A DNA stretch of 64,000 bases from an uncultured Dysgonomonas sp. GTDB taxonomy: Bacteria > Bacteroidota > Bacteroidia > Bacteroidales > Dysgonomonadaceae. This document shows, piece after piece, positions 1-64,000 of the stretch. The DNA lies in contig NZ_LT599032.1 of NCBI RefSeq assembly GCF_900079725.1, positions 4,088,054 to 4,152,053 of the forward strand, read 5' to 3'. The position numbers and the translations under genes were made by a program. How positions within the stretch are numbered: position 1 is the first letter of the stretch; the number at the start of each line of letters is the position of its first letter. The notes beneath the pieces were generated by a model. It was given only the letters and a program-made list of their open reading frames with translations. It did not search any database and was not told the origin of the DNA.

Positions 1-1
1 T

Positions 2-367
2 CTATGCGGGATAACAGCTTGTCCACCAAATGCAGAAATACACAAAACGGCTTTAGGGGCTGAGGATTCTGTAGATTGGGCGTATTATAAAGATACGAGA
101 GAAGCTGTCAGGGAATTGAAAAACAGAGGTTTTACTATTTGTGCTATAGAGCAGGCTGAGCGCAGTATTAAGCTCGATGAACTGGTGTTGGATAAGGCTA
201 AAGGATATGCTGTCGTTTTAGGAAACGAAGTGAAAGGTGTCCGGCAGGAGGTTGTGGATTTATGTGATTGTTGTATCGAAATTCCTCAGTATGGAACAAA
301 ACATTCATTGAATGTTTCCGTTGCAGCAGGTATTGTTATGTGGGAATTTTTTAAACAGTTGGGGTAA
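2..367 (+). CDS. TrmH/SpoU-family RNA methyltransferase, C-terminal part
   Basis: The gene begins before the window: the frame is open from base 2 to the TAA at 365-367, so only about 121 C-terminal residues are visible. The SpoU signature is clear, with VVLGNEVKGV (motif 2) followed by IPQYGTKHSLNVSVAAGIV (motif 3), the knotted SAM-binding part of SPOUT enzymes that 2'-O-methylate tRNA or rRNA ribose. The in-frame TTG at 116 is internal and should not be taken as the start. The fold is certain; the substrate (tRNA Gm18 or a 23S rRNA position) cannot be decided from this fragment. Confidence 0.88.
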   Translation, partial: LCGITACPPNAEIHKTALGAEDSVDWAYYKDTREAVRELKNRGFTICAIEQAERSIKLDELVLDKAKGYAVVLGNEVKGVRQEVVDLCDCCIEIPQYGTKHSLNVSVAAGIVMWEFFKQLG

Positions 368-384
368 CTTTGCGATATTTTTGT

Positions 385-392
385 TAGTTTTG
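385..392 (+). promoter_or_regulatory. Bacteroidetes -7 box (TAGTTTTG)
   Basis: This matches the Bacteroidetes TAnnTTTG consensus and lies 40 bp before the DUF4301 start. A TTTG at 369-372 is too close for a standard -33 box, so the assignment rests on the -7 box alone. Confidence 0.45.
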
Positions 393-431
393 CAGTTGGA
401 CTTTAATAATATAGATGTATAACGTAAGGCT

Positions 432-1949
432 ATGATCACAGAATCAGATAAACTTTATCTTGAGGAAAAAGGTATTTCCCCGGAAGAATTTCAAAAACAA
501 ATCGACAGTTTCAAAAAAGGATTTCCATTTTTGGAAATATCAGCTCCTGCTTCGGTCGAAAAAGGAATAATGGTAGTTTCAGATAATGAGGAACAAAAAT
601 ATTTGGATGCATGGAGTAAATATGCATCTTCGGGTCGTAAGATAATGAAGTTTGTTCCAGCCTCAGGTGCTGCCAGCAGAATGTTTAAGGATTTGTTTGA
701 ATTCCTGGATGCGCCCTACAATGTACCCACTTCTGCATTTGAAAAAGCTTTCTTTGAAGGACTCGAAAAGTTCGCTTTTTATGAAGAATTAGATGCAGTT
801 TGTATCAAAAATGAAGGTAAAGATATCGAGACTTTGTTAGCAGGAGGTGACTATAAATCCGTAGTGAAGAATCTACTGAAAGTGGAAGGGCTTAATTATG
901 GAAGTTTGCCAAAAGGGTTACTTCGGTTTCACCGCTACGACGGTTTTTCCCGCACTCCGGCCGAAGAGCACTTGCAGGAAGGTTATCTGTATGCCCGAAA
1001 TGACAAAGGAGAGATAAATCTTCATTTTACAGTGTCTCCGGAACATCGAAGCTTGTTTGAAAAGTTGATTAGCTCGGAAAAAGAAAAAGCTGAAAAAGAA
1101 TTGTCGGTTAGTTATAATATAAGTTTTAGCGAGCAAAAGTCCAGCACAGATACTGTAGCTGTGGATGCAGATAACGAGCCATTCAGGGATGATGATAAGA
1201 TCGTATTCAGACCTGGAGGACATGGAGCACTGATTGAGAATCTGAATGATTTGGATGCGGATATTATCTTTGTGAAAAATATAGATAATACAGTGCCTGA
1301 TAAATACAAAGAAATTGAGACTAAATATAAGAAGATACTGGCAGGTGTGCTGGTGGAAACTCAGGGGAAAGTTTTCGATTATTTGAAGCTTTTGGATAGT
1401 GGAAAATATACCCATGACGAATTGTTGGAGATTCTACATTTTGTGCAGAGTGTGCTGAATGTAAAGAATCCTGATACAAAATTCCTGGAAGATGCAGAGC
1501 TTGTTCTTTATCTAAAACGTAAACTGGACAGACCATGTCGTGCCTGCGGTATGGTAAGGAATGTCGGGGAGCCCGGCGGAGGACCGTTTTTGGCGGTGAA
1601 TTCGGATAAAACGGTTTCTCTTCAGATTCTGGAAAGTTCACAGATAGATATGTCAGATGAGGCAAAAAAAGAGATGTTTAAAAGTGGGACACACTTTAAT
1701 CCTGTAGATATTGTGTGTAGTGTAAAAGATTACAGAGGATACCATTTCAATCTGAAAGATTATGTGGATTACAATACAGGGTTTATATCTATCAAGTCGA
1801 AAAATGGAAAGGAGCTAAAGGCTTTGGAGCTACCCGGATTATGGAATGGGGCTATGTCTGATTGGAATACAATATTTGTAGAAGTTCCTATTGAGACTTT
1901 TAATCCTGTGAAAACTGTAAATGATTTATTGAGAGGACGCCATTTGTGA
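432..1949 (+). CDS. DUF4301 family protein
   Basis: This is a 505-residue cytoplasmic protein with no signal peptide or membrane segment. The N-terminal region and the glycine/serine-rich motif PASGAASRMFKDL (about residues 75-87) match DUF4301 as I know it from Bacteroidetes. That motif resembles the nucleotide-binding loop of nucleotidyltransferase-like folds, and GEPGGGPF near residue 380 is a second conserved glycine cluster. The function is not established. The ATG at 432 is the first in frame after a candidate -7 box, and the gene appears to be transcribed alone. Confidence 0.8.
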   Translation: MITESDKLYLEEKGISPEEFQKQIDSFKKGFPFLEISAPASVEKGIMVVSDNEEQKYLDAWSKYASSGRKIMKFVPASGAASRMFKDLFEFLDAPYNVPTSAFEKAFFEGLEKFAFYEELDAVCIKNEGKDIETLLAGGDYKSVVKNLLKVEGLNYGSLPKGLLRFHRYDGFSRTPAEEHLQEGYLYARNDKGEINLHFTVSPEHRSLFEKLISSEKEKAEKELSVSYNISFSEQKSSTDTVAVDADNEPFRDDDKIVFRPGGHGALIENLNDLDADIIFVKNIDNTVPDKYKEIETKYKKILAGVLVETQGKVFDYLKLLDSGKYTHDELLEILHFVQSVLNVKNPDTKFLEDAELVLYLKRKLDRPCRACGMVRNVGEPGGGPFLAVNSDKTVSLQILESSQIDMSDEAKKEMFKSGTHFNPVDIVCSVKDYRGYHFNLKDYVDYNTGFISIKSKNGKELKALELPGLWNGAMSDWNTIFVEVPIETFNPVKTVNDLLRGRHL

Positions 1950-2026
1950 TTGTATACCAGTTGATTGACGTTTTCTCTTGTGTGTGATGGAAAACGGATC
2001 ATTTTTAACTAAAAAATGGCTTAAAA

Positions 2027-2058
2027 TGTTCATTAATAAGAAAAAAAAATTATCTTTG
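2027..2058 (+). promoter_or_regulatory. Promoter of the T9SS cargo gene
   Basis: TATCTTTG at 2051-2058 is a perfect TAnnTTTG -7 box. A weak -33 element (TGTT, 2027-2030) lies 20 bp upstream. Transcription would start near 2065, leaving a leader of roughly 95 nt before the ATG at 2160. Confidence 0.6.
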
Positions 2059-2159
2059 TAGGGAATTTTGAAGATACATGAAACTTTATAAACTTGTCTT
2101 CCTTATGGTATTTTTAGGATAACATTTTGATTTTGACTGACTTTAATAAAACTACAATA

Positions 2160-4976
2160 ATGAAACTTCGATTAGTATTAGTCGTATTACTTCTTCTGCC
2201 CTTATTTCTTAAAGGGCAATCTGATGTGATATTTTACTCCAAAGGTAAGATGTATGTCAAATATAAAGATGCTACAGCACCTGAAGTGAAAGGCGAAAGT
2301 TCGTCTACTACTTTGTATATCAGTGGTTCTGCTAAATTTGTTACAGGCGCATCAATTAAACAAAAAGGACGTACGGAAATAACAAAAGATTTTATTAATG
2401 CTAAAGATCCCAGTAAAAAGGATGATACTGACGAGTCTCCACAGCTTTTTGTAGGAAAAGATGATTCCACGGAAGATGATGGTGTTATTGCTTTTGTGGG
2501 TAAGCCTCTTTGGAATGCTACTTTAGGAAGGAATGTGGCTACATTGCAACGTATATATGGTAACAATCTGGATGTTGCAACTGCGACATGGGATAGAAGC
2601 CTGCAGAAGCAGTATAATTGGGTGAATTTTCCTACTATTAGTGTAGAGAAAGGGGAACCTGTAAGCATATCAGAAGGAGGAAAGACTAAATATACTGATG
2701 ACTGGCGCAATTTAGGTTACCTTGTGGTTGATACATCAGCTGCGATTTCTGTTGATTATATTCGTGCTGATAAGCATAACCGTTTTGCGGTTAACGCTTC
2801 CTATGATAAAAACGATGTGGATCGTATAAATAGTGGACATGCGAGAATTAATCATGTTCACTCTAAGACGCTGGCCGATCCTTTGGCTTTGGCCAGATAC
2901 AGTCAGGTGAATCTGAAAATGTATGATTATGAAACCGGTTCATCACCTGTTGATGATGGTGCTTTCGAGGCAGGTTCTATAGCTAACAGACCTGTTCCGT
3001 CTTCAAGCACATTTGGTAAAACGTTAAGAACCGGTGTGCCACATCCTCAGGGCGAAGGCTGGAATTATTTGACAGGATTTACTCCTCCTTTCGAGCAATT
3101 GGGGGCTGATTATATGTTTTATCATACATTGACTAAACCAAATGGAAGTAGTATTACTTCTTATGAGGGACCTATTGTAGACCCTTTCTTCAGGATGCAG
3201 GCCGGACGCGGATACTTTATCAGTATGGAAGTTTCGCATGCAGACCATACTTCAGGGGAAGGTAATATTAATGGAAGATGGGATTTCTTTGGAAGCAACA
3301 GAGGTATATTTAATGAAAGACGTGCAAGGGGTGGATATGTTTTTAATCGTAGTGTTTTTCAGGATTATCTGTCTGTTCCGGAAGATCAGTTGTTAGCCGG
3401 AGAACAAAGAATGGATAACTTTAGCCGTTTCCTGTATGATAATACAACAGTAGCGGGGATATTCGATCAGGCAACTAAACTTCCGCTTTCCACAACATAT
3501 AATGTATATGGAGAAACCGATAGACCATTGAAAGGATTGAACCTTCCTCAATGGATGGAGGAAGTTAATGGAGTAAATAAAGATAGATCGAGGTACGAGT
3601 TGATGGATCAGGAAAAGTTTAATGTTGGGCCGGTAACAGTAGATTTGGTACCAGGTTTAAACTTCTTGGGAAATCCGTTCATGGCTCCGATAAGTTTAAA
3701 TCCATTGTTAGGCTTTAATGCCAATCCTGAAAATGATGGTACTTATGCTGAGCTTGGAGAGGCTTCGGGTATTGCAAATGGATTTGAATCCACAATGTTT
3801 ACACCAGCCGGGGCATCTTCTAAAGTAACTATATCTTCTGTTTCTCCAACTGCTGATGTGAGGGCTAAATATTGGCTGATAAATCAGGCTTTGGTTAAAT
3901 ATTATCCAACTGAAAATATATTCCGTTATCGGACAACTTACGACTTTGTGAGCCGGGTAGGAGCTTCAGCTATATCTGATGTTCAACCGGGTAGGACGTC
4001 TGCTCCGGGTACAGGTATTCCTTCTACAGAAGGCGGAGCAAACTGGAATCCATTGACCCATGTTATTTCTCCTATGCAAATGTTTTGTTTGCAAGCGAGC
4101 AAGTCTGTAACTATAAAGATAGATTCTGCATTGCAGGTTTTTGGATTGCCTCGTTTTGCTAAAAGTGCAGAGGCGACTAAGGCTTCAGTCAGTGGAGATA
4201 ACACCTCAATAATGAAAGACTGGTTTATTGTAGAAGCTAAAAGTAATAATGGGCTTGCTGCAGATAGAGCTACGGTTATTTTCAATGATAATGCCAAACC
4301 CCAGTATAAGGAAGATTCGTACGATACGCGAAAAGGTGTATCAGAAGCGTTTGAAACGTATGAGGATGTGATAAACGGTAAACCAACCAAAACCTCATTT
4401 GAGCAAAGTAAAGCAATCGTTTATACAAAATCCAGTGATCAAGAAAATCTCTTAGGAAATGCAATTCCTACGCAGACAAAAGAGTTAGCTCTGTATTTTA
4501 TGACACCTTCTTCAACACAGGAGATGACCTTAAGATTTTATGGTTTGGAAAATATAGAATCTGTTCCCGGTGTATGGCTTATTGATAGATATTTAGATAA
4601 TAAAACAGTGAAGATTACTCCTGAAACTGAGTATACATTTGTATCAGAGGCTGCATCGAACTCTACTAGTGAAGTAAATGATAATCGTTTTATTCTTCGC
4701 TTCTATGATGCCGGAGGATCTGTTATAGAGAAAGAACAGATGGCAATATCTTGCTATTATAACTCATCTACATTGTATATATCCGGTTTAATTGAAGATG
4801 ATGTGAATAGCGATGTCGTTATCTATGATATGCAAGGACGTCTGATGGGACGCACAAAGATTACAGAATTACAGCAACCGTGGTCATATGTGAAGCCACT
4901 GAATATTGGTACATACATTGCAAAAATTACAGGAAAAAGAAATCATACAGTTAAATTTGTGAATTTACAGAACTAA
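2160..4976 (+). CDS. Large secreted protein with T9SS type A sorting domain
   Basis: I place the start at the ATG at 2160, where a clean signal peptide begins (MKLRLVLVVLLLLPLFLKGQ); an upstream TTG at 2127 would add eleven residues that spoil it. The product is 938 residues. The middle is beta-rich and without an enzymatic motif I recognise; FLGNPFMAPIS near residue 500 is typical of large Bacteroidetes surface proteins. The last ~75 residues (VVIYDMQGRLMG ... GTYIAKITG ... KFVN) form a type A T9SS C-terminal sorting domain, so the protein should cross the outer membrane through T9SS and be retained at the surface. It probably shares a transcript with the small gene 60 bp downstream. A PorW/SprE homologue of the same machinery is encoded near 57.5-61.2 kb. 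Function is unknown; adhesin or structural surface protein is possible. Confidence 0.8.
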   Translation: MKLRLVLVVLLLLPLFLKGQSDVIFYSKGKMYVKYKDATAPEVKGESSSTTLYISGSAKFVTGASIKQKGRTEITKDFINAKDPSKKDDTDESPQLFVGKDDSTEDDGVIAFVGKPLWNATLGRNVATLQRIYGNNLDVATATWDRSLQKQYNWVNFPTISVEKGEPVSISEGGKTKYTDDWRNLGYLVVDTSAAISVDYIRADKHNRFAVNASYDKNDVDRINSGHARINHVHSKTLADPLALARYSQVNLKMYDYETGSSPVDDGAFEAGSIANRPVPSSSTFGKTLRTGVPHPQGEGWNYLTGFTPPFEQLGADYMFYHTLTKPNGSSITSYEGPIVDPFFRMQAGRGYFISMEVSHADHTSGEGNINGRWDFFGSNRGIFNERRARGGYVFNRSVFQDYLSVPEDQLLAGEQRMDNFSRFLYDNTTVAGIFDQATKLPLSTTYNVYGETDRPLKGLNLPQWMEEVNGVNKDRSRYELMDQEKFNVGPVTVDLVPGLNFLGNPFMAPISLNPLLGFNANPENDGTYAELGEASGIANGFESTMFTPAGASSKVTISSVSPTADVRAKYWLINQALVKYYPTENIFRYRTTYDFVSRVGASAISDVQPGRTSAPGTGIPSTEGGANWNPLTHVISPMQMFCLQASKSVTIKIDSALQVFGLPRFAKSAEATKASVSGDNTSIMKDWFIVEAKSNNGLAADRATVIFNDNAKPQYKEDSYDTRKGVSEAFETYEDVINGKPTKTSFEQSKAIVYTKSSDQENLLGNAIPTQTKELALYFMTPSSTQEMTLRFYGLENIESVPGVWLIDRYLDNKTVKITPETEYTFVSEAASNSTSEVNDNRFILRFYDAGGSVIEKEQMAISCYYNSSTLYISGLIEDDVNSDVVIYDMQGRLMGRTKITELQQPWSYVKPLNIGTYIAKITGKRNHTVKFVNLQN

Positions 4977-5036
4977 ATACAACGACGTAAGCTAAGTTAA
5001 GTTACACAGACACGCACGCACGTAAAATAAAGATAG

Positions 5037-5417
5037 ATGAAAACGAAACTACGAATATTGATGTTTTTGACGTTATTCTTTTGTTTAACGATTCCTTCGG
5101 TATCCATCCAGGCTGAGGAGATTCTTGATGCCCCGGTTATAACAAATGATTTACCTTCAACTTCATATCTGAAAAAAGAGAAGAGATCCATAGCCAGCGA
5201 TAACCAAACTTCAGCATTGGCTGCGCCAGCACGGGGGTTTTTGGCTAAATCGAGTTCTTGGGAAGATCCATTCTTGCCAGGTGAGGATGAATGGTCTAAT
5301 CCGGGTAATGTCGGTGCACCGATTGGTGATGTTTCATTACCTATCATTTTGTCTATATTATTCTTATATATGGTATATAGAGGAGTGACTACATCGAGGC
5401 GACGAAATAATCTTTAG
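5037..5417 (+). CDS. Small exported protein with C-terminal PIGD-TM-Arg tail
   Basis: This 126-residue product has a signal peptide (MKTKLRILMFLTLFFCLTIPS, cleaved near SIQA), a low-complexity extracytoplasmic middle, and a C-terminal tripartite tail: the motif APIGD, one hydrophobic helix (about residues 98-114) and the basic end TSRRRNNL. The layout resembles protein-sorting tails of the PEP-CTERM/LPXTG kind, and I recall similar short PxGD-TM-RR tails in other Bacteroidales proteins. It follows the T9SS cargo gene by 60 bp and is followed by a strong terminator, so the two are likely one operon. The function is unknown; a membrane-anchored partner of the cargo protein is inference. Confidence 0.7.
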   Translation: MKTKLRILMFLTLFFCLTIPSVSIQAEEILDAPVITNDLPSTSYLKKEKRSIASDNQTSALAAPARGFLAKSSSWEDPFLPGEDEWSNPGNVGAPIGDVSLPIILSILFLYMVYRGVTTSRRRNNL

Positions 5418-5448
5418 AATTATAATTATATAGACATATAAATATAAG

Positions 5449-5495
5449 AAAGAGGGTATCTGCATATATTGCGGATACCCTCTTGCATTTGTTTT
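5449..5495 (+). terminator. Rho-independent terminator
   Basis: The arms at 5450-5464 and 5470-5484 pair over 15 bp with one G-T wobble around a 5-nt loop. A T-rich run follows. It ends the cargo/PIGD operon. Confidence 0.85.
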
Positions 5496-5633
5496 TGTCT
5501 ATAGGATGGGTTCTTACAAAAAGTAAGATTATGGCCGGAATGAATTCGATAATGTTTTTGTCTCTGTTTTATCTAGCTCTATTTTTTTTGATGGCTTTTA
5601 AAAACTTCTGATATATAATAGACAATTAAGTAT

Positions 5634-6176
5634 TTATTTTTGTTCAATCCATTTTACTATTTTATCGCAAAACGGATCTTCACGTGGCGGGACGAAATCA
5701 ACCAGATGGCCGTTTTCATCAATCATAAATTTTTGAAAATTCCATTGTACCTCAGTATCCAATTTGCCATTTTCTGCTTTTTCGGTAAGCCATTTATAGA
5801 TTGGAGCTTTGTTTTCTCCAACTACATCTATTTTGCTCATCATCGGGAAGGATACATTATAATTTAGTGTACAGAATGTTTTGATTTCTTCGTCTGTTCC
5901 TGGCTCCTGTCCATTGAAGTTGTTGGCAGGAAAGCCTATGACAACAAAATTACTATCTTTATATTTTTCATATAATTCTTGTAGCTTTGTATATTGAGGT
6001 GTTAAGCCGCATTTGGAAGCTACATTTACAACCAGAACTTTTTTCCCTTTCAAAGAAGAGAAGTCGAATTCTTTTCCATTAATATCCTTTACTTTGAAAT
6101 CATACAAAGTCTTATCTTCCTGAACCATGGATATCATTATTAAGCTAAAAAATAAAGCAAGTGTCAGCTGTTTCAT
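5634..6176 (-). CDS. Glutathione peroxidase family protein, exported
   Basis: This 180-residue thioredoxin-fold peroxidase reduces hydroperoxides at a cysteine (not selenocysteine) in NVASKCGLTPQY (about residues 44-55). The remaining catalytic residues are present: Gln in NNFNGQEPG and Trp/Asn in WNFQKF. The N-terminus MKQLTLALFFSLIMISMVQE looks like a signal peptide, which suggests a periplasmic location. As in other bacterial Cys-GPx proteins, thioredoxin is a more likely reductant than glutathione. The gene is divergent from glpA across 184 bp and appears monocistronic. Confidence 0.9.
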   Translation of the reverse strand: MKQLTLALFFSLIMISMVQEDKTLYDFKVKDINGKEFDFSSLKGKKVLVVNVASKCGLTPQYTKLQELYEKYKDSNFVVIGFPANNFNGQEPGTDEEIKTFCTLNYNVSFPMMSKIDVVGENKAPIYKWLTEKAENGKLDTEVQWNFQKFMIDENGHLVDFVPPREDPFCDKIVKWIEQK

Positions 6177-6270
6177 ACCTTTTGTATTTGATTAACTAAT
6201 AAATAAAACAATTAAGTACTGATAAAGTTTAAGAGCAGTTGGTTGTTTACCTTATTTATTTTCTAAAATA

Positions 6271-6325
6271 GTTTCGATATGTTTCAAATAGTTTTGAAAA
6301 TATTTTGAAATGTTCCGATAATTTC
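6271..6325 (+). promoter_or_regulatory. TTTCGA/TTTTGAAA dyad cluster upstream of glpA
   Basis: TTTCGAT (6272-6278), TTTCAAAT, TTTTGAAAA and TTTTGAAA form several overlapping imperfect dyads just before glpA. Related TTTCGAA words recur behind glpC. They could be operator sites for a glycerol-responsive regulator, but AT-rich chance is a real alternative. Confidence 0.25.
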
Positions 6326-6360
6326 TTTTTTTTGTATAGTGAAACTGAAAAAACTAATGT

Positions 6361-8010
6361 ATGAGTACCAATCAGCCTAATTCAGCAAAGTTGTTCGATG
6401 TTATCATCATCGGAGGAGGTGCTACCGGAGCCGGAGTAGCCCGCGATTGTTCTCGTCGGGGGTTGCATGTATTGTTATTGGAAAGATTTGATATAGCGAC
6501 AGGTGCTACCGGACGCAATCATGGCTTGCTTCACAGTGGTGCGCGTTATGCGGTCACAGATAGGGAGTCGGCAGAAGAATGTATAAAAGAGAACATGATT
6601 CTGAAAAGAATAGCCAGTCATTGTGTCGAGGAAACAGATGGATTATTTCTCACCTTGCCTGAAGATGACATAACTTACCAGTCGAAATTTGTGGAGGCCT
6701 GTACCATAGCGGGTATCAATGCACAAATAATAGATCCGAGGGAGGCGTTGGCAATAGAGCCTTCTGCTAATAAGGATATCATAGGTGCAGTAAAAGTGCC
6801 CGATGGATCGGTCGATCCTTTTCGTCTTACTGCTTCCAATATGATAGATGCGAAGAATTATGGAGCTGTGGTTTATACATATAATGAAGTAATTGGCTTG
6901 ATTCGTGAGCAAAACAGGATTATAGGAGTAAAGGCTTTTGATCATAAAACGAAAGAAACAAAAGAACTGTATGCCTCTGTTGTAGTAAACGCAGGGGGTA
7001 TTTGGGGACAACATATATCCGAGTTTGCAGATGTGAAAGTAAATATGCTTCCGGCCAAAGGGGCTTTATTGATTTTTGGCCACCGGATAAACAATATGGT
7101 GTTGAATAGGTGTAGAAAGCCTGCTGATGCCGATATACTTGTTCCCGGAGATACAATATCGCTGATAGGTACTACGTCGAGTAATATTCCGTACGACCAG
7201 ATAGATAATATGATTGTGACCCCGGAAGAAGTGGATACGCTTATCCGCGAAGGGGAAAAGTTAGCTCCGATACTCAACCGGACGCGTATATTACGGGCTT
7301 ATGCAGGAGTACGGCCCTTAGTTGCTTCTGATAATGACCCTACAGGGCGTAGTGTAAGCCGGGGTATTGTTCTGCTCGATCATGCCAGGCGGGACGGATT
7401 GGAAGGATACATTACTATTACAGGAGGTAAATTAATGACTTACCGCCTGATGGCAGAATGGGCCACCGATCTTGTATGTCAAAAACTGAATGTGACAAAT
7501 AAATGTACTACTGCCGAAGAGAATCTGCCGGGTTCGCGGGAGAAAATGGAAGATATAAGCAAAAAAATAATATCACTTCCCACAGCACAACGTAAATCGG
7601 CTATTTACCGTCATGGAGATATGGCCGGTAATTTGTCGGGAAATACAGGGGGTGATAACAGTTTGGTCTGCGAATGTGAAGAGGTGTCGGTAGGTGAGGT
7701 AAAATATGCGCTGGAAGAACTGAATGTGACCAATCTGGTTGACCTTCGTCGCCGTACACGAGTAGGGATGGGAACATGTCAGGGGGAACTGTGTGCCTGC
7801 CGTGCTGCCGGTATTATGAGTGATGTGGATAAGTTGTGCACAAAGAGTGCCAAAGAAGACTTGGCTTACTTTCTGAACGAACGCTGGAAAGGTATTTATC
7901 CCATAGCATGGGGCGATACATTGCGTGAAAGTGAATATACAAACTGGGTATACGAAAGTGTGTGCGGATTGAAGTTGTCACAAAAACAAGAAGGAAAAGA
8001 TGAAGTTTGA
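6361..8010 (+). CDS. glpA: Anaerobic glycerol-3-phosphate dehydrogenase subunit A
   Basis: GlpA oxidises sn-glycerol 3-phosphate to dihydroxyacetone phosphate with FAD and passes electrons through GlpB/GlpC to quinone. The 549-residue length matches the family. The FAD dinucleotide-binding motif VIIIGGGATGAGVARD lies at residues 14-29. A C-terminal BFD-like [2Fe-2S] domain (about residues 430-490) carries cysteines in VCECEEV and GTCQGELCACRAAG, which separates GlpA from aerobic GlpD. It is the first gene of an operon and overlaps glpB by 11 bp. No glpK, glpF or glpT is in view. Confidence 0.95.
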   Translation: MSTNQPNSAKLFDVIIIGGGATGAGVARDCSRRGLHVLLLERFDIATGATGRNHGLLHSGARYAVTDRESAEECIKENMILKRIASHCVEETDGLFLTLPEDDITYQSKFVEACTIAGINAQIIDPREALAIEPSANKDIIGAVKVPDGSVDPFRLTASNMIDAKNYGAVVYTYNEVIGLIREQNRIIGVKAFDHKTKETKELYASVVVNAGGIWGQHISEFADVKVNMLPAKGALLIFGHRINNMVLNRCRKPADADILVPGDTISLIGTTSSNIPYDQIDNMIVTPEEVDTLIREGEKLAPILNRTRILRAYAGVRPLVASDNDPTGRSVSRGIVLLDHARRDGLEGYITITGGKLMTYRLMAEWATDLVCQKLNVTNKCTTAEENLPGSREKMEDISKKIISLPTAQRKSAIYRHGDMAGNLSGNTGGDNSLVCECEEVSVGEVKYALEELNVTNLVDLRRRTRVGMGTCQGELCACRAAGIMSDVDKLCTKSAKEDLAYFLNERWKGIYPIAWGDTLRESEYTNWVYESVCGLKLSQKQEGKDEV

Positions 8011-9271
8011 TACTGTAATTATAGGAGGAGGCTTATCCGGCCTTGTATGTGGAATACGTTTGTTGCAGCAAGGACACCGTTGTGCGATTGTTTCTTCGGG
8101 GCAGAGCGCGTTGCATTTCTCATCAGGTTCGTTCGACCTGTTGAATGTATTGCCTGATGGCGAAGTGGTGACTAATCCGCAGAAGTCAGTAAAGGATTTG
8201 ATCCGGATGTCGCCTTGCCATCCATATGCAAAATTAGGTGGAGATAAATTTTGTGAATTGGCGGGTGAATCAGAAGCTTTTCTCAGAGGAATAGGCCTCT
8301 CTTTTCAAGGTGATTCTATGGGAAATCATTACCGGATAACTCCTATGGGAACATTGAAACCTACCTGGTTGTCGACATCTGATTTTGCTGTCAGTAAATC
8401 GGAACGGGAATTACCGTGGAAGAAAGTTTCGATTTTTAATATTGCCGGATTCCTTGATTTCTATCCTCAGTTTATAGCGGACGAATTTGCTAAAGTAGGA
8501 ACGAGGAGCGATATTCATCTGTTTAGCCTGCCCGGTCTGGATTATCTCCGCCGCAATCCGAGTGAGTTGCGTTCGACAAATATCGCACGGATACTCGATA
8601 AGGAATCTAATAAAGATGAATTGATAAGGATATTGGGTAAGGCGGCGCCGGATAGCGATGCTATCATCTTTCCGGCGTGTTTGGGATTGGAAAATGCAAA
8701 TATGCTTGCCGCCTTGAGGAAGGCCACAGGTAAGCCGATATACCTGATTCCGACATTGCCGCCATCTATAATAGGAATACACACGCAACAGTATATGCAC
8801 GACTATTTTATTCATCTGGGAGGTGTATATATGTTGGGAGATACGGTGAAGCGGGCTGATATGCAGGATAACAGGGTGACGAAGGTTTATTCCTATAATC
8901 ACGGTAATATCCCTTTCAATGCTAATAATATAGTTCTGGCAACAGGAAGCTATTTCAGTCAGGGGTTGATCGCTACCCGTTCACGGGTTTACGAGCCTGT
9001 GTTCGATCTGGATGTGTCTTACAGTCCCGAGAGGAAAGACTGGTACAACCGGAATATGTTCGATAGCCAGAATTATCAGGAATTTGGTGTAAAGACAAAT
9101 GAATCATTCAATGCTTTGTGTAAAGGTGAGGTTATAGAGAATCTATATGTTTCCGGTGCCGTCTTAGAAGGATTCAATCCTATAAAAGAGGGCAGTGGGG
9201 CAGGGGTTTCCATACTTAGCGCCCTGTTTATAGCGGATGAAATAATTAGTAAAAAAGGAGGACGGTTATGA
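8000..9271 (+). CDS. glpB: Anaerobic glycerol-3-phosphate dehydrogenase subunit B
   Basis: The product is 423 residues with an N-terminal flavin-binding motif, DTVIIGGGLSGLVCGIRLL (residues 4-22), and a C-terminal flavoprotein signature, LYVSGAVLEGFNPIKEGSGAG. GlpB is the subunit that links the GlpA catalytic flavoprotein to the membrane-side GlpC. Its start lies inside the end of glpA and its stop overlaps the glpC start as ATGA, so the three are translationally coupled. Confidence 0.94.
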   Translation: MKFDTVIIGGGLSGLVCGIRLLQQGHRCAIVSSGQSALHFSSGSFDLLNVLPDGEVVTNPQKSVKDLIRMSPCHPYAKLGGDKFCELAGESEAFLRGIGLSFQGDSMGNHYRITPMGTLKPTWLSTSDFAVSKSERELPWKKVSIFNIAGFLDFYPQFIADEFAKVGTRSDIHLFSLPGLDYLRRNPSELRSTNIARILDKESNKDELIRILGKAAPDSDAIIFPACLGLENANMLAALRKATGKPIYLIPTLPPSIIGIHTQQYMHDYFIHLGGVYMLGDTVKRADMQDNRVTKVYSYNHGNIPFNANNIVLATGSYFSQGLIATRSRVYEPVFDLDVSYSPERKDWYNRNMFDSQNYQEFGVKTNESFNALCKGEVIENLYVSGAVLEGFNPIKEGSGAGVSILSALFIADEIISKKGGRL

Positions 9272-10482
9272 ATCTTCAACAACATAACATAAGTGACAAT
9301 AATTTCGAACAATGTATCAAATGCACCATCTGTACGGTGTATTGTCCGGTGGCAGCTGTAAATCCCGATTATCCCGGACCAAAACAAGCTGGTCCTGACG
9401 GGGAGCGTCTGCGACTGAAAAAGTCGAACTTTTACGACGAAGCATTGAAATATTGCATCAATTGCAAGAGGTGTGAAGTGGCATGCCCTTCTAATGTGAA
9501 GATTGGCGACATTATTCAGTCGGCACGGATAAAATACAGTAAGAAAAAACCGAAACTGAGGGATTATATTTTGGCCAATACGGATATTGTAGGCTCGCTA
9601 GCTACTCCCTTTGCACCCATCGTGAATCTGGCTTTAGGATTGAAGCCGATGAAGTCAGTACTGGATGTTGCTTTGAAGATAGATCATCACCGTACCTTTC
9701 CGAAATATTCGTTCGGTACATTCGAAAGCTGGTATAAGAAGCAGGCGGATAAGCAAAAGAAATTTAAAGAGCAGGTCAGCTATTTTCATGGTTGCTATGC
9801 TAATTATAATAATCCACAGTTGGGAAAAGATATGGTAAAGGTGTTTAATGCACTCGGTATAGGCGTTCAGTTGCTTAGAAAAGAGAAGTGCTGTGGAGTG
9901 GCGTTGATTTCCAATGGACTTATAGATCAGGCGAAGAAACAAGCGAAAGTGAACATGACTTCTATCAGGGAATCGGTATTGGAAAAGAATATACCTGTAG
10001 TGGCAACCTCTTCGACCTGTACTTTTACCATACGAGACGAATATCCTCATTTGTTGGATATCGATACATCTGATGTGAGGGATAATGTAGAGCTTGCAAC
10101 ACGTTATATATATCGCCTGTTAAGTACAACCGATGTAAAGTTGCCGTTCGGTAAAGAAAAAATAAAGGTAGCCTATCATACACCCTGTCATATGGAAAAA
10201 CTGGGATGGTCGTACTATTCGATAGAATTATTGAAACTGATCCCGAATATAGAACTGAAAGTTCTTGATTCGCAATGCTGTGGTATTGCGGGAACCTATG
10301 GGTTTAAAAAAGAGAATTATAAAACATCCCAGGATATTGGCGCACCTTTGTTCGGGCAGATAGAAGCAAGTGATATAGATTATGTAGTAACCGATTGCGA
10401 AACATGTAAATGGCAGATAGAAATGTCCACAACAAAGCGTTGTGAGCATCCTATTTCGATTTTAGCAAAAGCTTTGGGTTAA
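9268..10482 (+). CDS. glpC: Anaerobic glycerol-3-phosphate dehydrogenase subunit C (iron-sulfur)
   Basis: This 404-residue protein has two 4Fe-4S ferredoxin motifs, CIKCTICTVYCP (about residue 17) and CINCKRCEVACP (about residue 65), followed by two CCG domains with KCCGVALISNG and CCGIAGTYGFK, plus HTPCHMEKLG. CCG domains bind a further cluster and contact the quinone, so GlpC is the membrane-associated electron exit of the GlpABC complex. Translation is coupled to glpB through a 4-bp overlap. No strong terminator follows. Confidence 0.95.
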   Translation: MNLQQHNISDNNFEQCIKCTICTVYCPVAAVNPDYPGPKQAGPDGERLRLKKSNFYDEALKYCINCKRCEVACPSNVKIGDIIQSARIKYSKKKPKLRDYILANTDIVGSLATPFAPIVNLALGLKPMKSVLDVALKIDHHRTFPKYSFGTFESWYKKQADKQKKFKEQVSYFHGCYANYNNPQLGKDMVKVFNALGIGVQLLRKEKCCGVALISNGLIDQAKKQAKVNMTSIRESVLEKNIPVVATSSTCTFTIRDEYPHLLDIDTSDVRDNVELATRYIYRLLSTTDVKLPFGKEKIKVAYHTPCHMEKLGWSYYSIELLKLIPNIELKVLDSQCCGIAGTYGFKKENYKTSQDIGAPLFGQIEASDIDYVVTDCETCKWQIEMSTTKRCEHPISILAKALG

Positions 10483-10488
10483 TTTAGG

Positions 10489-10591
10489 TTTCGAATAAAG
10501 TTTCGATGAAATTCTATTAAAGTTTCTTTTCGAAATTATAAAAGTTTTGATTTGGAATATAATTTTATCTTTTATAGTTATCTATTTCGAA
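10489..10591. repeat. Four TTTCGAA/T words downstream of glpC
   Basis: TTTCGAA occurs at 10489-10495, 10528-10534 and 10585-10591, and TTTCGAT at 10501-10507. Three contain the palindrome TTCGAA. They echo the words in front of glpA. The gap from 10592 to 10701 shows nothing else. Confidence 0.35.
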
Positions 10592-10701
10592 ATTTAGTAA
10601 AAGATTAAATTTTGTAAATTGTTTATATATAGTGTTTTATTGTTCTATTGTGAATGCATGTAAATCAATGATGTTAAAAATGAATTTTTACGAAACAAAA
10701 G

Positions 10702-10733
10702 TTTGCAAAAATATGTTATTATCGTTATATTTG
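10702..10733 (+). promoter_or_regulatory. Consensus Bacteroidetes promoter (TTTG-N20-TATATTTG)
   Basis: A -33 TTTG at 10702-10705 and a -7 TATATTTG at 10726-10733 are separated by exactly 20 bp. This is the best complete promoter in the window and predicts a start near 10740 with an ~88-nt leader for the 59-residue gene. Confidence 0.75.
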
Positions 10734-10827
10734 TTTATACAGTGAAATAAGATAAGGTATTAATGGATTTTTATATTTCAAAATTAGTTATGCTGCTGTT
10801 TTATTTTCTCTAAAAAAAAATCAAGTT

Positions 10828-11007
10828 ATGGAAAGAATTTACAACATTGGAAGTAGCCATGAGGCCAAAATTAACGAATGTCGTCCGTTCGGCGTTCAGA
10901 GTTTTGAAGTAGAAGCTGAATATTCTTCTACCTACAATGAAATCTTGAAGATTTTCAGGGAAGCTTTCAGCCTTGTTGATGTTACTCAGATAGTAAAGAA
11001 ACTGTAA
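10828..11007 (+). CDS. Small conserved-looking protein, 59 aa
   Basis: A short reading frame runs from the ATG at 10828 to the TAA at 11005-11007. The product, 59 residues, begins MERIYNIGSSHEAKINECRP and ends TQIVKKL. It has no signal peptide or membrane helix, one cysteine (residue 18), and a probable amphipathic C-terminal helix. It is supported as a gene by a near-ideal promoter 95 bp upstream, ordinary codon use and a strong terminator 85 bp downstream. I do not recognise the family. Confidence 0.6.
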   Translation: MERIYNIGSSHEAKINECRPFGVQSFEVEAEYSSTYNEILKIFREAFSLVDVTQIVKKL

Positions 11008-11091
11008 GAAACTCGGTTGGGAAGTCAGTCTTTTTACAGATGATTATATGAATAGATTATACCTGTTTTTATAATCAGGTATTTCGTTCAC

Positions 11092-11125
11092 AAAAAAGAT
11101 GTATTCATTGGATACATCTTTTTTG
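11092..11125 (+). terminator. Rho-independent terminator
   Basis: A 13-bp perfect stem (aaaaaagatgtat and its complement) surrounds a 7-nt loop, with the T-run built into the right arm. It closes the 59-residue gene and may work in both directions. Confidence 0.8.
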
Positions 11126-11312
11126 TTTCTATAAAAACGAAAAAATGAAGTTTTCTTCTATGATGGGAATGGAGTAATTTTATCTATATAATAAGAGCCG
11201 ATAGTCTTTAGCTATTAGCTGATAGCTCTTTGATGTATTGAATGGCATATTAGTAAATGACTGAAAAGACAGTTATGTTTGTTACATTTTAACGTTCGTT
11301 TTTTTACTACGC

Positions 11313-11749
11313 GCAATCAAAGATTGCTTGTGTTCCTTTTGCCCAAAGCCGCAAAAGGAACCAAAAACGCTTTAGCACCCCACTTCAAAGGCCGACCCGT
11401 TAGCAGAAGAGACGGCTAAACGAAAAAACTCGCTCTGAGGTTTGTATAGCCCGAATCGCCGGATAAGCTCAAACACGTTTTCGTTTTTTAGCCTTTCTCT
11501 CCTGACGGGTGCCCGTCCGTGAAGCATACGGCGCCTGCTGACGCGTATTTATTCTTCAAAGGGCTTTGCCTTACTAAGGCGTCAGCGGATGCGCATTAGT
11601 GACGCAGGCGGGCACCTGTCCGGTGCAGTCGGCGTAGAAAGGGACGGGGCGATAGCCCGTTTGTCCCCTTCAGCCGGCAAACCGTTGACAGGTCGCCGAG
11701 GAACGAAGCGCTAGCCTTTTGGTTCGTTTTGGGCAATGCCAAAATGAAC
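11313..11749. repeat. GC-rich, multiply hairpinned non-coding element
   Basis: About 440 bp are distinctly richer in GC than the flanks and have no reading frame of useful length. Perfect or near-perfect inverted repeats fill it: GCAATC/GATTGC (11313-11327), an 11-bp pair at 11332-11342 and 11351-11361, GACGGG/CCCGTC (11504-11517), a long-range pair 11504-11515 with 11609-11620 (11 of 12), GCTGACGC with GCGTCAGC near 11580, nested GGGAC/GTCCC near 11640-11666, and a 10-of-11 pair at 11722-11732 and 11739-11749. The first and last hairpins resemble each other (GTTCCTTTTG versus GTTCGTTTTG). It may be a structured RNA or a non-autonomous repeat; I cannot name it. Confidence 0.5.
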
Positions 11750-11850
11750 ATTCTGACGAAACGAAGTGAAGTCGATAAGAATAGAACATTTTTATATTAC
11801 AATATACTGTCTCAATTACTGATTGGCTTTAATTCTTAATTGCTTTCCCT

Positions 11851-12147
11851 GTTACCTTTGTTACTTTTTAACCATATATAGTTAGCAGATGCAAAAATGA
11901 CAAGATAAAAACAATAAAAAAACTGTCAGATGTGTCAGGTTTTAACTAAATATAGTTAATAAACGTGAATTAGGCAATAAGTTATGAATTATGAGTTGTA
12001 AATCATGAATTGGACTTTGCACCTTAGCATCTGTGCGTGAAAATACTGTTTGCTGCTAACTGTAAATCACTTATGCGATAGCTAACGGCTAAAAGCTATC
12101 AGCTAAAAGCTGAAGTATCTGTTACCTTTTAACTAAATACAGTTAAT
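11851..12147. repeat. Short dispersed repeat, three local copies
   Basis: The word AACTAAATAYAGTTAAT with a leading TTT occurs at 11941-11960 and 12128-12147 (19 of 20 identical), and a weaker version at 11867-11886 (16 of 20). The first and third are preceded by GTTAC(C/T)TTTT. The extended 19-mer at 11851-11869 recurs at 39781 and 40097. The rest of 11126-12322 holds reiterated 'agctatcagctaaaagctg'-like words near 11200 and 12080, and no gene. Confidence 0.5.
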
Positions 12148-12322
12148 ATATGAATCGTTTATGACGGTTAAGCAGGTACTATCTTAGGTTTATGTCAACA
12201 TAAATAAAGCTGACTTGTTTACTAGAAAGGATTTGCAGATTTTATATTTGATAATATTACCGTTTGCTTTCCCTGTTTCCCTTGTGAAATAGTATCTTTA
12301 CATTCGTAAAAAAATAAATGAA

Positions 12323-13171
12323 ATGGACTTAAATTTAGAAGTATTCTCCATCATCCTATTTTTCGGTGCTTGCTTTGCCGGATTTATCGGTTCACTGACA
12401 GGATTGGGTGGGGGAGTTGTGGTAATCCCCTTACTTACTTTGGGGTTTGGCGTAGACATGCGCTATGCGATAGGCGCGGCTTTGGTAACATCGATTGCTA
12501 CATCGTCGGGCGCGGCGGCGGCTTATATCAAAGAAGGAATAACCAATGTGCGTATAGGGATGTTCCTCGAGATAGCGACTACCACCGGAGCCGTGATAGG
12601 CGCTATAGTGGCTATGTATCTCGATAAAGTGTATATTGCTATTATATTCGGCTGTGTATTGATTTTTTCGGCAGTACGCTCTATCAGCAAGAAGGAAGAG
12701 AATATAGATTATGCTGCCCCGGGTGATAAGCTGGGCGAAAAATTAAAGCTTAACGGTTCTTATCCCACAAAAGACGGGAAAATAGAAAAATATAATGTAC
12801 ACAATGTCGTGGGTGGTTATTCACTGATGACATTGGCGGGAGTTTTGTCCGGACTGTTAGGCATCGGTTCGGGAGCTTTAAAAGTGCTGGCAATGGATAC
12901 AGCTATGAAGATACCTTTTAAAGTATCTACCACAACGAGTAACTTCATGGTGGGTGTAACAGCTGCTGCGAGTGCGGTTATTTACCTGCAACGCGGATAC
13001 ATAGACCCCGGACTGGCAATGCCTATCGTTGTGGGAGTATTATTGGGAGCGTTCTTCGGCTCTAAAATACTGCCTAAGACCAATGTGAAAAAATTACGCT
13101 TGCTTTTCAGTGTCGTGATTTTCTTCCTAGCTGTTTCGATGATATATAATGGTATAACAGGTAAACTATAA
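12323..13171 (+). CDS. TSUP family (TauE/SafE) membrane transporter
   Basis: The 282-residue product is almost wholly hydrophobic, with about eight membrane helices arranged as two related halves. Each half starts with the glycine-rich TSUP signature: GFIGSLTGLGGGVVVIPLL near residue 20 and GVLSGLLGIGSGALKVLAM near residue 175. TSUP proteins export sulfite, sulfonates or other small anions; the substrate is not visible. A candidate -7 box TATCTTTA (12293-12300) precedes it. It is 5 bp from the DUF1634 gene, a pairing I know from other genomes, so the two likely work together. Confidence 0.88.
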   Translation: MDLNLEVFSIILFFGACFAGFIGSLTGLGGGVVVIPLLTLGFGVDMRYAIGAALVTSIATSSGAAAAYIKEGITNVRIGMFLEIATTTGAVIGAIVAMYLDKVYIAIIFGCVLIFSAVRSISKKEENIDYAAPGDKLGEKLKLNGSYPTKDGKIEKYNVHNVVGGYSLMTLAGVLSGLLGIGSGALKVLAMDTAMKIPFKVSTTTSNFMVGVTAAASAVIYLQRGYIDPGLAMPIVVGVLLGAFFGSKILPKTNVKKLRLLFSVVIFFLAVSMIYNGITGKL

Positions 13172-13176
13172 AGGGT

Positions 13177-13590
13177 ATGAATATATTTACAAAAGAATTT
13201 TGGGCCGAAAGGGATATGGAGCTCTTTATAGGAAAACTGCTTCGCTATGGAGTTACCCTTGCCTGTGGTATTACACTTCTGGGAGGTATTATTTACCTTT
13301 TCCAGAATCATGGGGTGTCTATGGAGCATTACAAACCGATTCCGGACGGGCAGCCATTTCCCGGAGTAGAACATTATCTGAGAGAATTGTCTACTATAAT
13401 TCCCCGTGTTTTATCTTTCGATGGCGCTGCTATTATACAATTTGGGGTATGTGTGCTGATTGCGACACCTATATTGCGGGTTGCTTTTTCTGTAATTGGC
13501 TTTCTGATCGAAAAAGACTACATGTATGTGGTGATAACCTTAATTGTTTTATGTATTATTGTAGCTAATATGCTTTTAGGATTACATTAG
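13177..13590 (+). CDS. DUF1634 domain membrane protein
   Basis: This 137-residue protein has three membrane helices (about residues 22-42, 85-105 and 115-135). The segment GKLLRYGVTLACGITLLGGIIYL and the later GVCVLIATPILRVAFSVIGFL are typical of DUF1634. It follows the TSUP gene by 5 bp and is probably an accessory subunit of that exporter. Its own activity is unknown. Confidence 0.82.
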   Translation: MNIFTKEFWAERDMELFIGKLLRYGVTLACGITLLGGIIYLFQNHGVSMEHYKPIPDGQPFPGVEHYLRELSTIIPRVLSFDGAAIIQFGVCVLIATPILRVAFSVIGFLIEKDYMYVVITLIVLCIIVANMLLGLH

Positions 13591-13635
13591 GACTTGTTTA
13601 TTACTTTGTTTAGTACAGATATAACCAATAGATAG

Positions 13636-14637
13636 ATGGATAAAATATTTCTTATAACCGTTTTTTTTATATCTCTGTCTGTTCTCGGGCAGTCGGGAAA
13701 AGATACAGGCCTCGGCAGTATCAACAAGGAAAGCGCCGAAGCTTATATCGGTTTCCTTGCCAGTGATGCTTTACAGGGACGTGAAGCGGGTAAGAATGGC
13801 AGTTGTATTGCTGCAGAGTATATCAAATCTCTGTTGCAGGATATGGGTGTTAAGCCCCTGAATGCCGGTTCTTATTTCCAGCCGTTCGAAGCATATAGCC
13901 GCGCGCGTCAGACACGGGCGCGATTTTCCGTACATCCCGATTCTATAGCTAAATATAAGCAGGAAAGGGCCTACAGAAAGCTGGATCTGAAAAACGTTCT
14001 GGGATATATCGAAGGTAAAAGGAAAGATGAATATGTGATTGTCGGCGCTCATTATGACCATCTGGGAATGGATGAGAGTCTGGCCGGAGATAAAATATAT
14101 AACGGTGCTGATGATAATGCTTCCGGGGTATCAGCTGTATTGCAGATAGCAAAAGCTTTTGTCGTTTCAGGTCAGCAGCCTGAGAGAACGGTTATATTTG
14201 CGTTCTGGGACGGGGAAGAATTGGGTTTGCTGGGTTCGGAATATTTTGTGGCTGAGTGCCCTTTTGTATCATCTGTCAAAGGATACCTTAACTTTGATAT
14301 GATAGGACGTAATAAGGATGAAGCAAAACCTGAACACGTCGTTTACTTTTATACCGAATCGCATTCTGCGTTCGGAGAATGGCTCAAGGATGATATAAAA
14401 GCATACAAACTGAATCTGAAACCCGACTACAGGCCGTGGGATAAACCTATAGGAGGAAGTGATAATGCTTCTTTTGCAAAACGGGATATTCCTTTGATCT
14501 GGTATCATACCGACGGACACCCCGATTACCATCAGCCTACCGACCACACAGATAAAATAAACTGGGATAAACTGGTCGATATCACCAAGGCTTCTTTCCT
14601 TAATCTGTGGAATATGGCAAACCTGAAAAACTTTTAA
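13636..14637 (+). CDS. M28 family zinc aminopeptidase, exported (copy 1)
   Basis: This 333-residue peptidase has a signal peptide (MDKIFLITVFFISLSVLGQS) and all M28 metal ligands of the co-catalytic di-zinc centre: His in GAHYDHLG, Asp in NGADDNASG, Glu-Glu in WDGEELGLLGS, Asp in NFDMIGRN and His in PDYHQPTDHTDK. It should release N-terminal amino acids in the periplasm or at the surface. It sits 4 bp before a paralogue with the same layout, so both come from a local duplication and are co-transcribed. Confidence 0.9.
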   Translation: MDKIFLITVFFISLSVLGQSGKDTGLGSINKESAEAYIGFLASDALQGREAGKNGSCIAAEYIKSLLQDMGVKPLNAGSYFQPFEAYSRARQTRARFSVHPDSIAKYKQERAYRKLDLKNVLGYIEGKRKDEYVIVGAHYDHLGMDESLAGDKIYNGADDNASGVSAVLQIAKAFVVSGQQPERTVIFAFWDGEELGLLGSEYFVAECPFVSSVKGYLNFDMIGRNKDEAKPEHVVYFYTESHSAFGEWLKDDIKAYKLNLKPDYRPWDKPIGGSDNASFAKRDIPLIWYHTDGHPDYHQPTDHTDKINWDKLVDITKASFLNLWNMANLKNF

Positions 14638-14641
14638 AAAC

Positions 14642-15604
14642 ATGAAACATATACTTACTTCTACACTACTCTTACTCTCTATCTGTTGCTTTTCTCAACC
14701 CCCCGAGGAAAAGGGTTTGTCTGCTATTACCCGTCACGATGCCGTTACTTATATAGGGGTTCTGGCCAGTGACAGCCTCGAAGGGCGAAAGGGAGGCGAA
14801 CCGGGAGCAGTTAAGGCTGCCGGATATTTAAAGGATATGCTGGATAGCATAGGTGTAAAACCTTGGCGCGGGAAATATTTTCAGCCTTTTACCCCATCTC
14901 GTTTTCAAGGTTTATCGGGTAAGAAACTATCGTTATGCAATGTACTGGGATATATTCCGGGAAAAAATAGTGATGAAATAGTTATGGTAGGTGCTCATTA
15001 TGATCATCTAGGGATAAGGGCAAATGAAACAAACGATAGCATATATAACGGAGCTGACGATAATGCTTCGGGCGTATCGGCTGTATTGCAGATAGCTAAG
15101 GCTTTCGTTGCTTCGGGGCAGAAACCGGAACGAACCGTTGTTTTTGCACTCTGGGATGGTGAGGAAATGGGGCTTTTAGGCTCCTCCCATTTTGTGGAAG
15201 AACATTCCTCATACATACCTATTCCGTTGCTTTCACCTATCCCTATAAAAGGATATATCAATTGTGATATGATAGGGCGCAACAAAAACGGAGACGGTGC
15301 TCATGTGTCTGTTTTTTATAGCGATAGTAAGCCGGTATTCGGAGAATGGATAAAGTCCGATATAGAAAGATACAGCCTCAAGCTTACACCTGACTTTCCG
15401 TCTTTAAACAGTTCGCCGGGAGGGAGTGACCATATGCCGTTTATGCAGAAAGGTGTTCCTGTGATTTTTTATAATACCGATCTGCATCCCGATTATCATA
15501 AGCCTAGTGATGAAGCCGATAAGATAAATTACGATAAGGTGGTGGATATAGCTAAACTAGCATTCTTGAATCTTTGGAATATGGCTAATCTGGAGAGTTT
15601 CTGA
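14642..15604 (+). CDS. M28 family zinc aminopeptidase, exported (copy 2)
   Basis: The 320-residue product is a tandem paralogue of the upstream gene with blocks of near identity (NGADDNASGVSAVLQIAKAF, FGEW, HPDYHKPSDEADKINYDK). It has its own signal peptide (MKHILTSTLLLLSICCFSQ) and keeps every metal ligand (GAHYDH, DDNASG, DGEEMGLLGS, DMIGRN, DYHKPSD). It lacks about 25 residues before the GYI segment and gains a short insertion (SYIPIPLLSPIPI) before the fourth ligand, which could alter specificity. Confidence 0.9.
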   Translation: MKHILTSTLLLLSICCFSQPPEEKGLSAITRHDAVTYIGVLASDSLEGRKGGEPGAVKAAGYLKDMLDSIGVKPWRGKYFQPFTPSRFQGLSGKKLSLCNVLGYIPGKNSDEIVMVGAHYDHLGIRANETNDSIYNGADDNASGVSAVLQIAKAFVASGQKPERTVVFALWDGEEMGLLGSSHFVEEHSSYIPIPLLSPIPIKGYINCDMIGRNKNGDGAHVSVFYSDSKPVFGEWIKSDIERYSLKLTPDFPSLNSSPGGSDHMPFMQKGVPVIFYNTDLHPDYHKPSDEADKINYDKVVDIAKLAFLNLWNMANLESF

Positions 15605-15623
15605 ACAGAGTGCCGGATAAAAA

Positions 15624-15660
15624 ATATGCCAACTCTGAATTAGATGTTGGCATATAGCTT
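15624..15660. terminator. Terminator between convergent M28 and GH130 genes
   Basis: A 10-bp perfect stem (atatgccaac and complement, 15624-15633 and 15646-15655) lies between two converging genes and can serve both strands. Confidence 0.65.
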
Positions 15661-15678
15661 ATTGATGATGTGGCGTTA

Positions 15679-16851
15679 TTATTCGATAGGATCTCCCGGG
15701 ACTTGTTTGCCGGGATCATAAATGGCAACCCCAACTTTAGAATCGGCACAACCATAGTATAGGAACCATTTGTTATTGAGATAGGCCAGTCCTTCTATAA
15801 AAACAGTCCCGTCGGTATATTGGCCGCTCTTTTCAAATTCGGCCATTGGGCGAAAGAAAGGAGTATCGAGCCGTCCGATGACTTTATATGGGTTCTGCAA
15901 ATCGAATAATATCTGTCCGGCGCTGTATGTTCCTGCATTGAAGCGCTCGTCACGCTTATCATCGGTTCTGTTCTTTCCATTATAGAGAAGCAGAATGCCT
16001 TTATCGGTCATTATCGCCGGAGGGCCGCACTCGGTAAGGGCGCTGTCGAAATACTTATAGCGTGGATAGATAAGGCCTTTCAGCTCGTTCTTTTCATTGA
16101 GGAGAGGAGTCCAGTTTATCAGGTCGGTCGATGTAGCGGCATTGATCATGTGTTCGCCCCAGTACATCAGATATGTCCCGTTTACTTTGGTAATTACGAG
16201 TTTATCGTCTACTACCTTGGTGACAATCGATGCTGATTTGCTCGCCAGGTCTTTGAAGCGGCCGTCATATGCTTTAGCGAAAGCCGGGCCGTGTTTCTCC
16301 CATGTGATGAGGTCTTTGGATGTGGCTACACATAGGCGGGGAATTTGCCGGTTCCATGCGGTGTACATCATTACAAATGTTCCGTCTTCGGTCATGGCAA
16401 CACGCGGGTCTTCGCAGCCGCCTTCCCATTCATATTCCTTATTGTTATCTTCAGCGGGATATAGCACAGGGGTATTGCGTAATTGCATAGTTATACCATC
16501 TGCACTTTCAGCTAAGCCTATACGGGATGTACGTTTGCCTATGCCTGTGGCGGAATTGTCTTCGGCACGGTATAAGACATAGATTTTCCCGTCTTTTACG
16601 ACTGCTGCCGGATTGAATGTATCACTTTCTTCCCATCCGACTGAATCTTTCCGCATAGGACAGAAGAATTTTGTAGCCGGATTAGGTTCTATTAGTGGAT
16701 TGACTCCGTCCGGACGGATAAATCCGCCAAAAGCCCATTCCGGAAGGTTGTTAGAGTTATCTGATACAGATGCTTTACTTTCTTTCTTACTACTGCAGGA
16801 AAGTATACTAAAACAGATGATCAGAATGAAAAGCGCTCCTAAGTGTTTCAT
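15679..16851 (-). CDS. GH130 family beta-mannoside-active lipoprotein
   Basis: The 390-residue product starts with a lipoprotein signal (MKHLGALFILIICFSILSCSSKK; Cys about residue 19). It then shows GH130 five-bladed-propeller motifs: FNPAAVVKDGKIYVLYRA, SRIGLAESADG, GGCEDPRVAM (with the catalytic Asp), and TSTDLINW. GH130 enzymes are either phosphorylases or hydrolases of beta-mannosides. At the position where phosphorylases have basic phosphate-binding residues this protein reads YLMYWGEH, which I take to favour a beta-1,2-mannosidase-type hydrolase; this is inference. It is the last gene of the PUL, separated from susD by a hairpin terminator and preceded by TATCTTTA near 16910. Confidence 0.85.
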   Translation of the reverse strand: MKHLGALFILIICFSILSCSSKKESKASVSDNSNNLPEWAFGGFIRPDGVNPLIEPNPATKFFCPMRKDSVGWEESDTFNPAAVVKDGKIYVLYRAEDNSATGIGKRTSRIGLAESADGITMQLRNTPVLYPAEDNNKEYEWEGGCEDPRVAMTEDGTFVMMYTAWNRQIPRLCVATSKDLITWEKHGPAFAKAYDGRFKDLASKSASIVTKVVDDKLVITKVNGTYLMYWGEHMINAATSTDLINWTPLLNEKNELKGLIYPRYKYFDSALTECGPPAIMTDKGILLLYNGKNRTDDKRDERFNAGTYSAGQILFDLQNPYKVIGRLDTPFFRPMAEFEKSGQYTDGTVFIEGLAYLNNKWFLYYGCADSKVGVAIYDPGKQVPGDPIE

Positions 16852-16929
16852 GTTCAGTTGATTTTTGTTATCGTTTCTATTCTAAGGTTCTCATACTTAT
16901 ATTAAGGGATAAAGATAAATAATAAAGGC

Positions 16930-16967
16930 CATAAAACAGTGAAAGAGAGCTGCAAACTCTCTTTCAC
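16930..16967 (-). terminator. Hairpin terminator between susD and GH130
   Basis: An 11-bp perfect stem (16939-16949 with 16957-16967) is followed on the minus strand by TGTTTTAT. It probably reduces read-through from susCD into the GH130 gene. Confidence 0.7.
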
Positions 16968-16984
16968 AAGATAACCAATAAAAT

Positions 16985-18916
16985 TTACCAATCTGGATTT
17001 TGTACCAGATTCACAGCCTTCTGTAACTCGGTTTGCATAATCGGCCAATAATAATGCTTAGGAGCCTCGAATACCCGTGTTTCCTTACAGAAACGTTCCA
17101 TTCTGTATTTCTTGCCTCCAACTTCGATTTTACCATTAGGATCTTCAACAGGCATCATCCCGTTGATCATGCGTTGGCATTTAGGATATGCTTGATGGTA
17201 TTGAGCCCAGTAGTTTTTAGACCTTTCGTTGTTTGTAGAACCAGCCGCCAGCCATTGTTGCTCTTTCTTTAACTCCGATTCGGATGTCGGTTCCAGATAC
17301 AAACGGCTATAGAATGTTCGCTTATTCTCATAGTAGAATTCCACACGACGCTCACGCTTTATGTATTCTCGCATCAGGTCTTTGTTTGTTTTACAGGCTA
17401 CTGGCATAGGTACCATAAAAGAGCGGGCCCTAACGGTATTCACCAGATCGTATATTGCCTGATTAGGTCCCGATACCTCATTTACAGCTTCAGCGTAGAT
17501 ATAGATGAATTCCGGTAATCGCCATACTGCAGGGGCACTAATGGAAACACTACCACTCCTGTTCCAGCCTTCTTGCAGATATTTGCGGTGATAATAACCG
17601 GTGGTGGTGGCATTACTTGCCCCGATTTTGTCACTGCCTGAGGCTGTATTTGTAACAGACGGATTATTCCCTCCATCGCGGAATGCCGCTCCGTGAAATA
17701 TAATATCACGGTAGAAACGAGGGTCGCGTCTGACTGACATATATGGATTAGTGTCATCATATCCGTCTGCTACGGCTTTACTGTCATAGATAGGATAACC
17801 GTATCCATCAGGAGATATATATTCATATTCATCTACTTGTTCCTGTACAGGTTGCTGACGGGATCCACCTCCACGGCTAGGAGGATACATATCACCAAAC
17901 CAACCTTCATGCTTGTCCTTTGTTACAAACCAGACGGCTTCGTTCTTGAATGCTTCTTCGTCGTAGAACATTTGCCAAAGACGGGTATATACAGTAGATC
18001 CGTTATAGTCTTTACCACCGCTGTCATTGAAATCAGCATTAGTATATTTGGTATAAAGGGAATAGCGTGGTTTGCCGTCTGCCTGAAAATCAAGCACAGC
18101 TTTAGCTGCATCGCGGGCAGCTTCCCAACGTTTGATATCGTAAGCGTACTCAGATTCAAATTCGCGTTTCCCTGTGTAACCGTAACTGGCAGCTCCGTTG
18201 TACATAGGTGCAGCAGCAGTCCATTTTGCGATAGCAATCAGCCCTAAACAAGCACCTTTGTCGGCACGGGCAAAATCTATCCCTGTCTGATTTGCAGGCA
18301 GTCGGTTCGCAGCTTCATTGGCATCGGCTGTAATCTTATCAACGATCGTATGTACAGATTCTTTCTTGAAGTCCATAGGTTGGTTGGCATCTACTACATA
18401 ATCGATATACGGTACTTCACCGTACATACGTACTAGCAGATAATGCAAATAGCCTCTGATGAAATATGCTTCTCCGACTCTTTTGTGCAAGTCGCCCGGA
18501 TTGATCGGATTGTCGGGAGTATTATACTTGGAAACTCCGGCAATGATTACATTAGCACGGCGTATAGTATTATAGATACCTTTCCAGAACATATCGTTGT
18601 TAGGCTGAGGTACAGCCGTAGGACTCCAGTCTCCGCTATTGTAACGGTTCGTGATGTTTCCCTCCACATTAGTTGCCTCAGCCTCATCGGTCAAGCCCGC
18701 AGAGGAAAAATGGGATAACCATGTCATTGGCGCATTACATCTTTTGGTTCTCAGGTACAAGTCCGTTACAAGCTGGTTTACCTTCTCATAACTGGCAAAG
18801 GTTTTTTCTTCAGGAATCTGATCATCGGGTTGCTTGTCCAGATATTCGCTACATGCAGCAAGAGATACCAACATGACTGCCAGCAGACCTCTTAATATAT
18901 ATTTGAAACTTTTCAT
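16985..18916 (-). CDS. SusD/RagB-family outer-membrane glycan-binding lipoprotein
   Basis: This 643-residue SusD-like protein has a lipoprotein signal (LLAVMLVSLAACSEYLDKQPDD, Cys about residue 22), the N-terminal TPR-type region with RANVIIAGVSKY and AYFIRGYLHYLLVRMYGEVPY, and a C-terminal RagB/SusD region ending in FEAPKHYYWPIMQTELQ. SusD proteins sit as a lid on the SusC porin and capture oligosaccharide. It begins 15 bp after the susC stop, so the two are an operon. Given the adjoining GH92 and GH130 genes, the ligand is probably a mannose-containing glycan. Confidence 0.95.
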   Translation of the reverse strand: MKSFKYILRGLLAVMLVSLAACSEYLDKQPDDQIPEEKTFASYEKVNQLVTDLYLRTKRCNAPMTWLSHFSSAGLTDEAEATNVEGNITNRYNSGDWSPTAVPQPNNDMFWKGIYNTIRRANVIIAGVSKYNTPDNPINPGDLHKRVGEAYFIRGYLHYLLVRMYGEVPYIDYVVDANQPMDFKKESVHTIVDKITADANEAANRLPANQTGIDFARADKGACLGLIAIAKWTAAAPMYNGAASYGYTGKREFESEYAYDIKRWEAARDAAKAVLDFQADGKPRYSLYTKYTNADFNDSGGKDYNGSTVYTRLWQMFYDEEAFKNEAVWFVTKDKHEGWFGDMYPPSRGGGSRQQPVQEQVDEYEYISPDGYGYPIYDSKAVADGYDDTNPYMSVRRDPRFYRDIIFHGAAFRDGGNNPSVTNTASGSDKIGASNATTTGYYHRKYLQEGWNRSGSVSISAPAVWRLPEFIYIYAEAVNEVSGPNQAIYDLVNTVRARSFMVPMPVACKTNKDLMREYIKRERRVEFYYENKRTFYSRLYLEPTSESELKKEQQWLAAGSTNNERSKNYWAQYHQAYPKCQRMINGMMPVEDPNGKIEVGGKKYRMERFCKETRVFEAPKHYYWPIMQTELQKAVNLVQNPDW

Positions 18917-18931
18917 ATTCTTGTTATTTTA

Positions 18932-21900
18932 TTAAAATGTAATATCCACACCAAAATTAAATACCTTCAATATAGGATACCAGTCTCCTCCTCCATTACG
19001 CATTTCAGGGTCTACATCTACATCTCCAAGTTTGTCCCATGTAGCCAGATTTTGAGCCTGAGCATATACTCTGACATTGCTTAGTCCTGCTACTCTTATT
19101 ATTTTTCGAGGCAGTGTATAACCAAGTTCTATATTCTTTAATCTTACATACGAACCATCGTACATGAATAGAGAACTGCTTTCATTCTTATTGTTAGAGT
19201 GCGTACCAATATGCAGAGCCGGATATTTGGCTGTCGCAGCAGTTTCTGGAGTCCATCTGTCGAGGTGCATAGGCCTTACGCGTCCTATCTTATCTTGGTC
19301 GAAATTAGGAAAATCGAATACTGCAGCATCTTTTAGCATGATGGTAGAGTTTGTCGCACCCTGGAAGAGTACACTAAAATCGAATCCCTTATATTGTAAT
19401 GTAATAGGTAATCCGAATTGGATCTCAGGGCTGCGGGGATATCCCATCGCCATGCGGTCATTCTGGTCGGTAATAACACCATCGCCATCCAGATCTTTGT
19501 AAACAGCATCTCCCGGTATCAAGGTTCCCCATGGCTGGTAACCATCAGCATTCAATCTGTCTGCTTCGGCTTGATCTGCTACAAAGTGATCGAACACATA
19601 AAGCATATTTACATCCAGAGCTTGCCCTGTCTTCCGTCTCCATGCATATTCATAGACAACTTCATTCATGTAATCCACTCTATTGCGGGCAAATGTAAAA
19701 TTGGGTTTGATAAAATATCTGAAATCTTTGCCTATCTTGTCAGACCATGTTACCTCAAATTCGAGACCATGATTTTTGACTTTACCTGAGTTTATACGAG
19801 GGGCGTCTTTTCCTACTATATCAGGGAAACCAAGTTTGTCTCCTGTCAGTTCGGTGAGGATGTCATACCTGTTTTCGTAGAAATAGTCAAATGAGAATCG
19901 TAATCTTTGTTTTAGAAAATTAGCATCTAGTCCAATGTTTAATTTTTTTGCTTTTTCCCATGTCAGTATTCTATTAGCCAAGCCACCTTCTCTCCATCCG
20001 CCGGGATTTGTATTGAAGCCACCTTCTCCAAAATTATAGCCTTCGCCTCCTTCGAAGAATTGTAGATAACCAAACCTTCCGCCCGGGAGTTTATCGCTAC
20101 CAACTAATCCGTATGAACCTCTGATCTTTAAGAAGTCCATCCATGATTTAGTGTTATTCATGAATGATTCATTGGAAATTACCCATCCCACAGATCCGGC
20201 AGGGAAAAATCCATAACGTTTTTCTTTAGCAAAATTCTCAGAACCATTGTATCCAAAGTTAAATTCCGCGAAATAACGGTCAGAGAAATTATAAGTAAAC
20301 TGTCCTGTCAGGCCCTGATATCTGTGGTCGGCACGAACTTTGTCTCCATCATATTGACCTTCTGTAGAGCGATTGAACAGAAACATTCCGGTCACATTAT
20401 GATTTTGTGCGAATGAGTTCTGATACATTAATTTTGCCTGATAGTATGTCCTGTTAGAAGGGTTACTCTGAGTGAAGTTATTACCTACCGTCTGGTCTGT
20501 GTTGTATTTATTACCGGTGGAATATACTCCGTCGTAATGACCGGGAGTCCTGTAAATGTCAATGCCATCTTTAGGCTTGAATGTAGCATAAGAAGGATAT
20601 TGGCGATACCCTTCACTATAAGTGTTGACCTCTCTTCTGGTCCATTGCTCTTCACGGGCATCATATGAGAAAGTTCCTTCGATTTTTAATCCTTTTGTAA
20701 TGAAGTCCAGGTCATATCCCATAGAGAAGCTACCTTCCAGATAAGTATATTTTTGAGTGTGATAACCCGAACGGGATAGTTCTCCCAATAGATTGAAACG
20801 ATAAATCTGGTCTCCGAACAGCATTCCTTTAGGATTGCTGACAAAATAGCTTTGATTGGCCGGATTATCGTTCTGTTCCAGTACAATCGGCAGATAAGGA
20901 GGCTGGGTCATTGCAATATTCACCAGACGGCTGGCTGCCGAACCAATATTTGTACGGTCTGTAATGCGTGCGCCCAAGTCGAGTTTCACCCAGAACTTAT
21001 CTGTAATGTCTACATCTATATTAGACCGGAAGTTATATTTCTTGAAATTAGGTGATGCATCATAATCGGATAGGTCTACATGTCTGTAATTGGTTCCCTG
21101 ATTCATATGTCCGGCCATAACAAAGTATCTGACCTTATCTGTACCTCCGCGAACCGACAGATTATAATCTTGCTGAGCGGCAGATTTGAACATATAATCG
21201 AAATAGTCCCAGTTGTATCCTAAACCATCAGAGTTGTCGCCTCTAGCCATTCTGAAATTGGCGATGGCCTCATCTGTAAATGGTTTTTTATAATTTTCCA
21301 GAGTTCCGTTCATCATCGCATCGTTTCGCGATGCTTCATTATATAGAGTGGCATAATCGGCAGAGCCTAATAAATTAGGGGTCTTACCTACTTTATTAAA
21401 TCCAAAAGAAGCCTTGAAGTTCACAGAAGCCTTTTCCGAAGCTTTACCGCGCTTGGTGGTAACAACTATAACTCCATTGGCTCCACGGATACCATAAGGT
21501 GCAGTAGAAGCAGCATCTTTCAATATGGTGAATGTTTCGATCTCGTCTGCTGCAAGGTAGGACATGTCGCGTTCTACTCCGTCAACGATTACGATGGGTG
21601 ATTGATCCCCATAAGTGGACTTTCCACGAATAAACAATTCGGATTTATCCACGCCCGGTTCTCCTCCGCTAAACTGGTTAACGATCAAACCCGGGAGTCT
21701 TCCCGCTAGCGCATTATTGATGTTTGCAGTAGGACTTTGTACAAGGTCTTTTGTGGTAATAGTTGCTACCGCACCAGTGATGTTTTCCCTTTTTTGAGTG
21801 GTGTATCCCACGACGACAACTTCATCCAGCGCCTTGATGTCCTCTACTAAATCAACATTTAATGTTGTTCTGCCTTTCAGTTCTATCTGTTGTGGCTGGA

Positions 21901-22192
21901 ATCCGATATATGAAAAAACAAGAGTTGCTTCGGCATACGGAACTTTTATGGAGAAATTACCATCTGCATCTGTCATAGTGGCAATGTTTGTCCCCTTTAC
22001 AGAAACGCTGACACCGGGCAATGTCTCTTTGCTGGAGCTATCGAAAACTTTCCCTGTCACTTCTTTTTGGGCTTGTTCGGTTTTGTGTACTGAAGCCGAG
22101 ATGTATTGCGGGCTTCCTATTGCTAATAATGTTATTATAAGCAATCCCGTTCTTATGCGCATAAATACTTTTTTAGTAAAAATGTCTTTCAT
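18932..22192 (-). CDS. SusC/RagA-family TonB-dependent outer-membrane transporter
   Basis: The product is 1086 residues. After a signal peptide (ending near SPQYISAS) comes a CarboxypepD_reg-like beta-sandwich domain (VTGKVFDSSSKETLPGVSV, about residues 43-120). Next is a TonB box-like stretch, ALDEVVVVGYTTQKRE, then a plug with the SusC signature PIVIVDGVERDMSYL and ILKDAASTAPYGIRGANGVI, and a 22-stranded barrel ending in FGVDITF. It lacks an N-terminal STN domain, so control by an anti-sigma/ECF pair is not expected. It imports oligosaccharide with the SusD partner. The 800 bp before it contain a dinucleotide tract and a perfect hairpin. Confidence 0.96.
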   Translation of the reverse strand: MKDIFTKKVFMRIRTGLLIITLLAIGSPQYISASVHKTEQAQKEVTGKVFDSSSKETLPGVSVSVKGTNIATMTDADGNFSIKVPYAEATLVFSYIGFQPQQIELKGRTTLNVDLVEDIKALDEVVVVGYTTQKRENITGAVATITTKDLVQSPTANINNALAGRLPGLIVNQFSGGEPGVDKSELFIRGKSTYGDQSPIVIVDGVERDMSYLAADEIETFTILKDAASTAPYGIRGANGVIVVTTKRGKASEKASVNFKASFGFNKVGKTPNLLGSADYATLYNEASRNDAMMNGTLENYKKPFTDEAIANFRMARGDNSDGLGYNWDYFDYMFKSAAQQDYNLSVRGGTDKVRYFVMAGHMNQGTNYRHVDLSDYDASPNFKKYNFRSNIDVDITDKFWVKLDLGARITDRTNIGSAASRLVNIAMTQPPYLPIVLEQNDNPANQSYFVSNPKGMLFGDQIYRFNLLGELSRSGYHTQKYTYLEGSFSMGYDLDFITKGLKIEGTFSYDAREEQWTRREVNTYSEGYRQYPSYATFKPKDGIDIYRTPGHYDGVYSTGNKYNTDQTVGNNFTQSNPSNRTYYQAKLMYQNSFAQNHNVTGMFLFNRSTEGQYDGDKVRADHRYQGLTGQFTYNFSDRYFAEFNFGYNGSENFAKEKRYGFFPAGSVGWVISNESFMNNTKSWMDFLKIRGSYGLVGSDKLPGGRFGYLQFFEGGEGYNFGEGGFNTNPGGWREGGLANRILTWEKAKKLNIGLDANFLKQRLRFSFDYFYENRYDILTELTGDKLGFPDIVGKDAPRINSGKVKNHGLEFEVTWSDKIGKDFRYFIKPNFTFARNRVDYMNEVVYEYAWRRKTGQALDVNMLYVFDHFVADQAEADRLNADGYQPWGTLIPGDAVYKDLDGDGVITDQNDRMAMGYPRSPEIQFGLPITLQYKGFDFSVLFQGATNSTIMLKDAAVFDFPNFDQDKIGRVRPMHLDRWTPETAATAKYPALHIGTHSNNKNESSSLFMYDGSYVRLKNIELGYTLPRKIIRVAGLSNVRVYAQAQNLATWDKLGDVDVDPEMRNGGGDWYPILKVFNFGVDITF

Positions 22193-22450
22193 AATAGGTT
22201 AATTAAAGTTAGTAATTTGTGGTTCTTTACTATTTAATCGTGTCTCAGAGGGGCGTTTTATAACTCTTAGACACACAGGAATGTCCAGTCGATAGGAGTT
22301 TTTTGTTATTTTCATTGTTATAATAATTACGAATAAGGTTAGTTGTTAAAAATCTCTGATCTACTGTTCTCTTTTTTGTTTTCCCATAGGCTATAAATTT
22401 TAGATGTTAATAATTGGATTTTTTAATATGAATGGATGTTTTCCCTTCTC

Positions 22451-22459
22451 CAAACTATA
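22451..22459 (-). promoter_or_regulatory. Weak candidate -7 region for susC
   Basis: On the minus strand this reads TATAGTTTG, which is one base off the TAnnTTTG spacing. It is the only TTTG-type box between susC and the hairpin at 22485-22532. It would give a ~250-nt leader, and nothing gene-like is seen in 22193-22450. Confidence 0.3.
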
Positions 22460-22484
22460 ATTTTAACAGATGTATATAAACACG

Positions 22485-22532
22485 GAAAACCTTCTTTCGA
22501 AGAACTGGTCAGTTCTTCGAAAGAAGGTTTTC
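22485..22532. promoter_or_regulatory. Perfect 23-bp hairpin upstream of susC
   Basis: The arms 22485-22507 and 22510-22532 are exact reverse complements with a 2-bp centre (GT), 48 bp in total. Neither strand continues with a strong T-run, so it is not a standard terminator. It sits just upstream of the candidate susC -7 region. Confidence 0.75.
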
Positions 22533-22608
22533 TTAATAGAAAAGAATAGTCGGATTTTATCTGTTATATCCGGCCTATTGTTTTTTTGTCTTTTTTTAGT
22601 TAATGTGT

Positions 22609-22656
<48 letters not shown>

Positions 22657-22878
22657 GTAAAATACAGCTAACCGCCAAATTTTCAGTCGAAAAAATGCCT
22701 TTCATTGTTATTGTATTTTGTATTATATAGAGCATATATATGAGCTTAAATTAAAGGTCAATTCTTTGTTAATTGCAATCTTTTATATAATTGATTTTTT
22801 TTAGGTTTCTTTGGGATTAAAGCAGGAAAACAGTATGCAATATTAATTAATATTAAAATATCTTCTGCTATCCGCTTT

Positions 22879-22930
22879 ACCAAAAGAAGTCTATAATTCG
22901 GCCATTGGCGTATATATATACTTCTTTGGT
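22879..22930 (-). other. Inverted repeat behind the GH92 gene
   Basis: ACCAAAAGAAGT (22879-22890) and ACTTCTTTGGT (22920-22930) pair apart from one bulge around a ~29-nt spacer, 59-110 bp past the GH92 stop. It could end or process the GH92 transcript. No T-run supports a classical terminator. Confidence 0.4.
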
Positions 22931-22988
22931 AATTTGGGATACCTGGGTATCAGGGTTGTTTTTGATTAATACAGAAATTTATTTTTTG

Positions 22989-25283
22989 TTATTTCTCATT
23001 AGAGAATGAATAGGGATAATCTGCAGCATTTGTACCTCTTTTTATATTAGGGGTAGCAGCCATTTTGTAATTGATATTAGCCCCTTTCAGTAAGGTATCG
23101 TGAGTCAGGTAATTTTTACTATGAGCTTTACCATTGATAGCCATGGATGATATATACCTGTTCGCTTTATTGTTGTTTTCAGCCTTGATAACTACTTTCT
23201 TTCCGTTTTCGAGATTCAGAGTGACCGAGTTGAATAATGGCGATCCCAGTATATACTCATCAGAACCTGGGCATACTGGGTAGAACCCAAGTGCAGAAAA
23301 GACATACCAGGCCGATGTTTGTCCGTTATCTTCATCGCCGCAATACCCATCAGGATTGGGGTTGTAGAGTTTGTCCATTATTTCGCGTGCCCAGTATTGA
23401 GCTTTCCAGGGTTCGCCTGAGTAATTGTACAGGTAAACCATATGTTGTATCGGCTGGTTTCCATGTGCATACTGCCCCATGTCCATCACCTGCATTTCTC
23501 GCATTTCGTGAATCATGCCGCGGCTTTCCATCCCTTTACTTCCAGGTACTATGAATACGGAATCCATCATTGTATTGAATTCTTTTTTTCCTCCCATGAG
23601 GTCTATCAGACCTTGCGGATCGTGGAATACGCAGAAACTCCAGTGCCAGCTGTTACCTTCACAGAATGCGCGGCTCCAGTCTTCGGCTACAAATGTTTTA
23701 TCAAATTCACCGTTCTCATTGCGGCCTGTCATCAATTTGAACTTCGGATTGTAGAGATTCTTATAGTTCATGGCACGCTCTTTATATATGCTGGTTTCAC
23801 TTTCGGGTTTACCCAATGCTTTACCCAATCGGTAGATAGTCCAGTCGTCATATGCATATTCCAATGTACGTGCTGCGCTTTGCCCTATTCTGACATCATC
23901 CGGCACATAGCCTAGTTTGTTGTAATATTCATATCCCAGACGTCCTGATGCCGAAACTTTAGGATGTACATTATTTGCTCCGTGTTTCAGGGCTTCCCAT
24001 AGCGTTTCAATGTCGTAGCCTCTTAGTCCTTTCAGGTATGCATCAGCAACAACGGATGCAGAGTTGTTCCCTACCATAATATTGCGATGACCCGGGCTGG
24101 CCCATTCCGGTAAGAATCCGCTTTCCTTGTATGCGTTGACCAGACCTTCCTGCATTTTTTCGTTCATCGACGGATATACCAGATTCAGGAATGGGAATAA
24201 GCATCGGAATGTATCCCAAAAGCCAGTATCGGTAAACATATATCCCGGAAGGACTTCGCCATTATAAGGGCTGTAGTGAACAACTTCTCCTTTGGCGTCT
24301 ATCTCATAGAAACTGCGAGGGAATAGTACCGAACGGTAAAAACAGGAATAGAATGTACGAAGGTTGTCGATGTTGTCGTCTTTTACTTCTATCCGTCCTA
24401 ATGTTTCGTTCCAGACCTTGCGGCCTTTGTCGGCTATCTGGTCGAAGTTGTCACTGCCGAGTTCTTTGAGGTTTAGTTCGGCTTGTTCGGGACTTATAAA
24501 TGATGATGCCACACGTGCGTGAACAGCTTCACCTCTCTTTGTAGCGAAGCCGATAATAGCGCCTGTATGGTTTTCTTTAGCTTCAAGTTCGTTCTTACGG
24601 ATTTCGCTGTCTCCTACAGTTGCCTGATAGGTAAACGGCTTGTCGAAAACAATGACAAAATAGTTTTTGAAATTATCGGGTACGCCGCCGCTATTGCGTG
24701 TTGTGTAACCTATTATTTTGTTTTGTTCCGGAATAATTTTCACATAAGATCCCCGGTCGAAAGCATCTATAACAACATAGGAATTATCTTTCTCCGGGAA
24801 AGTGAAACGGAATATTGCCGCGCGGTCGGTTGGCGTTATTTCGGTTGTTATATCCGAATCGGCAAGATATACCTTATAGTAATATGGTTTTGCTACTTCC
24901 GATTTGTGCGAGAACCAGCTGGCCCGTTTGTCCTGATTGAAAACAGGTTTGTCTACAATCGGCATGATGGAGAATTGTCCGTAGTCGTTCATCCATGGGC
25001 TGGGTTGATGTGTTTGTTTGAATCCTCTGATTTTGTCGGCAGTATATACATACGACCAACCATTACCCATTTCCCCGGTCTGAGGCATCCAGAAATTCAT
25101 CCCCCAAGGACGGGCTATGGCCGGATACGTATTACCTGTCGATAGCTCAAATTTAGATAATGTCCCTGTCAGGATACTTACATAGTCTACCGGATCTGTC
25201 TTAATTTGTGCAACAGTAATAATTGCAAATAAGAAGAATATACCAGAAGTAATTGCTTTCTTAATCGTGTTTTTGATATTCAT
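22989..25283 (-). CDS. GH92 alpha-mannosidase, exported (canonical active site)
   Basis: The 764-residue exo-alpha-mannosidase has a signal peptide (ending near IITVAQIKTD). It then has the N-terminal beta-sandwich and the (alpha/alpha)6 GH92 barrel, with conserved GNNSASVVADAYLKGLRGYD, the general-acid loop CEGNSWHW and the base/calcium motif GDEDNGQTSAWYVFSALGFY. GH92 enzymes are Ca-dependent inverting exo-mannosidases acting on N-glycans or yeast mannan. It starts 26 bp after the stop of the second GH92 gene, so the two are co-transcribed. Whether the linkage is 1,2, 1,3 or 1,6 cannot be read from sequence alone. Confidence 0.94.
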   Translation of the reverse strand: MNIKNTIKKAITSGIFFLFAIITVAQIKTDPVDYVSILTGTLSKFELSTGNTYPAIARPWGMNFWMPQTGEMGNGWSYVYTADKIRGFKQTHQPSPWMNDYGQFSIMPIVDKPVFNQDKRASWFSHKSEVAKPYYYKVYLADSDITTEITPTDRAAIFRFTFPEKDNSYVVIDAFDRGSYVKIIPEQNKIIGYTTRNSGGVPDNFKNYFVIVFDKPFTYQATVGDSEIRKNELEAKENHTGAIIGFATKRGEAVHARVASSFISPEQAELNLKELGSDNFDQIADKGRKVWNETLGRIEVKDDNIDNLRTFYSCFYRSVLFPRSFYEIDAKGEVVHYSPYNGEVLPGYMFTDTGFWDTFRCLFPFLNLVYPSMNEKMQEGLVNAYKESGFLPEWASPGHRNIMVGNNSASVVADAYLKGLRGYDIETLWEALKHGANNVHPKVSASGRLGYEYYNKLGYVPDDVRIGQSAARTLEYAYDDWTIYRLGKALGKPESETSIYKERAMNYKNLYNPKFKLMTGRNENGEFDKTFVAEDWSRAFCEGNSWHWSFCVFHDPQGLIDLMGGKKEFNTMMDSVFIVPGSKGMESRGMIHEMREMQVMDMGQYAHGNQPIQHMVYLYNYSGEPWKAQYWAREIMDKLYNPNPDGYCGDEDNGQTSAWYVFSALGFYPVCPGSDEYILGSPLFNSVTLNLENGKKVVIKAENNNKANRYISSMAINGKAHSKNYLTHDTLLKGANINYKMAATPNIKRGTNAADYPYSFSNEK

Positions 25284-25309
25284 AGTCGTGATAGTATAGT
25301 AATTGAAAT

Positions 25310-27577
25310 TTATTTATTCATACTGAATGATGGCGGTACAGCGTTATCGTCTGAGGCCCATTTTTTATTCGGATGTTTTCCCATAACCAGTTCTAACTTT
25401 CCGCCTTGCATCAGTTCTTCATGTGAGAACCATGATTTATTCCAATCTTTACCATTTAATTTCGCGGATTGAATGTATTTATTTTCAGGAGAGTAGTTAA
25501 TTGCCACCACTTCAAATGATTTGCCGTTGCCGATATTCAGTTTTGCACTCTCGAAAGTCGGACTTCCTATTACATACATCGGTAATCCGGGGGTAACGGG
25601 ATAAAATCCGATCTGCGAAAATACGACAAATGCGGTGAGGCCACCTCCGTCTTCATCGCCGGGAATACCCATCACATCGTTTCTGAACCATTGATTCAGC
25701 AGTGTGTGTACACGCTTTTGAGTACGCCAGGGCTGTCCTGCATAATTGTATAAATACGGAATGTGCATTGCAGGTTCGTTCCCCATCGAGAATTGCCCGA
25801 CATTACCGCTATGATCGGCATAAATATGATAAAAATCGGGTTTTCCTTTCCCCAGAGGGGTGCTGTACATATCTTCAAGTTCTTTTACAAAAGCGTCTTT
25901 TCCTCCGAGCATGCTTACTAAGTCTGCAATATTGTGTGGCACGTCCCAGCGATATACATATCCGGTATTTTCATCGTAAGCATCGCGTCCGCCAATACCC
26001 GGTGGAAAACGGTAATCAAGGTCTTCCATAAATTTGCCTGATGCATCTTTAGGATGGAAAAACTTAGTCTCGGGATTAAATACCTTATGGTAGTTTAGGC
26101 TACGTTTCGAGAAATAATCGGCTTCGTCATTCTTGCCTAATTGCTTTGCAATAAGCGACAGGCACCATTCATCGTAGACAGTACCCAGGGTAACAGCGAT
26201 AGGCTGGCGTCTTTCCCACCCGTGAACTTCCGGAGCTGTTTCCTTTTCTCCCTTTGCCAGGGAAGGGAAGTATCCGTGTTCTTTGTAGAACCGGTCTAAT
26301 ACTCCGGCGGGCTTGGATGACCAGGGAGCCAGTGTTTTTTCGGTGATTGCCGCTTTGCTCACATTGTATGCCTCTTCAAGATTGAATCCTCTCAATCCTT
26401 TTATGTAGGCATCGGCAACCATAGCTGCCCCGTGATTCGAATTCATACGGCGGCTGTCACCCGTCACTTCGGGGAAGTTTGGCATCCACGGATTTTTCAT
26501 CTGGCGGGTCATTACTATGTATGAGTTGACCATATCATCTTCCATCTCAGGCTCGATAATTATGCGCAACGGGTGTGTTGCACGGTAAGTATCCCAGATC
26601 CAGTCGTCGGTATAGAATGGACGGCCTTCGTCATTGTGGACTTTTCCATCATAGGCGCTAAAGTAATTCCCGTCTTCCGAAATGCAGATCATACGTTCGT
26701 AAGTACGGTAAAGAGAGGTGTAGAAAACTGTCTTGGCATTGTCATCGATACCCGAAACCTGTATCTTTCCCAGTGTTGAATTCCAGATGTCGCGGCCTTT
26801 TTGCGCCAGGTTTTCCAGATTATAGTCTTTTATTTCTCTCCTTAGATTATTTTTAGCCTGTTCGGAACTTATAAATGAGACTCCGTAACGCACCTTTATT
26901 TGTTTGGTTCCGGCAGGATATTTCATCACATAAAAAGCGTTCCGGCCTTGTGTGGTTTTTTCGTTGCTATTTATAGTATTTCCTTTGTGAGTTCCAACTT
27001 CTGAAGGTTGTATATCAGTTTCGAAGTAAATGTATACTTTTGTATTGTTGCTAAGATTCTGATATCCGTATACTGTATTTTTATCCGAATTGAGTTCCCC
27101 GTCCCGGGTATTGAGGATCAGATAAGCGGATTGATTACTATTTTCGAAATCGATGTAATAGATTCCTGCCTGATGTGACGGTGCATATTGGGCATGTATA
27201 TTATAATCGTCGAGATCGACACTGTAATAATATGGTTTTATGATTTCGTTGTCGTATCCGAAGTTGATTGTACTTTTTATATCTTCTACTGCTCCCTGAT
27301 ACGGGCTCAGATTAAAGGCAGAGCTTCCCCTATGGCTTGTGACGATCAGGGGAAGTCCTGCAATAGTATTGCCTGTATAATTTTCGCGTTCGGGATATAC
27401 CCTGAGCATACTATTAGGTAAATGTACAGTCGGATAGGTTGGCACCAAAAGGTGGCTTATATTACCGATGTATGGATTTACATAGTCGACAGGCTGACTA
27501 TTATTCTGGGCATTTATATTGCTTGTTAGTAAAAAGAGTAAAATTAAGGAGTAAGAGACGAATATACTTTTCTTCAT
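25310..27577 (-). CDS. GH92 family alpha-mannosidase, divergent
   Basis: I choose the ATG at 27577 (MKKSIFVSYSLILLFLLTSNINAQ, a proper signal peptide); a TTG at 27601 would add eight residues. The 755-residue product has the GH92 fold markers GAAMVADAYIKGLRGFN and GDEDGGGLTAFVVFSQIGFYPV. Two catalytic-site signatures differ from the canonical form: EGN-W at the acid loop is DENTGYVYRW (the Glu aligns, the Gly-Asn does not), and GQTSAW is GGLTAF. That points to a separate GH92 subfamily with another linkage or a modified mannose substrate. It is first in the PUL minus-strand cluster and divergent from the putative regulator. Confidence 0.88.
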   Translation of the reverse strand: MKKSIFVSYSLILLFLLTSNINAQNNSQPVDYVNPYIGNISHLLVPTYPTVHLPNSMLRVYPERENYTGNTIAGLPLIVTSHRGSSAFNLSPYQGAVEDIKSTINFGYDNEIIKPYYYSVDLDDYNIHAQYAPSHQAGIYYIDFENSNQSAYLILNTRDGELNSDKNTVYGYQNLSNNTKVYIYFETDIQPSEVGTHKGNTINSNEKTTQGRNAFYVMKYPAGTKQIKVRYGVSFISSEQAKNNLRREIKDYNLENLAQKGRDIWNSTLGKIQVSGIDDNAKTVFYTSLYRTYERMICISEDGNYFSAYDGKVHNDEGRPFYTDDWIWDTYRATHPLRIIIEPEMEDDMVNSYIVMTRQMKNPWMPNFPEVTGDSRRMNSNHGAAMVADAYIKGLRGFNLEEAYNVSKAAITEKTLAPWSSKPAGVLDRFYKEHGYFPSLAKGEKETAPEVHGWERRQPIAVTLGTVYDEWCLSLIAKQLGKNDEADYFSKRSLNYHKVFNPETKFFHPKDASGKFMEDLDYRFPPGIGGRDAYDENTGYVYRWDVPHNIADLVSMLGGKDAFVKELEDMYSTPLGKGKPDFYHIYADHSGNVGQFSMGNEPAMHIPYLYNYAGQPWRTQKRVHTLLNQWFRNDVMGIPGDEDGGGLTAFVVFSQIGFYPVTPGLPMYVIGSPTFESAKLNIGNGKSFEVVAINYSPENKYIQSAKLNGKDWNKSWFSHEELMQGGKLELVMGKHPNKKWASDDNAVPPSFSMNK

Positions 27578-27726
27578 ATTTTGTAGGAATGTTATATTCA
27601 AATAAGGGCCTATTCGATTTTAGGGTTAATATAAGCTGGAAATGTTTATACAAACATATATCTATACTATTAACCGGGGTATTAATTAATTATTAATTGG
27701 CGCAAAAAGGAACACTTTTGTCTTGT

Positions 27727-27814
27727 TTGTATACCTCTAAGCTATCCGTTAAAGTATACAATAAGGTAGATCATTTGCGCTGACGTGAAATGTAATTGTG
27801 TTGAGGGATAGCTT
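27727..27814. promoter_or_regulatory. Two inverted-repeat candidate operators between GH92 and the regulator
   Basis: TTGTATAC (27727-27734) and GTATACAA (27754-27761) form an 8-bp inverted repeat with a 19-bp spacer. AAGCTATCC (27739-27747) and GGATAGCTT (27806-27814) form a second, 9-bp pair. Both lie in the 370-bp divergent region, a natural place for the regulator to bind. The remainder of 27602-27947 shows no gene. Confidence 0.45.
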
Positions 27815-27909
27815 GTTAGAATCTACTTAGTTTAAGAGACCTTTTTAGTGGGTTTGTTTTCAATGAATAATTAAAATTTTGTATCTGATTATGAATAACT
27901 AATTTTATA

Positions 27910-27917
27910 TAATTTTG
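27910..27917 (+). promoter_or_regulatory. -7 box of the SARP-like regulator
   Basis: TAATTTTG fits TAnnTTTG and lies 31 bp before the ATG at 27948. That position also argues against the in-frame TTG at 27915 as the start. Confidence 0.5.
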
Positions 27918-27947
27918 TACTGTGTGCGATACCTTAAAAGAAATAAG

Positions 27948-30524
27948 ATGAAAATTACCATACTTTTTGTTTTTATTTTTTGTCCTTTCCTTACTATTAT
28001 CTCACAATCCAAAGATATGGATAAAAGCTTTTCATATGGATTGAACTTTAAGTCTCATGAGGTAAATAAGGATGATAGGACTTCTCTTGATTTACTCCCC
28101 GATAAACCGCTAAAGTTAACCAAAGGATATACACTCGAATTTGATCTTAAACTTACAAACAGTAACCATACATACGGATATATATTAAGGATTATCGCAA
28201 ATGATACTACAAGCCTGGATATGACGTCTTACCTGGGGAATAATCGCATCAATGTTATACTTAACGGCATACATAATACAAAAGCCTCATCGGAATATAA
28301 ATACGAACGCAAACAACTGGAAGACAAATGGGTGAAAGTAAAGATCGAGGTTCGTACAGGTTCAGTGACATTTTCCATAGATGGAAAAGAAATATTGATT
28401 GATACACCGGATAATTCGCTGGGAATATCTACGATCGAAAAGATATACTTTGGGGCTAACAGGCATAAGTTTTTTTATACATCTGATGTTCCTCCTATGT
28501 CGGTAAAAAATATAGAAATCAAAGATGATAAAGGAAAAATTGTCCGTAGGTGGGATATGGGCAGGCATAATGTAGCTGCCGTATATGACGATACCAATGG
28601 ATACAGGGCCATAGTATCGAATGGCATATGGGAAATAGACAGGCATACAAACTGGAATAAGGACATGAGTTTGATTACCAGGAATATTTATCCCCAGATT
28701 GCGACGGATTCTATTAATAACAGAGTGTTTGTAGCTACAAATGATAGTTTATATATAATGCATCTGAAAAATAAGTCGGTACAACGTATAAAGGTCGATG
28801 GAGGGAGACCTTATCAGGGTGCATCCAGTTATCTTATTTACGACTATATAGCGGATAGGTTAGTCTCATACAGTATAAGCCATCCCGAGCTGATATTATA
28901 TAACTTTGATACCAACATGTGGTCGGGTAGCCCGTCGGATATGTCTTTGTATGTTCAGCACCACAACAAGTTTATAAATCCGGATACAGATCAATTGGTG
29001 GTATTTGGCGGTTATGGGCTGTATAGGTATAGCGCCGCTTTATCAACCTATAATTTGAATACAGGAGGGTGGGAGACAAAAGACCTTATAGACCAGTTAA
29101 GCCCCCGCTATTTGTCTTCGTTGGGTTATTTAGGTGACGGGCAGATTCTGGTGTTTGGCGGATATGGGAGTAAGACCGGATCGCAGGAGGCTTCATCGTA
29201 TAACCTTTATGATCTTCATTTGGTCGATACCAAGGCTAAAACCAGTAAGGGACTGGGTACACTCGACGGGATGCAGGAACCTTATGTTTTTGGCAATTCG
29301 ATGATAGTTAATATAAAGGAAAATAAATTCTATGTTCTGGCTAACAGGAGCGATGTGTATAAATCTTCGATACGCCTGATGGAAGTGAATATGAATGACT
29401 TTTCTTACCGGTTCCTGTCCGATTCCATACCATACAATTTTCAGGATACCGAGTCTTTTTGCGATATGTTCAGGTATAAGAATTCCACGATATATGCGGT
29501 TATATTACAAAGGACAGAAGGGGGAACATTTGAAATCGGTATATATTCATTGCTTTATCCGCCATTATCACAAACTGATATTTTGCAGGTACCTGGTGCA
29601 AGGAGTACATTCGGTAATTCTCCGGTAACTTATATAATTATAGGACTGTTCGTTATTGTAATTCTTGTGGTGATTTATCTGTTAAGAAGGAATAGAACGG
29701 AGAGAACAGGATCGTCCTCTGTTGTGGATGATAAAGCGTTCGTTTCTGCACCTGTATTGCCTCAGGTACCCCATATACATAAAGAAAAGAAACGCTCAAA
29801 AATATCGTTACTGGGTGGCTTTCAAATTTTCGATAGGGGAGGGAATGATATAACAGGCTTCTTCACTCCGGTAATCAGGCAGATGTTTTTAATGTGCTTG
29901 CTTGAATATATTGCTACGGGAAAAGGGGTGACATCTGAGCGTTTGGATGAGGAGTTTTGGTTTGATATGGATAAAAATAAGGCGACCAACAACCGAAATG
30001 TAAATATCCGTAAACTGCGACTCCTTCTTCAGGAAATAGGAGATGTAACTTTTCAGAAAGATAACAGCTACTGGCATGTAAGTATTGGGGACGATACTTT
30101 TTGCGATTATGTGACGGTAATGAATCTGTTACATGAAATATCATCTGCTGATAGAGTAATAGAAAAGCCGGTGATAGAGAAAATTATTGGAATTGCATCA
30201 GCTGGTTTGTTGTTGCCGAATATAGATAAGAGGTGGGTCGATAGATATCAGTCCGGTTATTCGGATCTGCTTATCACTACCTTACTGAAAGCGGCAAAAA
30301 CAGCAGAAATAAGGAACGATTTCCGTTTATTGGTAAAGTTGGCCGATGTAATACTTATCCATGATAGTATAGACGAAGATTCTGTGCAGATCAAATGCCG
30401 GAGTTTATATAAGTTGGGGCAAAAGGGTTTATCTAAGCAATGCTATGATAAATTTTGTCTGGATTATAAGAGTATCCTGAACGAAGAACCACAACTTAAA
30501 TACGACTCTATTATCTCGGAATAA
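27948..30524 (+). CDS. Transmembrane one-component regulator: lectin-like + kelch-like sensor, SARP/BTAD-like output
   Basis: The 858-residue protein starts with a signal peptide (MKITILFVFIFCPFLTIISQS). Residues ~25-205 look like a concanavalin/LamG-type beta-sandwich (TLEFDLKLTNSN, WVKVKIEVRTGSVTFSIDGK). Residues ~220-550 carry kelch-like propeller repeats (LVVFGGYGLYRYSAALSTYN, ILVFGGYGSKTG). One membrane helix follows at about 562-581 (IIIGLFVIVILVVIYLL, then RRN). From ~617 the cytoplasmic part reads SLLGGFQIFDRGGNDITGFF, then ERLDEEFWFDMD and NVNIRKLRLLLQEIG, which matches the winged helix of SARP/OmpR-type activators. A helical BTAD/TPR-like region follows. It lacks histidine-kinase or receiver domains. 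Its place opposite the GH92 cluster suggests it senses glycan outside and activates the PUL directly; that role is inference. Confidence 0.8.
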   Translation: MKITILFVFIFCPFLTIISQSKDMDKSFSYGLNFKSHEVNKDDRTSLDLLPDKPLKLTKGYTLEFDLKLTNSNHTYGYILRIIANDTTSLDMTSYLGNNRINVILNGIHNTKASSEYKYERKQLEDKWVKVKIEVRTGSVTFSIDGKEILIDTPDNSLGISTIEKIYFGANRHKFFYTSDVPPMSVKNIEIKDDKGKIVRRWDMGRHNVAAVYDDTNGYRAIVSNGIWEIDRHTNWNKDMSLITRNIYPQIATDSINNRVFVATNDSLYIMHLKNKSVQRIKVDGGRPYQGASSYLIYDYIADRLVSYSISHPELILYNFDTNMWSGSPSDMSLYVQHHNKFINPDTDQLVVFGGYGLYRYSAALSTYNLNTGGWETKDLIDQLSPRYLSSLGYLGDGQILVFGGYGSKTGSQEASSYNLYDLHLVDTKAKTSKGLGTLDGMQEPYVFGNSMIVNIKENKFYVLANRSDVYKSSIRLMEVNMNDFSYRFLSDSIPYNFQDTESFCDMFRYKNSTIYAVILQRTEGGTFEIGIYSLLYPPLSQTDILQVPGARSTFGNSPVTYIIIGLFVIVILVVIYLLRRNRTERTGSSSVVDDKAFVSAPVLPQVPHIHKEKKRSKISLLGGFQIFDRGGNDITGFFTPVIRQMFLMCLLEYIATGKGVTSERLDEEFWFDMDKNKATNNRNVNIRKLRLLLQEIGDVTFQKDNSYWHVSIGDDTFCDYVTVMNLLHEISSADRVIEKPVIEKIIGIASAGLLLPNIDKRWVDRYQSGYSDLLITTLLKAAKTAEIRNDFRLLVKLADVILIHDSIDEDSVQIKCRSLYKLGQKGLSKQCYDKFCLDYKSILNEEPQLKYDSIISE

Positions 30525-30565
30525 AAAAGCCGATATACCTTCTAAATTGGTATACCGGCACATTA
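30524..30565. terminator. Bidirectional terminator between regulator and metG
   Basis: GCCGATATACC (30529-30539) pairs with GGTATACCGGC (30549-30559) apart from one mismatch. It lies between two converging genes, with an A-run on the left that serves metG on the minus strand. Confidence 0.7.
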
Positions 30566-30578
30566 TCTCATTAAATTA

Positions 30579-32621
30579 TTATCCTATCTGGCTACCCGGA
30601 GTTACGTCTTTAGGCGGCTGAATCAATGATAGAGTGCCATCACTGTCTTCCACAGACAACAACATTCCCTGCGATTCCACACCTTTCAGTTTACGTGGTT
30701 CAAGGTTAGCCACAAAGCATACCTGTTTGCCTACAAGGTCTTCGGGTTTGTACCATGCTGCGATACCCGATATGATTGTACGTTTGCCCATTCCGTCATC
30801 TATAAGGAACTGGAGCAGTTTATCAGCTTTCGGCACTTTTATGCATTCCAATACTTTGCCTACACGAAGGTCGAGTTTTGCAAAATCATCGAACGCTATA
30901 TTTGCTTTCTGAGGAGCAACCTTTATCTCCACAGCCTGCTCATTTGCTTTTTTTGTATCAAGCAGCTTTTGTATTTGTTTCTCTATTGTTTCGTCTTCTA
31001 TTTTGGCGAATAATAGTTCCGATGGGTTTAGTTGATGGCCTGCCGGTAATAAATCTATTCTACCCAGTTGTTCCCATGTCAGATTATCTTTATTGATAAA
31101 CTGTCGGATCTTCTGTACACTGAATGGTAGGAATGGTTCGAAAGCAATAGACAGGTTCGCTGTCAGTTGCAACGAAATGTTCATAATAGTTTCCACGCGT
31201 GCCATATCTGTTTTAGCCACTTTCCACGGCTCGGTGTCTGCCAGGTACTTATTCCCGATACGGGCCAGGTTCATTGCTTCTTTCAGCGCGTCGCGGAAAC
31301 GGAATGTTTCGAGATACGACTCCACCACTTCCTTTACGTCGGCAAACTCCTTCAGGGTTTCTTTGTCGTAGTCAGTTAACTCGTGTATCTGTGGGACTTT
31401 GTTGTCGAAATATTTTTGAGTAAGTACCAGCGCACGGTTGATAAAGTTTCCGAGTATGGCAACCAGCTCATTGTTATTGCGAGCCTGGAAGTCTTTCCAT
31501 GTAAAATCATTGTCTTTAGTTTCAGGAGCATTCGCTGTAAGTACATAGCGCAGGATATCCTGTTGTCCCGGAAAATCTTCGAGGTATTCATGCAGCCATA
31601 CAGCCCAGTTGCGCGATGTGGATATTTTATCTCCTTCGAGATTCAGGAATTCGTTTGCCGGAACGTTTTCAGGTAAGATAAACGAGCCTTCTGCTTTCAG
31701 CATAGCAGGGAATACGATGCAATGGAATACGATATTGTCTTTACCGATGAAGTGAAGTAATTTTGTATCTTCCGATTTCCACCATTTCTCCCAGCTGTCA
31801 GGTAACAATTCTTTTGTATTCGATATATAGCCGATAGGTGCATCGAACCATACATAAAGCACTTTTCCCTTGGCATCCGGCAGAGGAATAGGTACCCCCC
31901 AGTCGAGGTCGCGGCTTACGGCACGGGGTTGTAATCCCATATCCAGCCATGATTTGCATTGTCCGTATACATTCGATTTCCATTCCTTATGATCTTCGAG
32001 TATCCACTGGCGAAGCCATGACTCGTGTTTATCGAGAGGCAGGTACCAGTGTTTTGTTTCGCGCATTACAGGCGTTGAACCGGAAATTGTGGAACGGGGA
32101 TTCTTCAGGTCGGTAGGACTTAAAGATGTTCCGCACGATTCGCACTGGTCTCCGTATGCGTTCGGATTGCCGCAATGCGGACATTCACCCATTATATAGC
32201 GGTCGGCAAGGAACATTTGCGCCTCTTGGTCGAAATATTGTTCGCTTGTTTTTTCTTCAAAATCTCCGTTTTGGTATAGTTTGAGGAAAAAGTCAGAAGC
32301 TGTTTGCTTATGTATCTCCGAGCTTGTACGTGAATAGATATCGAAAGATATGCCGAAGTCTTCAAACGACTTTTTGATTATGGCGTGATATTTATCTACG
32401 ATATCCTGTGGCGTCACGCCTTCTTTCTTGGCGCGTATGGTAATAGGTACGCCATGTTCGTCAGAACCTCCGATGTGTATTACTTCCTGGCCTTTCAGCC
32501 TGAGGTAACGCACATAAATGTCGGCAGGGATATAAACGCCTGCCAGATGTCCGATATGGACAGGCCCGTTGGCATAGGGGAGGGCCGATGTAACGAGGGT
32601 TCTTTTGAATTTCTTAGTCAT
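30579..32621 (-). CDS. metG: Methionyl-tRNA synthetase
   Basis: MetG charges tRNA-Met and initiator tRNA. The 680-residue form, from the ATG at 32621 ([20 protein letters not shown]), shows the HIGH motif as HIGH in [10 protein letters not shown], a four-cysteine zinc knuckle ([18 protein letters not shown]), the KMSKS equivalent KISTS, and a C-terminal Trbp111-like tRNA-binding domain ([20 protein letters not shown], about residues 575-680). A TTG at 32663 would give a longer form but overlaps the -7 box at 32661-32668, so 32621 is preferred. Confidence 0.97.
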
Positions 32622-32660
32622 ATAGTATATTGTTTTATATTTTTTCAGAATATCAGGATG

Positions 32661-32668
32661 CAAAGATA
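32661..32668 (-). promoter_or_regulatory. -7 box of metG
   Basis: On the minus strand this is TATCTTTG, a perfect TAnnTTTG box 40 bp before the metG ATG. No matching -33 box was found. Confidence 0.55.
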
Positions 32669-32859
32669 GAAACTAAAAAGGAAAAGATATTTTTTTTATA
32701 AATTAATTCGTTCCTATTTTCCATGTTAAGAAGATTATATAAACAAATAGGTCTGTCCGGATGTTAACTAACCGGAGATATAGATGCAGCTTTTTAACAT
32801 TTTATTCATCTATATAGTATAAGTGATTAAATATAGGTATTAATTAAAAGTAAGGAAAA

Positions 32860-33354
32860 ATGAAGAACTTAACAAAAACAATGCTGACACTATTTTCGGT
32901 AGCCGTATTATTATCATTCACAACATCAATGAATGCGCAGAATCAAAAAGTAGATTTAGATAAAGAACTGGCTGCCTTTCCTAAAGCGGAGGGTGATATG
33001 GTAAGGCACGTAATAGAAATGAAAAAGAAATCTGACGAATCATTGTACAAAGTAGAAATAATCCCGGGAAAAGTGATGAGTGTAGACTGTAATCATCACT
33101 CGCTTATGGGTAAACTGGAGGAAAAAGACCTGCAAGGTTGGGGATATACTTATTATGAGTTTACTTCCGACGGGCAAACCCGTTCTACAATGATGGCTTG
33201 TAACAAACCGAATGAAAACAGGTTTGTGAGCGGTCAGACTCTTATCGTAAGATACAACAGCAAATTGCCGATTGTAGTATATGCGCCAAAGGGGTATGAA
33301 GTGAAATACAGGATATGGAAAGCCGATAAAGAAAAAAGTTCGGTAGAGAAGTAA
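32860..33354 (+). CDS. eco: Ecotin, periplasmic serine protease inhibitor
   Basis: This 164-residue protein aligns with E. coli ecotin along its length: a signal peptide (cleaved after SMNA, residue 26), then GWGYTYYEF, STMMACNKP and LIVRYNSKLPIVVYAPK. The reactive-site methionine (P1, Met111 by my count) and the two disulfide cysteines (Cys77, Cys114) are kept. Ecotin is a dimer that inhibits trypsin-, chymotrypsin- and elastase-type proteases, so it would protect the cell against host or neighbour proteases. The gene is single. Its native terminator has been split by the IS element downstream. Confidence 0.95.
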   Translation: MKNLTKTMLTLFSVAVLLSFTTSMNAQNQKVDLDKELAAFPKAEGDMVRHVIEMKKKSDESLYKVEIIPGKVMSVDCNHHSLMGKLEEKDLQGWGYTYYEFTSDGQTRSTMMACNKPNENRFVSGQTLIVRYNSKLPIVVYAPKGYEVKYRIWKADKEKSSVEK

Positions 33355-33371
33355 GTATTGCAATATAAAAG

Positions 33372-33385
33372 AAAGAGCCTGAATC
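33372..33385. terminator. Left arm of the ecotin/LytTR terminator, split by the IS
   Basis: AAAGAGCCTGAATC here is the exact reverse complement of 34823-34836. With the IS and one target copy removed, the two arms rejoin as a 14-bp stem with a 6-nt loop followed by T's. This would be a shared terminator for the convergent ecotin and LytTR genes. Confidence 0.8.
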
Positions 33386-33389
33386 AATG

Positions 33390-33393
33390 CAGA
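33390..33393. other. Target-site duplication CAGA, left copy
   Basis: CAGA directly precedes the IS left end and is repeated at 34821-34824 directly after the right end. Confidence 0.75.
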
Positions 33394-33411
33394 TGAAGTG
33401 AGCCCCAAAGT

Positions 33412-33960
33412 TTGGACAAAAAACTTTGGGGTTTATTTATGAATAAAACACATTCCTTTTCCGACCGTCTCATGTATATGCATCTGCTTGAAGACGGTTA
33501 CAGTATCAATTACGTAAGTACAAAGTATGGGATCGGTTTTAAGCTCTTAACTTGTTTGTGGATTCAGTATAAGCAGCATGGTTTAGAAGCCTTACGCAAA
33601 AAGAAGAATATTTGTGCAAGTGGAGAGCTAAAGCGTACAATAGTCTCCGATATTGAAAATAATCATTTATCTTTGGTTGAAGCTTCGTTAAAATATGGAG
33701 CAAGCGACAGCCGTATATCCACTTGGCTACGGATAGCCAGAACTGACGGTTTGAATGCGCTTGATATTACAAAAAAACGAGGCCGCGCAAAAGGTATGGG
33801 AAGACCTAAGAAGAAAGCACCTGAGACGGAACTCGAAAAGCTCCGTGAAGAGAATCTTAAGCTCAAAATAGAGAATGAGCTATTAAAAAAAGTGAAAGCC
33901 TTAGTCGAAGAAAAGGAAGCCCGTCTACGCAAGATTGGGCGCAAGCCATCCAAGGACTAA
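33412..33960 (+). CDS. IS3-family transposase OrfA
   Basis: The 182-residue product has helix-turn-helix regions of the IS3 OrfA type (EDGYSINYVSTKYGI and LVEASLKYGASDSRISTWLR) and ends in a leucine-zipper-like coiled coil (LEKLREENLKLKIENELLKK). At 33885-33891 the zero frame reads A AAA AAA followed by G, a classical -1 slippery site. Shifting there opens the frame of OrfB at once. OrfA alone should regulate and bind the ends. Confidence 0.9.
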   Translation: MDKKLWGLFMNKTHSFSDRLMYMHLLEDGYSINYVSTKYGIGFKLLTCLWIQYKQHGLEALRKKKNICASGELKRTIVSDIENNHLSLVEASLKYGASDSRISTWLRIARTDGLNALDITKKRGRAKGMGRPKKKAPETELEKLREENLKLKIENELLKKVKALVEEKEARLRKIGRKPSKD

Positions 33961-34004
33961 GGCAGAAAGGTCATGATCTTCAAACAATACTGAGGATCCA
34001 TGGG

Positions 34005-34781
34005 ATGGCTCGCTCAACCTTCTATTATCATATATCCCGTATTAACAGCACAGACAAATATGCTGATATAAGAAAACGTATAGTTGATATTTTTGAAGCT
34101 CACCACAAACGTTATGGGTATCGTCGGGTGTATATGCAGCTCCTAAATGAGGGATATTTGATTAATCATAAGACGGTGCAAAAACTTATGGCAGAAATGC
34201 ATCTGAAATCAAAAGTCCGTAAGGTAAAATATAAGTCATATAAAGGAGAAGTTGGCAGGATTGCTCCTAACGTACTTAATCGTGACTTTAAAGCTGAAAA
34301 GCCATACCGAAAATGGGCTACAGATGTTACTGAATTTAAAATTGAGGGTAAGAAGGCATATCTTTCTCCTATTATTGATATGTTCAATGGGGAAATCATA
34401 TCTTATACCATATCCGACAGTCCTGATTTAAAGATGGTTATGGATATGATAAAAAAGGCTCAAAATAAAGTGAACATAACCGGCGAACTTATTTTGCACT
34501 CAGATCAGGGATATCATTATCAACATAAGCAATATCAGATGACACTTAAAAAGAATGGAATTATACAAAGCATGTCTCGCAAAGGTAATTGTTTGGATAA
34601 CGCTGTTATGGAGAATTTCTTTGGCATTATGAAGTCTGAATTACTATATTTGAAGAAATTTAAGAGCATCAGTGAGTTTAAAAAGGAACTGACAGAATAC
34701 ATCGAGTATTATAATAATGAGAGAATCAAACTTAAATTAAAAGGAAAGAGCCCGGTAAAATACCGAACTCTATACACTTGA
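34005..34781 (+). CDS. IS3-family transposase OrfB (DDE integrase domain)
   Basis: From the ATG at 34005 this is 258 residues. By -1 frameshifting at 33885-33891 the frame extends back to the slippery site (38 codons), giving the OrfAB transposase. It includes HTH_21 (AHHKRYGYRRVYMQLLN) and an RNase H-fold integrase core with the acidic triad in KWATDVTEF, LHSDQGYHYQ and LDNAVMENFFG. The C-terminus EYIEYYNNERIK is typical for IS3/IS150-group enzymes. Nothing suggests decay. Confidence 0.93.
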   Translation: MARSTFYYHISRINSTDKYADIRKRIVDIFEAHHKRYGYRRVYMQLLNEGYLINHKTVQKLMAEMHLKSKVRKVKYKSYKGEVGRIAPNVLNRDFKAEKPYRKWATDVTEFKIEGKKAYLSPIIDMFNGEIISYTISDSPDLKMVMDMIKKAQNKVNITGELILHSDQGYHYQHKQYQMTLKKNGIIQSMSRKGNCLDNAVMENFFGIMKSELLYLKKFKSISEFKKELTEYIEYYNNERIKLKLKGKSPVKYRTLYT

Positions 34782-34820
34782 ATTTTTTATTAATCCGTCC
34801 AACTTTTTGGGGTCAGATCA

Positions 34821-34840
34821 CAGATTCAGGCTCTTTTATT
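34821..34840. terminator. Right target-site copy and right arm of the split terminator
   Basis: The CAGA duplicate (34821-34824) leads into the right stem arm (34823-34836) and the following T-rich run. The LytTR gene on the minus strand ends at 34843, so it too has lost its hairpin. Confidence 0.75.
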
Positions 34841-34842
34841 TT

Positions 34843-35673
34843 TTACAAACCCAGCGTCTTTTTCAAAGCCTTATACCCACTCAGGCTTATGCGCACCTGT
34901 CCTCCGTTTTTCAGTTTCAGTAACTGGCTTTGCTTGTCATAGAGTTCTATCTGCGATATAAACTCTATATTGACTATGCTGGAACGGTGTACCCTTACAA
35001 ATTTATCTTGTGGCAACCCGCTTTCGAACGATTTCATGGTTTGCTCTTTCAGGAATTTCCCCTTTGTAGAGTGTATCATTACATAATCGCCTTCGGCCTG
35101 TAGGTGTATGATTTCGGATACCAGCACTACATCTATCTTTTGCCCGTTTTTTACGGCAATACGTTCCAGTGTTTCATTATTTTCAGTTTCAATCACAGGC
35201 TCTTGTATATTGTCCGGGAGTTCCTTGTCCTCTTTCTCTTCCCCAATCGTTATACCGGCAACCTTTTCCTCCGATGTGTACAATCGTGTAAATATTGTTA
35301 TTGTAAGACTGTATACGAGTAATGCCAGTACCGTACGTATAGGAACCGTGTGTAACAGGGGTGTCCATTCTTCTTCGGGAAATACCAGGTATAGAATCAG
35401 GTACTGGATACAGAGCCAGCAAGCTACAAAGAGAATGGCCAATGCACTGTAATTGATAAGTTGTTGCCTTACCGGAAAAGATGAAATATGACTGTATTGA
35501 GCTATATTCCTCAATAATAGGAGCAATCCCGAAAGAACAATTCCCGATATGGCTGAATCAGTAGTCAATACAGATTCTGATACATCCACCAGCGATTTCA
35601 TACATATGTATAAAATAATGGCCGCTGACAATGCAATGAGAATATGTATGTAAATCAGTTTGCGGTTTTCCAT
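34843..35673 (-). CDS. Membrane-anchored LytTR DNA-binding regulator
   Basis: The 276-residue protein has four membrane helices in its first ~130 residues, an acidic linker, and a C-terminal LytTR domain (about residues 170-276; IIHLQAEGDYVMIHSTKGKF, KFVRVHRSSIVNIEFI). LytTR domains bind DNA with a beta-fold and are usually fused to receivers. Here there is no receiver, so signal input should come from the membrane part. A -7 box (minus-strand TAATTTTG) lies at 35749-35756. The LiaF-like gene follows about 100 bp upstream in the same direction, which suggests a shared envelope-stress role. Confidence 0.85.
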   Translation of the reverse strand: MENRKLIYIHILIALSAAIILYICMKSLVDVSESVLTTDSAISGIVLSGLLLLLRNIAQYSHISSFPVRQQLINYSALAILFVACWLCIQYLILYLVFPEEEWTPLLHTVPIRTVLALLVYSLTITIFTRLYTSEEKVAGITIGEEKEDKELPDNIQEPVIETENNETLERIAVKNGQKIDVVLVSEIIHLQAEGDYVMIHSTKGKFLKEQTMKSFESGLPQDKFVRVHRSSIVNIEFISQIELYDKQSQLLKLKNGGQVRISLSGYKALKKTLGL

Positions 35674-35748
35674 TTCACAGAGTTTTAAGTGAAAGAAGTA
35701 TTTGATGCAACGTTGTTTAATAGTAACCGGCTATTACTGTTGCAGATA

Positions 35749-35756
35749 CAAAATTA
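35749..35756 (-). promoter_or_regulatory. -7 box of the LytTR gene
   Basis: On the minus strand this reads TAATTTTG, fitting TAnnTTTG, 76 bp before the LytTR start. It means the gene can be transcribed apart from the LiaF-like gene. Confidence 0.4.
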
Positions 35757-35775
35757 AATAAATGGGCCTGGGACC

Positions 35776-36567
35776 TTAGCTTCTTATTTCACCACTTCCG
35801 AACATGGCACTCCCTTTTATAATAAGGCGTGGCGCACTGCTTTCTGATATTTTATTGCTGATATGATAGCGTTTGTCTTCGAACGAACCAAGAAAGGAAC
35901 TGCTTTTTAATTCTACAGTCCAGTCGGACGGTGTATATATGACAATACTGCCAAACATCACATTAGCCTCGAGTATACCGGGGTATTCGCTTAGGTTTGC
36001 CCTGCGCAAATCTATAATCAGCTCACCAAACATCACATTGGCTTCTCCTCCCTTGAAGTTTTGCGAGAGAACTATTTGTTCAGAGCTTCCGAACATCAGA
36101 TTTTTATCAACATAGTCAGCACTGTTTTGTTCTGCCGGATTATAATTGTCATTTGTTGATTCATATCTGTATTCTTTACGATGGCCTCTTTTCGAAGAAG
36201 GGAATGAGCGGCTTATTACTAAAAGAATACCTCCGGCAATAAGCAGAACCGGCCAATATGTTTTAATATCGACATCGAATCTTACAAAGTGTTCAGGAAA
36301 TACGCTGCACAAAACAGGATAAATGAAAAAACATCCGATAGCTATGAGAAAGAAAGCTCCGACAAATTGTTTTTTTAATAAGTTCCAAATACCTAATACG
36401 ATCAGGAGCATCTGCCAGGATATAAGTATCCGTTTATATTCTATAGGTATAATACCAAGATTGAGGAATAGGTATATTCCACCAAAAAGAATAAGAAAAA
36501 GAGCAAATCCGATTCCATTTCCCCGGTTTCTCTTAAATAGGTATTTATCTTTAAAATCTCTTTCCAT
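35776..36567 (-). CDS. LiaF-like membrane protein (envelope-stress family)
   Basis: I prefer the ATG at 36567 (MERDFKDKYLFKRN); the ATG at 36603 would add twelve residues. The 263-residue product has about four N-terminal membrane helices (residues 18-130) with repeated W-P-x-L-L/I-x-G-type pieces (TYWPVLLIAGGILLVI). A soluble C-terminal beta-helix-like domain has recurring NVMFGELII, NVMFGSIVIYTPSDWTVEL and SAMFGSGEI strands, the signature of LiaF/VanR-inhibitor-type 'cell wall-active antibiotic response' proteins. By analogy it may hold the neighbouring LytTR regulator in check; the direct link is inference. Confidence 0.78.
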   Translation of the reverse strand: MERDFKDKYLFKRNRGNGIGFALFLILFGGIYLFLNLGIIPIEYKRILISWQMLLIVLGIWNLLKKQFVGAFFLIAIGCFFIYPVLCSVFPEHFVRFDVDIKTYWPVLLIAGGILLVISRSFPSSKRGHRKEYRYESTNDNYNPAEQNSADYVDKNLMFGSSEQIVLSQNFKGGEANVMFGELIIDLRRANLSEYPGILEANVMFGSIVIYTPSDWTVELKSSSFLGSFEDKRYHISNKISESSAPRLIIKGSAMFGSGEIRS

Positions 36568-36682
36568 AAGAATAAGTTTTGGGTTTCTGATGTAAAAGTA
36601 CATTTGTTGAAGTTAACAGGCAATGATAAATCGACAAACAAATACTATTTCCCGATGAGCGAGGAATAAATAACTGCAAATA

Positions 36683-38437
36683 TTATTTCATTTGTTTCAC
36701 TCGGAATCCATCCTGCAGGCTGTTCCCTCTGGCTTCCACTGTGTTTATATCCTGCATTTTCCATTCTTCGGCAATAGCCGCATCTCCTGTACACGGGAAT
36801 ATGCCAAAGCATGAACCCGTCCTTTGAGTGGTTATATAGATAGTGATACTATCGCTGATTTTATGGGGGATTATTTCGAAGGTCAGGTTATGCGATGTCT
36901 TTTCAAACAGGGCCGAATCCTCCATTTTATATTCTGCCGGATAAGGGCGATAAAGCATTACCAAAACATAATCCTTTATATTTCTTTCTTTTAAAGCGTG
37001 GTAATACTGACTGCCGGCTTTGGCAAAAGATATGAAAATGAGTATGGTAAAACCTGCAATAATAATGTTTCCCGTTTTTGCTCCCACTCTTTTATTGTCT
37101 TTCAGTATCAAGGAAATGGCAAAAAACAGCATGGCGAATATTACTCCCGCGCAAAACCTGAAATCGCGAGCAGTCAAAAGCCAATATATCATATTTATAC
37201 TTAATACAACGAATATGAAATACATATATGCCGGGGTGTTCCCTTTCTTTCGGATATACCAAAAGCCTGTAATAAAGACAGCGATAACCGACAGGAAGAA
37301 ATAAGTTGTCCATGACAGGAAAAAAGTAGAGAACGTCAGGTTTTCCAGATAATGGGGTATAGCATAGCCGAAACCTCCGTTGCCGATTTCACTGATGTAT
37401 TCACGTTGTTTGATAAGGACATATTGCGGCACTTTCCAGTCGAAGGAAAACAAATCTATTTCTCCTAACGGATACACCAGATAGCCTGTAATGATTACAT
37501 TCCGTATGAGCCAAAGTATGATGACAGCCATAGCACTGAGACACGGAAACAGCATTTCTTTATATTTCTTTTCTTTGACCAGTTGATATATTACATACAA
37601 GCTAATCAGGCAGAGCGGAGCGAAGAGTAGTTTATACGTTACCAGACTGATGATGACGAATATATACAACAGCGGCTTTTTTCTCAGATTGTCCGGATAT
37701 AATATCAGGCTCGATATAAGATAGAAGACGGCCAGATTAGGAATTGTATCGGTAGAAGTATCTGCAATGCCTTCTTTCGAAAAATAAAATAAGAGAAAGT
37801 ATAAAACGAGCAGAATCAGGCGCTTAATTTCGAATCTGCTACTTATTGTTTCATATAATATCCATATGGCCAGCAATATAGCTAATGCGCTCTGCAAACC
37901 ATAAACAGGTTGCCCAAACAGGAAACGTAATGTAAATATGGAGCTAAGCAGCAGGTAATTGGAGTTGAATCCCAATCTGTCTTCGAAATTCCCCAATCCG
38001 GGAATAACAGCAAAATCTTCATTCCACCGGATATTTTGGTAATGGTAATAATTGGGGTCGAAACTGAGGAAGGACGAATAGAGGCACAGGATGCAGAACG
38101 AAAACAAAGCCAGGGCTATAATTAATAACCGGATAATAGAAAGTCCCTGTATCTTTTTTAGAATGCCATTAACCGTTTTTTGTAAGTGCTCTTTCCTGAA
38201 AATCCAATATATAATCAATAAACCTAAAAATGTAAATAATACAAATTGATTAGACGGGACAAATAGCGATGATAATGATAAGGGAATCAGAATGGCGCAC
38301 AATCCGATAAGGAAGCGGTCTGTCAAAGAATAATTTGATTTACTTCGACATAAAGCTTGATATAAGTATGTGAAAAAATCCCCTGTGGAAAACAGGACGA
38401 ATAAAATAATAAGCCAGGATACGAGTATTGCAATCAT
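36683..38437 (-). CDS. Polytopic membrane protein, GT-C-like (copy 1)
   Basis: The 584-residue protein has about thirteen membrane helices and an extracytoplasmic loop with YHYQNIRWNEDFAVIPGLGN and EDRLGFNSNYLLLSSIFTLRF. The layout resembles GT-C-type glycosyltransferases or membrane proteins of the LIC_10190 type, as far as I recall that family. The last ~110 residues are soluble and end in GNSLQDGFRVKQ. A clear paralogue, with the same loop and same ending, lies at 47825-49645. A role in surface-polymer synthesis is possible but not shown. Confidence 0.65.
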   Translation of the reverse strand: MIAILVSWLIILFVLFSTGDFFTYLYQALCRSKSNYSLTDRFLIGLCAILIPLSLSSLFVPSNQFVLFTFLGLLIIYWIFRKEHLQKTVNGILKKIQGLSIIRLLIIALALFSFCILCLYSSFLSFDPNYYHYQNIRWNEDFAVIPGLGNFEDRLGFNSNYLLLSSIFTLRFLFGQPVYGLQSALAILLAIWILYETISSRFEIKRLILLVLYFLLFYFSKEGIADTSTDTIPNLAVFYLISSLILYPDNLRKKPLLYIFVIISLVTYKLLFAPLCLISLYVIYQLVKEKKYKEMLFPCLSAMAVIILWLIRNVIITGYLVYPLGEIDLFSFDWKVPQYVLIKQREYISEIGNGGFGYAIPHYLENLTFSTFFLSWTTYFFLSVIAVFITGFWYIRKKGNTPAYMYFIFVVLSINMIYWLLTARDFRFCAGVIFAMLFFAISLILKDNKRVGAKTGNIIIAGFTILIFISFAKAGSQYYHALKERNIKDYVLVMLYRPYPAEYKMEDSALFEKTSHNLTFEIIPHKISDSITIYITTQRTGSCFGIFPCTGDAAIAEEWKMQDINTVEARGNSLQDGFRVKQMK

Positions 38438-38641
38438 TATTTAGCCGGAATCGTTAAGGCCGTGAACCTATTTGTTACTTCGAAAAATAAAAACGGAAGT
38501 ATATTATAATTTTATTATTTCATAATAGGCAAATATATAAAATATTTATTGATGTATTGTTGGCCGTATAGGGCAAAAAATAGTAAAGATGTTGCTATGC
38601 AATACCCGGACACGGGATGTCTGTGCGAGCAGGTGAAATTT

Positions 38642-38830
38642 TCACCCTTCGGAAGAAGATTTATTAGATGAATTATCGTCTGGGATTTGATTTTCAGGAT
38701 AATATTCTTTACTCAACCATGTTTTATTGCATTTTGTACACGTAATAACATGGTCAACAAAATCATAGAGTAAATCATGAGTATCTCCTTTATAACAAGG
38801 CTCTTTTAGTATTTCATCAGCATTTTCCAT
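38642..38830 (-). CDS. Small zinc-ribbon-like protein, 62 aa
   Basis: From the ATG at 38830 the product is 62 residues with Cys12, His18, His27, Cys31 and Cys34 (VDHVITCTKCNKTW), a plausible metal-binding knuckle, and a polar serine/asparagine-rich tail. A perfect -7 box at 38858-38865 (minus-strand TATCTTTG) sits 28 bp upstream, which excludes the longer in-frame start at 38860 and supports expression. I do not recognise a named family. Confidence 0.55.
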   Translation of the reverse strand: MENADEILKEPCYKGDTHDLLYDFVDHVITCTKCNKTWLSKEYYPENQIPDDNSSNKSSSEG

Positions 38831-38857
38831 AGAATAATAAACCTTTAATAATCTGTA

Positions 38858-38865
38858 CAAAGATA
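38858..38865 (-). promoter_or_regulatory. -7 box of the 62-aa gene
   Basis: On the minus strand this reads TATCTTTG, a perfect TAnnTTTG box 28 bp before the ATG at 38830. Confidence 0.5.
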
Positions 38866-39042
38866 CGAAAAATCATAGTGTCTTTGCCTCCTGCTGGTGC
38901 GGACATCTTGTCCGTGTCTTACTCATAGAGCAAATTTTTTACTGCGCAAGACACAGACGGGATATTCGCGCGAACTTCAAATTTATCAAAAAAACTTTAT
39001 CTATATAAGAAACTAATTATTAAACATTAATATTTAAGCCTT

Positions 39043-39735
39043 ATGAAGTATAAAGAAAAAATAGCCACAGAAATTATCCGGATGATAGAACAGGACTTGT
39101 ACAGCATTTCTGAAATCTGCAAAACATTTAAAATCAGCCGTAAAACATTTTATGAATGGAAAAAGATTAAACCTGATTTTAAAGAAGCGGTAGAAGAAGC
39201 CATCGACCACCGCGAAGATGTAATGATAGCCTCGGCTCGGATAGGGCTAAAACAACTGCTCGAAGGTTATGTGCAGAAAAAGGAGAAGATCACTTATGTC
39301 CCCGACAAAAACGATCCGGTAAACGATGTGGAGAAATGCCGCATAGTGGAAAAGAAATTCTGCCCACCGAGTATCCGTGCCATAAAGTATGTGCTTGACC
39401 GCGAAGAAAGGAAAAAGGATAGAGACCGCTTACTGGCATCGGAGCGCCGTCCGCTGATCATCGAAGTGCAGGACGAGGAAACCAAACGTGAGCTGATGGT
39501 CTTGCAAGAGAACGGTTTCCGTCCGGGCGGCTCACTCAATCCGGAGGTAGTTACTGCTGTAGATAGGAAACTGGAAGAAGAACTAAAAGTGAAAAGTGAA
39601 GAACGAAAAATTGGAAATGGGCAAGTTGTGGAACAGACTCCTGTCGCTCAACCACCTGCCGTCCCGGTAGAGAAACCCAAGCCGAAGAATCCCTATCCGT
39701 TTTTGCCTCCGGGATATACGTCGAGGACGGATTGA
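39043..39735 (+). CDS. Terminase-small-subunit-like HTH protein, solitary
   Basis: The 230-residue product begins with a helix-turn-helix of the phage terminase small subunit type (IIRMIEQDLYSISEICKTFK then ISRKTFYEWKKIKPDFKEA), followed by a helical region (EAIDHREDVMIASARIGLKQ) and a proline-rich tail (PVEKPKPKNPYPFLPPGY). In phages such proteins recognise packaging sites. Here no large terminase, portal, capsid or integrase is nearby, so this is either a phage remnant or a protein adopted for chromosomal use. It is flanked downstream by the dispersed GTTAC repeats. Confidence 0.65.
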   Translation: MKYKEKIATEIIRMIEQDLYSISEICKTFKISRKTFYEWKKIKPDFKEAVEEAIDHREDVMIASARIGLKQLLEGYVQKKEKITYVPDKNDPVNDVEKCRIVEKKFCPPSIRAIKYVLDREERKKDRDRLLASERRPLIIEVQDEETKRELMVLQENGFRPGGSLNPEVVTAVDRKLEEELKVKSEERKIGNGQVVEQTPVAQPPAVPVEKPKPKNPYPFLPPGYTSRTD

Positions 39736-39780
39736 GGAAGTTTATAAGAGAAAAACGAAAAATTATACGAGATGCAAACT

Positions 39781-40115
39781 GTTACCTTTGTTACTTTTTT
39801 GGTAAACTGTAGGGGGCAAAAGCCAAAGTTGCCTGTCAAATTGTTTCCCTCTTTGTCATTGGCTCCGCTTTGCTCTGCCGAACGTTGTATCTGAATGCAA
39901 TGAAGAATCTCGACCCTTCAGACAAGAGATGTTTCACTCCGTTCAACATGACAACCAACGGTCACAGGAGCGTAGCGTATGTAAATAGATAGTGAAAATA
40001 ACTTTTGACACACCCTCGTTGGTCATTGCGGGTGAAAGATATTTCGCCCCTACAAGAATGCTGAATGTGTTACCTTAATTATTCATTGTTTTCAGTGTTA
40101 CTTTTGTTACTTTTT
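39781..40115. repeat. Two copies of a 19-bp dispersed repeat around a gene-free stretch
   Basis: GTTACCTTTGTTACTTTTT occurs at 39781-39799, identical to 11851-11869, and with one change at 40097-40115. The 300 bp between them are richer in GC than the surroundings, contain no reading frame of note, and resemble in texture the structured element at 11.3-11.75 kb. No tRNA or promoter is evident before 40200. Confidence 0.55.
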
Positions 40116-40212
40116 GCTATCTATGGTCTTTTCTTTCGGGATTAAGGGCTGTTAATATAGAATGCTCCCTGTAAAAAGAATCTGAAACAATGGGCGGGAT
40201 TTAAAATATTTT

Positions 40213-40220
40213 TAACTTTG
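40213..40220 (+). promoter_or_regulatory. -7 box of serS
   Basis: TAACTTTG fits TAnnTTTG and lies 70 bp before the serS start. The -33 region is not convincing. Confidence 0.45.
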
Positions 40221-40289
40221 TAACTGGAATATTGTTATTAAACATACAGAAATAATAAAATAGGTCTGTGACCTAAAAAAACAGATAGA

Positions 40290-41561
40290 ATGTTGACGCT
40301 GAAAACCATTAGTGAGAATCCGGAGCTGGTTATTAAAAAACTGGCTAAGAAACATTTCGACGGAAAAGAAATAATAGGAAAAGTGCTGGATATAGACCAG
40401 ACCAGAAAAAAGACGCAAACAACACTTGATGCAAGCCTCGCCGAATCCAATAGCTTATCCAAACATATCGGGCAACTGATGAAGGAAGGGAAAAAAGCTG
40501 AAGCCGAAGCCGCAAAAAACAGGGTGTCGGAATTGAAAGGCGAAAATAAAATACTTGAAGATGCTTTGCGTCAGGCCGAACAGGATTTGCAGGATTTATT
40601 GGTACTTATCCCCAATCTTCCCGCCGATGAGGTGCCCGAAGGCCGCACACCTGAAGATAATGTAGTGGAACGTACCGGAGGTGCTATTCCCGAATTGGGG
40701 GAAGATGCGCTGCCTCACTGGGATCTGGCGAAGAAGTATGATTTGATAGATTTTGAACTTGGTGTAAAGATATCGGGTGCAGGTTTTCCTGTTTATAAAG
40801 GAAAGGGTGCCCGCCTGCAACGTGCATTGATTAATTATTTCCTGGATAAGGCTCGCGAAGCCGGATATCTCGAAGTGCAACCGCCTTATGTCGTGAATGC
40901 AACTTCGGGTTACGGTACAGGTAATCTACCGGACAAAGAAGGTCAGATGTATCACGCTACTATAGATGATTTATATTTGATACCGACGGCAGAAGTTCCG
41001 GTAACTAATATTTATCGTGATGTAATTTTGGAAGAGAGGGACTTTCCTGTAATGAATACTGCATACTCTGCTTGTTTTCGTCGCGAAGCAGGTTCATATG
41101 GAAAAGACGTAAGAGGACTGAACCGTTTACATCAGTTCGATAAGGTAGAGATTGTACGTATCGATAAACCGGAGCATTCCTATCAATCGCTGAAAGAAAT
41201 GGTGGCTCATGTTCAGTCACTGGTAGAAGAGTTGGGTTTGCCTTGGCGTATTCTTCGTCTGTGTGGCGGAGATATGAGTTTCACTTCAGCTCTTACATTC
41301 GACTTCGAAGTATTCTCTGCGGCACAACAACGATGGCTGGAAGTAAGTTCTGTATCTAACTTCGAAAGCTATCAGGCCAACCGTTTGAAATGCCGTTACC
41401 GTGACGCCGATAAAAAAATACAGTTGGTGCATACCCTGAACGGAAGTGCTTTAGCCTTGCCGCGTATAGTTGCCGCTTTATTGGAAAATAATCAAACGCC
41501 CGAAGGTATTCGTATACCGGACGCATTGGTACCGTATACCGGTTTTGAATTTATTAATTAA
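40290..41561 (+). CDS. serS: Seryl-tRNA synthetase
   Basis: This 423-residue class II synthetase charges tRNA-Ser and tRNA-Sec. The first ~105 residues form the antiparallel coiled-coil arm that grips the long variable arm of tRNA-Ser. Motif 2 is CFRREAGSYGKDVRGLNRLH and motif 3 is NGSALALPRIVAALLEN. Length and order are typical. It appears monocistronic with its own -7 box. Confidence 0.97.
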   Translation: MLTLKTISENPELVIKKLAKKHFDGKEIIGKVLDIDQTRKKTQTTLDASLAESNSLSKHIGQLMKEGKKAEAEAAKNRVSELKGENKILEDALRQAEQDLQDLLVLIPNLPADEVPEGRTPEDNVVERTGGAIPELGEDALPHWDLAKKYDLIDFELGVKISGAGFPVYKGKGARLQRALINYFLDKAREAGYLEVQPPYVVNATSGYGTGNLPDKEGQMYHATIDDLYLIPTAEVPVTNIYRDVILEERDFPVMNTAYSACFRREAGSYGKDVRGLNRLHQFDKVEIVRIDKPEHSYQSLKEMVAHVQSLVEELGLPWRILRLCGGDMSFTSALTFDFEVFSAAQQRWLEVSSVSNFESYQANRLKCRYRDADKKIQLVHTLNGSALALPRIVAALLENNQTPEGIRIPDALVPYTGFEFIN

Positions 41562-41616
41562 AGTGAAAAAGGAACTATTTGAGTCAAGAAACTGTTATTT
41601 TAAATAGTTAATGTAT

Positions 41617-41624
41617 TATTTTTG
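41617..41624 (+). promoter_or_regulatory. -7 box of the first SPOR gene
   Basis: TATTTTTG fits TAnnTTTG, 36 bp before the ATG. No clear -33 TTTG is found at the expected spacing. Confidence 0.4.
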
Positions 41625-41660
41625 TGCTAATTGTTAAAACTAAGATAATTATAAAAAGTT

Positions 41661-42185
41661 ATGAATAAAAAATTAATTGGAATCGGATTGGCTATTGCCT
41701 TTGTTATAGGTTTTGGTTCATGTAAGCCAAAGCAAAGTGCCTATAAATCGGTGTATGAGGCAGCTAAAGAAAGGGACGTGGAAGATAATACAACATCGGC
41801 TGCTGTTTCTAAACCGGCAGAAACCACGCCAACATATACTGCAAGTACAAATGAATCGGTAAGAAAAGAAAAAGTTACTCCGGTATATGAAAGTGATGCA
41901 GCAGGATTGAAAGCATATAGTGTTGTAGTTGCTGCTATGGCTATGAAACCCGGAGCAGAATCATTGAAAGAAAGATTCGGAAACGATGGTTACAATATTA
42001 TTCTGGCTCGTAACGAACAAGGTATGTACCGTGTGATTATCGCAAGCTACGATTCTAAAGAACAAGCTGTAGCAAAGAAAAACGAAATTTTAGCAAAATA
42101 TGCAGAATTGGGTGAGCCTTCTACATTGAAAGCTAAATATGGTATCCCATTCAATGACTGGTGGATACTTCAGAGAGAATACTAA
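41661..42185 (+). CDS. SPOR-domain lipoprotein
   Basis: The 174-residue product has a lipoprotein signal (IGLAIAFVIGFGSCKPK, Cys about residue 20), a serine/threonine-rich linker, and a C-terminal SPOR-type domain (about residues 95-165; SVVVAAMAMKPGAESLKERF, MYRVIIASYDSKEQAVAKK). SPOR domains bind denuded peptidoglycan at the septum. It ends in KYGIPFNDWWIL, almost the same as the ending of the next gene, so the two are paralogues. A terminator separates them, so each has its own transcript. Confidence 0.85.
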   Translation: MNKKLIGIGLAIAFVIGFGSCKPKQSAYKSVYEAAKERDVEDNTTSAAVSKPAETTPTYTASTNESVRKEKVTPVYESDAAGLKAYSVVVAAMAMKPGAESLKERFGNDGYNIILARNEQGMYRVIIASYDSKEQAVAKKNEILAKYAELGEPSTLKAKYGIPFNDWWILQREY

Positions 42186-42204
42186 TTCAACAGATAAATA
42201 GTAT

Positions 42205-42247
42205 AAGGCAGGGGGAGCAATTAATGTTTTCCCTGTTTTTTTGTTAT
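42205..42247 (+). terminator. Rho-independent terminator
   Basis: CAGGGGGA (42209-42216) pairs with TTTCCCTG (42228-42235) using two G-T pairs, and a run of seven T's follows. Confidence 0.75.
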
Positions 42248-42428
42248 CTTATTCAAAAAAAATTATCTATATGTGAAGGGTTAAGAGAAACCCTTTCAGA
42301 ACTCCTTAATTTGTTATGTAATTATAAATAATCAAAAGTTTAAAGAAGCGGTTAATCTTACCACGTTAAAAGTGGTCGAGTTTTGTAACTTTCTTTGTAT
42401 AAGAATATTGTTTCCTTTTGTTTTTTTC

Positions 42429-42436
42429 TATCTTTG
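42429..42436 (+). promoter_or_regulatory. -7 box of the second SPOR gene
   Basis: TATCTTTG is a perfect -7 box 54 bp before the ATG. ATTG at 42407-42410 may serve as a weak -33 element. Confidence 0.5.
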
Positions 42437-42490
42437 TATATCAAACAGCAATAAAGGTTTACTATTTCATTCGCAAAACACATAGATTTT

Positions 42491-43423
42491 ATGAAAATAT
42501 CGGTACACACAACTTTACTTTTAGCTTTTATCTTTCTTGCTTTACCATGTAAATCTCAGAAAAATCAGGATAAAAAATATAAAAGTTTTTATCATTCGGT
42601 GAATAAAGCACATGGAGAAATGCCGGTGCAAACCAGCCGGGTTGCAGACTCGGATATTATAATCGAAAAAATAACAGTGGCAGAGTTAGATTCTGTGATG
42701 AAAAATCTAACAGGTGTAACAGATATCATGCAGGGCGGAAAATCGTTATTGCATCCGGTTGTTACATTGGAATTAGATCCTTATTCTTCTGCTTCTCAGG
42801 CTCTGTTTGGCTGTGTTGAAGGTTTGGACAGGATTCCTGAGGTCGGGAAAAGTACTCCTGAGCCGAAAATTCAGAGCTTCCCGATGGTGAAGAAGACCCG
42901 TATAATTGCGGCTGTAACTCCTACTTCTACAAAAAAAACAACAGAGACAGAGCGTACAACTATGGTGCCATCGGGTACAACAACTCCGGTAAGAACTGCA
43001 CCAAAAGCTACTACAGTTGCTCCGAAAACAGAAACAGCAGCACCAGCTTCAAAACCATCGACGTCATTTCGTTCGTTCAATGATTCCGACTGGAAATTGT
43101 TTCGTTCTGTGGATGTGAAATTGGTAGATCAGGCAGATAATGGATATATGAAGAAATATGCTATTGTGCTGGGGACTTTCAAGAGCCTTAACAATGCAGA
43201 ATTCATAAAGCGGACATTTAATGGATTAGGAGAACGCTCCATTGTAGTGAAGAGTAATCAGGGAATATATTATGCCTTGCTAGGTAGTTATGATTCAGAG
43301 GCAGATGCTATCCAAAAACTAGAAGAAGTAACAAAAAAATATACAGAAGGAGTTTCAAAGACAAGGCGCATAAGCCGTTTTGGAATACCTCTCGACGATT
43401 TGTGGATTTTGATACTTAAATAA
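42491..43423 (+). CDS. SPOR-domain exported protein
   Basis: The 310-residue product has a signal peptide (MKISVHTTLLLAFIFLALPCKS), an N-terminal segment without a known fold, a threonine/alanine/proline-rich linker (about residues 140-195), and a C-terminal SPOR-type domain (KKYAIVLGTFKSLNNAEFIK, IYYALLGSYDSEADAIQKLE). It finishes in FGIPLDDLWIL, the same tail as the preceding SPOR lipoprotein. It lacks a lipobox, so it is likely soluble in the periplasm. It is 23 bp from the MBL hydrolase gene and may be co-transcribed with it. Confidence 0.8.
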   Translation: MKISVHTTLLLAFIFLALPCKSQKNQDKKYKSFYHSVNKAHGEMPVQTSRVADSDIIIEKITVAELDSVMKNLTGVTDIMQGGKSLLHPVVTLELDPYSSASQALFGCVEGLDRIPEVGKSTPEPKIQSFPMVKKTRIIAAVTPTSTKKTTETERTTMVPSGTTTPVRTAPKATTVAPKTETAAPASKPSTSFRSFNDSDWKLFRSVDVKLVDQADNGYMKKYAIVLGTFKSLNNAEFIKRTFNGLGERSIVVKSNQGIYYALLGSYDSEADAIQKLEEVTKKYTEGVSKTRRISRFGIPLDDLWILILK

Positions 43424-43446
43424 GTGAATTAGAATAAATTGAAAGA

Positions 43447-44208
43447 ATGAGGATTAAATTCTTGGGGACAGGGACGTCTACAGGAGTACCTGAAATAGGA
43501 TGTCGATGCGAGGTGTGTACCTCCGATAATATAAAAGACAGACGCTTACGAGCGTCTGTCTTGGTGAGTATAGATGGCACAAGATTGTTGATTGATTGCG
43601 GCCCCGATTTCAGAGAGCAAATTATGTATGAAGAATTTGCTCCTATCGATGGCGTATTACTTACGCATGAGCACTACGACCATGTTGGAGGATTGGATGA
43701 TTTGCGGCCGTTTTGCAAATTTGCGGATGTTGATATTTACGCCAATGATATTACGTTAGATGCGCTAAGGAAGCGCACTCCTTATTTTTTTCTGGAACAT
43801 AAGTATCCGGGGGTTCCCGCATTATTATTACATGAAGTAGATAAGGATAGATCTTTCACTATTAAGAATGTGGAAGTGCAGCCCATAGGCGTAATGCATT
43901 ATAAACTTCCTATTCTGGGTTATCGTATCGGTAAATTTGCATATCTGACAGATGTAAAGTCTATTCCGGAAGAAGAGTATTCCAAATTGGAGGGCTTGGA
44001 GGTATTGGTCATAAATGCTTTGCGCCTGGGAGAACATATATCACATCTGAGTCTGTCGCAAGCATTGGAGGAAGTAGAGAAGATAGCACCTAAGAAGGCT
44101 TACCTTATCCATATGTCGCATGGTATCGGTTTGCATGATATAGTGCAGCAGACTCTGCCTGAGAATGTGTTCTTGTCCTATGATGGGCTGGAGGTATCTA
44201 TATCGTGA
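43447..44208 (+). CDS. MBL-fold metal-dependent hydrolase (PhnP-like)
   Basis: This 253-residue metallo-beta-lactamase-fold protein has the zinc motif LTHEHYDHVGGLDDLRPF (about residues 77-94), further ligands in PIGVMHYK and IHMSHGIG, and the N-terminal GTGTSTGVPEIGCRCEVC typical of the PhnP/phosphodiesterase branch. A cyclic phosphodiester or nucleotide substrate is likely; the specific one is unknown. The stop codon lies inside a small dyad (44200-44216) that abuts the convergent flavin reductase gene, only 8 bp away. Confidence 0.88.
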   Translation: MRIKFLGTGTSTGVPEIGCRCEVCTSDNIKDRRLRASVLVSIDGTRLLIDCGPDFREQIMYEEFAPIDGVLLTHEHYDHVGGLDDLRPFCKFADVDIYANDITLDALRKRTPYFFLEHKYPGVPALLLHEVDKDRSFTIKNVEVQPIGVMHYKLPILGYRIGKFAYLTDVKSIPEEEYSKLEGLEVLVINALRLGEHISHLSLSQALEEVEKIAPKKAYLIHMSHGIGLHDIVQQTLPENVFLSYDGLEVSIS

Positions 44209-44216
44209 TACGATAT

Positions 44217-44795
44217 TTATAATTCCTCGTCTTTCTTCTTTCTGACGGTCCAGCCGAATCCTCCGATTTTATTGCCCAGTTCGTAATACTGGCCGTGCGA
44301 ATAAGCTATGGGATTTGCGTCTTCGAGACTGAATTTGCCTGTTGAGCTGTCGATGTATTTCTCGTCTGCTTTCACGTTTACTACGTCGGCAATAAACATA
44401 TCGTGTGAACCGAGACTGAGTATTTCCTTTACCCGGCACTCTATATTTAACGGTGATTCTTCAATGATTGGGGCCTGTACTACAGAAGCTTTTCCTACAG
44501 TCAGTTTCATTTCTTCAAACTTATTGAAGTCTTTCCCTGATTTCACACCGCACCAATCGGTTGCATAAGCCAGTTCTTCGGTGGTGATGTTTATCACAAA
44601 CTCCATATCACGTTTGATGATATTGTAGGAATGACGTTCGGGGCGAACTGATATATAGCACATTGGCGGATTGGTGCATATAGTTCCCAGCCAACTGAGG
44701 GTAATGATATTATACTCATCCGGATGGCTTCCGCAACTAATCATGGCGGCAGGCAAGGGATATATAAGTGTTCCCGGTTTCCAGTCTTGTTTCAT
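44217..44795 (-). CDS. Flavin reductase family protein
   Basis: From the ATG at 44795 the product is 192 residues with the FMN-binding split-barrel pattern of flavoredoxin-like proteins ([46 protein letters not shown]). A longer in-frame start at 44843 lies inside pyrI and is not preferred. The ATG overlaps the pyrI stop as ATGA, so it is translated with pyrBI. A role in pyrimidine metabolism is suggested only by position. Confidence 0.87.
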
Positions 44796-45253
44796 TTCAG
44801 GATAATCTCGTCTTTCTTTATTTTTACACTGCAATAATGGCATTGCAACTCAATATTCTCTCTGTCGATAACATCAAATTTTGTAGCCATGGGTTCATTG
44901 TTGGTAATACATTTGGGGTTGTTACACTTCATTATGCCCTTTATTTTTTGAGGAAGGATAACTCTTTTCTTCTCCACTACAGTATAGTCTTTGATGATGT
45001 TTAATACAACATTAGGAGCTATTAAGGCTATCTTGTTAATAACTTCTTCTTCAAAGAATTTGTCGGAAATCTTGATGATACCTTTGGTATTCATCTTTTT
45101 GCTTTCCAGATTATTACCTATGGTGATAGGATTGCTTAGCTTTTCTAGTTCAAGTAGTGAGACTACTTTGAAAACTACATTTGAAGGTATATGATCTATT
45201 GCCGTACCATTGCAGAGAGCAGCTACTTGTAATTCTTTCCTTTGTTCTTTCAT
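44792..45253 (-). CDS. pyrI: Aspartate carbamoyltransferase regulatory subunit
   Basis: PyrI (153 residues from the ATG at 45253; a TTG at 45268 is less likely) binds the allosteric nucleotides CTP and ATP. The N-terminal allosteric domain ([20 protein letters not shown]) is followed by a zinc domain with four cysteines in CNNPKCITN and [11 protein letters not shown] that contacts the catalytic chain. It starts 15 bp after pyrB, the usual arrangement. Confidence 0.95.
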
Positions 45254-45268
45254 GTCTTTTAAATGCAA

Positions 45269-46186
45269 TTATTCTACATTAATATTCAACGCATCACATA
45301 TAACGGCTTCGCGGGTGAATACTCCGTTCTTAGCCTGCTCAAAATAATAAGCCTTAGGGCTGTCGTCCACATCCTGTTGTATTTCATTGACACGAGGAAG
45401 AGGATGTAATATTCTCAGGTTCTCTTTAGTATCTGCTATCATATCTTTTTTGAGGATATATACATTCTTCACTTTTTCATACTCCATCAGGTCTGTGAAG
45501 CGTTCGCGTTGTACACGGGTCATGTAGAGTATGTCTGCATTGTTTATTACTTCGGGAGAGAAGTCTGTGTATTCTTTATATCTGATACCATGCGTATCGC
45601 AGAAATTTTTGTATGTCTCAGGTAGTCTTAATTCTTCAGGGGCTACAAAGTTGAATGTAGGATTGAAGTGGGACATCCCGATTATAAGAGAGTGCACGGT
45701 ACGTCCGTATTTCAAATCTCCGACCACTGTTAGTTCGAGATTCTCCAGAGTTCCCTGTGTTTTAAATATAGAGTAGAGATCGAGCATTGTTTGTGTTGGA
45801 TGCTGGTTGGCTCCGTCTCCTGCATTAATGATCGGTATAGAAGATACTTCCGATGCGTAGCGTGCAGCCCCTTCCAGATGATGGCGCATAATAATGATAT
45901 CGGCATAATTATTTACCATGGCAATCGTATCTTTGAGTGTTTCCCCTTTCGAAGAACTGGTAGTTGCTGCATCGGAAAAACCAATGATGCGTCCTCCCAG
46001 TCTGTTTACTGCAGTCTCAAAGCTAAGACGTGTACGCGTAGAGGGTTCGAAGAAGAGGGTGGCGCAGACTTTTCCTTCCAGTAATCTTCGGTTAGGATTT
46101 TCATCGAACTTTTTAGTCAGGTTGATTATTCTCAGAATATCTTCTTTAGAATAATCAGTAATGGATACCAGGCTTTTGTTGCACAT
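45269..46186 (-). CDS. pyrB: Aspartate carbamoyltransferase catalytic subunit
   Basis: PyrB joins carbamoyl phosphate to aspartate, the committed step of pyrimidine synthesis. The 305-residue protein has the carbamoyl-phosphate motif [13 protein letters not shown] (about residues 47-59), [20 protein letters not shown], and [11 protein letters not shown]. With pyrI it should form the class B/E. coli-type c6r6 enzyme. The ~250-nt leader contains a terminator-like hairpin, which suggests control by attenuation. Confidence 0.97.
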
Positions 46187-46294
46187 ATATTTAATCCGGT
46201 TTTAAGGTTGCAGACCTATTTATTACTTTATTAAATTTAACTGCGATAACTAATTCTATCGAGATAATATATCATTAAGAACTTTATTTATATC

Positions 46295-46330
46295 AAAAAA
46301 ATCCTCGAAAAAGAGAACTTTTTCGAGGAT
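46295..46330 (-). promoter_or_regulatory. Terminator-like hairpin in the pyrB leader (candidate attenuator)
   Basis: ATCCTCGAAAAAG (46301-46313) and its exact complement (46318-46330) make a 13-bp stem with a 4-nt loop. On the minus strand it is followed by six T's. It lies between the pyrB -7 box and start, about 115 nt before the ATG. A second pair, AGATTGTC and GACAATCT (about 46369-46423), sits upstream of it. Confidence 0.55.
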
Positions 46331-46439
46331 AAATTATCTATATATTAAAATCGTTATTACAAATAAATAGATTGTCTTCGGGTATAAAATGATGATTTCG
46401 CATATATTTTCTCATGACAATCTTTATTATATTATTGTT

Positions 46440-46447
46440 CAAAGATA
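46440..46447 (-). promoter_or_regulatory. -7 box of pyrBI
   Basis: On the minus strand this is TATCTTTG, a perfect TAnnTTTG box, placing transcription start near 46433. No good -33 box is seen. Confidence 0.5.
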
Positions 46448-46480
46448 GATACTTTTTTTGAGATAATTGGTTTGTTCTAT

Positions 46481-46513
46481 AGAAAAAAAAGAAGCCTCAA
46501 AATAGAGGCTTCT
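46481..46513 (-). terminator. Terminator of the saccharopine dehydrogenase-type gene
   Basis: AGAAGCCTC and GAGGCTTCT (46490-46498, 46505-46513) form a 9-bp stem, followed on the minus strand by eight T's. It lies 13 bp past the stop codon. Confidence 0.85.
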
Positions 46514-46525
46514 GATTATATCTGA

Positions 46526-47719
46526 TTACATTTCAAGATCTATATCGAACAATTCGTGCCAAGGCAACCCTTGTTTATTCAACTGTTCCATAAACGGATC
46601 TGGATTAAATTCTTCTACATTGTATACTCCCGGTTTATGCCAAAGGCCTTTCATAAACATGATGGCTCCTATGGTTGCCGGCACACCTGTCGTATAACTC
46701 ACCCCTTGTGCGCCAGTCTCTTTGTAGGCTGCTTCGTGGGAGCAATTGTTATAGACATAATATGTACGTTCTTTTCCATCTTTAATACCTTTGATACGGC
46801 ATCCGATAGATGTTTCGCCCGTGTAATTTTCTCCAAGTTCTCCCGGGTCAGGCAATACGGCTTTCAGAAACTGAATAGGGACGATTTCCACCCCGTTATA
46901 AATAATAGGATCGATACGTGCCATCCCTATGTTCTGTATAACGCGTAAATGTGTGAGATACTCTTGTCCGAATGTCATCCAGAAACGGGCACGTTTCAGA
47001 GTTGGGAAGTTTTTTACGAGTGACTCCAATTCTTCGTGATAGATCACGTATGATTCCTTTGGTCCGATATTTGGGTAATCCAATGGTTTATGTATGGCAT
47101 GAGGCTCTGTCTCCACCCATTCGCCGTCTTCCCAGTATTTACCTTTCTGGGTAACTTCACGTATATTAATTTCCGGATTGAAGTTCGTTGCAAAAGCTTT
47201 TCCATGATCACCTGCGTTACAATCTACGATGTCGAGGTAATGTATCTCGTCGAAATGGTGTTTGGCAGCGTACGCTGTGAATACACTGGTTACTCCGGGG
47301 TCGAACCCGCAACCAAGTATTGCTGTTAGTCCGGCTTCTTTAAATCTTTCCTGATAAGCCCATTGCCAGCTGTATTCATATTTAGCTTCTTCTTTCGGCT
47401 CATAATTAGCTGTGTCCAGATAATTCACTCCGCATGCAAGACAGGCATCCATAATTGTAAGATCCTGATAAGGCAATGCGACATTGATAACCAGTTCCGG
47501 CTTGAAAGAATTAAATAGCCTCTTCAAATCTTCGACATTGTCGGCATCAACCTGTGCTGTCTTTATTTTATTCCCACCTATGGCTTCAGCAATAGCATCA
47601 CATTTCGATTTTGTACGGCTGGCCAGCATTATTTCGGTGAAGACATCCATATTCTGGGCAACTTTGTGTGCCACAACTGTGCCAACACCTCCGGCTCCGA
47701 TAATTAAAACTTTTCCCAT
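46526..47719 (-). CDS. Saccharopine dehydrogenase-family protein, carboxynorspermidine synthase type
   Basis: The 397-residue product has an N-terminal Rossmann fold (KVLIIGAGGVGTVVAHKVAQ) and the Sacchrp_dh_NADP/C pattern (VINVALPYQDLTIMDACLA, GVNYLDTANYEP, AILGCGFDPGVTSVFTAYAA). Proteins of this length and pattern in Bacteroidetes are usually carboxynorspermidine/carboxyspermidine dehydrogenases, which join aspartate semialdehyde with a diamine for spermidine synthesis. A lysine-pathway role is the alternative. No nspC partner is in the window. The -7 box is minus-strand TATTTTTG (47766-47773). Confidence 0.88.
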   Translation of the reverse strand: MGKVLIIGAGGVGTVVAHKVAQNMDVFTEIMLASRTKSKCDAIAEAIGGNKIKTAQVDADNVEDLKRLFNSFKPELVINVALPYQDLTIMDACLACGVNYLDTANYEPKEEAKYEYSWQWAYQERFKEAGLTAILGCGFDPGVTSVFTAYAAKHHFDEIHYLDIVDCNAGDHGKAFATNFNPEINIREVTQKGKYWEDGEWVETEPHAIHKPLDYPNIGPKESYVIYHEELESLVKNFPTLKRARFWMTFGQEYLTHLRVIQNIGMARIDPIIYNGVEIVPIQFLKAVLPDPGELGENYTGETSIGCRIKGIKDGKERTYYVYNNCSHEAAYKETGAQGVSYTTGVPATIGAIMFMKGLWHKPGVYNVEEFNPDPFMEQLNKQGLPWHELFDIDLEM

Positions 47720-47765
47720 TTCTTTATTTTAAGACGATTATTTTATAATGAATAAATTCGCTTTA

Positions 47766-47773
47766 CAAAAATA
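47766..47773 (-). promoter_or_regulatory. -7 box of the saccharopine dehydrogenase-type gene
   Basis: The minus strand reads TATTTTTG, fitting TAnnTTTG, 47 bp before the start codon. Confidence 0.4.
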
Positions 47774-47824
47774 CGATTAAAAATGATAAATAGAAAGTAT
47801 CTGTTTTCAGATTTAAAAACAGGT

Positions 47825-49645
47825 TTATTTATTATCGAGATATCCTTCCGGATACTTCTTTCGATGCTCGATAAGGTATTGCTCTATATATTTTCCGGCA
47901 TTTTCATTCAGTGTATCTATATACTCTTTCTTTGTCCTGAATCCATCCTGTAAAGTTTTGCCCCTGAGTTCTATAGTTTCTATACTCTGCATCTTATTTC
48001 CTGTATAAGGGTAAAACGGTAAACCTTGCGGATTTGTAGAGGGTAGCTTATCATAAGTAGCGGCATACGGATTTTTTGTAAGGTAGATAGTCGTGCTTCC
48101 CATTTTGTACTCATCAAATGTATCTTCTTTAAGATTAGCAGGAAGAAGCATGAGGCCTTTCAATCTATCTGCTTTGTAAGCAGAAATTAAATTCTGTTGC
48201 TTTATCCATACACAAAAAAAGAATAATCCCAGTACCATAAGTGGTGTAATAATCCTGGCTGCATTCGTAAATAATACATTTGGCTTTTGTATCACAGATA
48301 AGAATATACATATTAAAAGGAATGCGCAACCGAATATATACCCATTCATAAATCTGAAATCGGGAGCTGATATTAACCCGAAAATGATACATGAAACAGA
48401 TATTCCATATATAAAGTACAAGTTCTTGTTGATACTCTTCTTATGAAATAAGCAGTATAGTATGAAAGCAGGAGAGATGAGCACGATTGCAAATAAGAGG
48501 AGGTTTATGCAGAGGCCGCCAAAGATAACGATATTGCCTCTCAGTCCTACATCAAATACCATCCCTATTGTCTCTATATCAAAGACATATTTTGCCCACT
48601 CATATATATGGATCTTCTGTAGAACAAGTGCGGTTTGGGGCATCTTCCAGTCAAAATTGAATAAATCGATCTGATATACCGGAAAAACGAGATACCCTGT
48701 TATTATTACATTCCTTATACACCAGAATGATATTATCAGGAAAGAGGCTGTAAGAAGAAATGTTATTGTACGGTTTTTATGCTGCTTGATCAATCCCAAA
48801 AGTATGATAAGGCATACCAGACAAAATATAGCTGACGATAATTTATATGTGATAAGTGTAATTGGCAGTATAAAGGCAAGCAAAGGCTTTTCGTTTAACC
48901 ATCCGGGATTCATAGACGTTTTCGCTATATAATAGAATATGCAGAGAAACGGGATAATGTCGGTACTGGTATCTGATAACATATATCCATCTATTGGAAC
49001 TATAGAAAGGAATAATATTAATAATATGAGGTATTTCAGATTACCTTTCGATACGGATATGTTAAACAGTATCCAACATAGCATGAGCGCATATAATAAG
49101 GACTGCACCGTATAGACAGCTTCTCCAAAAATGAAACGAAAGGAGAAAATGGCAGATAATAGCAAATAATTCGAATTGAATCCGAATCTGTCTTCCAGAT
49201 TTCCCAGGCCGGGAACAACACTGTATTCTTCATTCCACCTTATATTTTGTTGATGATAAAGAATGAAGTCGAAGAAGCCTGATGGGAAAAGTATGTATAT
49301 CAGGATAGCTACAAAGACTATGACGAATAGTATTTTGTGTCCGGGTTTAAGGCTCTCTACCATGTTCGTAAAGGTAATAACGTATGATTTGAGCCTATTA
49401 CGTTGAATCAGCCAGTATATAATGGTGTTAATGCCATAAACGAACAGTATATAATGATTGGACGGTAACCAGATCGAAGTGAAGGATAATACAGCAGAAA
49501 CAAAGCAAATACCCAGAATGAAAACGTCCGGAAAGCCATAACGTTCATCAGTCCGGCATATCTTATTATACAGGAAGATTAGTATATCTCCTGCTGAAAA
49601 TAAAATATAGAATATTATAATCCACGATAGTAAGACTGCAAGCAT
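47825..49645 (-). CDS. Polytopic membrane protein, GT-C-like (copy 2)
   Basis: The 606-residue protein is a paralogue of 36683-38437, with the same helix pattern and matching blocks (QQNIRWNEEYSVVPGLGN, EDRFGFNSNYLLLSAIFSFRF, IRNVIITGYLVFPVYQIDLF, LRGKTLQDGFRTK). About thirteen membrane helices precede a soluble tail. It sits alone between unrelated genes, as does the first copy. The family function is unknown to me; GT-C-type transferase or polymer export is a guess. Confidence 0.65.
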   Translation of the reverse strand: MLAVLLSWIIIFYILFSAGDILIFLYNKICRTDERYGFPDVFILGICFVSAVLSFTSIWLPSNHYILFVYGINTIIYWLIQRNRLKSYVITFTNMVESLKPGHKILFVIVFVAILIYILFPSGFFDFILYHQQNIRWNEEYSVVPGLGNLEDRFGFNSNYLLLSAIFSFRFIFGEAVYTVQSLLYALMLCWILFNISVSKGNLKYLILLILFLSIVPIDGYMLSDTSTDIIPFLCIFYYIAKTSMNPGWLNEKPLLAFILPITLITYKLSSAIFCLVCLIILLGLIKQHKNRTITFLLTASFLIISFWCIRNVIITGYLVFPVYQIDLFNFDWKMPQTALVLQKIHIYEWAKYVFDIETIGMVFDVGLRGNIVIFGGLCINLLLFAIVLISPAFILYCLFHKKSINKNLYFIYGISVSCIIFGLISAPDFRFMNGYIFGCAFLLICIFLSVIQKPNVLFTNAARIITPLMVLGLFFFCVWIKQQNLISAYKADRLKGLMLLPANLKEDTFDEYKMGSTTIYLTKNPYAATYDKLPSTNPQGLPFYPYTGNKMQSIETIELRGKTLQDGFRTKKEYIDTLNENAGKYIEQYLIEHRKKYPEGYLDNK

Positions 49646-49805
49646 TATATCATCTTATTAATCACTCATGTAAAATATCTCTAAACTCAAAATTGCAGAT
49701 AGGGTATTTTTAACTATTTAAAACATTGTAGTTAACTAAAGTTTAAAAGTGATAAGTGTACTTATTTTTTTTGTTGGCAAAATTACTATTAAAAATTAAT
49801 ATATC

Positions 49806-49813
49806 TATATTTG
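49806..49813 (+). promoter_or_regulatory. Promoter and long leader of the atp operon
   Basis: TATATTTG is a perfect -7 box giving a leader of about 195 nt before atpD. The leader contains AAAAGTT/AACTTTT near 49890-49915 and a GC-richer piece at 49921-49960. Nothing else is seen in 49646-50014. Confidence 0.5.
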
Positions 49814-49996
49814 TCTTCGACATTTATAGAGGAGTCTGGTGCCACAAATTATACAGAAAGATCTTCAATATTTACTGATTCTTCAAAAGTTTTATTAATT
49901 TTAGAACTTTTATAAAAAGTGGTAGGGAGTTGCTGAGGCAATTCTTCGAGGCTTGCATAGTGCATATTTTAAGCAGACGGAAATAATAAAAAATAA

Positions 49997-51529
<1,533 letters not shown>

Positions 51530-51540
51530 AATTTTAGGAT

Positions 51541-51789
51541 ATGAAAAAAACAGAACTCCAACTTAATATTATATCAGCCGAAAAGAAACTGTTTTCGGGT
51601 GCTGTAGCTTCGGTGGTCATACCCGGTATTTCGGGTAGCTTCGGAGTTTATCCCGACCATGCACCGTTGATTTCACCATTGAAAGAAGGTGTAATAATTT
51701 ATACGGTCGGCGGATCGGAAAAAACAGTAGAAGTGAATGGCGGTATAGCAGAAGTGAACAACGGAGTTGTGACAATTTGTGTAGCTTAA
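51541..51789 (+). CDS. atpC: F1Fo ATP synthase subunit epsilon, short form
   Basis: The 82-residue product is the N-terminal beta-sandwich of epsilon (SAEKKLFSGAVASVVIPGISG, GSFGVYPDHAPLISPL) without the C-terminal helical hairpin that inhibits rotation in many bacteria. This short form is usual in Bacteroidetes and implies another means of limiting ATP hydrolysis. It begins 11 bp after atpD. Confidence 0.94.
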   Translation: MKKTELQLNIISAEKKLFSGAVASVVIPGISGSFGVYPDHAPLISPLKEGVIIYTVGGSEKTVEVNGGIAEVNNGVVTICVA

Positions 51790-51792
51790 AGA

Positions 51793-52194
51793 ATGGACTT
51801 TTTTAAAGCCAAATTAATTACTTCGTTACTGGCATTCGGCCTTATTGCAGGGGCTTTGATCGGTGCTTTGCTGTACTATCAGTTTCCGCAGTATTATCCG
51901 CACTGGTACGAAGGCATTTTGCTCTTTCTCCTGTTGTTGGAATCTTTGATTCTCGTCTATGTAGAATCGGCAAGCCGGAAGGCAACTTCGCGGCAGATGC
52001 TGAATACATATATGCTGACAAAGGTGATAAAGATATTTGCAGCACTCATTTTTGTTGGGGCATATGCAATTATCGTCAAGGAAAATATAAAGAGTTTCGT
52101 TCTTATTTTTATGATTTTCTATCTTTTGTTTCTGGCTTTTGAAGCCTATTTGTTCACTAAGATAGAAAAACGGATAAAGAAAAAACAACAATAG
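51793..52194 (+). CDS. AtpI-like membrane protein in the atp operon
   Basis: This 133-residue protein has four membrane helices (about residues 8-28, 40-58, 73-95 and 99-120) and a lysine-rich C-terminus. It starts 3 bp after atpC and ends 3 bp before atpB. Position and topology match AtpI-type assembly factors, which help the c-ring form, though sequence similarity is too weak for a firm name. Confidence 0.7.
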   Translation: MDFFKAKLITSLLAFGLIAGALIGALLYYQFPQYYPHWYEGILLFLLLLESLILVYVESASRKATSRQMLNTYMLTKVIKIFAALIFVGAYAIIVKENIKSFVLIFMIFYLLFLAFEAYLFTKIEKRIKKKQQ

Positions 52195-52197
52195 TAT

Positions 52198-53310
52198 ATG
52201 AAACACTATTTGAAATATGTTATAGCCTTGGCTTTTCTGTTTGCTATTGCAGGTATACAGCCTGTAGCCGCAGAGGAAGGACATGAAGCTAAGGTAGAGC
52301 AAGGGGAAGGCGAATTGAATGTAAAAGAATTGATTCTCGACCACTTGGCCGACTCCTATGAATGGCATATGGCTACTTTTGGCGATTTCCATCTGACTAT
52401 ACCTTTACCAATCATTGTAAAGGGTGAAACAAGCGGGTGGCATATATTTATGTCGACTAAGTTCCATCATGGGCACGAAGCATACGAAGGTTTTTATATT
52501 GCCCCCGATGGCAACTATAAAGGCAAGATAGTAGAAAAGAATGCCGCCGGAGAAGAAGTACGTCCGTGGGATTTATCACTTACAAAGAATGCAACCAGCC
52601 TGATTATCAGTTCTATCTTGTTGCTTGTTATAGTGATGAGCGTAGCCAACTGGTATAAAAAACAGGAGAAAAGCGGGGAAAAGAAAGCTCCGAAAGGATT
52701 TGTTGGTTTCATGGAAATGTTCATAATGAGCGTTCAGGATGATATTATCAAACCTTGTGTGGGTAAGAATTACAGAAAGTTTTCACCTTATCTGCTTACC
52801 GTATTCTTTTTCATCTTCTTCAACAATATCATGGGGTTGATCCCTATATTTCCGGGAGGAGCGAATGTAACAGGTAATATTGCAATCACACTGATACTGG
52901 CATTGTTTACATTCTTCACGGTAAATCTTTTCGGAACAAAGGAATATTGGAAAGAAGTATTCTGGCCCGATGTGCCTACATGGCTCAAAGTCCCTATCCC
53001 GATTATGCCTGCTATCGAGTTGGTAGGTGTCTTTACCAAGCCGTTTGCATTGATGATTCGTCTTTTTGCAAATATCCTTGCCGGACACTCCATTGTATTA
53101 GGTTTGACATGTCTGATATTTGTTACAGCGAATCTGGGAACTGTGGTAAATGGTTCTATGACTGTCGTATCGGTATTGCTGACTATTTTTATCAGTTTTG
53201 TAGAAATATTGGTGGCCTACATTCAGGCTTATGTATTTACTATGTTGTCGGCGGTATTTATTGGTCTGGCACAGGCGGAACCACATCATCATGCAGAAGA
53301 AAAACATTGA
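52198..53310 (+). CDS. atpB: F1Fo ATP synthase subunit a
   Basis: The 370-residue subunit a carries a signal-like N-terminus and a ~110-residue histidine-rich periplasmic extension (GHEAKVEQGEGELNVKE ... HHGHEAYEGF) before the conserved membrane part. The essential arginine is in LMIRLFANILAGHSIV. A His-rich C-terminus (EPHHHAEEKH) ends it. The N-terminal extension is usual for Bacteroidetes AtpB. Confidence 0.96.
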   Translation: MKHYLKYVIALAFLFAIAGIQPVAAEEGHEAKVEQGEGELNVKELILDHLADSYEWHMATFGDFHLTIPLPIIVKGETSGWHIFMSTKFHHGHEAYEGFYIAPDGNYKGKIVEKNAAGEEVRPWDLSLTKNATSLIISSILLLVIVMSVANWYKKQEKSGEKKAPKGFVGFMEMFIMSVQDDIIKPCVGKNYRKFSPYLLTVFFFIFFNNIMGLIPIFPGGANVTGNIAITLILALFTFFTVNLFGTKEYWKEVFWPDVPTWLKVPIPIMPAIELVGVFTKPFALMIRLFANILAGHSIVLGLTCLIFVTANLGTVVNGSMTVVSVLLTIFISFVEILVAYIQAYVFTMLSAVFIGLAQAEPHHHAEEKH

Positions 53311-53363
53311 TTAGAAAAACATTGAATCAAAAATAAATAAACAATTAAATAATTTAAAATTAG

Positions 53364-53618
<255 letters not shown>

Positions 53619-53647
53619 TAAATATTTAAGGATTTAAGATTTAGAGA

Positions 53648-53684
53648 TTTAAGACCAAATGAAAATAAAGGCACGGTCTTTAAA
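53648..53684 (+). promoter_or_regulatory. AU-rich hairpin between atpE and atpF
   Basis: TTTAAGACC (53648-53656) pairs with GGTCTTTAAA (53675-53684) apart from one bulge, and reiterated TTTAA words on both sides can extend the stem. Lying just after the c-subunit gene, it could shield its 3' end or set expression ratios. Confidence 0.4.
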
Positions 53685-53717
53685 TATTAAATTTTTAAAC
53701 ATTAAATTAATAAAAAT

Positions 53718-54218
53718 ATGAATTTACTATTACCTGAATCTGGGCTTCTCTTTTGGATGCTCCTTTCGTTCGGTATCGTTTTCTTCATTCTTGCTAAATT
53801 TGGTTTCCCTGTGATTACCAAAATGGTGGATGAACGCAAAAACTATATACAGGACTCATTGGATGCAGCCCATAAAGCGAATGAGCAGTTGGCCAAGATA
53901 AAAGAAAAAAGTGATGAACTTCTTAACTCGGCCAAAGCAGAACAGGTGAAGATCTTGAAAGATGCTGCCGACACCCGCGACCGTATTGTAAACGAAGCGC
54001 GTGAACAAGCAAAAGTGGCAGGGGCTAAAGAACTCGAAGAAATAAGGAAACAGATACAAGCGGAAAAAGAGCAGGCTATCCGCGACATTCGTCGTCAGGT
54101 AGCCGAGCTTTCCGTCGATGTGGCCGAAAAAGTTCTTCGTGAATCTCTGAAAGACCCTAAAGCTCAGATGTCAATGATTGATCGCCTGGTTGATGAGGCT
54201 ATGGTATCTAAATCTTAA
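53718..54218 (+). CDS. atpF: F1Fo ATP synthase subunit b
   Basis: The 166-residue stalk subunit has one N-terminal membrane helix (LLFWMLLSFGIVFFILAKFG) and a long charged coiled coil (about residues 35-145). Two copies form the peripheral stalk with delta. Confidence 0.96.
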   Translation: MNLLLPESGLLFWMLLSFGIVFFILAKFGFPVITKMVDERKNYIQDSLDAAHKANEQLAKIKEKSDELLNSAKAEQVKILKDAADTRDRIVNEAREQAKVAGAKELEEIRKQIQAEKEQAIRDIRRQVAELSVDVAEKVLRESLKDPKAQMSMIDRLVDEAMVSKS

Positions 54219-54223
54219 CTGTT

Positions 54224-54778
54224 ATGAATGAAGGGATGATCTCTAAGCGATATGCTAAAGCGTTGTTGCAATTTGCTATCGACAATAAATCCGAAGATAT
54301 TATCTTTTCGGAGATGAAGGCGCTTGCAGCTGCATTTGCAGCCGAGCCCCGGTTGCGTATGGCAATGGATAATCCTACGTTGAACGCTGATGATAAGCTC
54401 GCGCTGATTAAAGCCTCTATAGGTGGAAAAGGCAGCGATGTGTTTGTCCGGTTTGTCGATCTTGTTGTGAAAAATAAAAGGGAAGTATATCTTCGTAATA
54501 TAGCATTGAGTTATGTAGACTTGTATTGTGAGTCGAAACATATCAATACGGGAAAGCTGGTGACAGCCACGCCTGTAGATACTGCTGTAATAGAGAAGAT
54601 GAAGAGTTTGCTGCAAACAATCAAACCCGGAACTCTTGATTTTGAAACAAGTGTAGACCCTGATATTGAAGGAGGATTTGTCCTTTATGTCGATACATAC
54701 CGGCTCGATGCCAGTGTGAAGACTCAGCTGAAGCGGATTAAACAACAGTTTGTCGCCGAAAACAGTAAGATGAATTAA
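54224..54778 (+). CDS. atpH: F1Fo ATP synthase subunit delta
   Basis: This 184-residue delta/OSCP subunit has the N-terminal helical domain (ISKRYAKALLQFAIDN) and the C-terminal signature DPDIEGGFVLYVDTYRLDASVK. It links the peripheral stalk to the F1 head. It starts 5 bp after atpF. Confidence 0.96.
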   Translation: MNEGMISKRYAKALLQFAIDNKSEDIIFSEMKALAAAFAAEPRLRMAMDNPTLNADDKLALIKASIGGKGSDVFVRFVDLVVKNKREVYLRNIALSYVDLYCESKHINTGKLVTATPVDTAVIEKMKSLLQTIKPGTLDFETSVDPDIEGGFVLYVDTYRLDASVKTQLKRIKQQFVAENSKMN

Positions 54779-54855
54779 TGTGCCAGTATGCCAATATGAA
54801 AATGAGTGAATGAAACTCATAATTCATAATTTATAACTTATAACTAAATTGATTT

Positions 54856-56442
54856 ATGTCTGAAAATATAAAAGCAAGTGAAGTCTCTGAAGTGCTGAAA
54901 ATGCAGCTTGAGAACATTAGCAACCGCGTACAATTCGACGAGGTGGGTACTGTTCTTGAAGTAGGGGACGGTGTTGTTCGCATATATGGACTAAAGAATG
55001 CGGAAGCCAACGAGCTTCTTGAGTTCGACAATGGCATTATGGCTGTTGTGATGAACCTCGAGGAAGACAATGTGGGTGCTGTATTACTTGGCCCGTCCGA
55101 TCAGATCAAAGAAGGTTTTTCGGTAAAACGTACAAAGAGAATCGCCTCCATCAATGTGGGGGATGGAATGCTCGGACGTGTTATCACCCCGCTTGGTCAG
55201 CCGTTGGATGGAAAAGGTCCTATTACGGGCGAACTACTCGAAATGCCACTGGAGCGCAAAGCCCCGGGGGTTATTTATCGTCAGCCTGTTGCGCAGCCGT
55301 TGCAAACAGGTCTGAAAGCAGTGGATGCTATGATTCCGATAGGTAGAGGCCAGCGTGAGCTTATCATCGGTGACCGCCAGACCGGAAAAACAGCAATCGC
55401 TATCGATACGATTATCAATCAGAAATCGAATTATGAAGCCGGAGACCCTGTATATTGTATCTATGTAGCTATCGGTCAGAAAGCTTCGACAGTAGCCAAT
55501 ATCGTTGAAACGCTTCGAGAAAAAGGCGCGATGAAATATACCGTTGTTGTTTCTGCTACAGCAGCCGAACCTGCAGCCTTGCAGTATTTCGGTGCATTTG
55601 CGGGAGCTGCTATCGGAGAATACTTCCGCGACACAGGCCGTCACGCACTGGTGGTTTATGATGACTTGTCGAAGCAAGCGGTGGCTTATCGTGAAGTATC
55701 CCTGATCCTTCGCCGTCCTCCGGGCCGTGAAGCTTATCCGGGAGACGTATTCTACTTGCACTCACGTTTGTTGGAGCGTGCGGCTAAGATTATCAGCCAG
55801 CAGGAAGTTGCCGAGCAAATGAACGACTTGCCCGAAAGCCTTAAAGGAAAAGTAAAAGCGGGAGGTTCGCTTACTGCATTGCCTATTATCGAGACTCAGG
55901 CGGGTGACGTGTCGGCATATATCCCTACCAATGTGATTTCTATTACCGATGGCCAGATCTTCCTCGATGTTGACTTGTTTAACTCAGGTTTGCGTCCGGC
56001 TATTAACGTTGGTATATCAGTATCGCGTGTGGGTGGTTCGGCTCAGGTGAAGGCGATGAAAAAAGTGGCCGGAACATTGAAAATCGACCAGGCTCAATAT
56101 CGCGAACTGGAAGCATTTACCCAATTTGGCGGTGACTTGGATGCTGTAACGGCAATGACCATTGATAAAGGTAAGAAGAATACCCAGTTGCTTGTTCAGC
56201 CGCAATATGCACCAATGCCAGTAGAACGCCAGATTGCAATACTATATTGTGGAACAAACGGGCTGTTGAGACATGTACCTGAGGATAAAGTTCATGACTT
56301 TGAAACTGAATTTCTGAGAACATTGGAAATGCAGCATCAGGCAGATGTATTGGACCAACTGAAAAAAGGTGTTATCAACGCAGATATAGAGAATATTATT
56401 AAGCAGGTTGCCAAAGATACAGCCGCTCAATATAGAAAATGA
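54856..56442 (+). CDS. atpA: F1Fo ATP synthase subunit alpha
   Basis: The 528-residue non-catalytic nucleotide-binding subunit has Walker A as GDRQTGKT (about residues 171-178) and the alpha/beta signature [17 protein letters not shown]. It follows a 77-bp spacer after atpH made of reiterated 'cataattcataattt'-like words with no gene. Confidence 0.98.
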
Positions 56443-56449
56443 TTGAATT

Positions 56450-57337
56450 ATGGCATCTCTTAAAGAAATAAAAACCAGGATTACTTCGGTAAAAAGCACA
56501 AAGAAGATTACTTCTGCGATGAAGATGATAGCGTCGTCCAAGCTTCACAAAGCTCAGTCCGCTATCGGTAATTTTTTACCATATCAGGCAAAGCTGGATG
56601 CCATTCTGACTAATCTGCTTTCTTCGGATACAAGTTACGATTCACCTTTTACTCAGACGAGGGATGTAAAAAGGGTTGCAATAGTAGCTTTTGCTTCCAA
56701 CTCTTCGTTGTGCGGAGCCTATAATGCCAATGTAGTGAAGGAGTTTAATGCTACATACAATAAGTATAAAGCGTTGGGAAAGGACAATATCCTCATATAT
56801 CCTATAGGTAAAAAAATAGCTGATGCAGTGAAAAAGCAGGGGCTGGTATCTCAGGGAGATTATAAGGAAATGGCAGATAAACCATCATACCTGATGGTGC
56901 AGGATCTGGCAAAAGATTTGATAAAGAAGTATATTGATAAGGAGATAGACGAGGTGGTTTTGATATACCATCATTTTATATCTACAGGTTCCCAGAAACT
57001 GATGAATGTACTTTTTCTTCCTTTCAACCTTAGTCATGCACAGGCGGACGAAGCAGCAGATAAAAATGCTGTTCAGACCGATTACATCTTGGAACCGTCG
57101 AAAGATGAGATTTTGGAGAGTCTCATTCCTACCGTGTTATATTCACGCTTGTATGCAGCCTTGCTGGATGCTAATGCGTCGGAACACGCTGCCCGTACGA
57201 TGGCTATGCAGATAGCTTCGGATAATGCGGATGAACTTGTTCAGGATCTGATAATCCAATACAACAAGTCTCGTCAGCAGGCAGTGACTAACCAGTTGCT
57301 GGATATTATCGGCGGAGCTTCGGCATTGCAGGGATAA
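56450..57337 (+). CDS. atpG: F1Fo ATP synthase subunit gamma
   Basis: The 295-residue rotor shaft has the N-terminal helix (IKTRITSVKSTKKITSAMKM) and the C-terminal helix (ARTMAMQIASDNADELVQDL) that form the coiled coil inside F1, with a Rossmann-like middle. It ends the operon, 7 bp after atpA and followed by a terminator. Confidence 0.96.
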   Translation: MASLKEIKTRITSVKSTKKITSAMKMIASSKLHKAQSAIGNFLPYQAKLDAILTNLLSSDTSYDSPFTQTRDVKRVAIVAFASNSSLCGAYNANVVKEFNATYNKYKALGKDNILIYPIGKKIADAVKKQGLVSQGDYKEMADKPSYLMVQDLAKDLIKKYIDKEIDEVVLIYHHFISTGSQKLMNVLFLPFNLSHAQADEAADKNAVQTDYILEPSKDEILESLIPTVLYSRLYAALLDANASEHAARTMAMQIASDNADELVQDLIIQYNKSRQQAVTNQLLDIIGGASALQG

Positions 57338-57353
57338 AATATTCTAAATACAA

Positions 57354-57396
57354 AAGAAGGGATTGTTTCAGATGAAGCAATCCCTTCTTGTTTTTT
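57354..57396 (+). terminator. Terminator of the atp operon
   Basis: The arms 57354-57365 and 57378-57389 pair perfectly over 12 bp around a 12-nt loop, followed by G and six T's. Confidence 0.88.
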
Positions 57397-57472
57397 AGTA
57401 TTGGTTCTATGCTTCTCTCTTTCTCCTAATTGGCTTTTTCGGAGCAAAGTGCAGATCAAACAATAAATTGCT

Positions 57473-57480
57473 TATTTTTG
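57473..57480 (+). promoter_or_regulatory. -7 box of porW/sprE
   Basis: TATTTTTG fits TAnnTTTG. It predicts transcription from about 57487, after the in-frame TTG at 57430, and so favours the GTG at 57520 as the translation start. Confidence 0.45.
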
Positions 57481-57519
57481 TGTTTTATTATATGTAATAA
57501 TCAGCCGTCGAAATTATAC

Positions 57520-60500
57520 GTGTCACAAAATAAAACGGTATGTGCACTATGTCTCGGACTAAGTGTACTGTTAGTATTCTTTTTTATGTCGTGTTCTAAC
57601 CAGAAGAACACCGCTTTGACACGCTTCTACCATTCGGTAAATACCCGGTATAATATCCATTTCAATGCGAATGAAGCATATAAGGAGACCCTGAAGACCA
57701 GAAGTGAGGGGCAGGAAGATAATTTTTCTCAGATGTTGTATATTTTTCCCGACAATTCGGATTCTGCTACTATGCAGGCTCCCGGCGGAAGTTTTACAAC
57801 TACGATAGACAAAACGACGAAGGCTATAAAGTTACATTCTATAAAAGCCAAACCCCGCCGCGACCCTAAACGCAGGAATGACGCGAAATATCAGGCATGG
57901 CTTCAGCAAAAGGAATATACTCCTTTTATGGATCAGGTATGGCTTCTGCTGGCTAAAGCCGAATTTCATGAAGCCAATTACCTGCGGGCTATAACCACTT
58001 TCATGTATATCACCAAGATATACAGTTCTGATCCCGATATCGTAGCCGAATGCCAATTATGGATCAGTAGAGCGTACACCGAAATGGGTTGGATGTACGA
58101 GGCCGGCAATATATTGCATAAGATGGAAATTGCAGGAGGAGCTCCCGAAAGCCAGAAAGCATTGTATTCGGCTGTAAAAGCCAATTACCTGATAAGAAAT
58201 AAAGAATACACGGATGCGATACCACATTTGGAATATGCTATAAAGAAAGAAAAAGATAAGAATCAAAAGCTTCGCCTGAAATATCTGTTGGGACAATTAT
58301 ATATAGAAACGGGAAATAGAACTGCCGCCGCTAAGGCTTTCTCGAATGTATACGGGATGAATACTCCTTATAAGTTTACATTTAATTCCAAATTGCAGGA
58401 GTTACAGCTCGATACGTCCAAGAAGGCTTCCGATGTGATATCTTCTCTTAGAGGTATGGCTAAAAGTTCGAAGAATAAGGATTATAAGGATCAGGTATAC
58501 AATACCATCGGGAATATATACCTGCAACAGCAAGATACAGCTAAAGCAATAGAAAATTACCGTATTGCGATAAAAGAAAGTGTCCGTAACGGATACGACA
58601 AAGCTATGGCACAGGTATCGCTGGGGGATATTTATTTCGGCAGGAGAGATTTTATTCCTGCTCAGCCATGCTATTCCGAGGCTTTACCTCAGTTGAAAAA
58701 AAACGATGCAAGTTATCCGCGTGTTTCTTTTCGTTCCGAGGTTTTGGATGAGTTGGTTGTACATGCGATCGTTGTGTATGAACAGGATAGCTTGCAGCAT
58801 TTGGCAAGCCTCCCCGAAGAACAACGTCTTGAGATTATTCATAAAAAAATAGACGAACTAAAAAAAGAAGAGGAGGAACGCCTCAGGGAAGAGGAAAGGC
58901 TAAAGCAGGCAGAAGAGCAAGGTAATAGAATCACGAGTTGGGATCAACTGGAAACAAGTTTATCTCATAATATTCCTCAAAATCAGACATCTCAGACAGG
59001 AACTGCTGGTCAGCAAGGAACAGATCCTCAATTCTATTTCTATAATGAACAGACTGTAGCCCAGGGAAAAGTCGCTTTTCAGAAGCAATGGGGCAACCGC
59101 AAACTCGAAGATGACTGGCGAAGACGTAGCAAGTCGGGTATATCCTCTTTTGATCGACTGGATGAAATAAGCCTGTCGGATTCGATCAGTTCGGGACAAA
59201 CGGGTTTAGGACAAGGAAATGTAACCGATCCGGGAGAGATGAGCGCTACAGAGGATAAATATTCTGTCGAATATTATTTGCAGCAATTACCCCTTACAGA
59301 GGAGGCTGTGAAAGAGTCGAACGAATTAATAGAGAATGCCCTGTTCAATATGGGGAAAATATATAAAGACAAGCTTGAAGACTTGCCACTGGCCATAGAG
59401 ACTTTTAATACCGATATAAGCCGTTTCCCTGCTACACCTAATCTTGAAGAAATATATTACCAGTTATTGCTGATTTATATGCAGCTTGGCGATCAGAATA
59501 TGTTGGCTGTTTACCGGAATAAATTGTTGACTGAATTTCCTCAGGGGCAATATGCTACACCATTATCCGAACCTGATTTTGAGTGGAATTTCAGGCATAT
59601 GCCACTATTGCAGGATTCGTTGTATAATGAGGCCTACACTGCTTATCAAAGGGCAGATGTACAAATTGTAAGAAACAATTATCAGTCCATGAAAGCCAAA
59701 TATCCATTTACGGATATGATGCCTAAGTTTGCTTTCCTGAATGCACTGTCTTATGCCCAGACCCGCGATGTAAAAGCATTGGGTGATAATTTGTCCGAAG
59801 TAGTGCAAAAGTATCCGAAAGCTGATGTCACCCCACTGGCAACAGAGATTCTGGAAAGAATAAAAGAAGGCCGGATTATATTGTCGGATGGTACGCCTAT
59901 TACGGAATTTGACTGGAGCAAGGCTTATCTGGGGGATAGTGCTATGGTGGGTGAAAACGGGAAGGTTTTAGCGTATAGCGACAGCCTGGATACAGAGTAT
60001 TTACTTCTGTTGATGTATAAATCGAATACGATAGACAGGAATGAATTACTCTATCAGGTAGCTGATTATAATTTTTCCAATTATGTAATTCAAACATTTG
60101 ACCTGAACTTCGATACCGAACCGCCTTATGATATGTTGCAAATAAAGGGATTCGAATCGTTTGCCAATATCAGGTCATATATGAATAAGGCCTTTGGCGA
60201 AGACGGTTTGATGCACAAGGTGGACACATCTATTCTGGTATTACCTATTTCTGTAGATAACTATACCGGTATGCTTCCTCGCCTGGGATTGGAGCAATAT
60301 ATGACTTTCTTTGCTGAACATTACGAAAAACAATTGCCTCAGCTAGTTGCATACTGGAATAATAAAGGAATAATTGACAGCCTGACAGTACAACCGGCTG
60401 CCGATGATCCGGATGTGACATTGCCGGAGTTGCCAGAACCACCTGAGGATGATGTTATCCGCCCGGAAACAGAAAAAGAAATTCCACCTGTTGAAATAAA

Positions 60501-61215
60501 GAGGGATGATGAGGTTACTAAACAACCCGAAAAACCTGTAAATGATAAGCAAATAAATGCAGACGATCTGCTAACTAAAGAACAATTGGAGAAAGCCGGA
60601 AAAGTAAATGACGCAATAGAATCTGTAGAAGATATTGTGAATAATCCGGTGGATGGCATTAAGAATCTGTTTAATAAATATAAAAACAGGGAAAGCCTGA
60701 CTAAAGAAGAAAAGGTGGAACAGAAAGAACAGCAACGTCAGGAGAAACAACGTCAGAAAGAACAGAAAGCAATAGAAAAAGTACGACAGGATTCTATCAC
60801 CAAGACTGAAAAGGCCAAAGCCGATGCTATTGCCAAAGCCGAAAAGGCGACCAAGGATTCTATAAAAACTGTAGAAAAACAACGTCTGCAGCAAGTACAA
60901 CTGGAACAGCAACAGAAGAAAGATGCTGAGCGTGCGGCGATTAAGGCCAGAGAGGACGAGCGTAAAAAGAAAGAGGACGAGCGTAAAGAGCGGATTCGTC
61001 AACAGGAAGAACGGCAACGACAACAGGAACGAGAACGAAAAGAAAAGGAGAAATCTCGCGAAGAAGAACGTAAGGAGAAAGAACGCCTACAGAAAGAACG
61101 TCTTCGTCAACGAGAAAAAGAGCGCGATGAAAAAGAAAAAGCCCGCGAAGCTGAACGTAAAGAAAAGGAAAAGCAAGCTGAAGAAAAACGTAAACAACAG
61201 GAAAAAGATAGATGA
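57520..61215 (+). CDS. PorW/SprE-type TPR lipoprotein of the type IX secretion system
   Basis: Starting at GTG 57520 the product is 1231 residues with a lipobox at Cys25 (SVLLVFFFMSCSNQ). Just after it is the family's conserved N-terminus (RFYHSVNTRYNIHFNANEAY). TPR-type repeats fill residues ~130-420 (AIPHLEYAIKKEKDKNQKLR, TAKAIENYRIAIKES) and ~600-850. PorW/SprE proteins bridge the T9SS trans-envelope rings and outer-membrane pieces. The last ~170 residues are almost only Lys, Glu, Arg and Gln (ERKKKEDERKERIRQQEERQ and similar), an unusually long charged helix. No ATG exists near the signal peptide. Cargo for this system is encoded at 2160-4976. Confidence 0.82.
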   Translation: MSQNKTVCALCLGLSVLLVFFFMSCSNQKNTALTRFYHSVNTRYNIHFNANEAYKETLKTRSEGQEDNFSQMLYIFPDNSDSATMQAPGGSFTTTIDKTTKAIKLHSIKAKPRRDPKRRNDAKYQAWLQQKEYTPFMDQVWLLLAKAEFHEANYLRAITTFMYITKIYSSDPDIVAECQLWISRAYTEMGWMYEAGNILHKMEIAGGAPESQKALYSAVKANYLIRNKEYTDAIPHLEYAIKKEKDKNQKLRLKYLLGQLYIETGNRTAAAKAFSNVYGMNTPYKFTFNSKLQELQLDTSKKASDVISSLRGMAKSSKNKDYKDQVYNTIGNIYLQQQDTAKAIENYRIAIKESVRNGYDKAMAQVSLGDIYFGRRDFIPAQPCYSEALPQLKKNDASYPRVSFRSEVLDELVVHAIVVYEQDSLQHLASLPEEQRLEIIHKKIDELKKEEEERLREEERLKQAEEQGNRITSWDQLETSLSHNIPQNQTSQTGTAGQQGTDPQFYFYNEQTVAQGKVAFQKQWGNRKLEDDWRRRSKSGISSFDRLDEISLSDSISSGQTGLGQGNVTDPGEMSATEDKYSVEYYLQQLPLTEEAVKESNELIENALFNMGKIYKDKLEDLPLAIETFNTDISRFPATPNLEEIYYQLLLIYMQLGDQNMLAVYRNKLLTEFPQGQYATPLSEPDFEWNFRHMPLLQDSLYNEAYTAYQRADVQIVRNNYQSMKAKYPFTDMMPKFAFLNALSYAQTRDVKALGDNLSEVVQKYPKADVTPLATEILERIKEGRIILSDGTPITEFDWSKAYLGDSAMVGENGKVLAYSDSLDTEYLLLLMYKSNTIDRNELLYQVADYNFSNYVIQTFDLNFDTEPPYDMLQIKGFESFANIRSYMNKAFGEDGLMHKVDTSILVLPISVDNYTGMLPRLGLEQYMTFFAEHYEKQLPQLVAYWNNKGIIDSLTVQPAADDPDVTLPELPEPPEDDVIRPETEKEIPPVEIKRDDEVTKQPEKPVNDKQINADDLLTKEQLEKAGKVNDAIESVEDIVNNPVDGIKNLFNKYKNRESLTKEEKVEQKEQQRQEKQRQKEQKAIEKVRQDSITKTEKAKADAIAKAEKATKDSIKTVEKQRLQQVQLEQQQKKDAERAAIKAREDERKKKEDERKERIRQQEERQRQQERERKEKEKSREEERKEKERLQKERLRQREKERDEKEKAREAERKEKEKQAEEKRKQQEKDR

Positions 61216-61341
61216 TAATACCCTATTTTAGCTACGTTAGTTAAAAAACTTTATATTATTAGTTGATATGACAAAAAAAAATGATTAATTTGCCGAGCGA
61301 AAAACATAAGGTATTACCTTCATCCATTAAAAACTAACTAT

Positions 61342-63444
61342 ATGAACGAGAACCTAGAGCCCAAATTGCCTGTGGGAGACCCTTCTGACGAGAACAAAGC
61401 CGAAGAAACAAAGCCTGTGGAAGCTGATGTTGAAGCGGTAGCGAATGAATCTGCTGAAAAAGAAACCCCGGCTGAAAATGTTGAGCCAGTAAAAGAGGAA
61501 GAAACAGTTGAAGAACCGGAGTCAGCAAAAGAAGCTGAGCCTGTAGAAGAGCCTGTGGTTTCTGATGTTACTGAGCCGGCAGAAGAAGCTGCTCCAGAAG
61601 TAGAGGCAGCACCTGAAGTCGTGGAAGACCCGGAAGAGTCAACTGTGGCAGCAGAAAATAATGAGTCGGAAGACGATATAGAGCAACCTGAGGCAACTAC
61701 AGAGGCTCATGTGACAAAGCACGCATCTTTGACAAAGGATGAGATAATAGAGAATTTAAAAAATCTGGCATCGCAATCCGAATTACCTTCGCGTGCAGAG
61801 GTGGAGGCATTGAAACAGGCTTATTATAAACTTCGTTCTGCAAGTGTGGAAGCGGAGAAAGCAGCATTTGTCGAAGCAGGCAATGATGCTGAAACTTTCA
61901 CGCCTACACCTGACCCTAGTGAGGATGTGGTAAAAACTTTCTTAAATGAAATAAAAGAGAAGCGAGCTAGTAACGCCATTGCAGAAGAAAGACTTAAGGA
62001 AGATAATTATAATAAAAAACTTCAGATAATAGATTCGATTAAGAATCTGACTGAAAGTTCAGACGACTTTAATAAGTTATATAAAGAGTTCAAAGATTTG
62101 CAGCAACAATGGAACGATATAGCATTAGTCCCTCAGGCTAAAGTTAAGGAGTTGTGGAAATCATATCAGATTTATACGGAAAAATTCTATGACCTGATTA
62201 AGATAAACAACGAGTTCCGTGATTATGACTTTAAGAAGAATCTGGAACTGAAAACATCTATAATTGATGCTGTGGAAAAACTGATAGATGACGCGGATGC
62301 AGTGTCAGCATTCCATCAGCTTCAGAATTTCCATCAACAATGGCGTGAGATAGGTCCTGTAGCCAGAGAACTCAGAGAAGAAACCTGGACACGCTTCAAA
62401 GATGCATCTACTGCTATAAATAAAAAATATCAGACACATTTCGAATCTCTGAAAGGAAAAGAAGAGGAGAATCTGGCAGAGAAGACTGCAATTTGCGAAA
62501 CACTGAAAACGATTGATTATTCTACGCTTAATTCATTCAAAGATTGGGATGAAAAGAGTAAAGAAGTAATTGAATTACAGGCAAAGTGGAAAACCATCGG
62601 TTTCGTACCTAAAAAGGTAAATACACAGATCTTTGAGGAATTCAGAGCTTTATGCGATACTTTCTTCGAACGGAAAAGTGAATTTTTCAGAGGGGTTAGA
62701 GATGAGATGGACATCAACCTTGAGAAAAAACGCTCTTTGTGCGAGCAGGCAAAAATGTTGAAAGACAGTACCGAATGGAAATCTACGGCTGATAAATTGA
62801 TTTCTATTCAGAAAGAATGGAAAACTATTGGTCCGGTACCCCGTAAATATTCGGATGCTATCTGGAAAGAATTTGTTACAGCATGTGATTATTTCTTCGA
62901 GCAGAAAAAGAAGAACGAATCTTCACAAAAAGGTGAAGAACTGGAAAATCTTGCAGCAAAGAAAGAAATTATAGAGAAGATAAATAATATAGACCAATCT
63001 TTAGAAGCATCGGAAGCAATCGCTCAGGTGCGTGCCTTGGCGGATGAATTCCATAAAATAGGATTTGTTCCGTTTAAAGAAAAAGACAGGATTTATAAAG
63101 AACTCCATCAGGCTGTAGATGCTCATTACGATCGCTTGAAAGTGGATAAGACCGAACGTCGTTTCGAAGCTTTCAAATCGAATATGAGGGATATGTCGAA
63201 ACAAGACAATCCAAAGCGGGTATTATACAAAGAAAGGGATCATCTGATGCACCAGTATAATAAGGTGAAAACAGATCTTCAGACTTACGAGAATAATATG
63301 AATTTCCTTTCCGTTTCATCGAAGGGTGGTGGCGGCCTTTTGAAAGACATAACTCATAAGATAGAGAATCTGAAAAATGAGATGGACTTACTTGTTAAGA
63401 AAATAGAGGCCATTGATGAAAGCCTCAATGAGCTAGAAAAATAG
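61342..63444 (+). CDS. DUF349 repeat protein
   Basis: The 700-residue product has an acidic, proline- and alanine-rich N-terminal ~125 residues (EEPESAKEAEPVEEPVV and similar, disordered), then several DUF349 repeats of about 75 residues marked by W-x-x-IG-x-VP (QWREIGPVAREL, KWKTIGFVPKKV, EWKTIGPVPRKY, EFHKIGFVPFKE). The end is a coiled coil. DUF349 proteins are helical and of unknown biochemical role. It is monocistronic and ends in a terminator. Confidence 0.85.
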   Translation: MNENLEPKLPVGDPSDENKAEETKPVEADVEAVANESAEKETPAENVEPVKEEETVEEPESAKEAEPVEEPVVSDVTEPAEEAAPEVEAAPEVVEDPEESTVAAENNESEDDIEQPEATTEAHVTKHASLTKDEIIENLKNLASQSELPSRAEVEALKQAYYKLRSASVEAEKAAFVEAGNDAETFTPTPDPSEDVVKTFLNEIKEKRASNAIAEERLKEDNYNKKLQIIDSIKNLTESSDDFNKLYKEFKDLQQQWNDIALVPQAKVKELWKSYQIYTEKFYDLIKINNEFRDYDFKKNLELKTSIIDAVEKLIDDADAVSAFHQLQNFHQQWREIGPVARELREETWTRFKDASTAINKKYQTHFESLKGKEEENLAEKTAICETLKTIDYSTLNSFKDWDEKSKEVIELQAKWKTIGFVPKKVNTQIFEEFRALCDTFFERKSEFFRGVRDEMDINLEKKRSLCEQAKMLKDSTEWKSTADKLISIQKEWKTIGPVPRKYSDAIWKEFVTACDYFFEQKKKNESSQKGEELENLAAKKEIIEKINNIDQSLEASEAIAQVRALADEFHKIGFVPFKEKDRIYKELHQAVDAHYDRLKVDKTERRFEAFKSNMRDMSKQDNPKRVLYKERDHLMHQYNKVKTDLQTYENNMNFLSVSSKGGGGLLKDITHKIENLKNEMDLLVKKIEAIDESLNELEK

Positions 63445-63464
63445 AGAGTCTCTTATAGAATATG

Positions 63465-63505
63465 AAGAAAGGATATCTTGAGCAAGATATCCTTTCTTAT
63501 TTTTA
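63465..63505. terminator. Bidirectional terminator between DUF349 and ABC permease genes
   Basis: The arms 63465-63480 and 63483-63498 are perfect over 16 bp with a 2-nt centre. T-rich sequence follows on the plus strand, and the facing gene ends at 63516. Confidence 0.88.
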
Positions 63506-63515
63506 TAGATTGTAT

Positions 63516-64000
63516 TCAATTTGTCTTCTTGTAACTTATTACTGCCCATATATTAAAGAACAATGCAAATCCGATGAGGACAACCATATGTGTCGTCATA
63601 TCTGTTAATGCGCTTCCTTTCAGAAATACCATACGCATTACCTCTATGAAATACCTCAGAGGATTAGCCATCGTAATGACCTTTGCCCACTCTGGCATAC
63701 TGTTTATGGGAGTAAACATACCACTCATCAGAATCAGTATAATAAGGAAAAAGAACATGACAAACATGGCTTGCTGCGTTGTATTCGAATAATTTGATAT
63801 AACCAGTCCCAAGCCTGAAACTACAAGTGTATAAACCCCGGCAAAGAGGGCGATAGTGAGAAGGCTGCCCGAAGGAGCCAAGCCATACACTAAAGCGGAA
63901 AGCAAGAAGCAAACCGTAAGTACAATACCTCCGATAATCCAGTATGGAATCAATTTTGCCAGAATAAAGGTGAATTTATTAACCGGAGTTACATTCATCT
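63516..64000 (-). CDS. ABC-2 type transporter permease, C-terminal part
   Basis: The gene runs off the right edge; about 161 residues of the C-terminus are present. It has four to five membrane helices and the ABC-2 pattern NVTPVNKFTFILAKLIPYW, SGMFTPINSMPEWAKVITMA and NPLRYFIEVMRMVFLKGSAL, as in the YbhS/YbhR and YadH-type exporters. The ATG at 63998 is probably internal. The substrate is unknown. Confidence 0.9.
   Translation of the reverse strand, partial: MNVTPVNKFTFILAKLIPYWIIGGIVLTVCFLLSALVYGLAPSGSLLTIALFAGVYTLVVSGLGLVISNYSNTTQQAMFVMFFFLIILILMSGMFTPINSMPEWAKVITMANPLRYFIEVMRMVFLKGSALTDMTTHMVVLIGFALFFNIWAVISYKKTN

What the first reader, a model, noticed from the sequence alone, without database searches (positions are those of the whole stretch)
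27948..30524. Membrane-spanning regulator with lectin-like and kelch-like sensor fused to a SARP/BTAD-like activator
The sequence shows a signal peptide, a LamG-like sandwich, kelch-like repeats, a single membrane helix and then a cytoplasmic winged helix with SARP-type spacing plus a helical BTAD-like end. Bacteroidetes PULs are usually run by hybrid two-component systems, SusR-type proteins or ECF/anti-sigma pairs. None of these is nearby, whereas this gene is divergent from the GH92 cluster. A one-component glycan sensor passing signal straight through the membrane to a SARP-type DNA-binding domain would be a distinct class of PUL control. The domain reading is from motifs; the regulatory role is inference.
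Basis: partly seen in the sequence, partly recalled or inferred. Interest (0 to 1): 0.78.

Follow-up and report, generated by a model that had tools for sequence, protein, structure and literature searches.

The report
Membrane sugar sensor that binds DNA
This bacterium appears to carry a one-piece membrane protein that senses sugar chains outside the cell and, through a DNA-binding end of a kind best known from antibiotic control in Streptomyces, switches on the neighbouring sugar-digestion genes from a recognisable DNA site; it looks like a so far unnamed class of regulator for polysaccharide utilization genes.

Summary
The gene (27948-30524, +) encodes signal peptide, LamG-like domain, kelch propeller, one membrane helix, then a cytoplasmic winged helix plus BTAD. 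AlphaFold models the C-terminal part at pLDDT 96, and solved SARPs (AfsR, EmbR) are its only clear structural matches. The interpretation also holds, and I can add the missing step. Relatives occur in Bacteroidales and in Persicobacter, often beside SusC/SusD and GH92/GH125/GH3/GH95 genes. In 54 of 85 testable loci the adjoining promoter gap carries a shared operator: three direct repeats of a GGTTAA-like heptamer, typically 12 then 11 bp apart, placed before the polysaccharide-locus promoter, in many cases 9-10 bp from its -7 box and in place of the -33 element. That is the SARP operator layout. Here it lies at 27668-27697, before the GH92 operon; the exact triplet occurs once in the 5.2-Mb genome. 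I read the protein as a ligand-controlled, membrane-bound SARP-type activator of its neighbouring PUL. Anatomy, linkage and operator rest on computation; ligand, DNA binding and activation are inferred. The topology resembles SusR; output domain and operator match none of the three PUL-regulator types I found in print. New variant of a known kind, directly testable.

The parts
27948..30524 (+). Kelch-SARP regulator gene, 858 aa
   Evidence: full-length relatives
27948..28010 (+). signal peptide (about residues 1-21)
   Evidence: read from the sequence; no signal-peptide program was run; low-confidence helix in the model
28029..28562 (+). LamG/concanavalin-like sandwich, residues 28-205; least conserved folded domain (mean pairwise identity 0.25)
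28605..29582 (+). kelch beta propeller, residues 220-545
29622..29693 (+). single membrane helix, residues 559-582, followed by RRNRTER (inside)
   Evidence: and sequence; no topology program was run
29796..30092 (+). SARP/OmpR-type winged helix, residues 617-715; best conserved domain (mean pairwise identity 0.41)
30093..30521 (+). BTAD-like helical domain, residues 716-858
27668..27697 (-). operator: three heptamers TATTAAC (27668), TATTAAT (27680), TATTAAT (27691), read on the + strand, 12 and 11 bp apart; placed to serve the minus-strand GH92 promoter
27651..27658 (-). -7 box TATGTTTG (TAnnTTTG) of the GH92 operon, 9 bp from the nearest heptamer
   Evidence: TAnnTTTG is kept in both orthologous gaps aligned
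25310..27577 (-). GH92 alpha-mannosidase, first gene of the divergent operon (in-frame ATG at 27577)
22989..25283 (-). GH92 alpha-mannosidase, second gene
18932..22192 (-). SusC/RagA TonB-linked receptor
16985..18916 (-). SusD/RagB lipoprotein
15679..16851 (-). GH130, NCBIfam equivalog of beta-1,2-mannosidase BT3780
   Evidence: E 7.6e-204

Best explanation
It is a one-component, single-pass membrane regulator of the neighbouring mannan-type polysaccharide utilization locus. The LamG sandwich and kelch propeller lie in the periplasm and bind a ligand, most likely an oligosaccharide released from alpha-mannan (inferred). The SARP-type winged helix plus BTAD lies in the cytoplasm (fold shown by model and structure match; side of the membrane inferred). 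It binds three direct heptamer repeats 12 and 11 bp apart in front of the PUL operon (operator shown by comparison; binding inferred). Because the repeats sit 9-10 bp upstream of the -7 box and occupy the place of the -33 element, bound protein would stand in for the missing -33 contact and recruit RNA polymerase, as AfsR does (inferred). Ligand binding would change subunit packing across the membrane and so switch DNA binding or activation (inferred).
For: Fold. Linkage: SusD in 33 of 49 same-family loci of 19 kb or more against 4 of 20 random regions (P 4e-4). Next-door genes: GH92 in 6 of 96 upstream and 9 of 95 downstream places, a SusC-size receptor in 4 and 12; among the rest GH3 (7 of 85), GH125 (3 of 85), GH95 (6 of 70). 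Two Persicobacter relatives (another class, 23-25% identity) stand beside GH92 and a TonB receptor, and among two GH92 and a GH125. Operator: promoter-directed triplets of [GA]TTA at 11-12 bp in 34 of 57 divergent gaps (shuffles: mean 1.0, maximum 4) and 22 of 43 co-directional downstream gaps (mean 0.5, maximum 2); spacing windows that share neither 11 nor 12 give 0-2, those sharing one of them 2-11. With stricter [GA][GA]TTA, promoter-directed against opposite sense is 20 against 2 of 57 and 11 against 2 of 43. Gaps next to the gene 70 of 132 against 13 of 260 other promoter gaps of the same loci; strict 39 of 132 against 1 of 260 (either sense). Whole-genome scan for GGTTA x3 at 12/11: 14 matches in 101 genomes, 13 beside one of these genes, 2 for the reversed control. 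Of 63 CAAA words within 40 bp before the arrays 32 lie at offset 17 or 18, i.e. a -7 box 9-10 bp away; in 30 of 32 loci so placed no TTTG stands 16-24 bp upstream of the box. This protein's own TATTAAY triplet occurs once in its 5.2-Mb genome. SARP operators: repeats 11 or 22 bp apart, 3' repeat 8 bp from the -10 (PMC10936776, passages); PimR: three heptamers with 4-bp spacers (PMC5930380, passages).
Against: No binding, expression or ligand data. 31 of 85 eligible loci show no array by the core criterion (15 further loci had no testable gap), including two of this genome's five members (L096, L102; L102 has a weaker 10/11 repeat, p 0.045), and outside the family only 8 of 22 have one. With the loose [GA]TTA unit the opposite sense also scores: 8 of 57 and 17 of 43 (ATTAAT is its own complement). 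The de novo repeat test was modest: 16 of 98 upstream gaps under p 0.05, 7 under 0.01. The array was found in these loci, so enrichment there is partly circular; the genome-wide, spacing and orientation tests are less so. For the window gap alone the triplet has p 0.010, for its two orthologues 0.040 and, with one heptamer base changed, 0.204. CAAA also piles up at offsets 29 and 40 (15 and 7 of 63), perhaps from longer arrays, and the -7 box was judged by TTTG alone in that count. A looser whole-genome pattern with the -7 box is near background (in this genome 4 matches, 2 at these loci, against 2 for the control). Loci are related and were not thinned. Some relatives have no Sus profile hit in the locus.
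Confidence: 0.82

Rival explanations
1. Same protein and operator, but it acts as a repressor that is released from the -33 region by the glycan signal.
For: An array covering the -33 place would also block polymerase.
Against: 30 of 32 loci with a placed -7 box lack TTTG at the -33 place, so the promoters look activator-dependent; SARPs are described as activators (PMC10936776, passages).
Confidence: 0.1
2. The operator is bound by some other regulator, and the kelch protein only shares the locus (accessory sensor or glycan-binding protein).
For: DNA binding was not tested; recognition-helix residues could not be tied to operator sequence.
Against: 13 of 14 genome-wide GGTTA triplets in 101 genomes lie beside one of these genes; the layout is the SARP layout and the protein has the SARP fold; the only other DNA-binding families seen among the window proteins scanned are a LytTR protein and transposase-type HTH frames.
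Confidence: 0.06
3. A kelch-domain enzyme of the galactose-oxidase kind with a decayed or irrelevant C-terminal domain.
For: Pfam describes its Kelch_4 match as galactose oxidase central domain.
Against: The winged helix is the best conserved domain of the family and is kept behind other sensors too; copper ligands were not checked.
Confidence: 0.02

Closest known systems
SARP family (AfsR, EmbR, PimR)
   Different: domain at the C terminus behind a membrane helix and an outside sensor; Bacteroidota; spacing 12 then 11 bp; PUL genes instead of antibiotic genes; 12-15% identity in the structural alignments
SusR-like PUL regulators
   Same: one-component, sensor in the periplasm, DNA-binding part in the cytoplasm at the C terminus; local PUL control (PMC3878776, passages)
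   Different: SusR's DNA-binding part is described there as without significant similarity to other known factors, with predicted motifs of two sites 67 or 77 bp apart; here a SARP domain and three repeats 12/11 bp apart. Direct comparison with SusR was not made
Hybrid two-component systems (HTCS)
   Same: large periplasmic sensor in one polypeptide with a DNA-binding output, PUL-linked (propeller sensor recalled)
   Different: no kinase or receiver domain found; output not AraC-type
ToxR/CadC-type transmembrane regulators
   Same: OmpR-type winged helix in a one-component membrane protein (recalled)
   Different: opposite order and topology; BTAD present. In the survey PMC10269533 the main text holds no SARP, BTAD or kelch (term search)

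Membership tests
SARP | OmpR-type winged helix followed by BTAD | tested here: met
   weak sequence support
SARP | operator of direct repeats 11 or 22 bp apart, 3' repeat 8 bp from the -10 element | tested here: met
   approximately: 12/11 bp and 9-10 bp from the -7 box; rule from PMC10936776 passages. Comparative, no binding data
SARP | SARP domain at the N terminus of the protein | tested here: not met
   it is C-terminal behind a membrane helix, so filed as a SARP-like output domain, not as a classical SARP
SARP | activates by contacting sigma region 4 and polymerase | not testable with these tools
   -
SusR-like | periplasmic N-terminal sensor, membrane span, C-terminal DNA-binding part | tested here: met
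   model and sequence; sides of the membrane inferred
SusR-like | homology to the SusR DNA-binding domain | not tested
   no SusR sequence was fetched
HTCS | histidine kinase and receiver domains in the same chain | tested here: not met
   no such Pfam match up to E 1
ToxR/CadC-type | N-terminal cytoplasmic winged helix, C-terminal outside sensor | tested here: not met
   order is reversed
kelch propeller | kelch repeats and propeller fold | tested here: met

The most novel reading that the evidence does not exclude
A fourth class of PUL control in Bacteroidota: membrane-bound kelch-SARP proteins, each serving its own PUL through a three-heptamer operator that replaces the -33 element, so that a glycan signal outside the cell is turned into SARP-type polymerase recruitment at the membrane without phosphate transfer or an alternative sigma factor. 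The same output module is fused to other sensors and reused at other loci.
Probability: 0.78. Interest if true: 0.85.

Novelty: new variant of a known kind. Interest (0 to 1): 0.8.

Why it matters
PUL control in Bacteroidota is described as SusR-like, HTCS or ECF/anti-sigma (PMC3878776, passages). A family whose output domain is present in 41 of 101 genomes of the family, and which as a protein is found in 16 of 295 genomes of the order, would add a fourth, with a predicted DNA site for many members. It gives a route to the targets and substrates of PULs that lack an assigned regulator, and a SARP-type system that works from the membrane, which would let one ask how a tethered activator contacts polymerase.

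Tried and rejected
Single-sequence Pfam, NCBIfam and PDB sequence searches, and a profile search of PDB sequences, did not find the winged helix or BTAD; one search's best rows are saposins, E 0.04 and above. A link between recognition-helix residues and operator sequence was sought by mutual information over 71 loci; the top 20 columns are scattered over the whole protein and none lies in the recognition helix, so nothing is claimed. The looser pattern with the -7 box is near its control and was not used for counts. No operator was found in the gap between the second GH92 and SusC; how SusCD is read is open. GH92 alone is not significantly enriched against 20 controls (17 of 76 against 2 of 20, P 0.18). 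The SusC profile also picked up about 600-aa proteins, apparently through a carboxypeptidase-regulatory domain, so SusD is used for the claim. Searches of the paper library aimed at this protein kind (listings only) showed no paper on it; only open-licence papers are held and searches listed 15 of 36 and 12 of 23, so this does not show that none exists. In the Persicobacter gap the array search found nothing.

Rows dropped: one search tested 98 of 100 loci (2 short gaps); one search counted 60 divergent gaps with contig-end cases, another the 57 with a certain divergent neighbour; one search used 43 downstream gaps (3 short ones, L173, L181, L190, and 2 with runs of N left out). L006 is the same contig as L091 and was left out of the counts from then on; the 101 loci include it. 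Near-duplicate loci were not thinned. Loci were taken from three searches of differing depth, so they are not an even sample. Gene calls in the loci are longest open frames, not a gene finder's.

Full report
What the gene is. The frame 27948-30524 is intact, 858 aa. Pfam sees kelch repeats and a weak laminin-G domain and nothing in the last 240 residues. The genome (one contig, 5.2 Mb) holds five full-length members, this one and four paralogues at 25-38% identity, and a Dysgonomonas MAG (UBA7710) has a 90% identical orthologue in the same setting, GH92-GH92 / gene / metG. With relatives aligned, AlphaFold gives a beta sandwich, a propeller, a helix at 559-582 and a confident C-terminal domain. 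Foldseek and VIA-align place that domain with AfsR and EmbR, with no other row at comparable score.

Distribution. The C-terminal domain is found in 41 of 101 genomes of the family (67 places, mostly frames of about 840-900 aa) and in 30 of 395 genomes drawn over the phylum at a loose cut-off (E 1e-5); the whole protein as query matched in 16 of 295 genomes of the order. These counts include the window's own genome. Some relatives carry the same C-terminal domain behind other sensors: LamG with an untyped N-terminal part (L020, L021, and a Parabacteroides distasonis plasmid protein) or short untyped ones (L019, L027). The short variant in L112 lies beside an LRR protein, a DcuC carrier, an amidohydrolase, a porin and an M14 carboxypeptidase, so the output module is not confined to glycan loci.

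Linkage. Among 100 loci of up to 20 kb around these genes, neighbours were typed with profiles grown from the window's own SusC, SusD, GH92 and GH130. Of the 76 loci of 19 kb or more 41 hold SusD, 33 of the 49 in the same family, against 4 of 20 random regions of the same genomes (P 0.006 and 4e-4). In this genome the five genes lie 7.5 to 11.8 kb, middle to middle, from the nearest of 59 SusD matches, mean 10.0 kb, P 0.004 by random placement. Next-door genes not already typed were scanned with Pfam (85 upstream, 70 downstream) and include GH3 (7), GH125 (3) and GH95 (6). tblastn found five plasmid records: a Persicobacter relative on pPP5, annotated hypothetical and without a Pfam match at E 0.001, sits next to GH92 and a TonB receptor, and one on pPP1 among two GH92 and a GH125 (the other two Persicobacter records were not opened). 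The alpha-mannan theme thus reaches another class. The window PUL also encodes a GH130 that NCBIfam names a BT3780-type beta-1,2-mannosidase; that BT3780 belongs to a yeast-mannan PUL is recalled.

The operator. The 370-bp gap between the GH92 start (27577) and the gene (27948) carries TATTAAC-N5-TATTAAT-N4-TATTAAT at 27668-27697. The same layout, with cores GGTTA, GATTA, CATTA or TATTA, recurs at other loci. The heptamers are 12 and 11 bp apart and lie 9-10 bp from a CAAAnnTA-like word on the side of the divergent gene, which is its -7 box TAnnTTTG on the other strand (consensus: PMC7366714, passages). In co-directional loci the array turns round and sits behind the regulator gene, before the GH92, GH95 or other gene it would serve; L092 and L095 have both. 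Counts, shuffles, spacing and orientation controls are and stand under evidence for and against. The genome-wide scan is the cleanest test: GGTTA three times at 12/11 bp occurs 14 times in 101 genomes, 13 of them beside one of these genes (the exception, in G341, has none), against 2 for the reversed pattern; one of the 13, in G322, lies in a downstream gap that played no part in finding the pattern. The exact TATTAAY form occurs once in this genome, here; one further place has two mismatches, and the reversed control has one match. In the Persicobacter pPP5 gap the search found no array; by eye there are two pairs of TAA words 11 bp apart, the last 11 bp before TATATTTG. This is not a counted result.

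Mechanism. SARPs bind direct repeats a helical turn apart, the 3' repeat 8 bp from the -10; AfsR overlaps the -35 and contacts sigma region 4 (PMC10936776, passages), and PimR uses three heptamers with 4-bp spacers (PMC5930380, passages). The operator here has that layout, and 30 of 32 loci with a placed -7 box lack TTTG at the -33 place. The winged helix is the best conserved domain and the LamG part the least conserved folded one (mean pairwise identity 0.41 and 0.25), as expected if the DNA site is shared and the ligand differs. The step from ligand to DNA is not shown.

What is known. Three PUL-regulator types are named in print (SusR-like, HTCS, ECF/anti-sigma; PMC3878776, passages). No HTCS or sigma/anti-sigma match appeared among 38 window proteins scanned, the target included; five of them had no family at the limits used (frames of 949, 584, 310, 606 and 188 aa), and a SusR-like protein might not show in Pfam. 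The survey of transmembrane regulators (PMC10269533, term search of the main text) does not hold SARP, BTAD or kelch. I file it as a new variant: SusR-like topology, SARP-like output and operator, kelch/LamG sensor.

Noticed in passing
33412-34781: IS3-like element (HTH_28 frame plus rve integrase frame) between ecotin and a LytTR/LiaF-like group; the map of the UBA7710 locus lacks it.
   Followed up: partly
22485-22655: The gap between the second GH92 gene and SusC holds a 46-base GA run (22610-22655) and a perfect inverted repeat of 23 bases per arm (22485-22532); possible slippage tract and attenuator or terminator.
   Followed up: partly
L142, gap before GH92 about 5.1 kb downstream of the regulator start: Two oppositely directed arrays with -7 boxes in a second promoter gap of the same locus, suggesting a regulon beyond the adjacent promoter.
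   Followed up: no
L114, L129, L130, L140, L141, L144, L147, L148, L153, L156: A recurrent protein of 601-620 aa picked up by the SusC profile, probably through a carboxypeptidase-regulatory domain, is divergent from the regulator and followed by a gene of about 480-500 aa and SusCD; its role is unknown.
   Followed up: no
L112, L099, L125, L175: Short relatives (about 480-530 aa) with another sensor stand in clusters without a Sus profile hit; L112's holds DcuC carrier, amidohydrolase, porin and M14 carboxypeptidase genes, L175's an M14 carboxypeptidase (only L112 and L175 scanned).
   Followed up: partly
G341:C1:3308278-3308305: The one GGTTA triplet in a genome without a detected kelch-SARP gene.
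   Followed up: no
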